Source: Methanospirillaceae archaeon
GTDB taxonomy: Archaea > Halobacteriota > Methanomicrobia > Methanomicrobiales > Methanospirillaceae
Length of the DNA: 47,632 nucleotides
Assembly (NCBI GenBank): GCA_016926505.1
Contig: JAFGOM010000121.1
Coordinates: 1 to 47,632 of the forward strand
Direction of reading: 5' to 3'
The translations under genes were made by a program, and so were the position numbers. This document shows positions 1-47,632 of the stretch, in pieces. The notes under the pieces were generated by a model, which worked only from the letters and a program-made list of their open reading frames with translations, was not told the origin of the DNA and searched no databases. How positions within the stretch are numbered: position 1 is the stretch's first letter; each line of letters begins with the position of its first letter.

Positions 1-167
1 CCGAGTCTGTTTTTCTCAAGAAATTAGCGAGGGTAGAAAAATTAGAGGTTATTCTGGGAAAAGAGATTGAGGTATTCTTTGTGAATGTGACGACTGATAT
101 AAAAAAGCAAGTTGTAGCATTGGGTATGACTGATCTGTTCGCCAGTCGCCGGTTTTTAGTAGAGTAG
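1..167 (+). CDS. C-terminal fragment of a STAS-like protein (partial)
   Basis: The frame beginning at base 3 is open from the window edge to TAG at 165-167 and gives about 54 residues. The stretch EVFFVNVTTDIKKQVVALGM followed by TDLF resembles the last strand and helix of a STAS domain, as found at the C-terminus of SulP anion transporters or in anti-sigma-factor antagonists: a beta strand ending in VNV, then an amphipathic helix ending in a Gly-Leu/Met-x-x-Leu-Phe turn. Nothing upstream is visible, so the parent protein cannot be named. A T-rich run (about 225-232) follows and may end transcription. The call rests on pattern resemblance only. Confidence 0.4.
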   Translation, partial: ESVFLKKLARVEKLEVILGKEIEVFFVNVTTDIKKQVVALGMTDLFASRRFLVE

Positions 168-479
168 TGTACAAAACTCCGTAGTTCAGGTCGTAAAATT
201 CTTCCGACGGTTAATCGAATCCCCCTTTTTTAAAAAAATCTGTTCTGCGTCTTATATGCATCTCATTACTCGTCCCGGTCACCGATGATTTGTCAAATCA
301 TGCAGGCAATTCCGGTTTCAAATCAGGGCATACAAAGGAGAGAGTGGCGCTAGAGAAGGGAAAATTTCGCATTTTTCATGTTTTTTTGAAAATAACCGGT
401 TATTCAGTGAAATTTTACAGAGGCACAATTCACAATGATAAATAATGATGAATGTACAATATGGTACCAGAGGTGCTTT
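168..479. promoter_or_regulatory. ech upstream region with perfect 14-bp palindrome
   Basis: No gene is seen in this 312-nt spacer. It holds a C/T run near 223-232, a likely archaeal T-rich terminator for the preceding gene, and a perfect palindrome AATAACCGGTTATT at 391-404. An AT-rich TATA-like stretch (GAAATTTTACAG, 409-420) follows directly. The palindrome is therefore well placed to be an operator for the hydrogenase operon, but no regulator can be named from the sequence. Confidence 0.4.
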
Positions 480-2438
480 GTGGAATTTTTACTGCTCTTC
501 CTGATCTTCTTCCCCCTTGTTCTTGCTTGTATCCTTCTCGGGATTCGAGGGGAAAAATTACGGGATATTATCGTCACGACAGGCGCACTCGTCATTGGGA
601 CGGGAACGCTCTATCTGCTCATCGCAACGCTTGGATCCCATGCGACGTACTACCTGACCAATACCCAGACTGTTCATTACATCCTGTTCCTGCTTGAGAT
701 CGGGATAACTCTGTTTATATTATACCTCTGCCGTAAATACCACCAGAGACTGGTTGCACTCCTTGTGTGCATCCAGATGGCAATACTCATCATCTTCGGG
801 ATGGGATCCCTGACATCGGGTCATGCAACTACAGAGGGGGCAAATCTCTTCTTTGATGAGTTCTCAATCATCATGGCCCTGATAATCGGGATAATCGGGA
901 GTCTCATCTGTATCTATTCGCTTGGGTATATGCGCAGTTACCATCTCCATCACCCTGAAATTTCTGACAGAAGACCATTCTTTTTCTTTTTACTCTTTCT
1001 GTTTCTCTCTGCGATGTTCGGGCTCGTCTTCTCCAATAATCTCGTATGGCTCTTCTTCTTCTGGGAGATAACAACGGTCTGTTCCTTTTTGCTCATCGGA
1101 TATGCAAAAACAAAAGACGCGATAAAAAACGGATTTCTGGCACTGCTCTTAAACCTCCTTGGCGGGATCACCTTTGCAGGAGCCCTTGTCTATATCACCT
1201 ATACCGCACCTTCCCCGGAGTACCTCAACCTCTCAACCCTGACAACAGCTGGTCCCGACCTCGCCCTGCTCGCCCTTGTCCCTGCAGGACTTATCTCGTT
1301 TGCCGGGCTGACAAAATCAGCACAGATGCCATTCTCATCATGGCTCATCGGTGCCATGGTAGCACCAACTCCGGTGTCTGCCCTGCTCCATTCCAGTACC
1401 ATGGTTAAAGCAGGGGTATATGTTATCGTGCGGTTTGCTCCGGTACTTGAAGGACAGTTTATCGGGATGCTTATTGCCCTCGTGGGCGGAATAACCTTCT
1501 TTTTGGCGTCCTGCATCGCAATAACACAGAACAACGCGAAAAAACTCCTTGCGTATTCAACCATTGCCAACCTGGGGCTCGTGGTGGCCTGTGCCGGGGT
1601 CGGATCTCATGAGGCGGTCTGGGCAGCGATACTTCTTATCATATTCCATGCCGTGGCAAAATCACTTCTCTTCCTCTGCACCGGGACCGTGGAACACCAG
1701 ATAGGTTCCCGTGACATCGAGGAGATGAACGGCCTTTTCGTTACGATGCCAAAAGTGGCGACCATGATGCTTATCGGGATGGCAGGCATGTTCCTTGCAC
1801 CGTTCGGGATGCTGATATCAAAATGGGCAACACTACGGGCGTTTGTCGATGCTTCTCCTCCTCTCGGGATACTCCTCGTTTTATTCCTGGCACTTGGAAG
1901 TGGCGTAACGGTCTTTTTCTGGACAAAATGGATGGGAAAACTCATCGGCTATCATGAAGAGAAAAAGAATGATGAAGAGTCGGTTAACCGTTCAGAATGG
2001 GCAGTACTGTACATCATCACCGGTCTCGTTGCTCTGGTAGCCTTCACCTTTCCTCTCATATCAGGCACGATTCTTGAGCCGTACCTCATCTCGGCGCATA
2101 ATGCAACCACGGAATCATTAGATAAGCTCCTCTTTTATGATGATCTCATCATCATCCTGCTCATGCTCTCCCTTATCGTGGTTATGCCACTGTCCCTGTA
2201 CTTCTTCAGGCACGCCTGGAAGGAGAGTTACCGAAAAGTCCCCCGGTACGTCTGTGGTCGTGAGGCACTCTCACCGCACTCGTTTACCGGCAGTATCGGA
2301 GTACAGAAAGAGATGGGTCTCTCAAATTACTATCTTGAGGATATCTTTGGTGAGTTACGGATGCTCCGCATCGGTGATCTCTGTACCATAGCCCTTATCG
2401 TTCTTATCTTTGCAGCACTTATCGGGATGGTGGTCTAG
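480..2438 (+). CDS. echA: Ech hydrogenase subunit EchA, NuoL/MrpA-like membrane subunit
   Basis: Large integral membrane subunit of the energy-converting [NiFe] hydrogenase, of the proton-pumping-subunit family (NuoL/MrpA/HyfB). About 650 residues and more than 14 hydrophobic segments. The conserved core is present: WEITTVCSFLLIGY, a lysine in the KSAQMPFSSWL helix, and SALLHSSTMVKAGVY, which are the channel motifs of this family. I place the start at GTG 480, seven or so bases after GAGGTG. An ATG at 435 in the same frame would add 15 polar residues and lacks a ribosome site. It is the first gene of an operon in the exact order known for echABCDEF of Methanosarcina barkeri, and its stop directly abuts the echB start. 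Family knowledge: Ech couples ferredoxin and H2 chemistry to ion translocation. Confidence 0.93.
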   Translation: MEFLLLFLIFFPLVLACILLGIRGEKLRDIIVTTGALVIGTGTLYLLIATLGSHATYYLTNTQTVHYILFLLEIGITLFILYLCRKYHQRLVALLVCIQMAILIIFGMGSLTSGHATTEGANLFFDEFSIIMALIIGIIGSLICIYSLGYMRSYHLHHPEISDRRPFFFFLLFLFLSAMFGLVFSNNLVWLFFFWEITTVCSFLLIGYAKTKDAIKNGFLALLLNLLGGITFAGALVYITYTAPSPEYLNLSTLTTAGPDLALLALVPAGLISFAGLTKSAQMPFSSWLIGAMVAPTPVSALLHSSTMVKAGVYVIVRFAPVLEGQFIGMLIALVGGITFFLASCIAITQNNAKKLLAYSTIANLGLVVACAGVGSHEAVWAAILLIIFHAVAKSLLFLCTGTVEHQIGSRDIEEMNGLFVTMPKVATMMLIGMAGMFLAPFGMLISKWATLRAFVDASPPLGILLVLFLALGSGVTVFFWTKWMGKLIGYHEEKKNDEESVNRSEWAVLYIITGLVALVAFTFPLISGTILEPYLISAHNATTESLDKLLFYDDLIIILLMLSLIVVMPLSLYFFRHAWKESYRKVPRYVCGREALSPHSFTGSIGVQKEMGLSNYYLEDIFGELRMLRIGDLCTIALIVLIFAALIGMVV

Positions 2439-3293
2439 ATGGATCTCATGCATATTCTCTACGGGGTCTCGTTTATCCTCTTTGGTCCCCTTATCGGAGG
2501 TATTATCGTCGGGCTTGACAGGAAACTAACCGCACGAATGCAGGGCAGGGTGGGACCACCGGTTCTGCAGCCATTCTATGATATCGGGAAACTCTTCCAG
2601 AAAGAGAGGATAGCAGTTATCTATTCAGAGAACTTCTGGGTTATCGCATATCTCATCTTTATCGTTGCAACCGGCATGATCTTCTTTGCCGGAGGAGACC
2701 TCCTGCTTGTCATCTTTGCCCTGACACTTGCCCATGTCTTTCTTATCATCGGTGCATTCTCTTCATCATCACCCTATGCCCATGTAGGAGCACAGCGGGA
2801 ACTCATCCAGCTGATGGCAATTGAACCGATGGTGATCCTTACCGCGGTGGGGATGTATCAGGTTACCGGGAGTTTCTTTGTTATTGATATCCTTGCGTAT
2901 GGCGGGTTGCTCATCTTTGTCCTTCCCGGTGTTTTTGTCGGATTTTTGTATGTTCTCACCTTTAAACTGAGGAAATCCCCCTTTGATCTTGCAACCTCAC
3001 ATCATGCACACCAGGAACTGGTAAAAGGATTGACGACTGAGTTTGCAGGCCCGACCCTTGGGATCTATGAGTTAGCCCACCTGTATGAGACCGTTATGCT
3101 CCTTGGATTCGTTTACCTCTTCTTTGGTGCGAATCCACTCACCGGCATCATCGCGGTCATCCTGGTATATATCATCGAGATCTTTGTTGATAATGCAACA
3201 ACACGAATTACCTGGCAGCCGGCACTTATCAGTGCATGGATTGTGACCATTGTGCTTGGAGGACTGAATCTTATCGGACTCTACCTGCTGTGA
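2439..3293 (+). CDS. echB: Ech hydrogenase subunit EchB, NuoH-like membrane subunit
   Basis: Membrane subunit homologous to NuoH of complex I and HycD of formate hydrogenlyase, 284 residues with about eight hydrophobic helices. Family signs include GLDRKLTARMQGRVGPP near residue 27 and the loop with PFYDIGKLFQKE, which in this family lies at the junction with the hydrogenase module. ELVKGLTTEFAGPTLGIYEL in the C-terminal half matches the charged loop of NuoH-type proteins. The ATG follows the echA TAG with no gap, so translation is probably coupled. Known role of the family: anchors the peripheral hydrogenase arm to the membrane and helps form the ion path. Confidence 0.93.
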   Translation: MDLMHILYGVSFILFGPLIGGIIVGLDRKLTARMQGRVGPPVLQPFYDIGKLFQKERIAVIYSENFWVIAYLIFIVATGMIFFAGGDLLLVIFALTLAHVFLIIGAFSSSSPYAHVGAQRELIQLMAIEPMVILTAVGMYQVTGSFFVIDILAYGGLLIFVLPGVFVGFLYVLTFKLRKSPFDLATSHHAHQELVKGLTTEFAGPTLGIYELAHLYETVMLLGFVYLFFGANPLTGIIAVILVYIIEIFVDNATTRITWQPALISAWIVTIVLGGLNLIGLYLL

Positions 3294-3302
3294 GGAGAAA
3301 TT

Positions 3303-3746
3303 ATGAGTTATCTGAAAAAATCCCCCTGGATCCTTCATTACGATGCCTCCAGCTGCAATGGCTGTGATATCGAGGTACTCGCCTGCCTTACCCCGCTCTA
3401 TGATGTGGAACGGTTCGGAATTATTAATACCGGCAATCCAAAGCATGCTGACATATTCGTGATCACCGGCGGTATTAATGAACAGAGTTCAGTAGTGGTA
3501 AAGAATATCTATGATCAGATCCCCTCACCCAAGGTCGTTGTTGCAGTCGGCATCTGTGCTGCTACCGGAGGAGTATTCAGGGAGTGTTACAACATCAAAG
3601 GAGGTGTCAATACCACAATCCCGGTCGATGTCTATGTCCCGGGATGTGCAGCCCGGCCTGAGTCGATCATCGACGGGATTGTTGCAGCCCTCTCGATACT
3701 TGAGGAGAAGAGAAAAGCAATGAAGAAGGGAGAAACACCACTATGA
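3303..3746 (+). CDS. echC: Ech hydrogenase small subunit EchC, NuoB-like
   Basis: Small hydrogenase subunit carrying the proximal [4Fe-4S] cluster next to the Ni-Fe site. The 147-residue protein has the four expected ligands: Cys18 and Cys21 in SSCNGCDIE, Cys85 in VGICAATGG and Cys115 in VPGCAARPE. This matches the single-cluster NuoB/EchC type rather than the longer three-cluster small subunits of group 1 hydrogenases. No Tat signal is present, so it acts on the cytoplasmic face. A GAGGAG ribosome site lies just ahead of the ATG. The stop overlaps the echD start by four bases. Confidence 0.94.
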   Translation: MSYLKKSPWILHYDASSCNGCDIEVLACLTPLYDVERFGIINTGNPKHADIFVITGGINEQSSVVVKNIYDQIPSPKVVVAVGICAATGGVFRECYNIKGGVNTTIPVDVYVPGCAARPESIIDGIVAALSILEEKRKAMKKGETPL

Positions 3747-4132
3747 CAATTGAAAAACAGACGACAGTCGTGATACCGGTAGATCTCCTGCTCGACGAGG
3801 TCAAAAAGATGCACGATGCAAAATATCGTCTTGTACAGGTAGGTTGCGGCCAGTTCAAAGACCAGATTGAGATCAATTACTCGTTTGAACGCGATCTTGT
3901 CTTTTCCAACCTGCGGATCACGATCGACAAAGAGACACAGGTTCCCAGTGTCACCGACCTCTACCATGCCGCTTTTGTCTATGAAAACGAGATCCATGAC
4001 CTTTTTGGTATCGGGTTCTTTGGTATTTCCCTTGATTATCAGGGCACCTTTATCAGGACGAAAGACAAGCATCCTTTTTATAATACAATCAATAAAGAGG
4101 ATTCATTGAGACCAGAAGAGGAGGGTTCCTGA
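3743..4132 (+). CDS. echD: Ech hydrogenase subunit EchD, NuoC-like
   Basis: Homologue of NuoC (30-kDa subunit of complex I), 129 residues and without metal ligands. The segment VTDLYHAAFVYENEIHDLFGIGF near residues 70-95 matches the family signature in which an E-x-E-h-x-D-h-[FY]-G-I core contacts the large subunit. The N-terminal half is the usual alpha/beta domain. It starts inside the echC stop (ATGA overlap) and ends two bases before echE, so it is translationally coupled on both sides. Assignment relies on the signature and on operon order. Confidence 0.9.
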   Translation: MTIEKQTTVVIPVDLLLDEVKKMHDAKYRLVQVGCGQFKDQIEINYSFERDLVFSNLRITIDKETQVPSVTDLYHAAFVYENEIHDLFGIGFFGISLDYQGTFIRTKDKHPFYNTINKEDSLRPEEEGS

Positions 4133-4133
4133 C

Positions 4134-5213
4134 ATGGGGCGTGAGATTGTAATCCCCTTCGGACCCCAGCACCCGGTCCTGCCTGAACCGATTCACTTGG
4201 ATCTCGTGCTTGAGGACGAGATGGTAAAAGAAGCAATACCATCTATCGGATACATCCACCGGGGTCTTGAAAAACTGGTAGAGAAACGGGATTTTAAGAA
4301 TTACGTCTACATTGCCGAGAGGATATGTGGAATCTGTAGTTTTATCCACAGTGTGAGTTACTGCCAGGGTATCGAGAATATCATGGAGATAACGATCCCG
4401 GATCGGGCAGCATACCTCCGGGTCATCTGGTCAGAGTACTCACGTCTGCACAGCCATCTCCTCTGGCTCGGGCTTTTTGCAGATGCCATGGGTTTTGAGA
4501 ACCTCTTTATGACGGCATGGCGGCTTCGGGAACATATGCTTAACGACATGGAAGAGACAACAGGCGGGCGGGTCATACAGGGGAGCTGCAAGGTCGGGGG
4601 AGTCAGGTGTGACATCTCCAATGATAAACTTGCATCCATGTCTGCAGGCCTTACTGCCATTGAACCGGAACTTTCCGAGATGGCAGGAGTGTTTCTCGAG
4701 GATGAGACGATTGACATGCGTACCCGGGGAGTGGGTGTTCTCTCAAAGGACAGTGCATGGGATTTAGGTGCTGTCGGTCCGGTGGCACGGGGGAGCGGGA
4801 TTGCCCTTGATGCCAGGATGACAGGATACGGGGCGTACGAACACCTGGACTTCTCGCCTGTTGTCATATCGGGAGGGGACTGCTATGCACGCTGCCGTGT
4901 ACGAGTGGAAGAACTCTTTACGTCTCTTGACCTTATCGGGCAGGCAATAACAATGATGCCGGACGGTGATATCGAGGTTCCGGTCAGGGGGAACCCGTCA
5001 GGTGAGTTCTTCTCACGAACCGAGCAGCCACGGGGTGAAGTTGTGCATTATATCAGGGGAAACGGAACAAAGAACCTGCTCCGTCACCGGGTGAGAACGC
5101 CAACCACCGCAAATATCCCGGGCCTCGTGCAGATGCTTGCCGGATGCGAACTCGCAAATGTTCCGGTCATCGTGCTCTCGATTGATCCCTGTATCGGGTG
5201 TGCAGAGAGGTAA
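4134..5213 (+). CDS. echE: Ech hydrogenase large subunit EchE, [NiFe] catalytic subunit
   Basis: Catalytic large subunit, 359 residues, related to NuoD and binding the Ni-Fe centre. Both ligand motifs are intact: RICGIC (Cys65, Cys68) and the C-terminal DPCIGC (Cys353, Cys356). This separates it from NuoD, where the cysteines are lost. The protein stops three residues after the last cysteine (AER), so there is no C-terminal tail for a maturation endopeptidase to cleave, which fits what I recall for EchE and CooH. GYIHRGLEKL near residue 40 and the SRLHSHLLWLG region are conserved in the family. Expected reaction: reversible H2 oxidation or proton reduction with ferredoxin as partner. Confidence 0.95.
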   Translation: MGREIVIPFGPQHPVLPEPIHLDLVLEDEMVKEAIPSIGYIHRGLEKLVEKRDFKNYVYIAERICGICSFIHSVSYCQGIENIMEITIPDRAAYLRVIWSEYSRLHSHLLWLGLFADAMGFENLFMTAWRLREHMLNDMEETTGGRVIQGSCKVGGVRCDISNDKLASMSAGLTAIEPELSEMAGVFLEDETIDMRTRGVGVLSKDSAWDLGAVGPVARGSGIALDARMTGYGAYEHLDFSPVVISGGDCYARCRVRVEELFTSLDLIGQAITMMPDGDIEVPVRGNPSGEFFSRTEQPRGEVVHYIRGNGTKNLLRHRVRTPTTANIPGLVQMLAGCELANVPVIVLSIDPCIGCAER

Positions 5214-5217
5214 TACT

Positions 5218-5592
5218 ATGAGAGCATTTACTATCACGAGAACCATCGTCAGGATGCTTTTCCGCGGACCGGCAACGATTCGGTACCCAAAAGAACCGGC
5301 ACAGATAAAAGAGAGAAGCAGGGGGCATATCACGATGGATATCACCACCTGCATCTTCTGCAGGCTCTGTGAAAAAAACTGTATATCACAGGCCATTACG
5401 GTTGACAAGGAAGAACGGACCTGGACCATTGATCGGATGCGGTGTATCATCTGTGGTGAGTGTGTAACTGCGTGCCCGAAGGACTGCCTTCGTATCGATC
5501 CCAGGTATCATCCCCCGGTAACAGAGTTCCTGGTGGAAACATTACAAGGACCACCGGTGCCTGATCCGGTGCCTGAAAGAGAAACCGCCTGA
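5218..5592 (+). CDS. echF: Ech hydrogenase subunit EchF, two-[4Fe-4S] ferredoxin-like subunit
   Basis: NuoI-like electron-transfer subunit of 124 residues, linking ferredoxin to EchC. Two clusters are predicted from CIFCRLCEKNC (residues about 44-54) and CIICGECVTACPKDC (about 74-88). The start is ATG 5218, preceded by AGAGGTAA five bases upstream. An earlier in-frame ATG lies inside echE and would give a long unrelated extension, so it is rejected. The last gene of the operon: the following 170 bases are non-coding with pyrimidine runs. The proline-rich C-terminus (PPVPDPVPE) is a variable tail. Confidence 0.94.
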   Translation: MRAFTITRTIVRMLFRGPATIRYPKEPAQIKERSRGHITMDITTCIFCRLCEKNCISQAITVDKEERTWTIDRMRCIICGECVTACPKDCLRIDPRYHPPVTEFLVETLQGPPVPDPVPERETA

Positions 5593-5763
5593 TTCCAGGG
5601 ATTTCCTTTCGTAACACCACCTGGTTCTCCCATCCCCTCGATCGATACAATCCCTGATGTACCTGGTCACTCCATCTGACCTTTTCTGATCGATCCCCTT
5701 TTTAAGTACTGATACTGATGGTGTGCAAACGCACGGCATATGTGCCGGAACCCTTGAGAACCT
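5593..5763. promoter_or_regulatory. ech downstream spacer with promoter for the next gene
   Basis: Non-coding. CCCCTTTTTAAGTACTG at 5695-5711 combines a T-run, which may end the ech transcript, with a TATA-like TTTTTAAG about 60 nt ahead of the ATG at 5764. No inverted repeat is evident. Confidence 0.35.
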
Positions 5764-6183
5764 ATGAAAATTTTACATTCTTACGCAATCATTGCGATAT
5801 TTTTTGTATCACTGCTCGCTACAGGAATTGTCTCTGCCGGAGACCAGACCACATCAGAGAGACTAAAGACGATTACATCGCCATTGGCGACACAGATCAA
5901 AACCCCTCATCTTGTAAGTCTGTATGCACCCTGTGCCACTGAAAAAGAGGCGAAAATCCCGGTATCAACGCTTATCAGGGGAACCGATGGTTCACCTTTG
6001 CAGGGAGTCGCAGTCACGATAACCGGATACGGGCAGGAACCTGTCTTTGCATCCGGTGTAACCAATGAAAACGGTGAGTTCTCTGCCGATCTGACACTCT
6101 CTTCACAACTCCGGGAATTAACCCTGTATGCACATACCGAATCATCGGTAACAAGCGATCCGGTCAGAATCTACCTTTTTTAA
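5764..6183 (+). CDS. small secreted protein with an Ig-like (carboxypeptidase-regulatory-like) domain
   Basis: 139 residues. Residues 1-25 form a signal peptide: MK, a hydrophobic core IIAIFFVSLLATGIVSA and an Ala-x-Ala-like end. The rest is one beta-sandwich repeat: STLIRGTDGSPLQGVAVTI, then GVTNENGEFSADLTL and a closing strand ending VRIYLF. That is the usual pattern of extracellular Ig-like folds (starting from x-V-x-G-x-V-x-I and a T/D-x-x-G-x-[FA] turn). It is probably exported and could sit on the cell surface or sheath. It is a single-gene unit downstream of ech, with pyrimidine-rich sequence after the stop. No enzymatic motif is visible and its substrate or partner is unknown. Confidence 0.65.
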   Translation: MKILHSYAIIAIFFVSLLATGIVSAGDQTTSERLKTITSPLATQIKTPHLVSLYAPCATEKEAKIPVSTLIRGTDGSPLQGVAVTITGYGQEPVFASGVTNENGEFSADLTLSSQLRELTLYAHTESSVTSDPVRIYLF

Positions 6184-6331
6184 GGAAAGAACCCATTATC
6201 CTTTCTTTTTCCTGTCTATAGATACCAGATACAATAATCTCGCATGAGCATACGGAAAGATGATTGTTCCGGTTAATGACAGACTTTTCTCCCGGGTATC
6301 CCATGATTTGTATGGCTCCCATGGAAATCCC
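6184..6331. other. intergenic spacer between convergent units
   Basis: About 150 nt without a coding sequence. T-rich and C/T-rich stretches right after 6183 (TTATCCTTTCTTTTTCCTG) look like an archaeal terminator for the + strand gene. Nothing else is recognised. Confidence 0.3.
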
Positions 6332-6982
6332 TTAAAACTCCTTCTCCCCTCTTCTCTGCCATCTCCCATAAGGAACCATTATCTCAAACCTTGCTCCCAT
6401 ACCAAATATACCGGTCTCTTTTATCCAAAACCCGGTGATATCAAGTATCTCTTTTGAGAGAAAGAGCCCCAGACCGGTATTTTTACCAATCCCTGTCTGA
6501 AAGATGGATTCCTTCTGATCAGGAGGGATACCGGGACCGTCATCTTCCCAGATAATCACGAGGCTGCCATTCTCTTCCCTGCACCGGATCCTCACCATCG
6601 CACCTCTTCTGCATGCCGGATGATGTTATCATACAGATTGTAAAAGACCTTCTCAAGCATCTGATCTGCATAGAGAACGATATCAGGGCAGTCATTCCGG
6701 ATGGGGAGCCGGTCATCATCAATCATCGCAATTATTGCACTGACAGACTGCCATGTTGGTTGTGTTATCCCAAGCTCCTCATACATCTGCGTAAATTCGA
6801 TTCATTCCAGGATCATGGCAACAGTCTTCTTTATTTTCATCCCAGTACTCTGCCGGTTTTACATCTCCACAGGACTTCTCTATTACCCCGATGAATCAAA
6901 AAAGAGCAGTTATCTGGTTTACAATATCATGGCGGGTAATGCTCGAGAGTATCTGTAGCTTTTTATTCATGACACGGAGTGC
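6332..6982 (-). pseudogene. broken kinase end (HisKA-like plus HATPase) of the upstream PAS sensor
   Basis: Read on the minus strand directly after the TAA at 6983-6985, the frame still encodes LRVMNKKLQILSSITRHD and VNQITALF, a phosphoacceptor helix, until TGA at 6896-6898. Between about 6840 and 6900 the frame shifts. It continues as KIKKTVAMILE, TGA at 6802-6804, then IEFTQMYEELGITQP and the N-box LYDNIIRHAEE. A second shift near 6596 restores the first frame for the G1 box WEDDGPGIP and G2 box KNTGLGLFL, ending at 6332. The piece therefore holds every part of a histidine kinase core but carries two frameshifts and at least three stops. It cannot be made as one protein. The spacing from phosphoacceptor helix to the next helix also looks short, so a small deletion is likely. 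Confidence 0.85.
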
Positions 6983-9439
6983 TTACTCGGCCTTTTTGCG
7001 GTCAGTGATATCACGTGATATCCCGATTATCCCAACCGGTCTGCCCCCCTCATCCCGAAGCCAACGTGCAGAGTTCTCAACCATAATCGTGGATCCATCC
7101 TTACAGTACTCTTCTGTCTCAAAACAGAAAGTTCTCTTTGGTTCAGCAGTACCGGATCTTTCACGTTCCATCTCCCTGTGAAACAATGGTAACAGTGATG
7201 CAAATGATGCAGGGGTCCATATCTCATCAGGGGTTTGTACGAGCGACTCTTCCACCGAAAAGCCCTTCATCACCTGTACCGAGGGGCTGACATACAGGGG
7301 ATTGAAATCCAGATCATAGATACAGATACAATCTGCAGTATTATCAGCGATAAGGCGATACTTCTTCTCACTTTCCCTGAGTGCTTCTTCAGCCGCTTTC
7401 CGGCCGGTGATGTCTGAGAGCATCGCAAACGATCCCTGATAGACCCCATCTGCATCAAATATCGGGGTGATAGCAACCCGGGCCCAGAGATTCTTTCCAT
7501 CTTTCCTGATGAAACAACGCTCAAAATAATCGACCTCCCCGTTTTTTTGAACTTGTCTTCTCTGTTCATAATCGGTATGTTCACCCGGTGAGATGAAGGA
7601 AGAGACACAAAGACCGATCATCTCTTCAGGTGAGTACCCCAGCATCTCAGCCATTCGCTCATTCACGTAGGTTATCCGGAATAGAGAATCCATCTGCCAG
7701 ATCCCATCTGCAGAGGTATCGACAATCCGGCGGTACTGCTCCTCGCTCTCGCGGAGTGCCATCTCTATCTGCTTTGTCCCGGTGAGGTCATGAAAGGATG
7801 CAACTGACTGTCGTGTACCGGGTATCAGTCCGACGGTCAGGTTGATGGTATGGGTTTTCCCGTTCCGGGATAGAAAGAGAAAATCATACCGTTGAGGTGG
7901 ATCTGCACCTTTCATTCTCCTCTGATGATGAAACGCAACCATCCGGTCACGATCCTGCTGACTGACAAACTCTGTCCAGCTCCTGCCGATCACTTCTTCA
8001 GGAGGGTATCCGGATATCTCAATAAACGCGTTGTTTGCCAACGAGATTGATGTATCGTCCTCGATAATGATCGTTGGCGATTCAGTGTGCTCAAAAATTG
8101 CCCGGTATCGCTCCTCAGATAGGGCAAGGAGTTTTTCTTTCCCGACAATCTCATCCAGCTGCTGGCTGATCTCTTCTTCGGATGCAACGAGTTGCTCGCA
8201 CTGACCCCGAAGTTCCTCTTCTGATGCCGCAAGTTGTTCATGAGCAGCCCGAAGTTCCTCTTCTGCAGCTTTGCGATCTGTGATATCGAGGCAGGTCGAC
8301 TGGTACCCTATCATATCTCCGTTTTCATTATGGATAGTAGTGGCAGTCCCGAGTGCAGTGAATGAGGAACCATCAGACCTCTGTGCGATAAATTCCCCTT
8401 CCCAGCGTCCTGTGGTGTCCAGTTCCAAAAGGACCCCCGCCGCGTCTTCTTCATTGGCAAAGAACCCGGAAACAGGTTTTTTTATAATCTCTTCTTTGGT
8501 CTGGTACTTCCACATCCTAAGAAAGGCAGGATTTGCGTCGGTGATTAAACCCTTGTTATCAGCGATACTGTTGCCGGTTATTGAAGACTCAAAAATGATG
8601 TTCTTTAACAGGATCTGTTCTTCAGCCTTCTTCTTTTCAGTAACATCAATGTGGGTACCGATCGTTTTATCAGTCAGTTCTTTATCGGCATTGTGCAGTC
8701 TCCACCCCCGGGACTGTATCCAGATCCAGCGCCCGTCGGCATGCTCCATCCGGAAATCATTCTCATACATTCCGGGAGAAAGACTCGTTAGATATTCCAT
8801 GAAATGTCGGATCGCCTGGTCCCGGTCTTCGGGGTGGATCAGATGAAACCAGACCTCATTCAGGTTCGGACTCCCGGAGAAATCAAATTCGGCAGGATCC
8901 CTGCCGATCATCGAAAAATACTCAGGGCTGCACCAGAGGAAACCGGAACCGAGATCATATTCCCATGCCCCGGTATTTGAGACCGCGATGAGTGCTTTAT
9001 ATCGTTCACCAGCCTCCTCTATATCTCTCAAGGCCAGCTGTCTGGCAACTGCATATTGAATTATGTTATAGAGTTCGGCAAACTGAGGCTTTGGATCTCC
9101 CCCTTTCTGGAGATAAAAGTCAGCTCCTTCATTTAATGCCTCAATTACCACATCCTCCCTGCCTTTCCCGGTAAAGATGATGAAAGGAGTTGTATCGCCG
9201 TGCTTCCGAAGGTGCTTTAAGAATGCTATCCCGTCACAACCCGGCATCTGGTAATCAGAGATTATGGCATCAAACGATTGGTTTGACAGAAGGGAAATAG
9301 CCTCAGATGCACAGAGCGCAGTTGTGACAGTCAGATCACCTATTCTTTCAAGAAAAATTCTGCCAATCTCAAGAAGTGCCGGCTCATCATCAACATAGAG
9401 AACTGACAGGGGTATCATCTTTGTCGCCGGGTACGGCAT
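6983..9439 (-). CDS. response-regulator/multi-PAS sensor truncated before its kinase domain
   Basis: 818 residues. An N-terminal receiver domain (about 11-130) has the acidic pair Asp17-Asp18, phosphoacceptor Asp62 in ISDYQMPGCDG and the conserved Lys in FYLQKGG. Five PAS/PAC units follow at roughly 150-275, 280-395, 446-565, 570-690 and 695-815. A charged coiled coil (about 395-445, repeated EEELR...QLAASEEEL) separates the second and third. The last residues, DITDRKKAE, are the usual end of a PAC motif that leads into a kinase. The next codon is TAA, where GAA (Glu) would be expected. The surviving product could still be a soluble sensor but has no transmitter. It is divergent to the chaperone operon across a 267-nt spacer. 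Methionine 8 (9418) is an alternative start nearer the receiver domain. Confidence 0.8.
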   Translation of the reverse strand: MPYPATKMIPLSVLYVDDEPALLEIGRIFLERIGDLTVTTALCASEAISLLSNQSFDAIISDYQMPGCDGIAFLKHLRKHGDTTPFIIFTGKGREDVVIEALNEGADFYLQKGGDPKPQFAELYNIIQYAVARQLALRDIEEAGERYKALIAVSNTGAWEYDLGSGFLWCSPEYFSMIGRDPAEFDFSGSPNLNEVWFHLIHPEDRDQAIRHFMEYLTSLSPGMYENDFRMEHADGRWIWIQSRGWRLHNADKELTDKTIGTHIDVTEKKKAEEQILLKNIIFESSITGNSIADNKGLITDANPAFLRMWKYQTKEEIIKKPVSGFFANEEDAAGVLLELDTTGRWEGEFIAQRSDGSSFTALGTATTIHNENGDMIGYQSTCLDITDRKAAEEELRAAHEQLAASEEELRGQCEQLVASEEEISQQLDEIVGKEKLLALSEERYRAIFEHTESPTIIIEDDTSISLANNAFIEISGYPPEEVIGRSWTEFVSQQDRDRMVAFHHQRRMKGADPPQRYDFLFLSRNGKTHTINLTVGLIPGTRQSVASFHDLTGTKQIEMALRESEEQYRRIVDTSADGIWQMDSLFRITYVNERMAEMLGYSPEEMIGLCVSSFISPGEHTDYEQRRQVQKNGEVDYFERCFIRKDGKNLWARVAITPIFDADGVYQGSFAMLSDITGRKAAEEALRESEKKYRLIADNTADCICIYDLDFNPLYVSPSVQVMKGFSVEESLVQTPDEIWTPASFASLLPLFHREMERERSGTAEPKRTFCFETEEYCKDGSTIMVENSARWLRDEGGRPVGIIGISRDITDRKKAE

Positions 9440-9706
9440 ACTATAACAGTATTCCCATTACTCTATTAATCTGCTGTGATCTGATATCCTGAAAAACGAA
9501 AAGATAGTTCTCTTCCCCCCTTTTTCAGATAAAGCTGCTGGTGTAAACAGGGAATGCTGTTTTCTATAAAGAGCGGCTCAATTCCGGAGAGACTGTCATG
9601 ATGGCTAGCAAAAATCAAATAACCTTTCATTCTCAAATCTGATATCTGAAAAACCAGATCAGGACTTCATAACAAAAGTATATGTCAATATTCAATCAAC
9701 ATTTGT
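9440..9706 (+). promoter_or_regulatory. divergent spacer with promoter of the chaperone operon
   Basis: Non-coding. AAAAGTATATGTC at 9674-9686 is a TATA box centred about 27 nt before ATG 9707, which predicts a leaderless or almost leaderless mRNA, and no ribosome site precedes that ATG. A second AT-rich motif, TTTCTATAAAG (9560-9570), lies further upstream. No obvious heat-shock-type inverted repeat was found. Confidence 0.5.
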
Positions 9707-10738
9707 ATGATGGATGAACCGGAGATCACGGAACTTCAAAGAAAATGTGACCAGTTTCAGACCCAGTACAACTCAATAAAGAAAGAATTCAAGGATTTCA
9801 TCGAGATAACACGGAAAAATGAAGAACTGAAGAAAAGAGATCTCCAGTCAGAATATGCAAAGAAGATACTGGTATTTGCAGACTCATTATGCAGAATGAT
9901 GGATGCAACCCTGAATCATCCGTGCGAAGAGATCCGAGTAATCCACGAGAATTATCATCTCAATATTGAAGGGATGTATCAGCAACTCCTCTCATCGTAC
10001 GGGATAAAACCTCAAAACCCGGAACCAGGCACTCCCTTTGATGATGCGGTACATATGGCAGTAGGAATTGAGTATAACAGCCGGTACCCGGAAAACACGG
10101 TATTTTCAGTTATCCGCCGCGGATACTGCAGGGATTCTTCTGTTTTACGACCTGCAGAGGTAATAATCTCAAAAAAACCACGGGAGACAACGAAAAAACA
10201 GACTCACAAATTTTTGTCAGCACTTTTCTCCCGGATATTCCCAACAGATTGCCGCTTTGCCACCCTCGAACACCAGATAGACGAGCTGGCTCATTGTGAG
10301 AGTGAGCATGTTATCAGACTTGATGGAGAGATAGAAGCACTTGGCAGAAAGGGGGCAGAATACGAGGAAGACATCCATGATCTCTCCCGGTCTCTTACCG
10401 AACAGTCAGACATTTTAGAACACATGACCGATGAGACAGAGTACCTGAAAGAGAAGCATACCACAAGTGAAGCAGCGATCCACTATCTCACCCGGCTTCT
10501 TTCAGAAAAGTCAGACATTATTGAACGGTTAGTGCAGGAATCAGAAAATTATAAGGAGGAACTTTGCAGGAGTGAAGCACGGATCAGGGAGATTGAGTCT
10601 AAACTGGTGGTCACAGAGAGAGAAACGAAGACCACTGAAGAAGAACCCCAATTACCGGAAAAGAACGATTCAATCGAGGAATGGATGCAGGATTACAGAA
10701 CAGACGGATACGAAGAGACAAATTATTATGATCGCTAA
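9707..10738 (+). CDS. GrpE-like nucleotide-exchange factor with long coiled-coil tail
   Basis: 343 residues, against about 170-210 for ordinary GrpE. Residues 1-95 form the long N-terminal helix expected of GrpE. Residues 108-155 carry the beta-domain signature: PFDDAVHMAVG, ENTVFSVIRRGY and VLRPAEVIIS, matching the family's P-x-x-H-x-A, V-x-x-G-[YW] and LRPA-x-V-x-V. From about 185 to 310 a second coiled coil follows, with two copies of a 35-residue unit (IHDLSRSLTEQSDILEHM at 223 and IHYLTRLLSEKSDIIERL at 258). It overlaps the Hsp70-like gene by 11 bases. Inference: exchange factor dedicated to that Hsp70, with the tail as a dimer or partner module. Not the housekeeping GrpE, because the length and context differ. 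Confidence 0.78.
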   Translation: MMDEPEITELQRKCDQFQTQYNSIKKEFKDFIEITRKNEELKKRDLQSEYAKKILVFADSLCRMMDATLNHPCEEIRVIHENYHLNIEGMYQQLLSSYGIKPQNPEPGTPFDDAVHMAVGIEYNSRYPENTVFSVIRRGYCRDSSVLRPAEVIISKKPRETTKKQTHKFLSALFSRIFPTDCRFATLEHQIDELAHCESEHVIRLDGEIEALGRKGAEYEEDIHDLSRSLTEQSDILEHMTDETEYLKEKHTTSEAAIHYLTRLLSEKSDIIERLVQESENYKEELCRSEARIREIESKLVVTERETKTTEEEPQLPEKNDSIEEWMQDYRTDGYEETNYYDR

Positions 10739-12446
10739 AGATGTTATCGGTATCGACTTTGGAACGACCAATTCCAAGATGGCATACATGCTTCTTGACG
10801 AACCGGTTGTTATTGAAAATGACCTGGGAAAACGGATTACTCCGTCAGTCGTCTATTTTAAGAATGAAAAAGAGTTCACCATCGGAGAACAGGCCAAACA
10901 TAACCTGATTATTCATCCTGATAACGTTGTCAGTTCAATAAAACGTGAGATGGGAACGGAATATAAAAAGGCAGTTGGACGATTTAAATTTCCACCGGAA
11001 TATGTCGGAGCACTGATATTTCAAAAACTGATACAGGATGCACGACAGAGGACTGGAAAATCATTTTTTGATGCTGTTGTTTCTGTTCCTGCGAATTACT
11101 CAGACAGCCAGAGACAGGCAATCAAGGATGCAGCTGAGATAGCAGGCATCAATATTGTCCGCCTGATAAACGAACCCACTGCTGCAGCACTTGCATACGG
11201 GATACGGGAGGACCGGGACCGGAAAGTCCTTGTGTATGACTTTGGAGGAGGAACCTTTGATGTATCTATCCTCTCTGTTGTATCCGGGTTTTTTGATGTT
11301 GATGCCAGTACCGGAGAACACCGGCTTGGCGGAGATGATATGGATGAACGGATCATCGGGCACATTACCGGTGCGTTACAGAAAGAACTTGGTAAAAAAG
11401 CAAAGATTGATCCTGCCCTCCGGGCAACGATAAAAGAAGCTGCTGAAGAGGCGAAAATTGCACTCTCAACCCAGGATACCACAACTATCACCATTCCGTT
11501 TGTTTCAGAGAACCGTCCCCCCTTTACCATGCAGTTTACCAGAGAGACCTTTGAGTCGCTCATCGGAGATCTTATCGAACGAACCAGAGGACCAATGGAA
11601 CTGGCACTGCAGGATGCAAACCTTCAGTTAGATGAGATCGATGATATTCTGCTTGTTGGCGGAACAACCCTTATTCCTGCGGTAAGAGCCTTTGTCACTG
11701 ATTTTTTCGAAAAAGAACCCCTTTCCGGAGACCCGTATACTGCAGTTGCAGAAGGAGCAGCGATTGCAGGAAGTACTTATGTTGCTGAAAAGTCACGGAT
11801 CGCAAAAAATGTTGAGATTAGTGATGTAATCTCATCATCTCTCGGGGTTGAGATTTTCGATGGCACTCTCTCAAAAGTGATTGAACGAAATACCAAGATA
11901 CCCATTGCACTATCCCGGTTATATACCAATACAGGAAACTTCGCTCCGGAGGTGATTATCCCTGTTTATCAGGGTGAAGAGGAGATGGCATCTGACAACG
12001 AATTTTTAGGTCATTTTTTCATAGATATCGAACCGATGCCGGCAGGGATGAACAAAATAGAAGTTTCCTTCGAAGTCGGTGAAGATTTTGGAATCCTAAA
12101 CGTCCGGGCATTTGACGAAGATTCAGGTAACCAGAAGACCGTAAAATTTGAATCCAGGTCACGGCTTTCAAAGAAAGACAAAAGCAAGTGGATGAAAAAA
12201 CTTGTTGGTAAGGGGAGTATTCATGCAAGGATTCTTGACAACTCGGGTAAAGTCTCGCTTGATTTCTATCTCAATCCTGCAACCTCAATGGATTCTCTCA
12301 AACGTGAACTGGCTGACCGGCAGATTATGACAAAAGACGATATCATCCTGATACAGGACAAGGAGCCCGGAGATGACCAGAGGATTTCTGATCTCGACCT
12401 TATGGATGACTGCGAGATAATCATAGGAAAGAGAGATGGGCAGTAA
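10728..12446 (+). CDS. Hsp70/DnaK-like chaperone with C-terminal ubiquitin-like domain
   Basis: 572 residues from ATG 10728. A full Hsp70 ATPase is present: phosphate-1 motif IGIDFGTTNSKMAYM, VSVPANYSDSQRQAIKDAA, NEPTAAALAYG, phosphate-2 VYDFGGGTFDVS and the adenosine motif ILLVGGTTLIPAVRAF. The linker region reads EISDVISSSLGVE instead of the DnaK VLLLDVTPLSLG type. A beta-sandwich substrate-binding part follows to about 490. The helical lid is missing. Residues 496-570 instead fit a ubiquitin-like beta-grasp: hairpin IHARILDNSGKVSLDFYL, helix TSMDSLKRELADR, then IILIQDK, ISDLDLMDD and final strand CEIIIG. ATG 10728 is chosen because an earlier in-frame ATG (10572) would add 52 residues overlapping the GrpE-like gene. 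Operon partner of both neighbours. Role beyond chaperone-like ATPase is unknown. Confidence 0.85.
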   Translation: MIAKDVIGIDFGTTNSKMAYMLLDEPVVIENDLGKRITPSVVYFKNEKEFTIGEQAKHNLIIHPDNVVSSIKREMGTEYKKAVGRFKFPPEYVGALIFQKLIQDARQRTGKSFFDAVVSVPANYSDSQRQAIKDAAEIAGINIVRLINEPTAAALAYGIREDRDRKVLVYDFGGGTFDVSILSVVSGFFDVDASTGEHRLGGDDMDERIIGHITGALQKELGKKAKIDPALRATIKEAAEEAKIALSTQDTTTITIPFVSENRPPFTMQFTRETFESLIGDLIERTRGPMELALQDANLQLDEIDDILLVGGTTLIPAVRAFVTDFFEKEPLSGDPYTAVAEGAAIAGSTYVAEKSRIAKNVEISDVISSSLGVEIFDGTLSKVIERNTKIPIALSRLYTNTGNFAPEVIIPVYQGEEEMASDNEFLGHFFIDIEPMPAGMNKIEVSFEVGEDFGILNVRAFDEDSGNQKTVKFESRSRLSKKDKSKWMKKLVGKGSIHARILDNSGKVSLDFYLNPATSMDSLKRELADRQIMTKDDIILIQDKEPGDDQRISDLDLMDDCEIIIGKRDGQ

Positions 12447-13626
12447 GAAAAAAAAACATCAGATAAAAACCCCGGCCAGTACAAACCAACCCCTGGATCC
12501 AGGAGATGATCCCTACTGGCGGATCTCACCTGATCCGGAAAATCCGGAAAAAGCAGCCAGGTATATAGAGCGGTTTAGCAGACTCACCTTTCATTACCCC
12601 CAGTGGATCGATGATACCGGCGGTGGAGTCCCGTCTTATTATGCAGTACTTAATGTTTTACGGGGGGCATCTGCTGAAGATCTTCGGAGATCGTACGAAC
12701 GGGAATGCAACATATCTGCATATCCGGACGACACCATTGAGGAGGCATATCGTGTCCTTTCCGATCTGCAGTTACGCATCCAATATGATGAATTTCTCCT
12801 CCTTTTCCAGAAAATTTCCATCGCGACTCCTTTGGATATCAGAAAAGAATTACTAAAAGTACACGATTCATTTCTCGAAAATGCCCGTCATATCAGAAGG
12901 TTACAGGGTATCAAAGAAGACTATAGTGATTATATCATTCTTGTCAGTACCGGGATGCCAAATATCTTTGCATATTCCGGTCTTGATGAGAAGTGCAGCG
13001 AGAAGGAGATCATTGAATATGCTCAGGGCGGTGACCGGTTATCTGAGATGATAGCCTCCATATGCAGGGATCCGGTACAACGTGATTCCTTTATTTTTAT
13101 CCACGATTTTGTTGCGAAAAATACAAATCCTGATTTAAAAGAAGAATTGATCGAGCTGAATCAGTTCTGGAAGACTCTTGATCGGGAACTTATCAGAAAA
13201 GTACTTCTTACATCTCTTACTGCATCAGAAGAGATCAGTGATACTATCAATCGGATCGGCTCCCTTCTCTCAGTAAACCATGACTGGATACGGTATCTCC
13301 CTCCTGCTGAAAAAAACTTTCTCAGTATCTTTGGTCTTGATGAAGATATTAAATCCCTTTCAAAGGGAGAGATTGAATCGCTTCTCAGAACGAAATACCG
13401 TTCTCTCGAGAAAACAACTGAGGTTAACCTTGCATATTCTGTTCTGAAAAAAGAGAACCATCGTGAAGATTACTTCTGGTTACTCGAACATCATGAATTG
13501 CATGTAATAAGCAGGGTATTTCATGGTCAAACCGAAAAAACCGAGAAAGGGGAAGAGGAAGAATCGATTCAAAAAATACTAAAAGCATTACGCAGAATGA
13601 AGAGAGATGCCGATCTCTCTTTGTAA
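12436..13626 (+). CDS. J-domain-like protein with degenerate J segments, third gene of the chaperone operon
   Basis: 396 residues. The start overlaps the Hsp70-like gene by 11 bases and has AGGAAAGAG just ahead. Residues 68-122 look like a J domain: YYAVLNVLRGASAEDLRRSY, then IEEAYRVLSDLQLRIQYDEF, equivalent to helices I, II, III and IV. The HPD loop is shortened and reads YPDD (97-99 YPD-like, with only a few residues before helix III). Segments 177-226 (GLDEKCSEKEIIEYA ... DPVQRDSFIF) and 296-351 (GLDEDIKSLSKGEIESLL ... LAYSVLKKENHREDYF) repeat the same layout without HPD. The N-terminus is basic (KKKKH). Inference: a co-chaperone or scaffold, perhaps unable to stimulate ATPase in the classical way. 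The first J-like segment is convincing, the other two less so. Confidence 0.62.
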   Translation: MGSKKKKHQIKTPASTNQPLDPGDDPYWRISPDPENPEKAARYIERFSRLTFHYPQWIDDTGGGVPSYYAVLNVLRGASAEDLRRSYERECNISAYPDDTIEEAYRVLSDLQLRIQYDEFLLLFQKISIATPLDIRKELLKVHDSFLENARHIRRLQGIKEDYSDYIILVSTGMPNIFAYSGLDEKCSEKEIIEYAQGGDRLSEMIASICRDPVQRDSFIFIHDFVAKNTNPDLKEELIELNQFWKTLDRELIRKVLLTSLTASEEISDTINRIGSLLSVNHDWIRYLPPAEKNFLSIFGLDEDIKSLSKGEIESLLRTKYRSLEKTTEVNLAYSVLKKENHREDYFWLLEHHELHVISRVFHGQTEKTEKGEEEESIQKILKALRRMKRDADLSL

Positions 13627-14084
13627 AGCGGATCCCTGGAGATACCATAACATTATTGGTAACCCGGGTATTTTTCCTCCCAAAAAAACTCATAACTTCG
13701 GGTTCACATTATTATCATTGGTACACGGAGAATAACCGGGAGAACCTTACGGGCATAGGTATAACCGGATACAAATCAGGTCCCCCGAAAGTTCCGGTGC
13801 TCCTCAATTTCCTTCACCAAAAAAAAGAAGGGAAAGGAATCCAATACCAGAAATAACGATTTATTTCTTTTGATTGATGTTTCCTGTATGCAGACAAGAA
13901 CCAGCTCTTCATAATCTTTTTAAAAAAGAACCGGATATCTCTTTTTTTGCAGTAAAGGTGTGTGAATCGTATTCTTTTAAAAAATATCACACTCCATCCG
14001 GTGCCTCCTGACGAAACACAGGATACCATCTCTTCGATACAAATATATTCTGAGAAACCCCCATTACACATACTGGTGTTTAGA
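13627..14084. other. intergenic region with MCP promoter
   Basis: 458 nt without a convincing gene. GGTAACCCGGGTATTTTTCC at 13659-13678 places a T-run after the operon and is a possible terminator. AAATATATTC at 14041-14050 is a TATA box about 35-40 nt ahead of the MCP ATG. Two short open frames cross the region but have neither ribosome sites nor recognisable sequence. Confidence 0.35.
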
Positions 14085-16202
14085 ATGTTCCTTGATGACA
14101 TTAAGATTGGAAAGAAATTAATTGGAGGATACCTTATTGTTGTCCTCATCCTTGTTATCGTTGCAGCGATGGGAATAATCAACATGGGGGCCCTTGATGC
14201 AGCAGATACTGCCATGTACCAAGACAGGGCTGTCCCGATTGGAGAACTTGGAACCGTGAATTCAGATTTCCAGGAGATCCGGGCTGAGATCTATCGGTTT
14301 ATCTATGTTCCAGCGGCACGGACAACGGTTGAGAACCGTATGGAAGCAATTGAAGCTGATATTACAAAAGAGATGGATGCATACCGCAGTTCAGATCTCC
14401 TTTCAGCAGAAAAGACTGCTCTTGAGCAGTTTGATCGGAATTACCCGGTATTTATCAGTGAGGTGGAGAAACTGTTCGATGCAGCACGGGCCGATGATAT
14501 GAATGCGGTCGATGCCGGACTTGCCGCAGGATCACCCGCCATCAATGCCCGGACAGAGGTCGTCAACGCCCTTGATACGATGATGAGTGTCAATATCGAA
14601 GAAGCAGAGCGACTAGCCAATGCAAATACCGCTCTTTACCAGAGCAGTTCGATGATGATGATTATTGCAACCATCATTGCGGTAATCATCGCGATTGTTC
14701 TTGCAGTTCTCATTACCCGGAGCATCACGAACCCCTTAAACCAGGCAGTCACGATGATCAAAGAGATGGGTATGGGACACCTCGGGATGCGGCTCCATCT
14801 GAACCGTAAAGATGAGATCGGTATCATGACCGATACCATGGACGGGTTCAGTGAAAATCTTCAGAATTTCGTGGTAAAGACCATGCAAAAGATTGCTGCA
14901 GGAGACCTCTCGACAGAAGTTCCCATGATGGACGATAAAGACGAGATTGCTCCTGCCCTATCTGGCACCATCGCATCCCTCTCCCAGATGATAAATGAGG
15001 CAAAAACCCTTGCTGACGCTGCTGTTGCCGGAAACCTCCAGACCCGCGGGGACCTCTCACAGTATCACGGTGCATACCGTGACATCATCGCAGGATTTAA
15101 TAACACCCTTGATGCCTTTGTGATTCCGGTAAAAGAAGCACAGCGTCTTTCCGGCAGTTATGCAGAGAACAACTTTGCTGACCAGTTTGATGAATCCCTC
15201 GTGGTCCAGGGAGACTTTGCGAGTTTCAAGAAGTCCTTAAACAACATCGGAGTCCAGGTCTCTGCCACCCTTGTCAGGATCCAGAAGCAGACCGAGAACC
15301 TTGCGGCAATGTCAGAAGAGGCAAACTCATCCATCATCGAGATTGCCGGAGGATCCCAGAAGCTTGCACAGAACTCAGGCGTTGTCTCGCAGAACTCTGA
15401 ACAGGGTGGAAGCGGTCTCAAAGAGGTTCTCAAAGCCATGGAAGACTTTGGCGAGAGTGTGACCCAGGTATCTTCCCGTGCCGAGGATGTAAGCCACCTG
15501 GCAACCCAGGCAGACGAACTCGCGGGTGCAGGTAAGGGACTGGCAGGAGAGGCTGAAGCCGGGATGAAGGGTATCAATGCAGCTACCCTTGAACTGGACA
15601 CAATGATATCAGATATCAGGGACCAGATGGGAGAGATCGGCAAGGTTGTCAACATCATCAGCGAGATCTCCGACGAAACCAACCTGCTTGCATTAAATGC
15701 AGCAATTGAGGCTGCCCGTGCAGGAGAAGCAGGAATGGGCTTTGCAGTCGTTGCCGACGAAGTCAAGGAACTGGCAGGGGAGTCACGGAAATCTGCAGAG
15801 AACATCGCAGAAGTGATAACAAACCTGCAGAAACGATCTGAGACCGCATCAAGTGTTATGAAGAACGCAGCCAGTCAGGTTGAGCACGGGACCGAAGCGG
15901 TTGAGAAGACGTTGGAGTCCTTTAACCAGATTGTTGAGGCCATCATTCATATTACCCAGAACATCGCAGAGGTTGCGAGTGCCAGTGAGGAACAGGCTGC
16001 AGCGATCGAGGAGATAACAGCCAGTGCAAACGAAGTATCAGGACTTATCACCCGCACATCACATGAGGCTGCAGACATGGCCGCTATCAGCGAGGAGACC
16101 TCGGCATCGGTAGACCAGATACGGGAGGTATTTGGCGGGGTCAACGCAGCTGTCGAGGATCTCAGTAAAGAGATACAGAAGTTCAAAATATCAGGAGCAT
16201 AA
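14085..16202 (+). CDS. membrane methyl-accepting chemotaxis protein
   Basis: 705 residues from ATG 14085 (MFLDDIKIGKKLIGGYL), the normal start of this MCP class. An upstream in-frame ATG would add 41 residues that span the TATA box. Transmembrane helices lie at about 14-34 and 187-210, enclosing a roughly 150-residue helical-bundle sensor (4HB type). HAMP follows at about 211-265, then further HAMP-like units (AAGDLSTEV, AGNLQTRGD). The cytoplasmic coiled coil has its hairpin tip at about 527-555, with the signature [20 protein letters not shown] that binds CheA and CheW. Gln/Glu-rich sites around the coil are probable methylation sites. The cheW start overlaps the stop by one base, so receptor and coupler are co-expressed. 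Confidence 0.95.
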   Translation: MFLDDIKIGKKLIGGYLIVVLILVIVAAMGIINMGALDAADTAMYQDRAVPIGELGTVNSDFQEIRAEIYRFIYVPAARTTVENRMEAIEADITKEMDAYRSSDLLSAEKTALEQFDRNYPVFISEVEKLFDAARADDMNAVDAGLAAGSPAINARTEVVNALDTMMSVNIEEAERLANANTALYQSSSMMMIIATIIAVIIAIVLAVLITRSITNPLNQAVTMIKEMGMGHLGMRLHLNRKDEIGIMTDTMDGFSENLQNFVVKTMQKIAAGDLSTEVPMMDDKDEIAPALSGTIASLSQMINEAKTLADAAVAGNLQTRGDLSQYHGAYRDIIAGFNNTLDAFVIPVKEAQRLSGSYAENNFADQFDESLVVQGDFASFKKSLNNIGVQVSATLVRIQKQTENLAAMSEEANSSIIEIAGGSQKLAQNSGVVSQNSEQGGSGLKEVLKAMEDFGESVTQVSSRAEDVSHLATQADELAGAGKGLAGEAEAGMKGINAATLELDTMISDIRDQMGEIGKVVNIISEISDETNLLALNAAIEAARAGEAGMGFAVVADEVKELAGESRKSAENIAEVITNLQKRSETASSVMKNAASQVEHGTEAVEKTLESFNQIVEAIIHITQNIAEVASASEEQAAAIEEITASANEVSGLITRTSHEAADMAAISEETSASVDQIREVFGGVNAAVEDLSKEIQKFKISGA

Positions 16203-16738
16203 TGATGACATCTGCCCAGCCCTATCAGAAGGATGATCTCTCTTCTGCCCAGGGAGTCAGGTCCCGAACCGTGGGCGAGATACAGGTTGTCGAGTTTATC
16301 CTGGGAACCCAGATGTTTGCAATCGAACTCGCTGACACGAAGGAGGTTATTAACCAGACCGACATAACTCCCCTTCCCGAAGCCCCGTCCTATATCAGGG
16401 GGATCATCAATTTACGGGGGATCGTGACAACCATCCTTGACTTAAAGAGTCTGCTTCATGTAACCGGCGAGGCCGTTGCAGGCCATAAAAAAAGGGTAAT
16501 TGTCCTTGATTCACAGATATCTGCAAAAACCATCGGCATCCTTGTTGATGATGTTCTTGCGGTCACCACCTACAAGACATCTGACGTGGACAAGGATGAC
16601 TCATCGGCAGACCATGCAAAGAACCGCCTTGGTGTTATCAGGAAGAAAGTGCATGAGGGTCAGGACAAGGAACGATCGGAACTCGTAATACTCGTCAACA
16701 TCGAGGCAATTATTAAAAAGATAGAAGCAACTATCTGA
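16202..16738 (+). CDS. cheW: CheW chemotaxis coupling protein
   Basis: 178 residues. CheW fold signs: VEFILGTQMFAIEL at the first strand, the VINQTDITPLPEAPSYIRGI loop and NLRGIVTTILDLKSLL, the core CheW motif. It links receptors to the CheA kinase. It overlaps the MCP stop by one base, so this coupler probably serves that receptor. The N-terminal 25 residues are an unstructured extension. Two other cheW genes lie near 44 and 46 kb. This copy is more distant from them in sequence than they are in function. Confidence 0.94.
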   Translation: MMTSAQPYQKDDLSSAQGVRSRTVGEIQVVEFILGTQMFAIELADTKEVINQTDITPLPEAPSYIRGIINLRGIVTTILDLKSLLHVTGEAVAGHKKRVIVLDSQISAKTIGILVDDVLAVTTYKTSDVDKDDSSADHAKNRLGVIRKKVHEGQDKERSELVILVNIEAIIKKIEATI

Positions 16739-16757
16739 TTTCATGTACACTTTTTTG

Positions 16758-16892
16758 CCAGGAGGCTGTCCGGGAATGGCAATTTGCTTTTTTCGATTGA
16801 TCATTTTGAAGCGTAATTCAGATTTAGGGCATGTTTTAAGTTCCAATTTTTCATAATTTTTCAGGGAGTATAGTTCTCGGGCAGCCTCCTGG
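16758..16892. mobile_element. MITE-like element with 18-19 bp terminal inverted repeats
   Basis: The arms CCAGGAGGCTGTCCGGGA (16758-16775) and TCTCGGGCAGCCTCCTGG (16875-16892) are reverse complements with two mismatches. The 135-nt element between MCP/CheW and the next gene has no coding sequence inside and is AT-rich in the middle. The outer GGAGGCTGTCC-type end resembles termini of DNA transposons. No clear target-site duplication was recognised. An alternative is a long-loop RNA structure. Confidence 0.45.
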
Positions 16893-16999
16893 GATCACTA
16901 TTATCCCGGAAAAATCACTATCCTCTTAGTACCAATACCGGTTACCCGGGAATCGGCTTTAAGTAGTATCCTTGCCATTAGTAAATCGGGGAGAATACG

Positions 17000-17227
17000 A
17001 TGAAAAGAGAGACAGCACAATCCGGAAAAAAGGGACGGCGTGTTTCAAAACGAAAAAAAGACCTTTGGAAAGGCTTTAAGAATCGTTCCACTGATCACAG
17101 GCCGACAGCAAAACAACCCAGGTGGCGACTGTTTGAGAAAAGAGACATTAGAAGCTCTGATATTAAAAAGACCAGTTCCCAATCCTTATTAAACAGGATG
17201 CAGAACCGGTTGAAACGTAAAAGATAA
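17000..17227 (+). CDS. small, highly basic protein of unknown function
   Basis: 75 residues, about 28 of them Lys or Arg and only about 6 acidic, so the charge is strongly positive along the whole chain. No hydrophobic core is evident, so it is likely disordered unless bound to nucleic acid. Gene signals are good: TTTAAGTAGT at 16957-16966 as TATA, and GGGGAG about 6 bases before ATG. It stands alone, between the MITE-like element and the soluble MCP. It does not look like an archaeal histone, Alba or a ribosomal protein I recognise. A nucleic-acid-binding role is only inferred from composition. Confidence 0.55.
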   Translation: MKRETAQSGKKGRRVSKRKKDLWKGFKNRSTDHRPTAKQPRWRLFEKRDIRSSDIKKTSSQSLLNRMQNRLKRKR

Positions 17228-17521
17228 GGTATTCAGAGGATACACCCCTTTTTTTGTCCTGAAAAACCCGGGTTTTGGTATTCTTACGTAAAAACCGGGA
17301 ACCCGGGTTATAATCAGGTAAGGAATCACATACGAAAGAGCGTTTTTAAATGAAAAAACCATTTATTCTGTTATTTAAAATTGTGTTAAAAGCCAGGTTC
17401 AGGAGAATCCTGCACGTATCAGAAAACAGAATCCCTTTGACCCTATTCATTTTATAGTTACCAGACACACAATATAACCAAAATCAATCCTTATCTTACA
17501 GGGATTGATAGGATATGATAT
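17228..17521. promoter_or_regulatory. spacer with two CCCGGG palindromes, upstream of the soluble MCP
   Basis: Perfect palindromes AAAACCCGGGTTTT (17263-17276) and AACCCGGGTT (17300-17309) have centres 35 nt apart, and a T-run (17249-17256) precedes them. The first may act with the T-run as a terminator for the basic-protein gene, or both may be operator sites. ACAATATAACC (17469-17479) is a TATA-like box about 45 nt before the MCP ATG. Confidence 0.4.
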
Positions 17522-19804
17522 ATGACAAGTGAGACTCCCTTTCTCCCTGAATCAGAATCCTTCTTTACTCATCAGGTCATAAAAGACCTTCTCGATGATA
17601 TCCCAGGAGCGGTCCTCATTGCAAAAAACAAAAATTTTTTTACCTGTAATGAAACTGCCATGACTCTATTTAAGTTCCCGGATCACTCCTTTATCACGGG
17701 AAAGGATCTCTGTGCCATCTCTGCTCCAATCCTTCCTGACGGATCGAAATCAGAAGTCGTGGGCAGAGACCTTCTTAACAAGGTGACTGCCAAAAAAAAG
17801 TTCCGCTTTGAGTGGGTATTCCAGAGAGCTGACGGCAGTACCTTTAACGCAAAAGTCACGGCAAAGCAGGCACGATCCGGTGACGGTTCCTTTATCATCC
17901 TGACCGTGGTGAATAATAATGCCGAGGCAAAGGTTATCCGGGATATCGAGATGCTCGCCCTCGAGATGAAGAAGGGAAATTTACGATCGAGACTTGAAAC
18001 CGAAGGATATCACGGGGATCTCGAGATGATGCTCAAAAGCATTAATGAGATGTTAAACGACATTCTGTATCCGTTCCGTGATATGAGCAAAGTCCTTGTT
18101 CAGATATCAAAAGGTGACATCCATGCACGGGCTGATAAGAAATACGAAGGGGAGCATGAGAAGGTCAGAAATGCCGTAAACGGCGTGGCAGATTCTATAA
18201 TACTGTTACGGGAGGAGATCACGAGATTAATCACCTCTGCGACGAGTGGAAATCTTGCAGAACGCGGGCGGCCGGAACTCTTTTCCGGGGCGTATGCAGA
18301 GTTGATACACGGACTGAATGATATGCTCAATACCATTCTTGGCCCGATACGGGCCGGCAACCAGGTTCTGCAGAAGATGAGCAGGGGAGATCTCTCAGAA
18401 CGGGTGACCATTGAGTGTGTCGGTGATCACGCCAGACTGAAAAATGCAATAAACAACCTTCATGACTGGCTCTCTGAGCTTATCACCTATGTAACCGCTA
18501 TCTCAGAGGGAGACCTTCTCGCATCCATCGAAAAAGCATCAGAGAATGACGAGATGTATGAACCCCTTATCAGGATGAGAGATAACATAAAATCACTCGT
18601 TCTGGATGTTGATATGCTTGCCACTGCAGGAACAAGAGGCGATCTCACAACACGAGCTGACTCTTCAAATCACATGGGAGATTATAAAAAGATTGTTGAT
18701 GGGATGAATGCAACGCTTGATTCAGTGATACAACCGGTTCAGGGAGCGATGCAGACTGCGGAAAGGTACGCAGCATATAACTTTGCATACCGGATATCAG
18801 GGGATATTCCGATGACCGGGGACTGGCAGGCATTTAAAAAGGCTCTCGATCTCGTTGGTCAGAATATATCTGATGCGATAGCACTCATTAATGAACAGGT
18901 AACAATTCTTATCTCGACCGTAACACAGACCCGGGAGAGTATCGGGGATGTTTCCCAGGGGTCAACCATCCTTGCCACGATATCAGAGAAGGTAAGCGAC
19001 AACGCACGAAGGGGACGCGAAGGCGTTGCCCAGATTATACAGGCGATGGAGAACCTTGCGGTGAACGTATCAGCAGTTGCCGGAAGTGCTGACGAGGTAA
19101 ACCGCCTTGCAAACCAGACAAATATCATCTCTGAGAAAGGAACCGAACTTGCAAAGAAGGCTGAGATGGGTATGGCTGACATCACGACATCAACCGGACA
19201 GGTGGTCGCAATTGTTCATGAGATCATGAACGAGATGAAGAAGATCAGCCAGATAACAAAGGTGATATCAGATATCTCCAGCCAGACAAATCTTCTGGCC
19301 TTGAATGCTGCCATCGAGGCTGCCCGTGCAGGGGAAGCAGGCCGTGGATTTGCCGTCGTTGCTGCGGAAGTAAAATCCCTTGCCCTTGAGTCCCGGACAT
19401 CTGCAGAGAATATTACCGAAATGATAGAGAATCTCTCGAAAAAGACCGAACTGGCATCGGTCACCATGGATAAGAGTGCCCGGTCGGTTGAGTTTGGAAG
19501 TAACGCTCTTCAGGAGACGCTGGGGGTCTTTAACGAGATCATCGAGGCAATCGCTACCATAAACGTGCGGGTGGATGAGGTTGCCAGGTCTGCTGAACAA
19601 CAGGCAGCAGCAGTAGAAGAGATAACCGCCTCAATCGACGAGGTCAATGATGAGATCATCAACACCGAAAAGGAAGCAGTATCTGCAGCAGCAGCAAGCC
19701 AGGAAGCAGCAGCAGGATCGGATCAGCTCTCTATCCAGTCTGATGAAGTTTCCCGGGTTTCAGAGCGGCTCAAATCCGAACTTCTGAAATTCACGATATC
19801 CTGA
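17522..19804 (+). CDS. soluble methyl-accepting chemotaxis protein with PAS and poly-HAMP array
   Basis: 760 residues without any transmembrane helix, so a cytoplasmic receptor. Residues about 15-140 form a PAS-like domain ([17 protein letters not shown] ... [11 protein letters not shown]). From about 145 to 470 there is a chain of HAMP-like modules, each with a GD/GN-L-x-x-R turn: [45 protein letters not shown]. The signalling coiled coil follows, with the tip near residue 583 ([20 protein letters not shown]). It is not followed by cheW. Start ATG 17522 has GGATATG and a TATA box upstream. Expected role: sense an intracellular signal and act on CheA through CheW. Confidence 0.93.
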
Positions 19805-19879
19805 AAGAACAATATCCCCAAAAGAACAGGGAATACACAACTTTTAAAAATTTATCACCTGAAACCAAAGAGCCGGACC

Positions 19880-20098
19880 ATGATGCCAATACTAAAATCA
19901 GAAAGTACAAATGATGGAGTTGAGATTACCACCTTTTCCCGTGACAATACTGCAATAACCTTCTTCTTTGGATACGCTGATATCCTATCAATGGGTGTCA
20001 ATTGTGCCGATCTCATCAACCATCCGGACTATTACGGGTATGATCCCGGCACGCATTCGATCAGGAGGACAGATTTCTGTACACATCACCCGGATTAA
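19880..20098 (+). CDS. hypothetical 72-residue protein
   Basis: No family recognised. The predicted protein is acidic to neutral, has no membrane segment, and contains a Tyr/Asn-rich patch (HPDYYGYDPG). Support for a real gene is a strong TATA box, CTTTTAAAAATTTATC at 19841-19856, placed about 28 nt before ATG 19880, which predicts a leaderless transcript. No ribosome site is seen. It lies just after the soluble MCP in the same direction. Confidence 0.45.
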   Translation: MMPILKSESTNDGVEITTFSRDNTAITFFFGYADILSMGVNCADLINHPDYYGYDPGTHSIRRTDFCTHHPD

Positions 20099-20504
20099 AT
20101 AATCGTTTCCTGCACAGTCTTTTTTCTGGTGATTCCAGGTGCTGATTATCAAAAAAGACCTGTCGGACTATAAAGTTCTTTCTGCAATCTTACGGCATAA
20201 AGGCAGAATAAGGGAGAAGAATCAATCAGGCAATACCCGTTCCGATCGGCTACCACACGAGGTACGGGTAAAGAGAGCAGATACCGTTATAGGGTTTGTG
20301 TAACAATGATGATATGTTCACCCGATAATGGTATCCCGGGTATTGGATCTGACAATCATTCTGTCATGCATACGGATAACTGCCGGACAGAAGAATCAGC
20401 AGGTTAAGCATACGGTTCCCACACTTCCTGCAGGAACAAAACCCGCAACCGGTCTGCCCGGGTTTTTTGGAACCCTCCGTTTCGAAACAGATTGCATAAA
20501 AGGA
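20099..20504. other. intergenic region, no feature recognised
   Basis: About 400 nt. An open frame extends upstream of the next gene from 20328, but its codons do not resemble protein sequence, so it is treated as non-coding. The inverted pair AAAAAAGAC / GTCTTTTTTC around 20118-20161 could be a weak hairpin. No tRNA or other RNA gene was found. Confidence 0.3.
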
Positions 20505-22754
20505 ATGAGGAGAATGCTTGAGAAGAGAAAAGTTGTTTTTTCCATAATCCTTGGATTAGCAGGTTTTATCGGTGCATTTTTCTCATTCCAGTTTGATATC
20601 GCACCACTTACCATATCCCTTATCTGGAGTTACTGCTTTCCCCTTGCCGCAGCCCTTGCATATGGCAGGAATTATGGATGTATTGCAGGTCTGTTCGGTC
20701 TTGCTGCATTCTTTCCCATCTTTCTCTGGCCATCAAACGGGTGGGGGTACGGTATCACCGTCGCCCTTCTCCTTTTGTGGTTTATCTGGCACGGGTACTG
20801 CAGGGATATCCGTAATGATAAGAAGAGATTATGGTATCATCCCCTGATTGCCCAGGTTCCCTATGCCCTGTTTTACGGTTTGATCACATACCTTGTATAC
20901 CCGTTCGCCCTCTCCTGTAATCCTCCCTTCTGGCAGGATACTGCGGTTACCTCAATCTCCTCAGAACTCCTGGTGTCAATGATCATCATGGCCACAATAA
21001 TGATGTATCTTAACCTTATTATCGCAGATACCATGCTTCTGGTGCCGGTAATCAGAAAGATACTCGGACTTCCGGTCAGAAACGAGAGCAGGAATAATGG
21101 CGTCATAATCCTTTTATCAATCGGTATCGCTATCGTCATCTGGGCAGCAATCGTGGCATACACCCAGACCCTGGTCATGATGAAATTCCCACAGGCAGGA
21201 ATCGATCTCTCGGATCCGTACTACCTGCTCAGCTTCATCATTCTTGTCCCGTCCGGGTGCCTTGTCGGAGGAATCCTCGCTCGTTATTTTGAATCCCGGT
21301 ATGAGATAGAGGACCAGCTCCGCAAAAGCGAGGAGAAATTTCGATCGCTCTATAACCATATGACAGAGGGGGTTGCATTGCATGCATTCGTCTATGATAC
21401 TGCTAAAGGAGGTATAAATTATCGTATTCTTGATATCAACCCAAGTTTCGAGGCGATCTTTAACCTGAAACGAAGCGATGTAATCAACAGGATCGCAACA
21501 GACGTATTCACCAGAGATCTCCAGCCATACCATGAGATGGTTCTTTTAATGGCAGAAAAACACATCCCGACCTCCTTTGAGGCATCTATTCCTGATGTGG
21601 GAAAAACTCTGCTTATCTCTGTATCACCTCTCGGAAAAGAAGGATTCGCAACCATTTGTACGGATATTACTGAAAGAAAGCGATTTGAGACTGCACTCAT
21701 ACAGAGCGAGGAAAAATGCAGGATACTCGTTGAGCATGCACCGGAAGCCATCCTTGTTATCGAGATCGACACAAAGCGGTTTATTGATGCAAACATTCAG
21801 GCAGAGCGTCTTTTCGCATGCAGCAGGGAAGAGATACTGCAATCTGCACCGGAAGAGTTCTATCCTCATTATGAGGAGGATGACCCTGCATACCTGTTAT
21901 GTAAGGAGAAGATGTCCCTCTGCAGCAGACAGGCATTATCAGGAGAGGAGATCGTCACCGAGCAGACTTTTCGAAACAAAGCAGGAGAGGAGATTCTTTG
22001 TGAGGTACGGCTTGTCAGGTTACCGGGTCCGGGAAACCGTGTCAGGATCAGTCTGACCGATATTTCAGAACGAATACGAATTGCAGAAGGATTTGCGCAG
22101 GCGACAAAGAAATTAAACCTCCTTTCTACGATAACCTGCAATGATATTCAAAACAGCATCTACGGACTGTATGCCTATATTGAACTGCAACAGGATCATG
22201 GTCTTGATGATCTTCATTCATCCCTGATCCAGAAAGAGATCAATCTTATCAATAAAACCCTGAAAATCCTTAATTTTGCAAGAAATTACCAGGATCTCGG
22301 ACTGAAACCACCATTATGGCAGAATGTTACTCATGTATTCTTATATGCCATCTCACACATGGATGTATCACGTCTGTCCCGAAAGGTACATCTTGACAAC
22401 CTATACCTCTTTGCTGATCCCCTGCTTGAGAAGATACTTGCAAGTCTCGTCGAGAATGTCCTTGTTCATGCCCCTTCTGCAACCGGGATACAGCTCACCT
22501 ACCGGATCTGTCCTGACAAAACCATGCAGGTACTGTTTGCCGATGACGGTCCCGGAATTCCCGATGACCTAAAAGAAAGTATTTTTGAACGCAACCTTGA
22601 GATTAAAGGAGGTATGAGTCTCTTTCTGACCCGGGAGATGCTCTCTATAACCGGCATATCGATCGTTGAGAAGGGAATTTATAAAGAAGGAACACGGTTT
22701 ATCATGACGGTCCCCAGAGGGGGATACCGCTTTAGTGAAGATGCCGATCTGTAG
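20505..22754 (+). CDS. membrane PAS sensor with probable inactive histidine-kinase end
   Basis: 749 residues from ATG 20505 (ATG 20514, after GAGGAGA, is equally possible). About eight transmembrane helices fill residues 5-265. Two PAS/PAC domains follow (about 275-400 and 405-530), the first ending FATICTDITERKRF and the second RISLTDISERIR. The phosphoacceptor region reads LSTITCNDIQNSIYGL where related kinases here have TRHD. The His is Asn546 and the Arg is Cys. The ATPase part keeps an N box (LVENVLVHA) and G1 (DDGPGIP), but the G2 glycine loop is GGMSLFL instead of NTGLGLFL. Autophosphorylation is therefore unlikely. It might still bind nucleotide or act as a partner of another kinase. 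No reading-frame lesions were found, so it is a maintained gene. Confidence 0.85.
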   Translation: MRRMLEKRKVVFSIILGLAGFIGAFFSFQFDIAPLTISLIWSYCFPLAAALAYGRNYGCIAGLFGLAAFFPIFLWPSNGWGYGITVALLLLWFIWHGYCRDIRNDKKRLWYHPLIAQVPYALFYGLITYLVYPFALSCNPPFWQDTAVTSISSELLVSMIIMATIMMYLNLIIADTMLLVPVIRKILGLPVRNESRNNGVIILLSIGIAIVIWAAIVAYTQTLVMMKFPQAGIDLSDPYYLLSFIILVPSGCLVGGILARYFESRYEIEDQLRKSEEKFRSLYNHMTEGVALHAFVYDTAKGGINYRILDINPSFEAIFNLKRSDVINRIATDVFTRDLQPYHEMVLLMAEKHIPTSFEASIPDVGKTLLISVSPLGKEGFATICTDITERKRFETALIQSEEKCRILVEHAPEAILVIEIDTKRFIDANIQAERLFACSREEILQSAPEEFYPHYEEDDPAYLLCKEKMSLCSRQALSGEEIVTEQTFRNKAGEEILCEVRLVRLPGPGNRVRISLTDISERIRIAEGFAQATKKLNLLSTITCNDIQNSIYGLYAYIELQQDHGLDDLHSSLIQKEINLINKTLKILNFARNYQDLGLKPPLWQNVTHVFLYAISHMDVSRLSRKVHLDNLYLFADPLLEKILASLVENVLVHAPSATGIQLTYRICPDKTMQVLFADDGPGIPDDLKESIFERNLEIKGGMSLFLTREMLSITGISIVEKGIYKEGTRFIMTVPRGGYRFSEDADL

Positions 22755-23000
22755 CAGGGATAAAAAAGATTCCAAAACCGAAATTCTAATAACCACTTTT
22801 CCGGAGCAGTCCTGAATCAGAAAGGCATCATGAGAACCTGAAAACCCTTGCTCATCCTCCGATAAAACATCTGGTTTTCCTTTTAATTCCCAAAGAACGA
22901 TTACAGGATGACATTTCGAATCGGGATTTATAGGGACTCTTTTTACCTGCGGATGGGTAATGGAGGACTTAAATAAATAAGAAACGGATAGGTAATGTTG
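22755..23000. promoter_or_regulatory. spacer with promoter of the lipoprotein gene
   Basis: Non-coding. CTTAAATAAATAAG at 22968-22981 is a TATA box whose centre is about 26 nt before ATG 23001, favouring that start with a leaderless mRNA over ATG 22995. Confidence 0.4.
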
Positions 23001-23483
23001 ATGAGAATAAACCTCACTATTATCATGATAGCCGTGATTTTCTGTACCTTTATGTCAGCGTGTGTTTCTGAAGAGAAACAAGCTAATACTGCGGTGCCTG
23101 ATACCGGTTTCAGTTCTGTTTCTGCAGATGAGGAACTGCAGGCACATTACGAAGATTTCCTTGCCTTCATTGCAGAAACCACGACTGAAAAAGAGCTGTT
23201 TGAATCAGAAAAACAACGGTATAATCCTGATAACGAAGATCTTGCCTGGACAAATGAGATCTCTGCAGTAATCAGACCAGAAGACGGCATGATAGTACTG
23301 CAGGTTCCAATACACACCTATTACTATGGATCTATCCGTATCGAAGCGATGGATACTGCAGGGATGATTATTATGAATATGACAGAAAGTCCGGTATACA
23401 TCCGGGGAACACGGGAGTACCAGGCAATACCTGACGCCGCAGATCTGCGAATCTATAGCTTACGTAATGATCCGCTCGCATGA
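23001..23483 (+). CDS. predicted lipoprotein of unknown function
   Basis: About 160 residues. The N-terminus has a hydrophobic core (LTIIMIAVIFCTFM) ended by a lipobox-like S-A-C, so the protein is probably lipid-anchored outside the membrane after Cys. The mature part is acidic, with a helical segment (about 45-75) and a beta-rich C-terminal half. No catalytic or binding motif is recognised. An in-frame ATG six bases earlier (22995) is possible, but the TATA spacing prefers 23001. A monocistronic unit between the pseudokinase and the phosphorylase genes. Confidence 0.6.
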   Translation: MRINLTIIMIAVIFCTFMSACVSEEKQANTAVPDTGFSSVSADEELQAHYEDFLAFIAETTTEKELFESEKQRYNPDNEDLAWTNEISAVIRPEDGMIVLQVPIHTYYYGSIRIEAMDTAGMIIMNMTESPVYIRGTREYQAIPDAADLRIYSLRNDPLA

Positions 23484-23673
23484 ACCAGGACTGGAACTTT
23501 TTTTTTAAAAAAATCGGTTCAGAATAGCGTATCACTCGTATCCGGATTATCTCTTTTTTGCATAAAGATACAGACAATGATTCATATCAACGATTTTTAT
23601 GTAACAAATAAAACTCTATTATTTTCTCAGGTACCCCATACGTTTTTATTTCTCACCGATAAAGGGTAGAATC

Positions 23674-25830
23674 ATGAGAACATCCAATAACCCGGATACA
23701 AGGTTCCGGATACCTTCTGAATTCTCGCACATCCCGGCAAGAATTTCAGGTCTTGTACCACTGGCATACAATCTCTGGTGGAGCTGGAATCCCGGAGCAC
23801 GGATGTTATATAAGAGACTTGACCGCAGCAAATGGAAAGAAAGCGTCCATAACCCGATAAAGATGCTGCGTGAATTACCAACCGACATCCTGGTCTCAGC
23901 TTCAAAGGACGATGCGTATCTGCATGACTATGATCTCATCATGGACGAGTTTGCGAGAGCCATCAGTGACGAGGAACACTGGTTCTCAAAGATCTGCCCG
24001 GAACCGGAATGCCTGCCGGTAGTTTATTTTTCTGCAGAATACGGGCTTCATCATTCGCTGCCTTTCTATGCAGGCGGACTGGGATTTCTGGCAGGGGATT
24101 ACATCAAGGAATGCAGTGATCTCGGACTGCCCATTGTTGCCATCGGTTTCATGTACCCGGAAGGGTATTTTCATCAGAAGATACGGGAGGACGGATGGCA
24201 GGAACATATTGATGAGGTCCTTGACCGGGAAGCCGCACCGATTACCCGGGTATATGATTCCAGTGGTAAAAAACTTACCATAATGGTCCCGTTTATCCAT
24301 CCCCCAATTTATGTCGCGGTCTGGAAAGTCATGGTAGGCCGGATTCCCCTCTACCTGCTTGACACCGATATCCCTGATAATGATCCCTGGAACCGGTCGA
24401 TATCTTCCCATCTGTACATCGGTGATAATGAACAGCGATTACGACAGGAGATTGTGCTCGGGATCGGAGGATACAAGATTCTCTCAACGCTGGGTATCAG
24501 GCACTCAATCGCCCATCTTAATGAAGGGCATGCCGCCTTTGCCCTTCTTGAACGAATCAGGAAGAGCATGGAAGATGGGATGAATCCGGCAACCGCATTA
24601 TCAGATGTCAAAAAAACATCGGTCTTTACCACGCATACACCGGTTCCGGCAGGACACGATATATTTCCTTTTTACCTGATGGACAAGTATTTCAATTCCT
24701 ATTACCCTTTGCTTGGATTGTCCCGTGACGAATTCTTCAGACTCGGAGCACACCCGGACGATCCCTCAGCCGGTTTTAACATGACGGTTCTGGCACTCAA
24801 TCTCACCGGGTTTCATAATGGTGTCAGTAAACGCCATGGCGAGGTTGCCCGAACCATGTGGCATTCCCTGTGGCCAGGATTGCATGAAGATGATGTTCCC
24901 ATCGGCCATGTGACAAACGGTGTGCATGTCCCAACCTGGGTTGATCCCAAGATTGATCTTTTATTTGACAAATATTTTGGACCAGACTGGATACAGAACC
25001 ATGATGATCCCGAGATGTGGCAATTACTTGATTTTATCGAGGAGAAAGAGTTATGGCAACACCATTTCTGGCTGAAGATGAAACTGATTAACCGGATCAT
25101 GGACCGGGCCCGGCATGCATTCCGATCAGAGCATACAAACCCTTCAATCGTCCTTGCATCAGGAGCACTGCTTGACCCCAATATTCTGACTCTCGGTTTT
25201 GCACGGCGGTTTGCTTCATATAAGCGTGCAGATCTTATCTTTACCGATACTACACGGCTCAAGCGGCTCTTAAATGACCGGTGGAGACCGATCCAGATCA
25301 TCTTTGCCGGGAAAGCCCATCCCCAGGATGATGAAGGAAAGCGAATCCTCCAGAAAATAGTAAAATTTGCGAAAAATCCTGATATCGGTGGGAGAATTGC
25401 TTTTGTCGAGAATTATGACGAACAACTCGCTCAGCACATGGTTCATGGAGTTGATGTCTGGATAAACAACCCGATTCCACCCATGGAAGCGAGCGGTACA
25501 AGCGGTATGAAAGCAGCAATAAACGGCGTGCCACATCTCAGTATCGCAGACGGATGGTGGATAGAAGGATATAACGGGAAGAACGGGTGGATATTCGGAG
25601 GAGATAACAAACAGAATAACCAGAGTGATGCCGAAGCCCTGTACCGGCTGTTAGAGGAGGAGATTATCCCTCTCTTTTATACCCTTGATAAGGACGGCAC
25701 CCCGGTAGGGTGGGTCAGGGTCATGAAAGAGGCAATGAAAAGTGCCGGACCCCGGTTCTGCAGCCGTCGCATGGTAAAGGAGTATGTAAACCAGTTTTAT
25801 CTGCCTGCAATCGAGAAGGGAAAAGAGTAA
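23674..25830 (+). CDS. alpha-glucan (glycogen/maltodextrin) phosphorylase, GT35
   Basis: 718 residues, the short 'alpha-glucan phosphorylase' type that starts with the domain LVPLAYNLWWSWNPGARMLY (residues about 28-47). The PLP-binding region is EASGTSGMKAAINGVPHLS, with the expected lysine at about residue 613. ADGWWIEGYNGKNGWIFG, just after it, is also typical of this family. VTNGVHVPTWVDP and the YKRADLIFTD segment support the glycosyltransferase fold. Reaction of the family: phosphorolysis of alpha-1,4-glucan to glucose-1-phosphate. With the GH57 gene 2 kb downstream it suggests storage-polysaccharide turnover. ATG 23674 has TTTTTATTT about 25 nt upstream and AAGGG close by. Confidence 0.93.
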   Translation: MRTSNNPDTRFRIPSEFSHIPARISGLVPLAYNLWWSWNPGARMLYKRLDRSKWKESVHNPIKMLRELPTDILVSASKDDAYLHDYDLIMDEFARAISDEEHWFSKICPEPECLPVVYFSAEYGLHHSLPFYAGGLGFLAGDYIKECSDLGLPIVAIGFMYPEGYFHQKIREDGWQEHIDEVLDREAAPITRVYDSSGKKLTIMVPFIHPPIYVAVWKVMVGRIPLYLLDTDIPDNDPWNRSISSHLYIGDNEQRLRQEIVLGIGGYKILSTLGIRHSIAHLNEGHAAFALLERIRKSMEDGMNPATALSDVKKTSVFTTHTPVPAGHDIFPFYLMDKYFNSYYPLLGLSRDEFFRLGAHPDDPSAGFNMTVLALNLTGFHNGVSKRHGEVARTMWHSLWPGLHEDDVPIGHVTNGVHVPTWVDPKIDLLFDKYFGPDWIQNHDDPEMWQLLDFIEEKELWQHHFWLKMKLINRIMDRARHAFRSEHTNPSIVLASGALLDPNILTLGFARRFASYKRADLIFTDTTRLKRLLNDRWRPIQIIFAGKAHPQDDEGKRILQKIVKFAKNPDIGGRIAFVENYDEQLAQHMVHGVDVWINNPIPPMEASGTSGMKAAINGVPHLSIADGWWIEGYNGKNGWIFGGDNKQNNQSDAEALYRLLEEEIIPLFYTLDKDGTPVGWVRVMKEAMKSAGPRFCSRRMVKEYVNQFYLPAIEKGKE

Positions 25831-25832
25831 TC

Positions 25833-26642
25833 ATGAGAAGAAGGGGCCTGATAGGGATTTTTGGCAGGATGACACTAAAGGCGACCAAAACGAGCCGGGA
25901 ATCGATCTCTGTTCGTGAGAGTATCAGGAAGAATGCATCCGATCTGGAGAAGAGAGCCGATAGATTACCACGGGTTTATTTTAAAACTACAGTCCTCGTG
26001 CTTTTCCTTCTCGTATGCATTACTATCCCGGCAGATGCTTCAGGAATAAAAGATTCAGATACCCCTGCACAGGATGGATATCATGCTGATATCGAACGAA
26101 TGCTCAAGAGAGCAGGTATTGCTACGGCATTTATCCTTGTCGTATCTGATGATCAGATTCTGTCGGCAGAGGGGTACGGAAATACAAAGCCTGCAGATAT
26201 CCTTGGCATCACCAAGGAAAAGATGTATGAGATCGCAACAGAAAAAACACTGATAGATAACCGGTTATCTCTGTATCTCCCGTCCCGATCCCTTCTTTCA
26301 TGTATCCCGGCACTGATAGCAGAGGAGGCTTCCTGCGGGGAGATGACCGAATCGTCCCTACCCGGTATCAGAAATACCATTGAAGAATTTACCCGGAAGA
26401 TGCCGGATGCATCACTAACAAAAAAAAGAGAAGAGATCAGCAGAGGATTCCGGGTCTCCCGGCCCACCTCGTTCTCATTTAGGGGATATACCGTTCTTGA
26501 TCAGTCATACACACTTCCGGGAGTGCGGATATTGGTAACATCAGTGCCTGATACAGACAGCACGATACTGATAATGGTGAGTGAGAGTAATTCTCCGATT
26601 CCCGAAGCGATACGGGCACGCATTCTCGATACCCTCATCTGA
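25833..26642 (+). CDS. membrane-anchored protein of unknown function
   Basis: 269 residues from ATG 25833, two bases after the phosphorylase stop, so probably the second gene of that operon. A basic cytoplasmic segment of about 50 residues (RRRG, KATKTSRES) is followed by one transmembrane helix (TTVLVLFLLVCITIPADA), then about 190 external residues. The external part alternates strands and helices and includes LPGVRILVTSVPDTDSTILIM near the end. This last strand pattern looks like the closing sheet of a small sensor-like or hydrolase-like domain, but no family can be named. The start choice is supported by the stop-start spacing. An ATG further on (25869) would shorten the basic part. Confidence 0.6.
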   Translation: MRRRGLIGIFGRMTLKATKTSRESISVRESIRKNASDLEKRADRLPRVYFKTTVLVLFLLVCITIPADASGIKDSDTPAQDGYHADIERMLKRAGIATAFILVVSDDQILSAEGYGNTKPADILGITKEKMYEIATEKTLIDNRLSLYLPSRSLLSCIPALIAEEASCGEMTESSLPGIRNTIEEFTRKMPDASLTKKREEISRGFRVSRPTSFSFRGYTVLDQSYTLPGVRILVTSVPDTDSTILIMVSESNSPIPEAIRARILDTLI

Positions 26643-26683
26643 TAAACAGCTGAATCAACCGGTCCTAACGGATTGTAAGACAT

Positions 26684-26691
26684 AAAAAAAA
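26684..26691 (-). terminator. T-run terminator for the TauE gene
   Basis: Eight consecutive A on the plus strand, therefore T8 on the minus strand, about 42 nt after the stop of the convergent tauE-like gene. Archaeal termination commonly uses such T-runs. Confidence 0.4.
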
Positions 26692-26732
26692 TTCAAAACA
26701 AAGATCCGGTCAGACATTTCAAAACTGGGGTA

Positions 26733-27539
26733 TTATCCTGTCATCATCCTGATGGCAATAAACAGGAGCAGGAGAACAAAGATGTACATTAGAATCCGTT
26801 CAGGGGTCTTATGAGACAGGAGAACTCCTGCCTGTGCAGCGGGAATCGATGCAACACAGAGAATCGCCCAGAAAGGAATGTTGATATAGCCTACATGAAG
26901 GAGTGGCAGATCAGGGATCTGTATTCCGTGCATGATATAGGCTGCGGTAGCTCCTGATGAAGTGAGCACCATGGATGTTGTTACGATCCCGACTGCCTTG
27001 TGCATTCCATACCCGATAATGGTTGCAAGTACTGGTGTGAGAATAACTCCACCCCCGATACCGAAAAGGCCTGATGATATACCGGTAAAAAAACCCAGTA
27101 CCAGAAAAACCGGCATTGAACCGGGTATATGATACCGCCTCATCCCGGGGGATCTCTGGAGAATTATCCATACTGCCATCAGAATAAGAAAGATACCAAA
27201 GACAAAAGCATGAGTTTTAGCCGGAAGAAGAATGGATATATAACTCCCGGCAACAGAACCGACCAGACCTCCTGTTCCTAAAATCAGAGCTGGGATCCAG
27301 GATATATTCTTTCTCTTCCACTGCCGGTATGTCCCACTGAGTACGGTAGGCAGAATGACTGCCACCGAGGTAGCAACTGCAATATCCATCGCTCTGTCTG
27401 AGTAGCCGGACTGGTTCAGGAGAAAAAACATCACCGGAACCATAAGGATACCCCCCCCGATACCAAGCATTCCTGAGAGAAGTCCGGCAATAATCCCGGT
27501 GAAAAAGAGGATAATAAAAGCGATCGTGAGAGGATCCAT
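26733..27539 (-). CDS. TauE/SafE-family anion permease
   Basis: 268 residues from ATG 27539. Eight or nine hydrophobic segments and the twofold internal repeat of this family: GLLSGMLGIGGGILMVPVMFFL near residue 18, and GISSGLFGIGGGVILTPVLATI near residue 155. Each repeat holds the G-x-G-G-G-x-[IL]-x-x-P motif. The family exports sulfite, sulfoacetate or related anions, but the substrate cannot be read from sequence. An upstream in-frame start at 27605 would add 22 residues of unlikely composition (PPGITICTSKCK). It is convergent with the phosphorylase operon and divergent from the GH57 gene. Confidence 0.88.
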   Translation of the reverse strand: MDPLTIAFIILFFTGIIAGLLSGMLGIGGGILMVPVMFFLLNQSGYSDRAMDIAVATSVAVILPTVLSGTYRQWKRKNISWIPALILGTGGLVGSVAGSYISILLPAKTHAFVFGIFLILMAVWIILQRSPGMRRYHIPGSMPVFLVLGFFTGISSGLFGIGGGVILTPVLATIIGYGMHKAVGIVTTSMVLTSSGATAAYIMHGIQIPDLPLLHVGYINIPFWAILCVASIPAAQAGVLLSHKTPERILMYIFVLLLLFIAIRMMTG

Positions 27540-27878
27540 CTGGATATTCTTACATTTGGAGGTGCATATTGTTATGCCCGGCGGTTGCACACCGTAATTC
27601 AACAACCGTTTGTGAGCAGTTCCATTTCAGTAATCACCATGAGATTGTCGTGTTCATTAATATCGGGAGAGAAACAAACAGATAGACCGGGAAGTATCAG
27701 GCGTTTGATAATGCGTGTGAATATCCGGGTCGGGGGAGGAGAGGTTTTTTTCCCTGTCCGGGTTTATAAATGATAAGAGAAAATGAGTCTCTTTCCAGGA
27801 ACCAGTACTCATGGGGAAAATATAAAAACAAATGAGAAGAGAGAGCAGCATCCATAACCCAATGAAGGTTGTAATCGC
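27540..27878. promoter_or_regulatory. divergent promoter region between TauE and GH57 genes
   Basis: 339 nt, no convincing gene. GGAAAATATAAAAAC at 27815-27829 is a good TATA box for GH57, which predicts a leader of about 30 nt containing GAAGGT. The promoter of the minus-strand gene is not obvious. Confidence 0.45.
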
Positions 27879-30374
27879 ATGAACCGGTATATCTGTATCC
27901 ATGGACATTTTTATCAGCCTCCGCGGGAAAATCCCTGGCTTGAAGAGATCGAGACACAGGACACTGCATATCCATACCATGACTGGAATGAACGGATAAC
28001 CGCCGAGTGTTATGCAAAAAACGCTTCTTCACGGATCCTCGGGAGTCACAGGACCATCATTGATATTGTAAACAATTATGCAAAGATGAGTTTTAACTTC
28101 GGGCCCACGCTTCTCTCCTGGATGGAAAAGAATGACCCCGAAGTGTATCAGGCGATCCTCGCAGCGGATCGTGAAAGTCATAAACAATTTTCAGGTCATG
28201 GATCTGCAATCGCACAGGTCTATAATCATATCATCATGCCTCTTGCATCCGAACGTGATAAAAAGACAGAGGTCATATGGGGCATCAGAGATTTTCAAAG
28301 ACGTTTTTTGCGTGATCCGGAAGGGATGTGGCTTCCGGAGACTGCAGTCTGTCAAAAAACCCTTTCAATCCTTGCAGAGAATAACATCCGTTACACCATC
28401 CTTGCACCGCATCAGGCAAAACGTATTCGAAAAAGTAATGGATCATGGATACCTGTTTTTGAAGGGACTCTTGATACCACCGTGCCCTATCTCTGCCGGT
28501 TGCCTGACAATAAAACAATAGCCATCTTCTTCTATGACGCAAAAATGGCGTATGAAACAGCATTTGGTGATCTCCTCAAGAATGGTGAGCGGTTCGCTTC
28601 ACGAATGATGGCAGCGTTTTTGCATCATGATCAGTCACCCCGGCTGGTGAGTGTGGCAACGGACGGGGAGACATATGGTCATCACCACCGGTTCGCAGAT
28701 ATGGCACTCGCCTATGCCATCCATACCATCGAATCAGGCGGCTATGCCGATATAACAAACTATGGAGAATTTTTAAGCCGGTTCCCTCCGGTCCATGAAG
28801 TTCAGATCGTTGAGAACTCATCATGGAGCTGCAGTCACGGGATTGAACGATGGAGGCAGGACTGTGGTTGCCATACCGATCATGTCTGTCTCATTACGGA
28901 TCGGGAGACCTGCACATCCATGAATCAAATGGCTGGTGAGACATCCCATAACATGACAAACTGGAACCAGAAATGGCGTATCCCCCTCAGGGAAGCGATG
29001 GACTGGTTGTCAGAACAATTAAAAGAGATATACGAAACTTCGGCTAAGGAGATCCTCAAAAATCCCTTAAAGGCCAGGGATGACTATATTGAGATAATTT
29101 CTGACCGCTCATCCCCGGTAATCGACCGGTTTTTTCAAAAACACCAGAAAAATCCAGAAAATTTAAATCATCAACTCCTCGCAATGGAACTTCTCGAGAT
29201 GCAGCGTAATGCTCTTCTCATGTTTACCAGTTGTGGATGGTTTTTTGATGACATATCAGGAATAGAGACGATACAGGTGATGCGATATGCATGCCGTGCC
29301 ATTGAACTGGCAGAAAAAGTCAGCGGTATTAATCTTGAGCCCGGATACCTGCATATCCTCAATAATGCACAGAGCAATCTTGAAGCGTTTGGAGACGGTT
29401 CTTCTCTCTATAAAGCGTACGTGAAATCTGCTGCTATCAGTGTTTCGCGGGCTGCTTTTCATTATGCCATTATGTCACTCTTCGAGTCAGATCCTGATAA
29501 AACAGAGATCCCGGCCTATACCATCACCCGGATCACCTACCGGCAGGCAACAGAGGGGAAGATGAAACTGATAACCGGAAATGCCTCTTTCCAGTCTCAA
29601 ATAACCAGAGAAGAGACCCTTATTTCATTTGCTGCAATACATGTCGAAACGCACAATTTTATCGGCGGAATCAGACCATATACCACTGAAGAGAAATGTA
29701 TTGCAATGCAGACTGACATCTGGAATGCCTTCTTAAAAAATGATTTGCTGGGCATCATCCTCGCTTTAAATGTGCATTTTGAGTCTCATTCCTACTCACT
29801 CGGGCACCTTTTCCCAGAAGGGAAAAGGAGAGTAATGAGCCAGATTACAAAGACCACCATGGGTGATATCGAGGACATATACCGGGGGATATACAATGAA
29901 TACTTCCCACTCATCAAAGCCATGAAAGAGATGAATATCAAACCACCAGAAGTACTGGAGTTCTCGATTCAGTATATCCTGAACCGTGACCTGCACAAGA
30001 ACCTTAAACGTAATGAGATCGATCTTCCTGCCCTGGAAAATATCATTGATGCCCTGCTAAACGGACATTTTAAGCCTGATATTTTAACATTACAGTTTGA
30101 AGCAGCAAACACGATCACCCGTTATATGACAAAAATCCAGAGAGAACCGGATAATGTAAAAAACCTGAAAACATTAAATCAACTGTTAAACCTTATTCAG
30201 CCTCTTTCCCTTCGGCCTGATATCTGGAATTCACAGAACCAGTATTACCTGATAGGAAAGGATAAACAGGATGAAATGAGAGTTCTTGCAGCGAACGGGG
30301 ATACCAATGCAGAGGAATGGCTTGTTCAGTTTACCACACTCGGACAAAATTTAGGAGTTCAGATATCATCCTGA
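27879..30374 (+). CDS. GH57-family glycoside hydrolase (alpha-glucan active) with DUF3536-type C-terminus
   Basis: 831 residues. The N-terminus, YICIHGHFYQPPRENPWLE, is the GH57 region 1 (the H-x-H/H-G-H-F-Y-Q-P type). FQRRFLRDPEGMWLPETAV and the WLPE motif at about 145-150 contain the glutamate expected as nucleophile. Conserved region 4 (TDGETYGHHH, about 262) supplies the acid/base candidate Asp. The C-terminal half is helical and matches the DUF3536-like part seen in these long GH57 proteins. Family members act as alpha-amylases, amylopullulanases or branching enzymes. The exact activity is not resolved here. Together with the phosphorylase gene it points to glycogen or maltodextrin metabolism. 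The leader has GAAGGT about 12 nt before the ATG. Confidence 0.88.
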   Translation: MNRYICIHGHFYQPPRENPWLEEIETQDTAYPYHDWNERITAECYAKNASSRILGSHRTIIDIVNNYAKMSFNFGPTLLSWMEKNDPEVYQAILAADRESHKQFSGHGSAIAQVYNHIIMPLASERDKKTEVIWGIRDFQRRFLRDPEGMWLPETAVCQKTLSILAENNIRYTILAPHQAKRIRKSNGSWIPVFEGTLDTTVPYLCRLPDNKTIAIFFYDAKMAYETAFGDLLKNGERFASRMMAAFLHHDQSPRLVSVATDGETYGHHHRFADMALAYAIHTIESGGYADITNYGEFLSRFPPVHEVQIVENSSWSCSHGIERWRQDCGCHTDHVCLITDRETCTSMNQMAGETSHNMTNWNQKWRIPLREAMDWLSEQLKEIYETSAKEILKNPLKARDDYIEIISDRSSPVIDRFFQKHQKNPENLNHQLLAMELLEMQRNALLMFTSCGWFFDDISGIETIQVMRYACRAIELAEKVSGINLEPGYLHILNNAQSNLEAFGDGSSLYKAYVKSAAISVSRAAFHYAIMSLFESDPDKTEIPAYTITRITYRQATEGKMKLITGNASFQSQITREETLISFAAIHVETHNFIGGIRPYTTEEKCIAMQTDIWNAFLKNDLLGIILALNVHFESHSYSLGHLFPEGKRRVMSQITKTTMGDIEDIYRGIYNEYFPLIKAMKEMNIKPPEVLEFSIQYILNRDLHKNLKRNEIDLPALENIIDALLNGHFKPDILTLQFEAANTITRYMTKIQREPDNVKNLKTLNQLLNLIQPLSLRPDIWNSQNQYYLIGKDKQDEMRVLAANGDTNAEEWLVQFTTLGQNLGVQISS

Positions 30375-30410
30375 TATCTTTTGACTTCGAAAAAAACAAG
30401 TGAGTCAGAG

Positions 30411-30418
30411 TTTTTTTT
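30411..30418 (+). terminator. T8 run after the GH57 gene
   Basis: T8 at 30411-30418, 37 nt after the GH57 stop, within the convergent spacer. Likely archaeal T-run terminator. Confidence 0.45.
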
Positions 30419-30516
30419 AAAGACCATCTCCATCTGCCGGTGATGGGGTGTAATGTCAAAAGAACGCATAAATTTCACTATGCCGGGGAAACCCGGGACA
30501 GAGTTTGTTTCCACGG

Positions 30517-30580
30517 GGTCATTTTTTTTCCATGAGCAGACATCGAAGTCAGTATTCATCTGATGATGAAAAAAATGACC
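30517..30580. repeat. inverted repeat with 37-nt loop in a convergent spacer
   Basis: GGTCATTTTTTTTC (30517-30530) and GAAAAAAATGACC (30568-30580) are reverse complements except for one extra T. It could be a bidirectional terminator hairpin between GH57 and the minus-strand gene ending at 30652, since both strands get a T-run. No coding sequence is present between 30375 and 30651. Confidence 0.4.
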
Positions 30581-30651
30581 GCAATTAGGCAATAGAACAC
30601 ATAAGAGAAGGAAAAAGAAACAATTCACAGGAGAGCGCTACAAAAAAACAG

Positions 30652-31221
30652 TCATATTCCCATGACCGGACGAATGATATACGGCTCCTTATCGATCATG
30701 ATGCGCCAGCATGCTTCAGATACCATGTTCCGGTACTCTGCACAATCCAGGTATTGGGGAACCGTTAAACTGATGATGAGATCATCTCCTGCCTCTTTGT
30801 CAACCGAGACTGCATAGACCCTGCTTCCGGTATCATCAGAATATTCAGACAACACGAGATTCCATCCATTCCCACAGAGGGAACTGACCGGTGAGGAGAT
30901 GAATGAAGGAGGGAGCGTTTCCACAACCTGCAGGATTTGTTTATTGCCAGATAAACCCGGTGATGGTGAGAGAGAGTCTTTTATATGATCCTGTATCGTA
31001 ATGGTCATACATATCCGCCCTTCAGAATCAGTTGCCGTGGTCACGGTTCGTGAACCGATAGAAGAGGTATAATAGTTCCATCCTGCCGGAATGTCGATGG
31101 TAATCCCGGTTTGTGCCTCGATTGTCTGCCAGACGACTCCACTTGCAGGTACACAAACAAGGATGAATAGAGAAAAAAAGACGGTTACTGCACATATTAC
31201 CTTTTGTGAAGGCAGATACAT
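30652..31221 (-). CDS. secreted protein of unknown function
   Basis: About 189 residues. The start is placed at ATG 31221 (MYLPSQKVICAVTVFFSLF). This gives a normal signal peptide ending near VCVPASG, and lies about 27-30 nt after a TATA-like TATTTTTATAG on the minus strand (31243-31256). The two upstream ATGs (31242, 31236) would sit almost on that box. The mature part begins with WQTIEAQTGITIDIPAGWNYY, a pattern seen in small secreted beta-rich domains of the PsbP/MOG1 type (hydrophobic strand, then 'IPAGW'). No catalytic residues are recognised. Likely surface or periplasm-like location. Confidence 0.6.
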   Translation of the reverse strand: MYLPSQKVICAVTVFFSLFILVCVPASGVVWQTIEAQTGITIDIPAGWNYYTSSIGSRTVTTATDSEGRICMTITIQDHIKDSLSPSPGLSGNKQILQVVETLPPSFISSPVSSLCGNGWNLVLSEYSDDTGSRVYAVSVDKEAGDDLIISLTVPQYLDCAEYRNMVSEACWRIMIDKEPYIIRPVMGI

Positions 31222-31242
31222 TATTGATATATCCATTACCAT

Positions 31243-31417
31243 CTATAAAAATATTACGAAATGAAACACCAAAAAGTGAGAAAAAAATCAGAAGACATCT
31301 CAATTAATGCCACGAGAATCGTTTTATCACCGGGTTTTTAGGAGTTTTTGGGTCAATGAAACAATTTATACCAGTTTGCAGGGTACTTGTTTTTTTTTAA
31401 AGAAAGGGTTTTTAGGA
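31243..31417. other. short non-coding spacer
   Basis: AT-rich, no gene. A T9-10 run at about 31389-31398 could be read from the plus strand. The part next to 31418 weakly resembles the sequence 3' of the intact ABC permease gene near 33390. Confidence 0.25.
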
Positions 31418-31680
31418 TACGTTTCCTCTCATAGAGACGGATGAAAACAGCCGTTGCAATGCATGCAGCAATAATATTCCGGAGAATCGGAAACATACAT
31501 ATCAGATCCAAAAGGCAGGGTCATAAGACTGCGTAAGAGTGCTACCCGGTGGGCAGGAGAGAAGAGAACAAACGCTGCTACCTGAACCGGTTTAAGCAGG
31601 ACTATCATTTCCCTGATGTCTTGAGAGATATTACCGAAATTTTTCTGTTCGTATTCCCTGGCTGTGTAAATCAAAGTCAA
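31418..31680 (-). pseudogene. chimeric remnant: Rpn-family 5' part fused to ABC-permease 3' part
   Basis: On the minus strand, 31680 to about 31595 encodes NISQDIREMIVLLKPV, matching NVSQDIRKTIVMPEPV of the Rpn-family gene at 31844-32713. From about 31595 to 31418 it encodes VQVAAFVLFSPAHRVALLRSL, matching VQVAAFALLPLAHLVALSRSL of the permease at 33414-34211, including nearly identical DNA (for example AACAGCCGTTGCAATGCATG). The junction falls at ACCGGTT, which both parents share as ACCGGTTCAGGCA. It is frame-conserving, giving 83 residues without a domain that could function. Most likely debris of duplication and illegitimate recombination. Confidence 0.75.
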
Positions 31681-31843
31681 ATATGAGTAGGGTATACTAT
31701 GAGCCAGGTTGTGCGGTCTTGTTGTATCAATTATTGGACATGGTTTGAAAGCGGGTAATGGAAATGATACAGGATTCCATAACTCTAATCTGATTTAATG
31801 AGAAAAGGAGGAAGAATGAAAGAATTATCAGTATAGTCAGCAA
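31681..31843. other. non-coding spacer between two pseudogenes
   Basis: 163 nt with no recognisable coding or structural signal. Confidence 0.25.
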
Positions 31844-32713
31844 TTATATCAGGTGCCTAATCTCTTCTTCAGGCAACCCGGTTATCTTTCCTATTTCAGC
31901 GACCGACATTCCGGCATTTTTCATACGACGAAGAATTGTTGCCATACCTTCCGCTTTTCCTTCCGCTTTGTACTCGGCAATCCACCGGTTCACTCTTTCA
32001 GCTAACATCGTTCCTCCATGAAATGGGTTGGGTATAGGTATATTCTGATCCCTCTTTAATGTATTCTCAAAGAATAATGAGAAATCCTTTCTCATTACGG
32101 TAAGAACAGGATCTGTTTCCATCCACTGGTTCAGTTTGACGCCGAGAATAAAGAGTTCCGAGGGACTAACAGACTGTTCAAGCCCGAACAGACATGCTGC
32201 AAGATTTCTGACTTCAATCAGATGATGAACGGATAGCCTGAGTTCATCGATCAACAGATAGGGGACGGAGGGAATGAACCTGCGTACCGGTTCAGGCATG
32301 ACTATTGTTTTCCTGATATCTTGTGAGACATTCCAGGGAGTTTCACCATTATACAACACAATCGGAATAATTCCCGGTATCTACTCTGATGGAACAATAA
32401 TCCCTGTCCGTATGAGATCCTGCCAGAGAAGAGCCATGTATGACATGATCCTGACCGGTATGGAATAATCAGGTTTAGACTGGAATTCTATGAGAAGGTA
32501 GACAATGAGTGATCTATCCCCGTATGCCACCTTCCAGATGATATCATCTTCCCGTTCACGTAAGTCATCGGTGACATAACTACCATTACAACGTGTCAGG
32601 GTATCAAGATCGCAAGTATCTGTCAGTTCCGGTTCAAGAAATCCCAAAAGAAGATCCGCAATCATCCTTGGATGACTAAATAATCGTTTATAGGGATGAT
32701 CAGAATCAGTCAT
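31844..32713 (-). pseudogene. Rpn-family PD-(D/E)XK nuclease/putative transposase split by an in-frame TAG
   Basis: The minus strand encodes residues MTDSDHPYKRLFSHPRMIADLL and onward from 32713. The core of a PD-(D/E)XK nuclease follows: DLREREDDIIWKV, then LIVYLLIEFQSKPD (E-x-Q). After GIIVPSE comes TAG at 32381-32383. The same frame then continues IPGIIPIVLYNGETPWNVSQDI, which is conserved family sequence, to the stop at 31844. Whole length is about 289 codons. The C-terminus ends with a helix-turn-helix-like GMSVAEIGKITGLPEEEI. A single nonsense change therefore separates two halves. Family knowledge: recombination-promoting nuclease (Rpn)/Transposase_31. Confidence 0.8.
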
Positions 32714-33413
32714 CTAAATCCAATTTTTTCTGTTGTTATCATATATCCATCCCTCACCGTATAAGGTATCCCCCATTTAAGGAACCCCAACCTCTCATCC
32801 TTTTCAAACAGATGTTCATATTTATTCGCATCGATAAATGCATTACCTTCATATCGTTTTACCGTCCTATGGTCGTGCAATCCATGGGAACTCGTGAAAG
32901 GCTTAAAATAAAGAGAGATGATGAAATCTTCGTCTCTTATGCTGAATTGGTTGCTACCGCCAAACAGACTGATTTTTGTGTAACTAAAAAGGGACCGCTT
33001 TCGCTAATTTGAGACAGATGAACGGGTATCGTATCGTCAGGGCATCACTGGAATAAACTGGCTTCTTCTCTCAACTGATGGAGTAAAAACATTCCAAACC
33101 AATCGGTTTCTGCCCATCTGGCCTGATATACAGCAGGTATAAGGGCTTATACTCCGAAAAAACGAATAATGTAACCCCGATTCAGGAGATTGATAAGAGC
33201 GGTAAAAGCGAAATCAGTAACAAAATGAACGGGTGGTTCCCGAAGCAATACGTCTGTCAAAAAAAGAGATCGGATATACGAGTTATCAGTAGATTTGTTT
33301 TCCGTATACCTTCGGTATCAATGGAGATCTCTCATCATATGGATGTATCAACCAAGGGTAGCACAAAGAGAGATCATTACATGTATCGTACCTGCTTTTT
33401 TTACCTCTGACCT
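32714..33413. other. 700-nt region with no supported gene
   Basis: Short open frames at 32812-33012 and 33225-33410 have no ribosome site or family resemblance. No RNA gene or long inverted repeat was recognised. The region lies between the Rpn remnant and the ABC exporter and is probably decayed accessory DNA. Confidence 0.3.
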
Positions 33414-34211
33414 TCAGACGATAAGTTTCCTCTCAAAGAGACGGATGGCAACAGCCGTTGCAATGCATGCAGCAATAATGAGCCAGAGAATATGAAACAT
33501 CCATATCGGATCAGGTAGGCCGGTCATAAGACTCCGTGAGAGTGCTACCAGGTGGGCAAGAGGGAGAAGAGCAAACGCGGCTACCTGAACCGGTTCAGGC
33601 AGAACACTGATCGGAAAGAATGTCCCTGAGAAGAGGAACATGGGAGAGACATATAAGGTAGAAGGATAGGAGAGGGCATCAATAGAAGGAGTTATTGCTG
33701 AAAAACAGGCCGCAATGGCTGAAAAACAGATGCCTGCCAGAAAAGCGAGAGGGAGACATAAAATTCCTGAAATAACCGGGACAAGGCCGAGAAGAACGAG
33801 AACCAGATAAAAGACACAGGCTGATATAAAACCACGGGTTGCACCCCAGAGAATCTCTCCGATTATCACCTCACGAAGAGTTATCGGGGTCGCGAGAATT
33901 GCATCAAATGTTCTCTGATAATACATCCTGACATACGTTCCGTAGGCACATTCGTAAAAAGAGGCAAACATAACCGATCCTGCAAAAATCCCCGGTGAGA
34001 TGAATTGTACAAACGGCATACCCATAACATCCTCCACAAACATACCGATACCAAACCCGATAGCACCAAGGTACAGAAGGGGTTCAAGGAACGGGGGTAC
34101 GATATTCACCGTGAAATTTCTTGCAAAGACCGTGGCATTTCTTCTCCATACCATACCCGATCCCCACAAAACCACAAAAACCGCTGAACCGATCTTTCCT
34201 GATACACTCAT
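33414..34211 (-). CDS. ABC-2 type transporter permease (DrrB/NodJ-like)
   Basis: 265 residues from ATG 34211, which has GGAGGAGG nine bases upstream and overlaps the ATPase stop by four bases (an earlier ATG at 34292 is inside the ATPase frame). Six hydrophobic segments. YYQRTFDAILATPITLREVIIGEILWGATRGF is the amphipathic region typical of ABC-2 permeases (cited here as position about 100-130 and the key words ATP-x-T-x-x-E). The C-terminal SGTFFPIS and LPLAHLVALSRSL are also family features. Pairs with the ATPase as an exporter of a lipid, polysaccharide or drug-like substrate. The substrate is not identifiable. Its 3' end is duplicated in the remnant at 31418-31595. Confidence 0.9.
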   Translation of the reverse strand: MSVSGKIGSAVFVVLWGSGMVWRRNATVFARNFTVNIVPPFLEPLLYLGAIGFGIGMFVEDVMGMPFVQFISPGIFAGSVMFASFYECAYGTYVRMYYQRTFDAILATPITLREVIIGEILWGATRGFISACVFYLVLVLLGLVPVISGILCLPLAFLAGICFSAIAACFSAITPSIDALSYPSTLYVSPMFLFSGTFFPISVLPEPVQVAAFALLPLAHLVALSRSLMTGLPDPIWMFHILWLIIAACIATAVAIRLFERKLIV

Positions 34212-35122
34212 TCCCGAATCCTCCTCCCGGTCAGAAGCAGAAAAACGTCCTCGAGAGTGGGCGGCCGTCTGATTATCCGTACACCGGAACATTGCATGAG
34301 GAGATGATCTGCAACCAGCGGGGTCAGGGCATCCTTAATCTGGATCAGATCCCCGGCAGTCTCAAAGGAGATACGGTTCTTTATAAGACAGTCCCGGATC
34401 AGGGGATCATTATCAGTCTCGATGATATCAGTCTGAAAATATCGTTTTACCAGATCATCAGGAGAGCCTTCTGCAAGGATCTGCCCTTGATCCATGATAA
34501 CCAGGCGATCACAGAGCCGTTGTGCTTCATCAAGATAATGAGTAGTAAGAACGATGGTATTTCCCTCCTGTTTCAGTTGCATCAGTCGTTCCCAGATGTG
34601 ATGACGGGCCTGGGGATCGAGACCAATTGTCGGTTCATCAAGGATCAGGAGTGAGGGGCGGTTAATAAGAGCACGAGCAAGAAGAAGCCTGCGTTTCATG
34701 CCACCGGATAGTGACGCAATAGGGGTTTTCCGTTTCCGGGTCAGTTCAAAAAATGAGAGAAGTTCTTCTGTTCTCGTAATTGCTTCCATGGGAGGGATCC
34801 GAAAAAAGCGTGCATATACGAGGATATTATCCTCTACCGAGAGATCCGGATCCAGATTGGCCTCCTGCGGAACGACGCCGATCCGGGATCGGATTATCCT
34901 GCCATCCCGGTCTGTATCACGCGAAAAAACCGATAAATCACCACTGCTTCTCGGAGAGACACACTGGATCATTCTCATGATTGTCGTTTTTCCTGCTCCG
35001 TTTGGCCCTAAAAAACCAAAAAGTTCCCCTTGGTACACCTCAAAAGAAACCCCGGAGACTGCAGTCAGATCCCGGTAATTCTTAAACAGGTTCTTTGCCT
35101 CGATGACAGGGTCTCTCTCCAT
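34208..35122 (-). CDS. ABC transporter ATP-binding protein (DrrA/NodI-like)
   Basis: 304 residues from ATG 35122 (MERDPVIEAKNLFKNY), with AGGAA upstream. An in-frame start 150 bases earlier would add a tail of no family resemblance. Walker A GPNGAGKTT, signature LSGGMKRRLLLARAL, Walker B LLILDEPTIGLDP and the switch His in TTHYLDEA are all present. The C-terminal 80 residues form the regulatory part seen in DrrA/NodI proteins. Upstream half of a two-gene operon on the minus strand with the permease. Confidence 0.94.
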   Translation of the reverse strand: MERDPVIEAKNLFKNYRDLTAVSGVSFEVYQGELFGFLGPNGAGKTTIMRMIQCVSPRSSGDLSVFSRDTDRDGRIIRSRIGVVPQEANLDPDLSVEDNILVYARFFRIPPMEAITRTEELLSFFELTRKRKTPIASLSGGMKRRLLLARALINRPSLLILDEPTIGLDPQARHHIWERLMQLKQEGNTIVLTTHYLDEAQRLCDRLVIMDQGQILAEGSPDDLVKRYFQTDIIETDNDPLIRDCLIKNRISFETAGDLIQIKDALTPLVADHLLMQCSGVRIIRRPPTLEDVFLLLTGRRIRE

Positions 35123-35231
35123 GTTCCTATTATGCATGGATCCTATTGTGTTGTCTAGATTATGGTTACCGATATCAGAAAAGCAATCCCTCACCGATAA
35201 ATGAAACCTTACATCAGCCAGTGATTGCTTC
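35123..35231. other. short spacer before the ABC operon
   Basis: Non-coding, 109 nt, between the ABC operon start and the end of the DUF308-like gene on the same strand. No clear TATA element is visible. Confidence 0.25.
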
Positions 35232-36146
35232 TCACTCATGTGTGCGGGCGTGTAACTGGTATCCAATACCAATTAGGGATATCCCGATCAGGAGAGCAAT
35301 GAAACCAAACATCATCATGAAGATATCGATAACAGCCTCGGGAAGAATGATTCCTGCAATCCCGAGAATAAGAGAGAGAAACCCAATGACAAGTCTGCTG
35401 ATAAAACCTTCAGGAACCGCTTCCCTTCCCTTCATCACCCGTAATAAGAGCATTGCTGCACTGGCAAACATCCAGGCGCTGACGATACCGAGAAATACCA
35501 GTATCCATACAATAAGGGGAAGATACAATATTGCAACTCCGGCGATAAGAGCAATAATTCCAGAAAAAACGTTGCATTCATGTTTAATACGGAAGAAAGA
35601 AAACGAGATTCCGGCATGCAGGAAATAAAAACCAAGACAGACCAGTACAACGGGAAGGAAGAGATAAAAGATACTCTGGAATGCAAGGTATGGCTCGATA
35701 AGAAAGAACAGGCCGATACAAAACAGTACTATCCCGATCGCGAGATGTTTTTTTACGGCATCTGCCTGTTCCTCCAGGAACCGGGTTAAAAAGAATGAGT
35801 TTGTATTATTTTTCCGTAAAGCGAAGGTAACCATGGTCTCCTTTATCATCAGTAACAGGGGAGCATCGTCAATGAGATGGAGAAACGGATGAATCACGGG
35901 ATCAAAACGATCACGATGTACCCGCCATTCATGAACCGTCTCATGAAGATGAAACCGACCTTTCCGGTAACTTGCAACACATCCGGGTGTAGGTACATTG
36001 ATAGGCGAAACCTTCCATTCTGCATCAAGAGGTTCTGTCACCTGGTCTTTAGGGATGATTACTTCCCATATCCCTTCATCCAGCAGGGAGAGCATCTCAT
36101 CAAGTGCAGGAATAAAAAACACCTCCGGTATCGCTGTTTGATGCAA
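35232..36146 (-). CDS. DUF308/HdeD-like membrane protein with N-terminal soluble region
   Basis: 304 residues if the TTG at 36146 is the start. The first ATG in frame is at 36095 (MLSLLDEGIWEV). Residues about 1-135 are soluble and contain conserved-looking charged motifs (KDQVTEPLDAEW, HEWRVHRDRF). The rest has about six membrane helices in three pairs (GIVLFCIGLFFLI; GIIALIAGVAILYLPLIVWI; GFLSLILGIAGIILPEAVI), which match the repeated DUF308/HdeD layout. HdeD in enteric bacteria is linked to acid resistance. That role should not be carried over here. The frame upstream of the TTG is open for some codons and still reads like protein, so the true start is uncertain. Confidence 0.65.
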   Translation of the reverse strand: MHQTAIPEVFFIPALDEMLSLLDEGIWEVIIPKDQVTEPLDAEWKVSPINVPTPGCVASYRKGRFHLHETVHEWRVHRDRFDPVIHPFLHLIDDAPLLLMIKETMVTFALRKNNTNSFFLTRFLEEQADAVKKHLAIGIVLFCIGLFFLIEPYLAFQSIFYLFLPVVLVCLGFYFLHAGISFSFFRIKHECNVFSGIIALIAGVAILYLPLIVWILVFLGIVSAWMFASAAMLLLRVMKGREAVPEGFISRLVIGFLSLILGIAGIILPEAVIDIFMMMFGFIALLIGISLIGIGYQLHARTHE

Positions 36147-36464
36147 TCCAAAGATTGGTACAAAGAATGAAACACTCTTTCCTCATAAACCGGCAGGGTA
36201 TCATAGGTGTTTCTTTCTCATAAAGCGGATCGATACCATTGCTGATAGTACCGGAGTCGTTCGTTTTTCTGACCAGAATAATAATCCGATCTCAATGAAA
36301 AAGAAAACAAGAATTTCTTCTTTTAATCAGGAATTATTTCCCTACTTCTGCACAATGCACGCCACCTTGTGAAAATCACTAATCACCCGGTATTATCCGT
36401 ATTATCCAAGAAAAGATGATTTAGACAGATATCATTAAATAAAAACCGGAATAATCTTTCTCTC
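36147..36464 (+). promoter_or_regulatory. divergent spacer with leaderless-type promoter
   Basis: 318 nt. No gene. ATTAAATAAAAACCGG at 36434-36449 is a TATA box whose centre lies about 26 nt before ATG 36465, so the mRNA should start at or next to the ATG. Nothing else is recognised. Confidence 0.5.
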
Positions 36465-37286
36465 ATGAAGAAGACCGTTCCCTGGTACCATAGCATCATT
36501 ACGAAACTAACCCTTGCATTTATCGTTCTTATCCTTGTCATTGCAGGAATGAGCGTTGTTTACACCTTTGGTGAGACAAAATCAGCCTTAAAAGAGACCA
36601 CCCGGGATGAACTTACTGCGATTGCAAGTGTTATCGCCACTCAGATAGACGGTGATCTCTTACAGACGATCGCTCCCGGTGATGAGGAGAGCGAGAAGTT
36701 CGTCACGATCCGTGACCAGTTGTATGCTATACAAAATGCCAATTCTGAGATCCTGTACGTATATACCATGCGGATGAAAGGAGACGATGTTGCCTTTATC
36801 ATCGATGCAGAGAACGGAATAACTGAAGATGCTGCAGGGATTGACGAGGTGTACGATAATCCTACCGCGGAGATGCGGGAAGGATTTGAAACGCCGATTA
36901 CAGAACATGAATTTACCACCGACGAATGGGGAACGGTGATATCAGGCTATGCACCCATCCTGGATTCCACGGGCTCAGTGATAGGTATCGTTGGTGTTGA
37001 TATGAGCAGTGACCGGGTCATACAGCGACAGGACTTCATCGGAAATACCATTTATATCATCCTGCTCATCGGTATCATCATCGCGGGACTGATTATCGGG
37101 TTCTTCAGTATGACCATGAAACACGATATTGACAGTCTGAATGAGACTGCAGAACGGATAAGTATGGGTGACATGGGAGTTCTGGTCACGGTTGAGAGAA
37201 AGGATGAGATAGGAGAACTGGCTCAGTCATTCAGCAGGATGGTCTCAAGCCTGAAGATCATGATGATGGATCCCGAAGAGAAGTAA
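36465..37286 (+). CDS. Cache-HAMP membrane receptor without output domain
   Basis: 273 residues. Helix 1 at about 13-33, an extracellular Cache/PDC-type sensor (about 34-188: LYAIQNANSEILYVYTMR, GYAPILDSTGSVIGIVGVDMS), helix 2 at about 193-217 and one HAMP domain (NETAERISMGDMGVLVTVE, then RKDEIGELAQSFSRMVSSL), ending 10 residues later. No kinase, cyclase or MCP module follows. The next gene begins 13 bases downstream and encodes a 76-residue protein, so the two may form a split receptor. TATA spacing predicts a leaderless transcript. Not a truncation by visible frame lesion: the stop codon is followed by a ribosome site for the partner gene. Confidence 0.85.
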   Translation: MKKTVPWYHSIITKLTLAFIVLILVIAGMSVVYTFGETKSALKETTRDELTAIASVIATQIDGDLLQTIAPGDEESEKFVTIRDQLYAIQNANSEILYVYTMRMKGDDVAFIIDAENGITEDAAGIDEVYDNPTAEMREGFETPITEHEFTTDEWGTVISGYAPILDSTGSVIGIVGVDMSSDRVIQRQDFIGNTIYIILLIGIIIAGLIIGFFSMTMKHDIDSLNETAERISMGDMGVLVTVERKDEIGELAQSFSRMVSSLKIMMMDPEEK

Positions 37287-37299
37287 TGGAGCCCGGGAT

Positions 37300-37530
37300 A
37301 TGTCGGCATTATCTGAATCGGTCCTTGCAGAGACCACGAAATACCTGGGACCCGCATCCAGACAGTTCCTGGAGCGCCAGACAAAGGGACACATGGATGG
37401 CCTTCTCTTTGATGATCTTGAAAAAAAGCACATTTCAGACCTTGCGCACTGGGTAACCGTCTCGGCAGGACTCATCATCGATAAAAAGAAAGCTGGAGAA
37501 CTCGGGAATAAAATCCTTTCCATGGGATAA
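37300..37530 (+). CDS. small conserved-looking protein paired with the Cache-HAMP receptor
   Basis: 76 residues, start ATG 37300 with AATGGAG upstream, 13 bases after the receptor stop. YLGPASRQFLERQTKGHMDG and LAHWVTVSAGLIIDKKKA suggest an all-helical fold. The pattern 'LGPAS-x-x-FLERQ' is one I associate with short domains near sensor proteins in methanogens and deltaproteobacteria, but I cannot name the family. No membrane segment or catalytic residue is seen. Role inferred from position: signalling partner of the receptor. Confidence 0.6.
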   Translation: MSALSESVLAETTKYLGPASRQFLERQTKGHMDGLLFDDLEKKHISDLAHWVTVSAGLIIDKKKAGELGNKILSMG

Positions 37531-37573
37531 TTCATTCGTTTCCTGATTTTACTATGAAAATCTGTAATCGGGG

Positions 37574-37930
37574 TTAGATACTGGCTGTCGGACCATGCAA
37601 AATATATCCTTCATCTCCTTCTAACTTTTTGATTTCTCCTGCTTCCTCAAGAATTCGATATGTGTCGTGAACAGTTAATATCTGAATATTGTTAGTTCTT
37701 TGTGATTTAATCGAGTGTTTTTTCTGAATTCCTCTTGCTTTTTCATCATTGTAAGGTTCATTTTTCATCAATACATTCCAGACAATAGTAAGTATCTTCC
37801 TGGCTCGTGCAACAATTGCCTTTTTGTATGATGAATGTTTTTTAACCCTCTCAAATAATTATTACCACTTCTTGCTGCTGCTTGTGCTGCTTGAATTAAG
37901 ACACGGCGAAGATGTGTAGAACCGATACAT
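37574..37930 (-). pseudogene. IS110-family transposase C-terminal remnant
   Basis: From about 37930 down, the minus strand reads IGSTHLRRVLIQAAQAAARSGN, the conserved C-terminal helix of IS110/IS116/IS902 transposases. A missing T near 37855 shifts the frame. It then continues FERVKKHSSYKKAIVARARK, ILTIVWNVLMKNEPYN and a charged tail to the stop at 37574. The catalytic DEDD N-terminal domain is absent, and a stop lies just upstream. This is a scar of an insertion sequence. Confidence 0.75.
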
Positions 37931-38177
37931 ATGCAAAGGCGGGTCTCCTTGTGTCAATGGCGGTCTAAAAGTGCTCACTGTCCCGCTCATTCCTCTTTAA
38001 TTCCAGATACTGCTGGAACAGAAACAGTCAAGTATTCCTATTGCCAATAGCAATATGGTAAGAGCTTACAGACATGCACGCCGTGACCATGGTGCACAGA
38101 TCCATACAGAATGAACACGTCATGAAAGTGTCTGGATACAACGATGATGAATATTTTGTCATGAGAAGGGGTATTTC
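37931..38177. other. spacer upstream of the toxin-antitoxin pair
   Basis: 247 nt without a gene. AGAAGGGG about 5 nt before ATG 38178 is a probable ribosome site for the antitoxin. No terminal inverted repeat of the IS remnant is recognised. Confidence 0.3.
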
Positions 38178-38408
38178 ATGTCAGCAAATGAAGTTGCAAG
38201 CAAAAGAATTCCTGTCACAACAGAGATCTGGGAGTCATTATCTAAACTGAAGCGACCGGGTCAGACGTACACCGGTCTTCTGGAGGAGATGATTGCTTTG
38301 AAAGAGGAATATGATTTTTTGATGCATCTTGAGGAAATTGAAAAGAAAGGTGATTTTATCAGCCTGAAAGATGCTGCACATGAACTTCATCTGGATGACT
38401 CCGCATAA
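38178..38408 (+). CDS. antitoxin-like protein of a type II toxin-antitoxin pair
   Basis: 76 residues. RIPVTTEIWESLSKLKRPGQTYTGLLEEMI near the start is the short strand-helix-helix of ribbon-helix-helix antitoxins (key features: R-I-P-V-T strand, then W-x-x-L-x-x-L and the G-x-T/S-Y-x-x-L-L turn). The C-terminal third (FISLKDAAHELHLDD) would wrap the toxin. It precedes the RelE/ParE-like gene by 41 bases in the same direction, the usual antitoxin-first order. Expected role: bind the toxin and autorepress the promoter. Close to an IS110 scar. Confidence 0.7.
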   Translation: MSANEVASKRIPVTTEIWESLSKLKRPGQTYTGLLEEMIALKEEYDFLMHLEEIEKKGDFISLKDAAHELHLDDSA

Positions 38409-38449
38409 TTCTGCATCAAATTATCGAACGATTGTCAGGATAAGAGGAT

Positions 38450-38740
38450 TTGGGCTGGGGGATTTATTTGAATGTTGAACTTGACAGGGGTGTAGTAAAA
38501 ACTCTCTTACGGATTCCAAAGGATCTCCGGAAAGAGATCTTCGGTCATATCACAAAACTACAAGAACCTGGGTCTATACCCTCCAGTGAGTGTTTATTTC
38601 CAGCAAAAAATCTGTATCGCATCCATATTGGAAGGCGGTACACGATTATTTATAAGGTTTTGAAAGAAGCCAACACCATTCTTGTGCTTGATCTGATGAC
38701 AATTGAACAGGCACACAAGCGGTACAGACGATACCGCTGA
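38450..38740 (+). CDS. RelE/ParE-superfamily toxin
   Basis: 96 residues if the TTG at 38450 is used. A second TTG (38468, after GGGGG) is also possible. Neither an ATG nor GTG fits. LRIPKDLRKEIFGHITKLQ is the paired-helix start of RelE-like toxins. LFPAKNLYRIHIGRRYTIIYKVL and ILVLDLMTIEQAHKRYRR give the beta-sheet with the basic residues (Arg in R-x-x-I-G-R-R, C-terminal H-K-R-Y) used in RNA cleavage by RelE members. ParE members use the same fold on gyrase, so the target is undecided. Partner of the antitoxin gene just upstream. Confidence 0.8.
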   Translation: MGWGIYLNVELDRGVVKTLLRIPKDLRKEIFGHITKLQEPGSIPSSECLFPAKNLYRIHIGRRYTIIYKVLKEANTILVLDLMTIEQAHKRYRRYR

Positions 38741-39266
38741 ATAAATCCCATAATACCTTTTCCTTGTTGATAAGAATCATATGAAAGCCGTATGATACGA
38801 ACTGATGTTATCCGTTCTGCAAGTAAAGAGAAGCAATCTATAACGGATCATTCTCAGGCACGCTTTTACCTCTGTCAGATATCCAGCCGCCAACCGGCTC
38901 GCAATCCCTTTCCGGGACCTGGGACTCGTTCTTTGATGCGCCCAAACCCGGGCAGGCCGACCTTTTGTCTCCCGTCCACGATCCCCGTCAGCTGGCGGGT
39001 GAGCAGAATGCTCCCGATGGCAGTACTATCAGGCTAAACACCGGGGGAGGCCGGGCAGTACGGGTGCATCTGTTCTTACATGTAATCCACGGATAAAGCG
39101 GATAGGGGGAAACTGGAGCGGGTATGAAGCGAATTTTCCCCGAAAAACACGGTTTCTTTAAAGGAAGACTACCCCTTCACCCGTACTTTTTTAAAAGAAG
39201 GGGGCCTCCACGAACAATACCCAAATGCATTCTCGTATTATTATGGGATGACAGCAATTCACGAAT
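38741..39266. other. intergenic region with a GC-rich open stretch lacking a start codon
   Basis: 526 nt without a supported gene. Codons from 38827 to the TAA at 39094-39096 stay open and include GTWDSFFDAPKPGQADLL, SPVHDPRQLAGEQNAPDG and RVHLFLHVIHG, which read like protein. Local GC is clearly higher than in the flanks, but no ATG, GTG or TTG begins the frame, so it may be a gene fragment. A T-run lies at 39187-39191. Confidence 0.35.
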
Positions 39267-39300
39267 GTTTAAATATGTACATTATAATACATAATTATAC
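39267..39300 (+). promoter_or_regulatory. trpB2 promoter with TGTACA box over the TATA element
   Basis: GTTTAAATATGTAC (39267-39280) contains the TATA box centred about 28 nt before ATG 39301, so the mRNA should be leaderless. ATGTACAT (39275-39282) is a perfect 8-bp palindrome holding TGTACA, the core described for TRP boxes bound by TrpY in Methanothermobacter. A weaker copy, TATACAT, overlaps the ATG. Use by a TrpY-like repressor here is an inference. Confidence 0.5.
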
Positions 39301-40656
39301 ATGCAAACAAAATTCCTCCTTGATGAGAATGAGATACCAAAGAAATGGTATAATATTCAGGCTGACCTTCCGACCCCGTTACAGCCTCCGCTCCATCCGC
39401 AGACCAAAAAACCGATAGGACCTGCGGATCTTGCACCCATCTTTCCCATGGACCTGATCATGCAGGAGGTAAGCCAGGAACAGTATATCCCTATTCCTGA
39501 CGAGATTCGCGATATCCTGACATTATGGAGACCGAGTCCGCTGTACCGGGCCCACCGTCTTGAGAAAAAACTAAAGACACCTGCCAAAATTTACTACAAA
39601 TACGAAGGGGTCAGTCCGCCCGGATCCCACAAACCAAACACTGCCATTGCCCAGGCATATTACAACATGAAGGCCGGGATTGAGCGGATAGCCACTGAGA
39701 CCGGTGCAGGCCAGTGGGGAAGTGCACTCTCGTTTGCTACGGAACTCTTTGATATTGACTGCACGGTGTACATGGTCAGGGGCAGTTACGACCAGAAACC
39801 ATACCGGAAGATGATGATGCAGGCCTGGGGGGCAGAATGTATCCCTTCTCCATCCCCGAAAACACAGTCAGGAAGAGCAATCCTTGCAAAGGATCCCGAT
39901 ACGCCGGGAAGTCTCGGGATCGCCATCTCTGAAGCGGTAGAGGATGCGGCTACCCATGATAATACCAATTATGCACTGGGATCCGTCTTAAACCACGTGT
40001 GCCTTCACCAGACGGTCATCGGGATGGAAGCCCAGGAACAACTAAAAGCAGCGGAAGATGAGGCCACCGTTGTTGTCGGATGTGCAGGAGGAGGATCGAA
40101 CTTTGCAGGGCTCTCGTTCCCCTTTGTCAGGGACAACATAACGAAGAAGAACGATACCTCAATTATCGCAGTTGAACCAGCTGCATGCCCGACACTGACA
40201 AAAGGGCTGTATGCGTACGATTACGGGGACGTTGCCGGACTGACGCCGATCCTGCAGATGTATACACTTGGCCATGACTTTATTCCTGCTTCGATTCATG
40301 CCGGAGGTCTGCGGTATCATGGTATGGCTCCGCTCGTCTCAAAACTCCACGCCGAAGGTTTGATACAGGCAACATCCTGCCACCAGAATGAGGCATTTGA
40401 AGCTGCCGTTACTTTCGCCCGATCAGAAGGTATCATACCAGCACCTGAGACCGCCCATGCAATCAGGGTCGTCATTGACAAGGCTCTGGAATGTCGTACG
40501 ACAGGAGAGGAGGAGACGATCCTCTTTAACTTCAGTGGACACGGTCACTTTGACTTAAGCAGTTATGAGATGTATTTTGCCGGTGATCTCCCTGATTACG
40601 AGTATCCTGCTGAACTTATTAAACAATCCCTGGCAAATCTGCCACAGGTCTCCTGA
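39301..40656 (+). CDS. trpB2: tryptophan synthase beta chain, TrpB2 type
   Basis: 451 residues, longer than ordinary TrpB (about 400) as is normal for TrpB2. The PLP lysine is expected at Lys111 in [28 protein letters not shown] corresponds to the family's glutamate-containing active-site loop, and the phosphate cradle is [11 protein letters not shown]. The N-terminus ([14 protein letters not shown]) is TrpB2-specific. Reaction: indole plus serine to tryptophan. No trpA is nearby, in line with TrpB2 often standing apart from the trp operon. The downstream gene starts six bases after the stop. The TGTACA-bearing promoter suggests regulation by tryptophan. Confidence 0.95.
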
Positions 40657-40662
40657 AAAATA

Positions 40663-41757
40663 ATGAGCCATATCGGCTTTCTCATAAACCCGGTTGCCGG
40701 GATGGGAGGAGCAGTAGGACTCAAAGGAACTGACGGGAAGTACGAGGAAGCGATATTAAAGGGCGCTACAGAAGTCGCACCAAAGAAGGCACAGGATTTC
40801 CTCTCCCATCTTCCCCGGTCACCGATAACATGGGTAACAGCCGGCGGTGCAATGGGAGCGGATATTCTTATTGAATTTGGGGCAGAGGATATCATTGTTA
40901 TCAGCTCTCCGGCATCGCCCAGCAGCAGGAAAGATACAGAGGAGGCATGCAGATTGATGGAAGAGAAAGGGGTAGATCTGATTCTCTTCTGTGGAGGGGA
41001 CGGAACGGCACGGGATGTTGCCTGCTCGGTACATAACACCCCCATTCTGGGTATTCCGGCAGGAGTAAAGATGTTCTCCGGGGTCTTTTCAAGTACACCT
41101 GCAAGTGCTGCTGCCATCGTGAGCAGGATTTTAGATCTCCCGCTCTGTTCTGCTGAAGTCCTTGACATCGACGAAGAAGCATATCGGCAGGGTATCTTAC
41201 ACCCGAAACTCTATGCAACCGTGCAGATCCCTTTCATGAAAACATACTGTCCCGGAGGGAAGATAACTCTCGATCCCGCAAACGAGCAGCGATCCCGGCA
41301 GGAGATCGCGTCGTTTATCATCTCACTGATGCGGGATGACACCCTGTATCTTATCGGTGCCGGGGAGACAACTGCTGCCATTGCAGAGGGATTGCAGACT
41401 AAAAACACGCTCCTTGGTATCGATGCACTGTATCAGAAAAAAACCATACAACAGGATCTCTCTGAAGAAGATATCCTGAAACTTATGGAAATATACCCCC
41501 GGGTACAGATAATACTCAGTCCAATCGGTTCCCAGGGTTTTATTCTCGGACGGGGGAATCAGCAGGTAAGTCCCCGGGTTCTTGCAAAAACCGGTCCATC
41601 GGGTATCATTGTCATTGCAACCCCTGCGAAATTACAACTGACACGGAAGATGTACCTTGATTCCGGAGATACGGAGATAAATGCATCCTTTGGAAATACC
41701 ATCTCAGTTGTCTGCGGAAATGCTATCGCCCAACGAATGCCACTGTATACCACCTGA
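40663..41757 (+). CDS. ATP-NAD kinase family protein
   Basis: 364 residues. The N-terminal domain has the NAD-kinase/diacylglycerol-kinase motif FCGGDGTARDV (about residues 109-119), IGFLINPVAGMGGAVGLKG at the start and GIPAGVKMFSGVF, which replaces the kinase's G-N-x-K-M substrate loop (here G-V-K-M-F-S-G). The C-terminal half contains LIGAGETTAAIAEGL and LSPIGSQGFILGRGNQQVSP, typical of the AcoX-like 'ATP-NAD kinase family' proteins rather than of NadK. The substrate is not established for this group. Co-transcribed with trpB2 (gap of six bases). The link to tryptophan metabolism is not understood. Confidence 0.85.
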   Translation: MSHIGFLINPVAGMGGAVGLKGTDGKYEEAILKGATEVAPKKAQDFLSHLPRSPITWVTAGGAMGADILIEFGAEDIIVISSPASPSSRKDTEEACRLMEEKGVDLILFCGGDGTARDVACSVHNTPILGIPAGVKMFSGVFSSTPASAAAIVSRILDLPLCSAEVLDIDEEAYRQGILHPKLYATVQIPFMKTYCPGGKITLDPANEQRSRQEIASFIISLMRDDTLYLIGAGETTAAIAEGLQTKNTLLGIDALYQKKTIQQDLSEEDILKLMEIYPRVQIILSPIGSQGFILGRGNQQVSPRVLAKTGPSGIIVIATPAKLQLTRKMYLDSGDTEINASFGNTISVVCGNAIAQRMPLYTT

Positions 41758-41884
41758 TTACAAGATCCCGGTATTATTTTTGAGGTATACGAGGTAAACC
41801 GGAAATTAAAAGAGTGAATCCGGTTTTTCAGATATCCCCTATGCCTGTTACTACTGAGTCAGAAGAACCGGATCAATCGATGAA
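41758..41884. other. convergent spacer
   Basis: 127 nt between convergent genes, with GTATTATTTTTGAGG (41771-41785) as a possible T-run terminator for the plus-strand operon. Confidence 0.3.
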
Positions 41885-43213
41885 TTATTCCGGGTACCAA
41901 TCTGTCCGGTTCCTGATACTATCTGAGGGTATATCAATGACAAACCGGGCACCCTGAGATGAACCTGCCTCGTGAATCGTACCCTGATACAGTTTGAGAA
42001 TCTCCCGTATAAGATAGAGACCAAGACCGGTGTTTTTTCCATACCCGCGGGTAAAGATCGCCTCCCGTTCATTCTCCAGAATACCGGTTCCATCATCCTG
42101 TATCTCGATAGACACACCAGTATCAGACTGTACTGCCCGAATCAGTATTGATGAGACTGACCTGCCATGCCGGATGGCATTATCAATGATATTGGTAAAG
42201 ACATGATCAAGAAGGCAATCAGAATATACCACGATGTCAGGGATATCGACAGTAAAGGTGAGACCTGATCCTGAAAAATTACTGATTATATCCTGAATAA
42301 TCATCGGTAAGGGCCGCCACTTCATATCTGAATGAGCGCTCTTTAAAAAAAGACTGCTCTCATGAAACAACCGGGTCAGTTCACCGATTTGATCTCTTTC
42401 TTTCGTTACGTACCTGACAAAAGCGGGATCGGTTGCTTCATGATACGCGATCTCATGGTACCCGGAGAGTGCGGTGAGAGTGTTAAACATATCATGACGG
42501 GTTACCGAGCTCATAAGATGGATCTTGTCGTAGGCCAGCCTGAGTTCCCCTTCTACCTTCTTCCTGGTGGCGACTTCTGCTGCAAGTTCCTCTACATTAT
42601 CTCCAAGTTCCCGGTTTATTAGTGAGAGCTGATCATTTGCAATGAGTAACTCCTCTTTTAAACTCTGGAGCTCCTGGTTCTTCCTGACTGCTACTTCATA
42701 CGTGGAGAGGAGAATATTGAGAATCTGGAACCGTGATGATGGAATGTAATACTTCTTCCCGGCAAAGATGATCTCAATACCGATCTGCATTGTCTCTCCC
42801 TCCTGCAGGTATTTGTTTGCAATAATAATCTCGATGCGATTGAGCAGGTACTGTTCATCATATGGTTTCATGATGAAATTGTCAGCTTCACACTCAAGAC
42901 CGCGTATCACATCGATAGGATCCTTTAACTGGGTCAGAAGAATGACGGGAATAGGGCGGGTATCAGGATTTGTCTTAATAGTCCTGCAGAGTTCATACCC
43001 ATCCATTGCCGGCATCAGGATATCTGTCAGGATGAGATCCGGACGTACCTCGGTAACCTTTTTTAAAGCCTCCACCCCGTTCGCTGCGACCATAACCTGA
43101 TATCCGGCATCAAGAAGAAAAAAGACCAGCTGCTCCGCCTGGGTCTTACTGTCCTCAACTACCAGAACAATTTTTTTTTCTTCTGTCTGTGTTTTATCGC
43201 GTGTATCGGCCAT
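41885..43213 (-). CDS. response receiver-histidine kinase hybrid
   Basis: 442 residues from ATG 43213, with AGGAAATATAAA upstream (ATG 43249 would add 12 residues). Receiver domain about 14-135, with acidic VVEDS, phosphoacceptor Asp64 in ILTDILMPAMDG and Lys in FIMKPYDE. A coiled coil (about 175-230) leads to the phosphoacceptor helix with His240 in SSVTRHDMFNTLTAL. The ATPase has the N box IDNAIRHG, G1 DDGTGIL and G2 KNTGLGLYL, all intact. No membrane helix, so cytoplasmic. Unlike the two other kinase-like genes in the window (6332-9439 and 20505-22754), this one has every catalytic residue. It is divergent from the chemotaxis genes and may feed into them. Confidence 0.93.
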   Translation of the reverse strand: MADTRDKTQTEEKKIVLVVEDSKTQAEQLVFFLLDAGYQVMVAANGVEALKKVTEVRPDLILTDILMPAMDGYELCRTIKTNPDTRPIPVILLTQLKDPIDVIRGLECEADNFIMKPYDEQYLLNRIEIIIANKYLQEGETMQIGIEIIFAGKKYYIPSSRFQILNILLSTYEVAVRKNQELQSLKEELLIANDQLSLINRELGDNVEELAAEVATRKKVEGELRLAYDKIHLMSSVTRHDMFNTLTALSGYHEIAYHEATDPAFVRYVTKERDQIGELTRLFHESSLFLKSAHSDMKWRPLPMIIQDIISNFSGSGLTFTVDIPDIVVYSDCLLDHVFTNIIDNAIRHGRSVSSILIRAVQSDTGVSIEIQDDGTGILENEREAIFTRGYGKNTGLGLYLIREILKLYQGTIHEAGSSQGARFVIDIPSDSIRNRTDWYPE

Positions 43214-43572
43214 TTTATATTTCCTGAGCAGGGAAGAGCAGGGCATCAATACGATTGTGCATTGGGAATCTTTTATTCAGCCCCGGGAGATGGTGTATTC
43301 AAAACGCAGAGTCCGGGAAATTCTGCAGAAATACATTGCCGGTTATTCTGCAGGATAACTGTACTGCTCTGCAGGTGATATCCTTTTCTCCTGTACGATT
43401 AAATACCACATCCTGATAAACTTCAGCGCGAACACGGATAACAAGAACGGAAAAGATAAGACTGATTACCGGGTTTATCGATAAAATAAATGGGATTGCC
43501 ACCGTGACGTATCGTCACGGAGGTATGGGAGAACAGGATTCCCCTCAATCAGGGTGAGGTATTCTATATCAC
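43214..43572. promoter_or_regulatory. divergent regulatory region of kinase and chemotaxis genes
   Basis: 359 nt with no gene. On the plus strand GATAAAATAAATG (43479-43491) is a TATA candidate for the cheW operon. On the minus strand GAATAAAAG (about 43269-43277) is one for the kinase. CGTGACG-ATCGTCACGG around 43503-43520 (GTGACGTATCGTCAC) is a 15-nt near-perfect inverted repeat downstream of the TATA candidate and could be an operator. Confidence 0.4.
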
Positions 43573-44052
43573 ATGAAAAGACAAAAACTCTCTATCAATA
43601 TGATGAGTCTTCTTGTCTTTGCGGTTGAAGAACAGAAGTACGCCCTTCCCACTGAATCGGTTTTCCATGTTATCAGAACGGTAAAGATTACAACCCTGCC
43701 GGATCTCCCACATTCAGTTCTTGGGATAATCAACCTTCACGGTCAGATACTACCGGTCTACTCGATACGGCGAAAGATGAACCTGGCAGACAGGACTTTG
43801 ACAACCGATCTCCTTATTATAACACACGCAGGAGAACGAACCGTGGCACTCATGGCAGATACCGTGAACGGTGTTATTGACTGTGAGAGAGAGATAAATC
43901 CCCGTGAGCAGCCGGGTGGGGAAAAACCGGGTTTTGCCGGTTGCATCACTACAAAGGACGGCATTATCCTCATCCCGGACCCGGAACGGTTCTTATCTGA
44001 ATCTGAAGAAGAGAAGGTAACCACTGCACTGTCAGACGTGACACCATCATGA
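43573..44052 (+). CDS. cheW: CheW chemotaxis coupling protein
   Basis: 159 residues. LLVFAVEEQKYALPTESV, then VIRTVKITTLPDLPHSVLGI and INLHGQILPVYSIRRKM, give the CheW core. The C-terminal part (PERFLSESEEEK) ends in an acidic tail. It overlaps the cheR start by four bases, so both are translated together. First gene of the cheW-cheR-cheW cluster. Whether it couples a particular receptor is not visible. Confidence 0.92.
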   Translation: MKRQKLSINMMSLLVFAVEEQKYALPTESVFHVIRTVKITTLPDLPHSVLGIINLHGQILPVYSIRRKMNLADRTLTTDLLIITHAGERTVALMADTVNGVIDCEREINPREQPGGEKPGFAGCITTKDGIILIPDPERFLSESEEEKVTTALSDVTPS

Positions 44053-45650
44053 TTGCCGATCTCTACCCGGATGATCAGTATCTCTCAGACCTTTCCCAGA
44101 GAATAACTGAGGATTGTGGCATTGTATTTGCAAAAGATAAATTATCTGACCTGAAAAGAATCGTTCTTTTATCCTGTAAAGAGATGCAGATAACTACCAG
44201 GGAGGAATACTCCCGCTATCTTTCCATTTTACGTAATAACCCCTGCAATGATGAGATATTTATCCATAATCTGACAATATCAGAGACCTACTTTTTTCGT
44301 GATAAAAAACTCCATCTTGCTTTAAAAAATGAAATACTGCCAGGGATAATTGCGAGAAAACAAAAAGAAGATCGCCGGATTCGGATATGGTCTGCAGCCT
44401 GTAGCAGTGGTGAAGAACCGTACTCAATCGCAATAATCATCCGTAGCATCCTTCCTGATATCGCAACCTGGGACATACAAATCCTTGCAACTGATATCAA
44501 TGCAAGAGTTTTAAAAAGGGCAAAAGCAGGGAAGTACTCATCATGGTCATTTCGGGAAGAGGCACCGGTAGATATTGACCGGTATATCAAAAAAGATACG
44601 AACAACACTACCACGGTTGCCGGGGAGATCCAAAAAATGGTATCCTTTCAGGCGTTAAACCTCCTTTGTGAGAAGAAGGTCAGGAACATCATACCACGAG
44701 GGTATGTCGACCTCCTACTCTGTAGAAATGTCCTTATGTACTTTCGGGCAGACAAAGCTGCTTCTGTTATCGATATTTTGTACGGATCGCTGGAACAGGA
44801 AGGAGTTCTTGTTGTCAGTCCACAGGAGTTATCAGAAACACTATTCTTTCAGTTTACACAGGTATGTGTGAGCGGAGTCTACCTCTATGTAAAACCGGAT
44901 TCTTTTCTCGCACAGAATCATTCTGTCGAAAAAAAGATAACTGGATTATCAAAAAAGTCAGATGCAGGGGTTGGAGCATTATCAGGTCTGACGAAAAACC
45001 GTCCCCACATAGATAACCGTCCCCACATAGATAACCGTCCCCACATAGATATATCAGATAAAACCCGGGGGAACGGTACAAAAAACAGGACTGCTACCAG
45101 AGATCCTGCAGGTGTTCTTCACCAAAAAGCGCAGAATGATAAACCGGTACAAAAAGATACCAGGGATACCCATGAAAAAGCTCATCCCGATCTCTTTCGA
45201 GAAGAGGTAAAAACGGCAGAGACACAATTTCTTGATATCCTCGCTGATGACCCGGCCCGTATTGATGTACTCACAGATCTTGTTGATATCTACATACAGA
45301 CGAAACAAACCGATGAGGGACTCGCAGCATGTGACCGTGTCTTGTTGAGCAATCCGATAGAACCCCGTGTTCACTACCTCAAGGCGACTATCCATGAACA
45401 TGCAGGAGATATTGCGTCCGCATTACAGACGTTGCGGCAGAGCCTGTATGCTGACAGGAACTTTATTCCTGCCCATCTCATGATCAGTGCACTGTATAAA
45501 GAACAGGGAAGACAAAAAGATGCAACACGGCACCTTGCAGAGATACTATCCATCATGGATCAGATGGAGGATACCAGGATAACTGCAGAGACGGACGGTA
45601 TACCGGTTGCCAGGCTTCGTGAGATGGTTCGTGCAATGATGGAGACATGA
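44049..45650 (+). CDS. cheR: CheR chemotaxis methyltransferase with linker repeats and TPR tail
   Basis: 533 residues. CheR domain (about 1-280): the N-terminal helical part, SAM-binding IWSAACSSGEEPYSIAI, and LLLCRNVLMYFRADKA (the N-V-L-x-Y-F motif) are intact. It methylates glutamates on MCPs using S-adenosylmethionine. Residues about 295-380 are a polar linker, including three tandem NRPHID units. The C-terminal part (about 385-525) has TPR-like helices (LTDLVDIYIQTKQTDEGLAAC, VHYLKATIHEHAGDIASALQT, PAHLMISALYKEQGRQKDA), a layout known from CheR proteins that interact with partners through TPRs. It overlaps neighbours by four bases on both sides. No CheA, CheB or CheY is seen in the window. 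Confidence 0.93.
   Translation: MIADLYPDDQYLSDLSQRITEDCGIVFAKDKLSDLKRIVLLSCKEMQITTREEYSRYLSILRNNPCNDEIFIHNLTISETYFFRDKKLHLALKNEILPGIIARKQKEDRRIRIWSAACSSGEEPYSIAIIIRSILPDIATWDIQILATDINARVLKRAKAGKYSSWSFREEAPVDIDRYIKKDTNNTTTVAGEIQKMVSFQALNLLCEKKVRNIIPRGYVDLLLCRNVLMYFRADKAASVIDILYGSLEQEGVLVVSPQELSETLFFQFTQVCVSGVYLYVKPDSFLAQNHSVEKKITGLSKKSDAGVGALSGLTKNRPHIDNRPHIDNRPHIDISDKTRGNGTKNRTATRDPAGVLHQKAQNDKPVQKDTRDTHEKAHPDLFREEVKTAETQFLDILADDPARIDVLTDLVDIYIQTKQTDEGLAACDRVLLSNPIEPRVHYLKATIHEHAGDIASALQTLRQSLYADRNFIPAHLMISALYKEQGRQKDATRHLAEILSIMDQMEDTRITAETDGIPVARLREMVRAMMET
44997..45050 (+). repeat. three exact 18-bp tandem repeats inside cheR
   Basis: AACCGTCCCCACATAGAT occurs three times in a row, encoding NRPHID. 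It lies in the disordered linker between the methyltransferase and TPR parts. The identity of the copies suggests recent slippage. Confidence 0.95.
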
Positions 45651-46222
45651 TGACACCTGCGCCGAAGAAAAAAACCAAAAATGCCATCATTTTACCAGAT
45701 GGATATCCGGAAATCTCACCTGAACGGGATCGTATCCTTGCCAAAAGGGCAGAAGAAACTGCAAAAACGGTAACCGAAAGCACTGCTTCCTATGAGGTAC
45801 TTACCGTTCTTGAGTTCCTCCTCTCCTCTGAACGGTATGCGATTGAGATGAATATCATCAGGGAAGTTGCAATGATAACCAGGATAACCGTAATACCCGG
45901 ACTTCCTGATTTTATCAGAGGAGTCATGAATTATCGGGGATCAATCCTCTCAATCGTTGACTTAAAACAGTTCTTCGACCTGCCAAAAGCAGGAATTACT
46001 GACTTTAACCGGATTATTGTACTCTCATCTGCAAACATGGAATTTGGTCTGCTTACGGATCAGATCTTTGGGATTCGGACTATCCGAAAGACTGATATTT
46101 TACCGCCGCTGCCTAACCTCTCTGCCATCGGATCCGATTATCTTATCGGAATAACAAAAGAACCACTCATTATCTTACGAGGTTTAGCCATAATAGAGGA
46201 TCCCGGGATGATCATCGCATAG
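45647..46222 (+). CDS. cheW: CheW chemotaxis coupling protein with N-terminal extension
   Basis: 191 residues. A basic, polar extension (about 1-50) precedes the CheW domain: VLEFLLSSERYAIEMNIIREV, ITVIPGLPDFIRGVMNYRGS and ILSIVDLKQFFDLP. The core is complete. Start ATG overlaps the cheR stop by four bases. Third cheW of the window. Its probable partner is the MCP 360 bases downstream. Confidence 0.92.
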   Translation: MMTPAPKKKTKNAIILPDGYPEISPERDRILAKRAEETAKTVTESTASYEVLTVLEFLLSSERYAIEMNIIREVAMITRITVIPGLPDFIRGVMNYRGSILSIVDLKQFFDLPKAGITDFNRIIVLSSANMEFGLLTDQIFGIRTIRKTDILPPLPNLSAIGSDYLIGITKEPLIILRGLAIIEDPGMIIA

Positions 46223-46226
46223 GCAA

Positions 46227-46421
46227 ATGGGAATTGCGAAAAAAAGACCATTCTCTTTTCAGAAGAGATCGTATAAAATCATGACATCTGATGATTGGGC
46301 AGACAGATCCATAAACAATATGATCCCGGATGAAAAACCCTCTCTTTTTACCAGAGAGGACCTGCCTTATGCACAGATAACAGTCAGAATGTATACTCAT
46401 TTATATTACGAGTACCAATAA
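46227..46421 (+). CDS. doubtful 64-residue open frame
   Basis: Starts four bases after the cheW stop. The sequence is polar (KKRPFSFQKRSYK at the N-terminus, Tyr-rich C-terminus) and matches no family I recognise. Only position in an operon-like row supports it, and no ribosome site beyond GGCAAATGGG is visible. It may be non-coding. Confidence 0.25.
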   Translation: MGIAKKRPFSFQKRSYKIMTSDDWADRSINNMIPDEKPSLFTREDLPYAQITVRMYTHLYYEYQ

Positions 46422-46585
46422 CCAATTGCGAACACGAACTGATATAAAACAGGCATCTGACTACAATTACAAGACTTGAGAAGTTCTGGAATGCCCCAAT
46501 ACCGGCATTTTCTCTGCAAAAACGTTCTTCCTGAACCATTTCAGAAAAGGATCACATCCAATTTTTAAAAGAGGCTTCGATTACC
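46422..46585 (+). promoter_or_regulatory. promoter of the last MCP gene
   Basis: Non-coding. CCAATTTTTAAAAGAGG (46558-46574) is a TATA box centred about 21-24 nt ahead of ATG 46586, giving a leaderless transcript. Nothing else is recognised. Confidence 0.4.
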
Positions 46586-47632
46586 ATGAAATTAACGGAT
46601 TATTCTATCGGAACAAAGATTATCGGGGGGTATATCATCATTACTCTCTTTTTGATCCTTATCGGAGGGATTGCATTCATTACTCTGGACTATGTATCAG
46701 AACAGACTGACCGGATGTACCAGGAAGAGACCGTTCCCCTGACCAGGATCGGAGAGATCGAGGTTGGATTACATTCGATACGTGCACTGACATTTCGAAA
46801 TGTGGCAGTTCCGGAAGAGTATCTCTTTGATGCCGGGCGAATCCAGGACGAGATCGCGAAAATAGATGCCAATATTACCCTGCTTGCAGGCACACCGATG
46901 AATACAGAACAAAAGGCTGCCTTTACTCTCTTCGCTACCCAGTGGGATGATTATACATCGGTAGTACACAGGGTTGGTACTCTCATTGAACAGGGAAGAC
47001 TGACAGAAGTACACCAGACACTCGTAAGCGGAGGGGAACATGCCGATGCACGGAGAGCAACCGAGGATACTTTTGCAGAAATGAAGCGTCTCGCCCTGCA
47101 GAATGCAGAAAAAAGGATTTCCAGCACAAAAGACCGCATAATTATTGCGAAAACTACTATTGTGTCTGTCATCATCATCGCTGCAGTGATAGCGGCGATC
47201 CTTGGCATTTTTCTCACACGAGACATTACAAAACCACTCAACCGGATTGTATCCTCAATTCATAAATTGAAGAAGGGAGTCTTTAGCAACGGGCTCGCAA
47301 TGAACCGGAAAGACGAGATCGGAATAATCGCAGATGGTCTTGACGAGTTTGGGACCGTTATCAAAACACTGGTTGCCGATGTAACAAAGGTCGCTGATGC
47401 AACGGTTGCAGGGGATCTCAGTGCACGGGCAGACGTAACCTGCCAGTCCGGTGAGTTTGCCCGTATCCCTGAAAAGTTCAACAGCACTCTTGATTCCATC
47501 ACGGGGCCGCTTCATATCGCTGCAGAATATGTCGACCGTATCTCAAAAGGAGATATCCCGGATACGATTACGGATACATACTACGGGGACTTCAACGAGA
47601 TAAAGAACAATTTAAACACCTGTATCGATGCA
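46586..47632 (+). CDS. membrane methyl-accepting chemotaxis protein (partial, 3' end beyond window)
   Basis: 349 residues are visible and the gene runs off the edge. MKLTDYSIGTKIIGGYIIIT matches the start of the MCP at 14085 (GKKLIGGYL). Helices at about 12-34 and 190-212 flank a helical-bundle sensor. HAMP follows (TRDITKPLNRIVSSI, RKDEIGIIADGLDEFG), then poly-HAMP-like units (AGDLSARAD, SKGDIPDTI). The signalling tip is not reached. It follows the cheW-cheR-cheW genes on the same strand and is likely their receptor. Confidence 0.9.
   Translation, partial: MKLTDYSIGTKIIGGYIIITLFLILIGGIAFITLDYVSEQTDRMYQEETVPLTRIGEIEVGLHSIRALTFRNVAVPEEYLFDAGRIQDEIAKIDANITLLAGTPMNTEQKAAFTLFATQWDDYTSVVHRVGTLIEQGRLTEVHQTLVSGGEHADARRATEDTFAEMKRLALQNAEKRISSTKDRIIIAKTTIVSVIIIAAVIAAILGIFLTRDITKPLNRIVSSIHKLKKGVFSNGLAMNRKDEIGIIADGLDEFGTVIKTLVADVTKVADATVAGDLSARADVTCQSGEFARIPEKFNSTLDSITGPLHIAAEYVDRISKGDIPDTITDTYYGDFNEIKNNLNTCIDA

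Follow-up and report, generated by a model that had tools for sequence, protein, structure and literature searches.

The window, a contig of 47,632 nucleotides (C22) in the 2.94 Mb genome of a Methanospirillaceae archaeon, carries a gene for a histidine-kinase-like protein with no histidine at the phosphoacceptor position. The longest open reading frame runs unbroken over positions 20328-22754 of the forward strand and encodes 808 amino acids, by which residues are numbered throughout. Met60 (position 20505) is the more likely start of the protein because the first hydrophobic segment starts at residue 67; numbered from Met60, Asn605 of the 808-residue frame is Asn546. The gene is preceded by one encoding PAS, HAMP and MCP-signal domains (17522-19804) and followed by a 162-residue ORF that gave no Pfam match.

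20505-22754, forward strand: gene for the His-less protein resembling a histidine kinase (longest ORF 20328-22754; start inferred from the position of the hydrophobic segment)
20526-21290, forward strand: membrane part, residues 67-321, about six hydrophobic segments (hydropathy scan of 19 residues, threshold 1.6)
21333-21689, forward strand: first PAS region, residues 336-454 (PAS_8 at 336-394; PAS_7 at 397-454, under its cut-off)
21729-22073, forward strand: second PAS domain, residues 468-582 (PAS_4, Pfam)
22041-22292, forward strand: DHp-like helical hairpin, residues 572-655 (model helices 2-52 and 58-85; model residue + 570)
22140-22142, forward strand: Asn605, the phosphoacceptor position (alignment with TRHD paralogues)
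22143-22154, forward strand: D606-I-Q-N609, retained D/E-x-x-N/S/T motif (alignment)
22314-22733, forward strand: CA (HATPase_c) domain, residues 663-802 (Pfam and model)
22353-22358, forward strand: S676-H677, the Ser-His pair fixed throughout the His-less branch; the model places it where the first CA helix ends (alignment and model)
22455-22457, forward strand: N710, N box, LVENV (alignment)
22542-22556, forward strand: G1 box D739-x-G-x-G743, DDGPG (alignment)
22605-22625, forward strand: altered G2 or ATP lid, K-G-G-M-S-L-F (T/S761 of normal kinases lost, G764 replaced by S)

Pfam recognised PAS domains and HATPase_c in the protein. HisKA was absent from its matches, and residues 61-337, which are mostly membrane, matched no Pfam family even at E 10. 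The preliminary description had given the protein eight membrane helices, a number that a simple hydropathy scan did not confirm; it gives about six segments. Its other observations on the gene proved accurate: the frame is intact, the N box and G1 are kept (N710, D739, G741 and G743 are all present), G2 is altered (IKGGMSLFL), and Asn occupies the phosphoacceptor site (STITCNDIQNS, containing TCND). His stands at this site in 25 of 29 paralogous loci of the same genome and is missing in the other four. The TRHD motif that had been ascribed to related kinases of the window was likewise found, in an intact REC kinase near 42502 and in a broken kinase near 6937, both on the reverse strand. The broken gene (6200-9439, reverse strand) is a REC-PAS kinase of the TRHD family with a stop and a frame change within its DHp/CA part, near 6200-7100. 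In the same window, a canonical TRHD kinase is therefore found broken and the His-less protein intact.

A search with the window protein gave 65 matches in its own genome, and its four closest paralogues, which are the four without His, read VFTD, TFNE, TFQD and AFTD at the site. Five His-less cores from this genome were aligned, and the profile was used to scan public genome contigs and 61 genomes. Neither the whole protein (E 1e-80) nor the membrane part (E 0.001) matched any of 60 relatives, and therefore the core of the window protein was followed in place of strict orthologues. From the public contigs, the best 80 of 349 stretches encoding a relative were taken, representing 78 distinct loci; among these best 80, the closest cores in named contigs came from Methanoregula, Methanolinea, Methanospirillum, Methanoculleus and unclassified Methanomicrobiales, so that the host is most likely a methanogen belonging to this order.

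The first collection held 152 distinct cores, 60 with His and 92 without, and the final tally 171 family cores of at least 150 bits, 69 with His and 102 without; these proportions are not the natural ones, since the searches behind the collections used His-less profiles. The 152-core set excludes duplicates, cores under 190 residues, L031 and L110, and the tally of 171 excludes 16 cores below 150 bits (15 with His, one read as E). The residue replacing His in the 102 cores was Q in 40, N in 20, T in 16, E in 8, D in 6, S in 6, R in 3, and A, K or M in one each. Two His-less cores, L040:5773-6975 and L057:3616-5499, fell outside the branch in the tree and had no Ser-His pair; they are possibly separate losses of His. 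Both were kept out of the 90-row counts below and are included in the counts of 92, 68 and 102.

In a phylum sample of 392 genomes, with seven candidates scored per genome, 44 genomes matched His-less profile A2 at E 1e-75. All were Methanomicrobiales, and 20 of them had matches of at least 300 bits. Among the loci read from this search, the 20 best (L140-L159) were all His-less with the Ser-His pair, as was L160 (283 bits); L161-L169 (262-275 bits) kept His. The His-less branch was found here only in Methanomicrobiales. The preliminary description had proposed that the same Asn in several species would speak for selection. Loss of the His is indeed branch-wide, but the replacing residue varies. 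Orthologues with His, which it had named as the sign of a recent mutation, were not found within the branch, a result that applies at the level of the core given the lack of strict orthologues. A recent private mutation of the His is ruled out by the branch-wide loss.

Twelve columns were invariant in the 90 clade rows. Only two of these, S676 and H677, varied widely in the 60 normal rows, where the commonest residues were S (11) and T (8) at the first and E (11) and A (8) at the second. The Ser-His pair was present in 90 of 90 clade rows and in 100 of the 102 His-less cores; H677 occurred in 100 of 102 His-less compared to 6 of 69 normal cores. E701, also invariant in the clade, varied less in the normal rows (E in 37 of 60). 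Residue 612 was F in 88 clade rows and Y in two, the window protein having Y, compared to T or M in 42 of 60 normal rows. R685 was present in 72 of 90 clade rows and in none of the 60 normal rows, and R604, directly before the site, was replaced by F in 74 of 90 clade rows. An Arg before the site was kept in the His-less members L132, L106:2531-4657, L109:2501-4645, L064, L093, L211 and L217 (TRRD, TRQD, TRKD, TRTT, TRTG, TRNE, ARTD), which may be early side branches.

An acid at His+1 together with N, S or T at His+4 was seen in 86 of 90 clade rows, or in 68 when only N or T was accepted at His+4. The acid itself was present in 87 rows. The His+4 residue was N in 66, S in 18, T in five and D in one; in the window protein it is Asn609. 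N710, D739, G741 and G743 were all present in 79 of 90 clade rows compared to 55 of 60 normal rows. The remaining 11 clade members may, to judge from their sequences, bind nucleotide poorly, because they do not keep all four residues. The lid residue T/S761 was retained in 17 of 90 clade rows compared to 53 of 60 normal rows.

HATPase_c matched all 72 branch members examined with Pfam, and HisKA matched two of the 72 even at E 0.1. A structure model was computed for the window core with 71 branch members (alignment A2; mean pLDDT 89.4, pTM 0.80). It contained a DHp hairpin and a CA domain, with the Ser-His pair where the first CA helix ends. The best structural matches of the model were histidine kinases (9jfj_A, Z 18.5, rmsd 3.0, 221 residues aligned) and included DivL, and the nearest solved protein by sequence was HK853 of Thermotoga.

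The selection test used the closest 40 of 122 pairs in the identity range and describes other pairs of the branch, the window gene having no close pair: dN/dS was 0.05-0.40 in 18 close His-less pairs (0.40 at dS 0.10; next highest 0.31) and 0.04-0.29 in 17 His pairs, and five His-less pairs were saturated. The suggestion in the preliminary description that a His-less protein is being maintained gained support at the level of the branch, with its shared loss of His, open frames and purifying selection in close pairs elsewhere. The role suggested there, as a regulator of another kinase or a ligand sensor, may apply. We regard it as barely credible that the gene is decaying without function. The window copy does have a lid altered more than most, the same window holds the truly broken kinase near 6200-7100 (reverse strand), and purifying selection is known from pairs that do not include this gene; however, its frame is open for 808 codons, and the branch around it has conserved new residues and shows purifying selection in other pairs.

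Tree supports, which are SH-aLRT values of short searches, were below the 95 mark in all analyses: in a quick tree of the 152 cores with trait columns included, 90 of the 92 His-less rows formed one branch (91); a 150-row tree without columns 604, 605, 676 and 677 gave one trait change (88), compared to a mean of 47.2 for shuffles; and a tree of the CA domain only, without the Ser-His columns (137 columns), gave two trait changes, with L098 the sole His row inside the smallest clade holding all 90 (86). L098, from Methanolinea UBA473, has both histidines (TRHD and ASHLD). L094, L096, L097 and L107 have TRHD together with CTH, a Thr-His pair. Because these loci carry both residues, the second His (H677) was probably present before the classical His was lost, as far as the sequences and weakly supported trees indicate. 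L094, L096, L097 and L107 also show a recurring pair of REC kinase genes, the first with RHDILNQ and an altered lid (NEKT) and the second with both histidines.

Since the branch shares a different, new His, its role is probably other than ordinary kinase signalling. One form that this could take is a move of the working His: H677 would have arisen beside the classical His, which it then allowed to be lost, and would now supply the chemistry of the branch, as a new phosphoacceptor or catalytic residue, or a key contact. The contrast between the clade and normal kinases at S676 and H677, the frequency of H677 in His-less cores, the position of L098 inside the His-less clade of the CA-only tree and the Thr-His pair in the four TRHD loci are all consistent with such a move. 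We nevertheless think it unlikely, as the model puts H677 at the end of the first CA helix and a structural or docking role would produce the same pattern. To our knowledge, no known histidine kinase uses a His at this position. If the working His had moved, the branch would be a distinct class of signalling proteins that use the histidine-kinase fold, some of them operating together with an iron alcohol dehydrogenase.

Gene fusions and neighbours were read from the collected loci. At least 12 of the 90 clade genes encode an N-terminal receiver domain (the loci cut genes). The receiver domains of these 12 keep the residues D, D, T/S and K, the first residue being cut off in L061. Receiver genes were considered as typical neighbours and rejected: they lay near 21 of 68 His-less compared to 8 of 15 normal kinase genes and were not commoner beside the former. 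In the window's own genome, the paralogue L006/L198 has a periplasmic binding protein gene on one side and a TRHD kinase gene on the other, and the paralogue L004/L200 overlaps a gene for an iron-containing alcohol dehydrogenase. Contig C38 of this genome encodes a paralogue of 295 residues that lacks a sensor part. The dehydrogenase of L200 had 36 matches in 30 of 61 genomes. A His-less family gene lay directly behind the dehydrogenase gene on the same strand in 10 of the 30 loci inspected, with about 1.5 kb of sequence on either side, and, where the dehydrogenase had at least 65% identity, in 8 of 9 loci. The pair was also present in 11 of the 78 contig loci.

Dehydrogenase gene followed by a His-less gene on the same strand: L200:4133-6164 (own genome, C38); L202-L209, L211, L217
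Dehydrogenase gene followed by a His-less gene on the same strand: L039, L040, L053, L065, L068, L070, L072, L085, L086, L090, L101

The association with the dehydrogenase is repeated and occurs in one part of the branch, which does not include the window gene. It had gone unremarked in the preliminary description, as had the invariant Ser-His pair and the receiver-fused members. In L065, L072 and L206 the order is TRHD kinase, alcohol dehydrogenase, His-less protein. In a Methanosarcina-like genome (G175; L175/L177/L196), a related alcohol dehydrogenase gene (47-51%) lies between a histidine-kinase-like gene and a frame-split TRHD kinase gene. The dehydrogenase-side kinases of L220 and L222 were considered as intermediates having His with Ser-His or Glu-His and were ruled out; they are unrelated histidine kinases with LTHDVNN or VTHDVNN.

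The kinase genes next to the own-genome paralogue L006/L198 and just before the dehydrogenase genes of L065, L072 and L206 bring in another explanation, in which the His-less protein is a pseudokinase subunit. It would pair with TRHD kinases of its family in mixed dimers and tune how active they are, and its CA domain might serve the His of the partner. The retained DHp hairpin and nucleotide residues would fit such a role, and the ChrS pseudokinase of Corynebacterium is reported to heterodimerise with HrrS (PMC9491836). However, no intact kinase gene lies beside the window gene, it is doubtful that a CA domain with an eroded lid could serve the His of a partner, and the near-invariant Phe612 in the DHp helix, where most normal kinases have T or M, points to a different packing or docking face. 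We consider this explanation possible, though on the doubtful side.

The explanation that we prefer, and hold tentatively, is that the autokinase His was lost early in HisKA-like sensor proteins of a Methanomicrobiales branch, which was then retained and multiplied as a kinase-dead, nucleotide-binding module acting on receivers as a phosphatase or a reader. The His-less protein would dimerise and bind ATP or ADP, and a receiver domain would dock on the DHp hairpin. The D-x-x-N side chains would then remove the phosphoryl group of the receiver, or the phosphorylation state might merely be read. Sensor parts (here the membrane part and two PAS domains) and nucleotide would switch this activity, and the phosphoryl group would come from the family's ordinary TRHD kinases. 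Sequences and the model suggest this explanation by the branch-wide loss of His, the D/E-x-x-N/S/T motif, the nucleotide residues, the receiver fusions, the histidine-kinase fold and the dN/dS values. We favour a kinase-dead module acting on receivers because the branch keeps the His+1 and His+4 residues and most nucleotide residues while dropping the His and the lid Thr, and because work on CrdS separates these roles. In CrdS the Asn at His+4 is reported as required for phosphatase and dispensable for kinase activity, the acid at His+1 as required for kinase and dispensable for phosphatase activity, and a His-to-Ala mutant still lowers the half-life of CrdA-P from 53.5 to 2.6 min (PMC3510030).

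Several points count against this explanation. The conserved acid at His+1 would not be required of a pure phosphatase, and Ser (18 of 90) or Asp (1 of 90) at His+4 would also speak against phosphatase activity. In the ExxN phosphatases CheC and CheX, which have a different fold and are comparable only in the way they work, the receiver is acted on by an acidic and an amide residue spaced three positions apart; by analogy, the retained His+1 acid could serve in the same manner. A His-to-Ala change in PleC reportedly abolished both activities, and DivL is described as having neither (PMC4211667). Receiver genes are no commoner beside His-less than beside normal genes, which speaks against action on receivers, and the invariant S676-H677 has no place in the proposed mode of action.

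Methanogen proteins resembling histidine kinases and lacking the phosphoacceptor His are known from Methanosarcina acetivorans, the MA_type 2 kinases MsmS and RdmS (PMC11784639). That paper describes the H-box region as wholly missing in MA_type 2 kinases, unlike the branch, which keeps a DHp region that aligns with TRHD kinases and in which the His alone is replaced. RdmS is reported there to bind and hydrolyse ATP while lacking autokinase activity, and the authors suggest that it phosphorylates a different target. The CA domain of the His-less branch might similarly phosphorylate another protein, an idea that we judge decidedly unlikely: its lid residues are eroded, and kinship with the MA_type 2 group gained no support in five Methanosarcina-like genomes (chosen by their MtmB genes; MsmS and RdmS were compared by description), where the closest relatives retain TRHD and all other matches stay below 57 bits.

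His-less proteins resembling histidine kinases are thus already known, in DivL and in the MA_type 2 kinases including RdmS. Those that we met in the literature are single proteins (DivL) or a group from one species (MsmS, RdmS and other MA_type 2 kinases). We found no description of the present branch in the open-licence PMC literature. It differs from the known cases in its retained DHp region, fixed Ser-His pair, size and taxonomic place. Here about 100 His-less cores group into a single branch that has fixed residues of its own, an intermediate form, receiver fusions and a recurrent enzyme neighbour, which makes the function of the histidine-kinase fold after loss of kinase chemistry testable. 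The His-less class may be undercounted, because at least one large survey removed His-less sequences where they were identified (PMC4558063).

Compared to canonical HisKA kinases (the TRHD paralogues and HK853), the branch shares the DHp hairpin and CA domain, N box, G1, F box, and PAS or receiver sensor parts. It differs from them in the missing phosphoacceptor His, the eroded lid, the change from Arg to Phe directly preceding the site (74 of 90) and the invariant Ser-His of the CA domain. DivL of Caulobacter is similar in having a histidine-kinase fold with the His replaced, in being kept by selection and, as reported, in reading a phosphorylated receiver (PMC4211667); its structure (4q20, 4q20_B) aligned with the model at Z 16.9 and rmsd 6.3 over 214 residues. 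Unlike the branch, DivL is alphaproteobacterial and has Tyr at the His site, a residue seen in none of the 102 His-less cores. The "HisKA, no HATPase" proteins of Archaeoglobi and Methanomicrobia also resemble histidine kinases, are kinase-dead and have been suggested to be phosphatases (PMC5847659). They are the mirror image of the branch: they keep the His and lack the ATPase domain, whereas the branch does the reverse.
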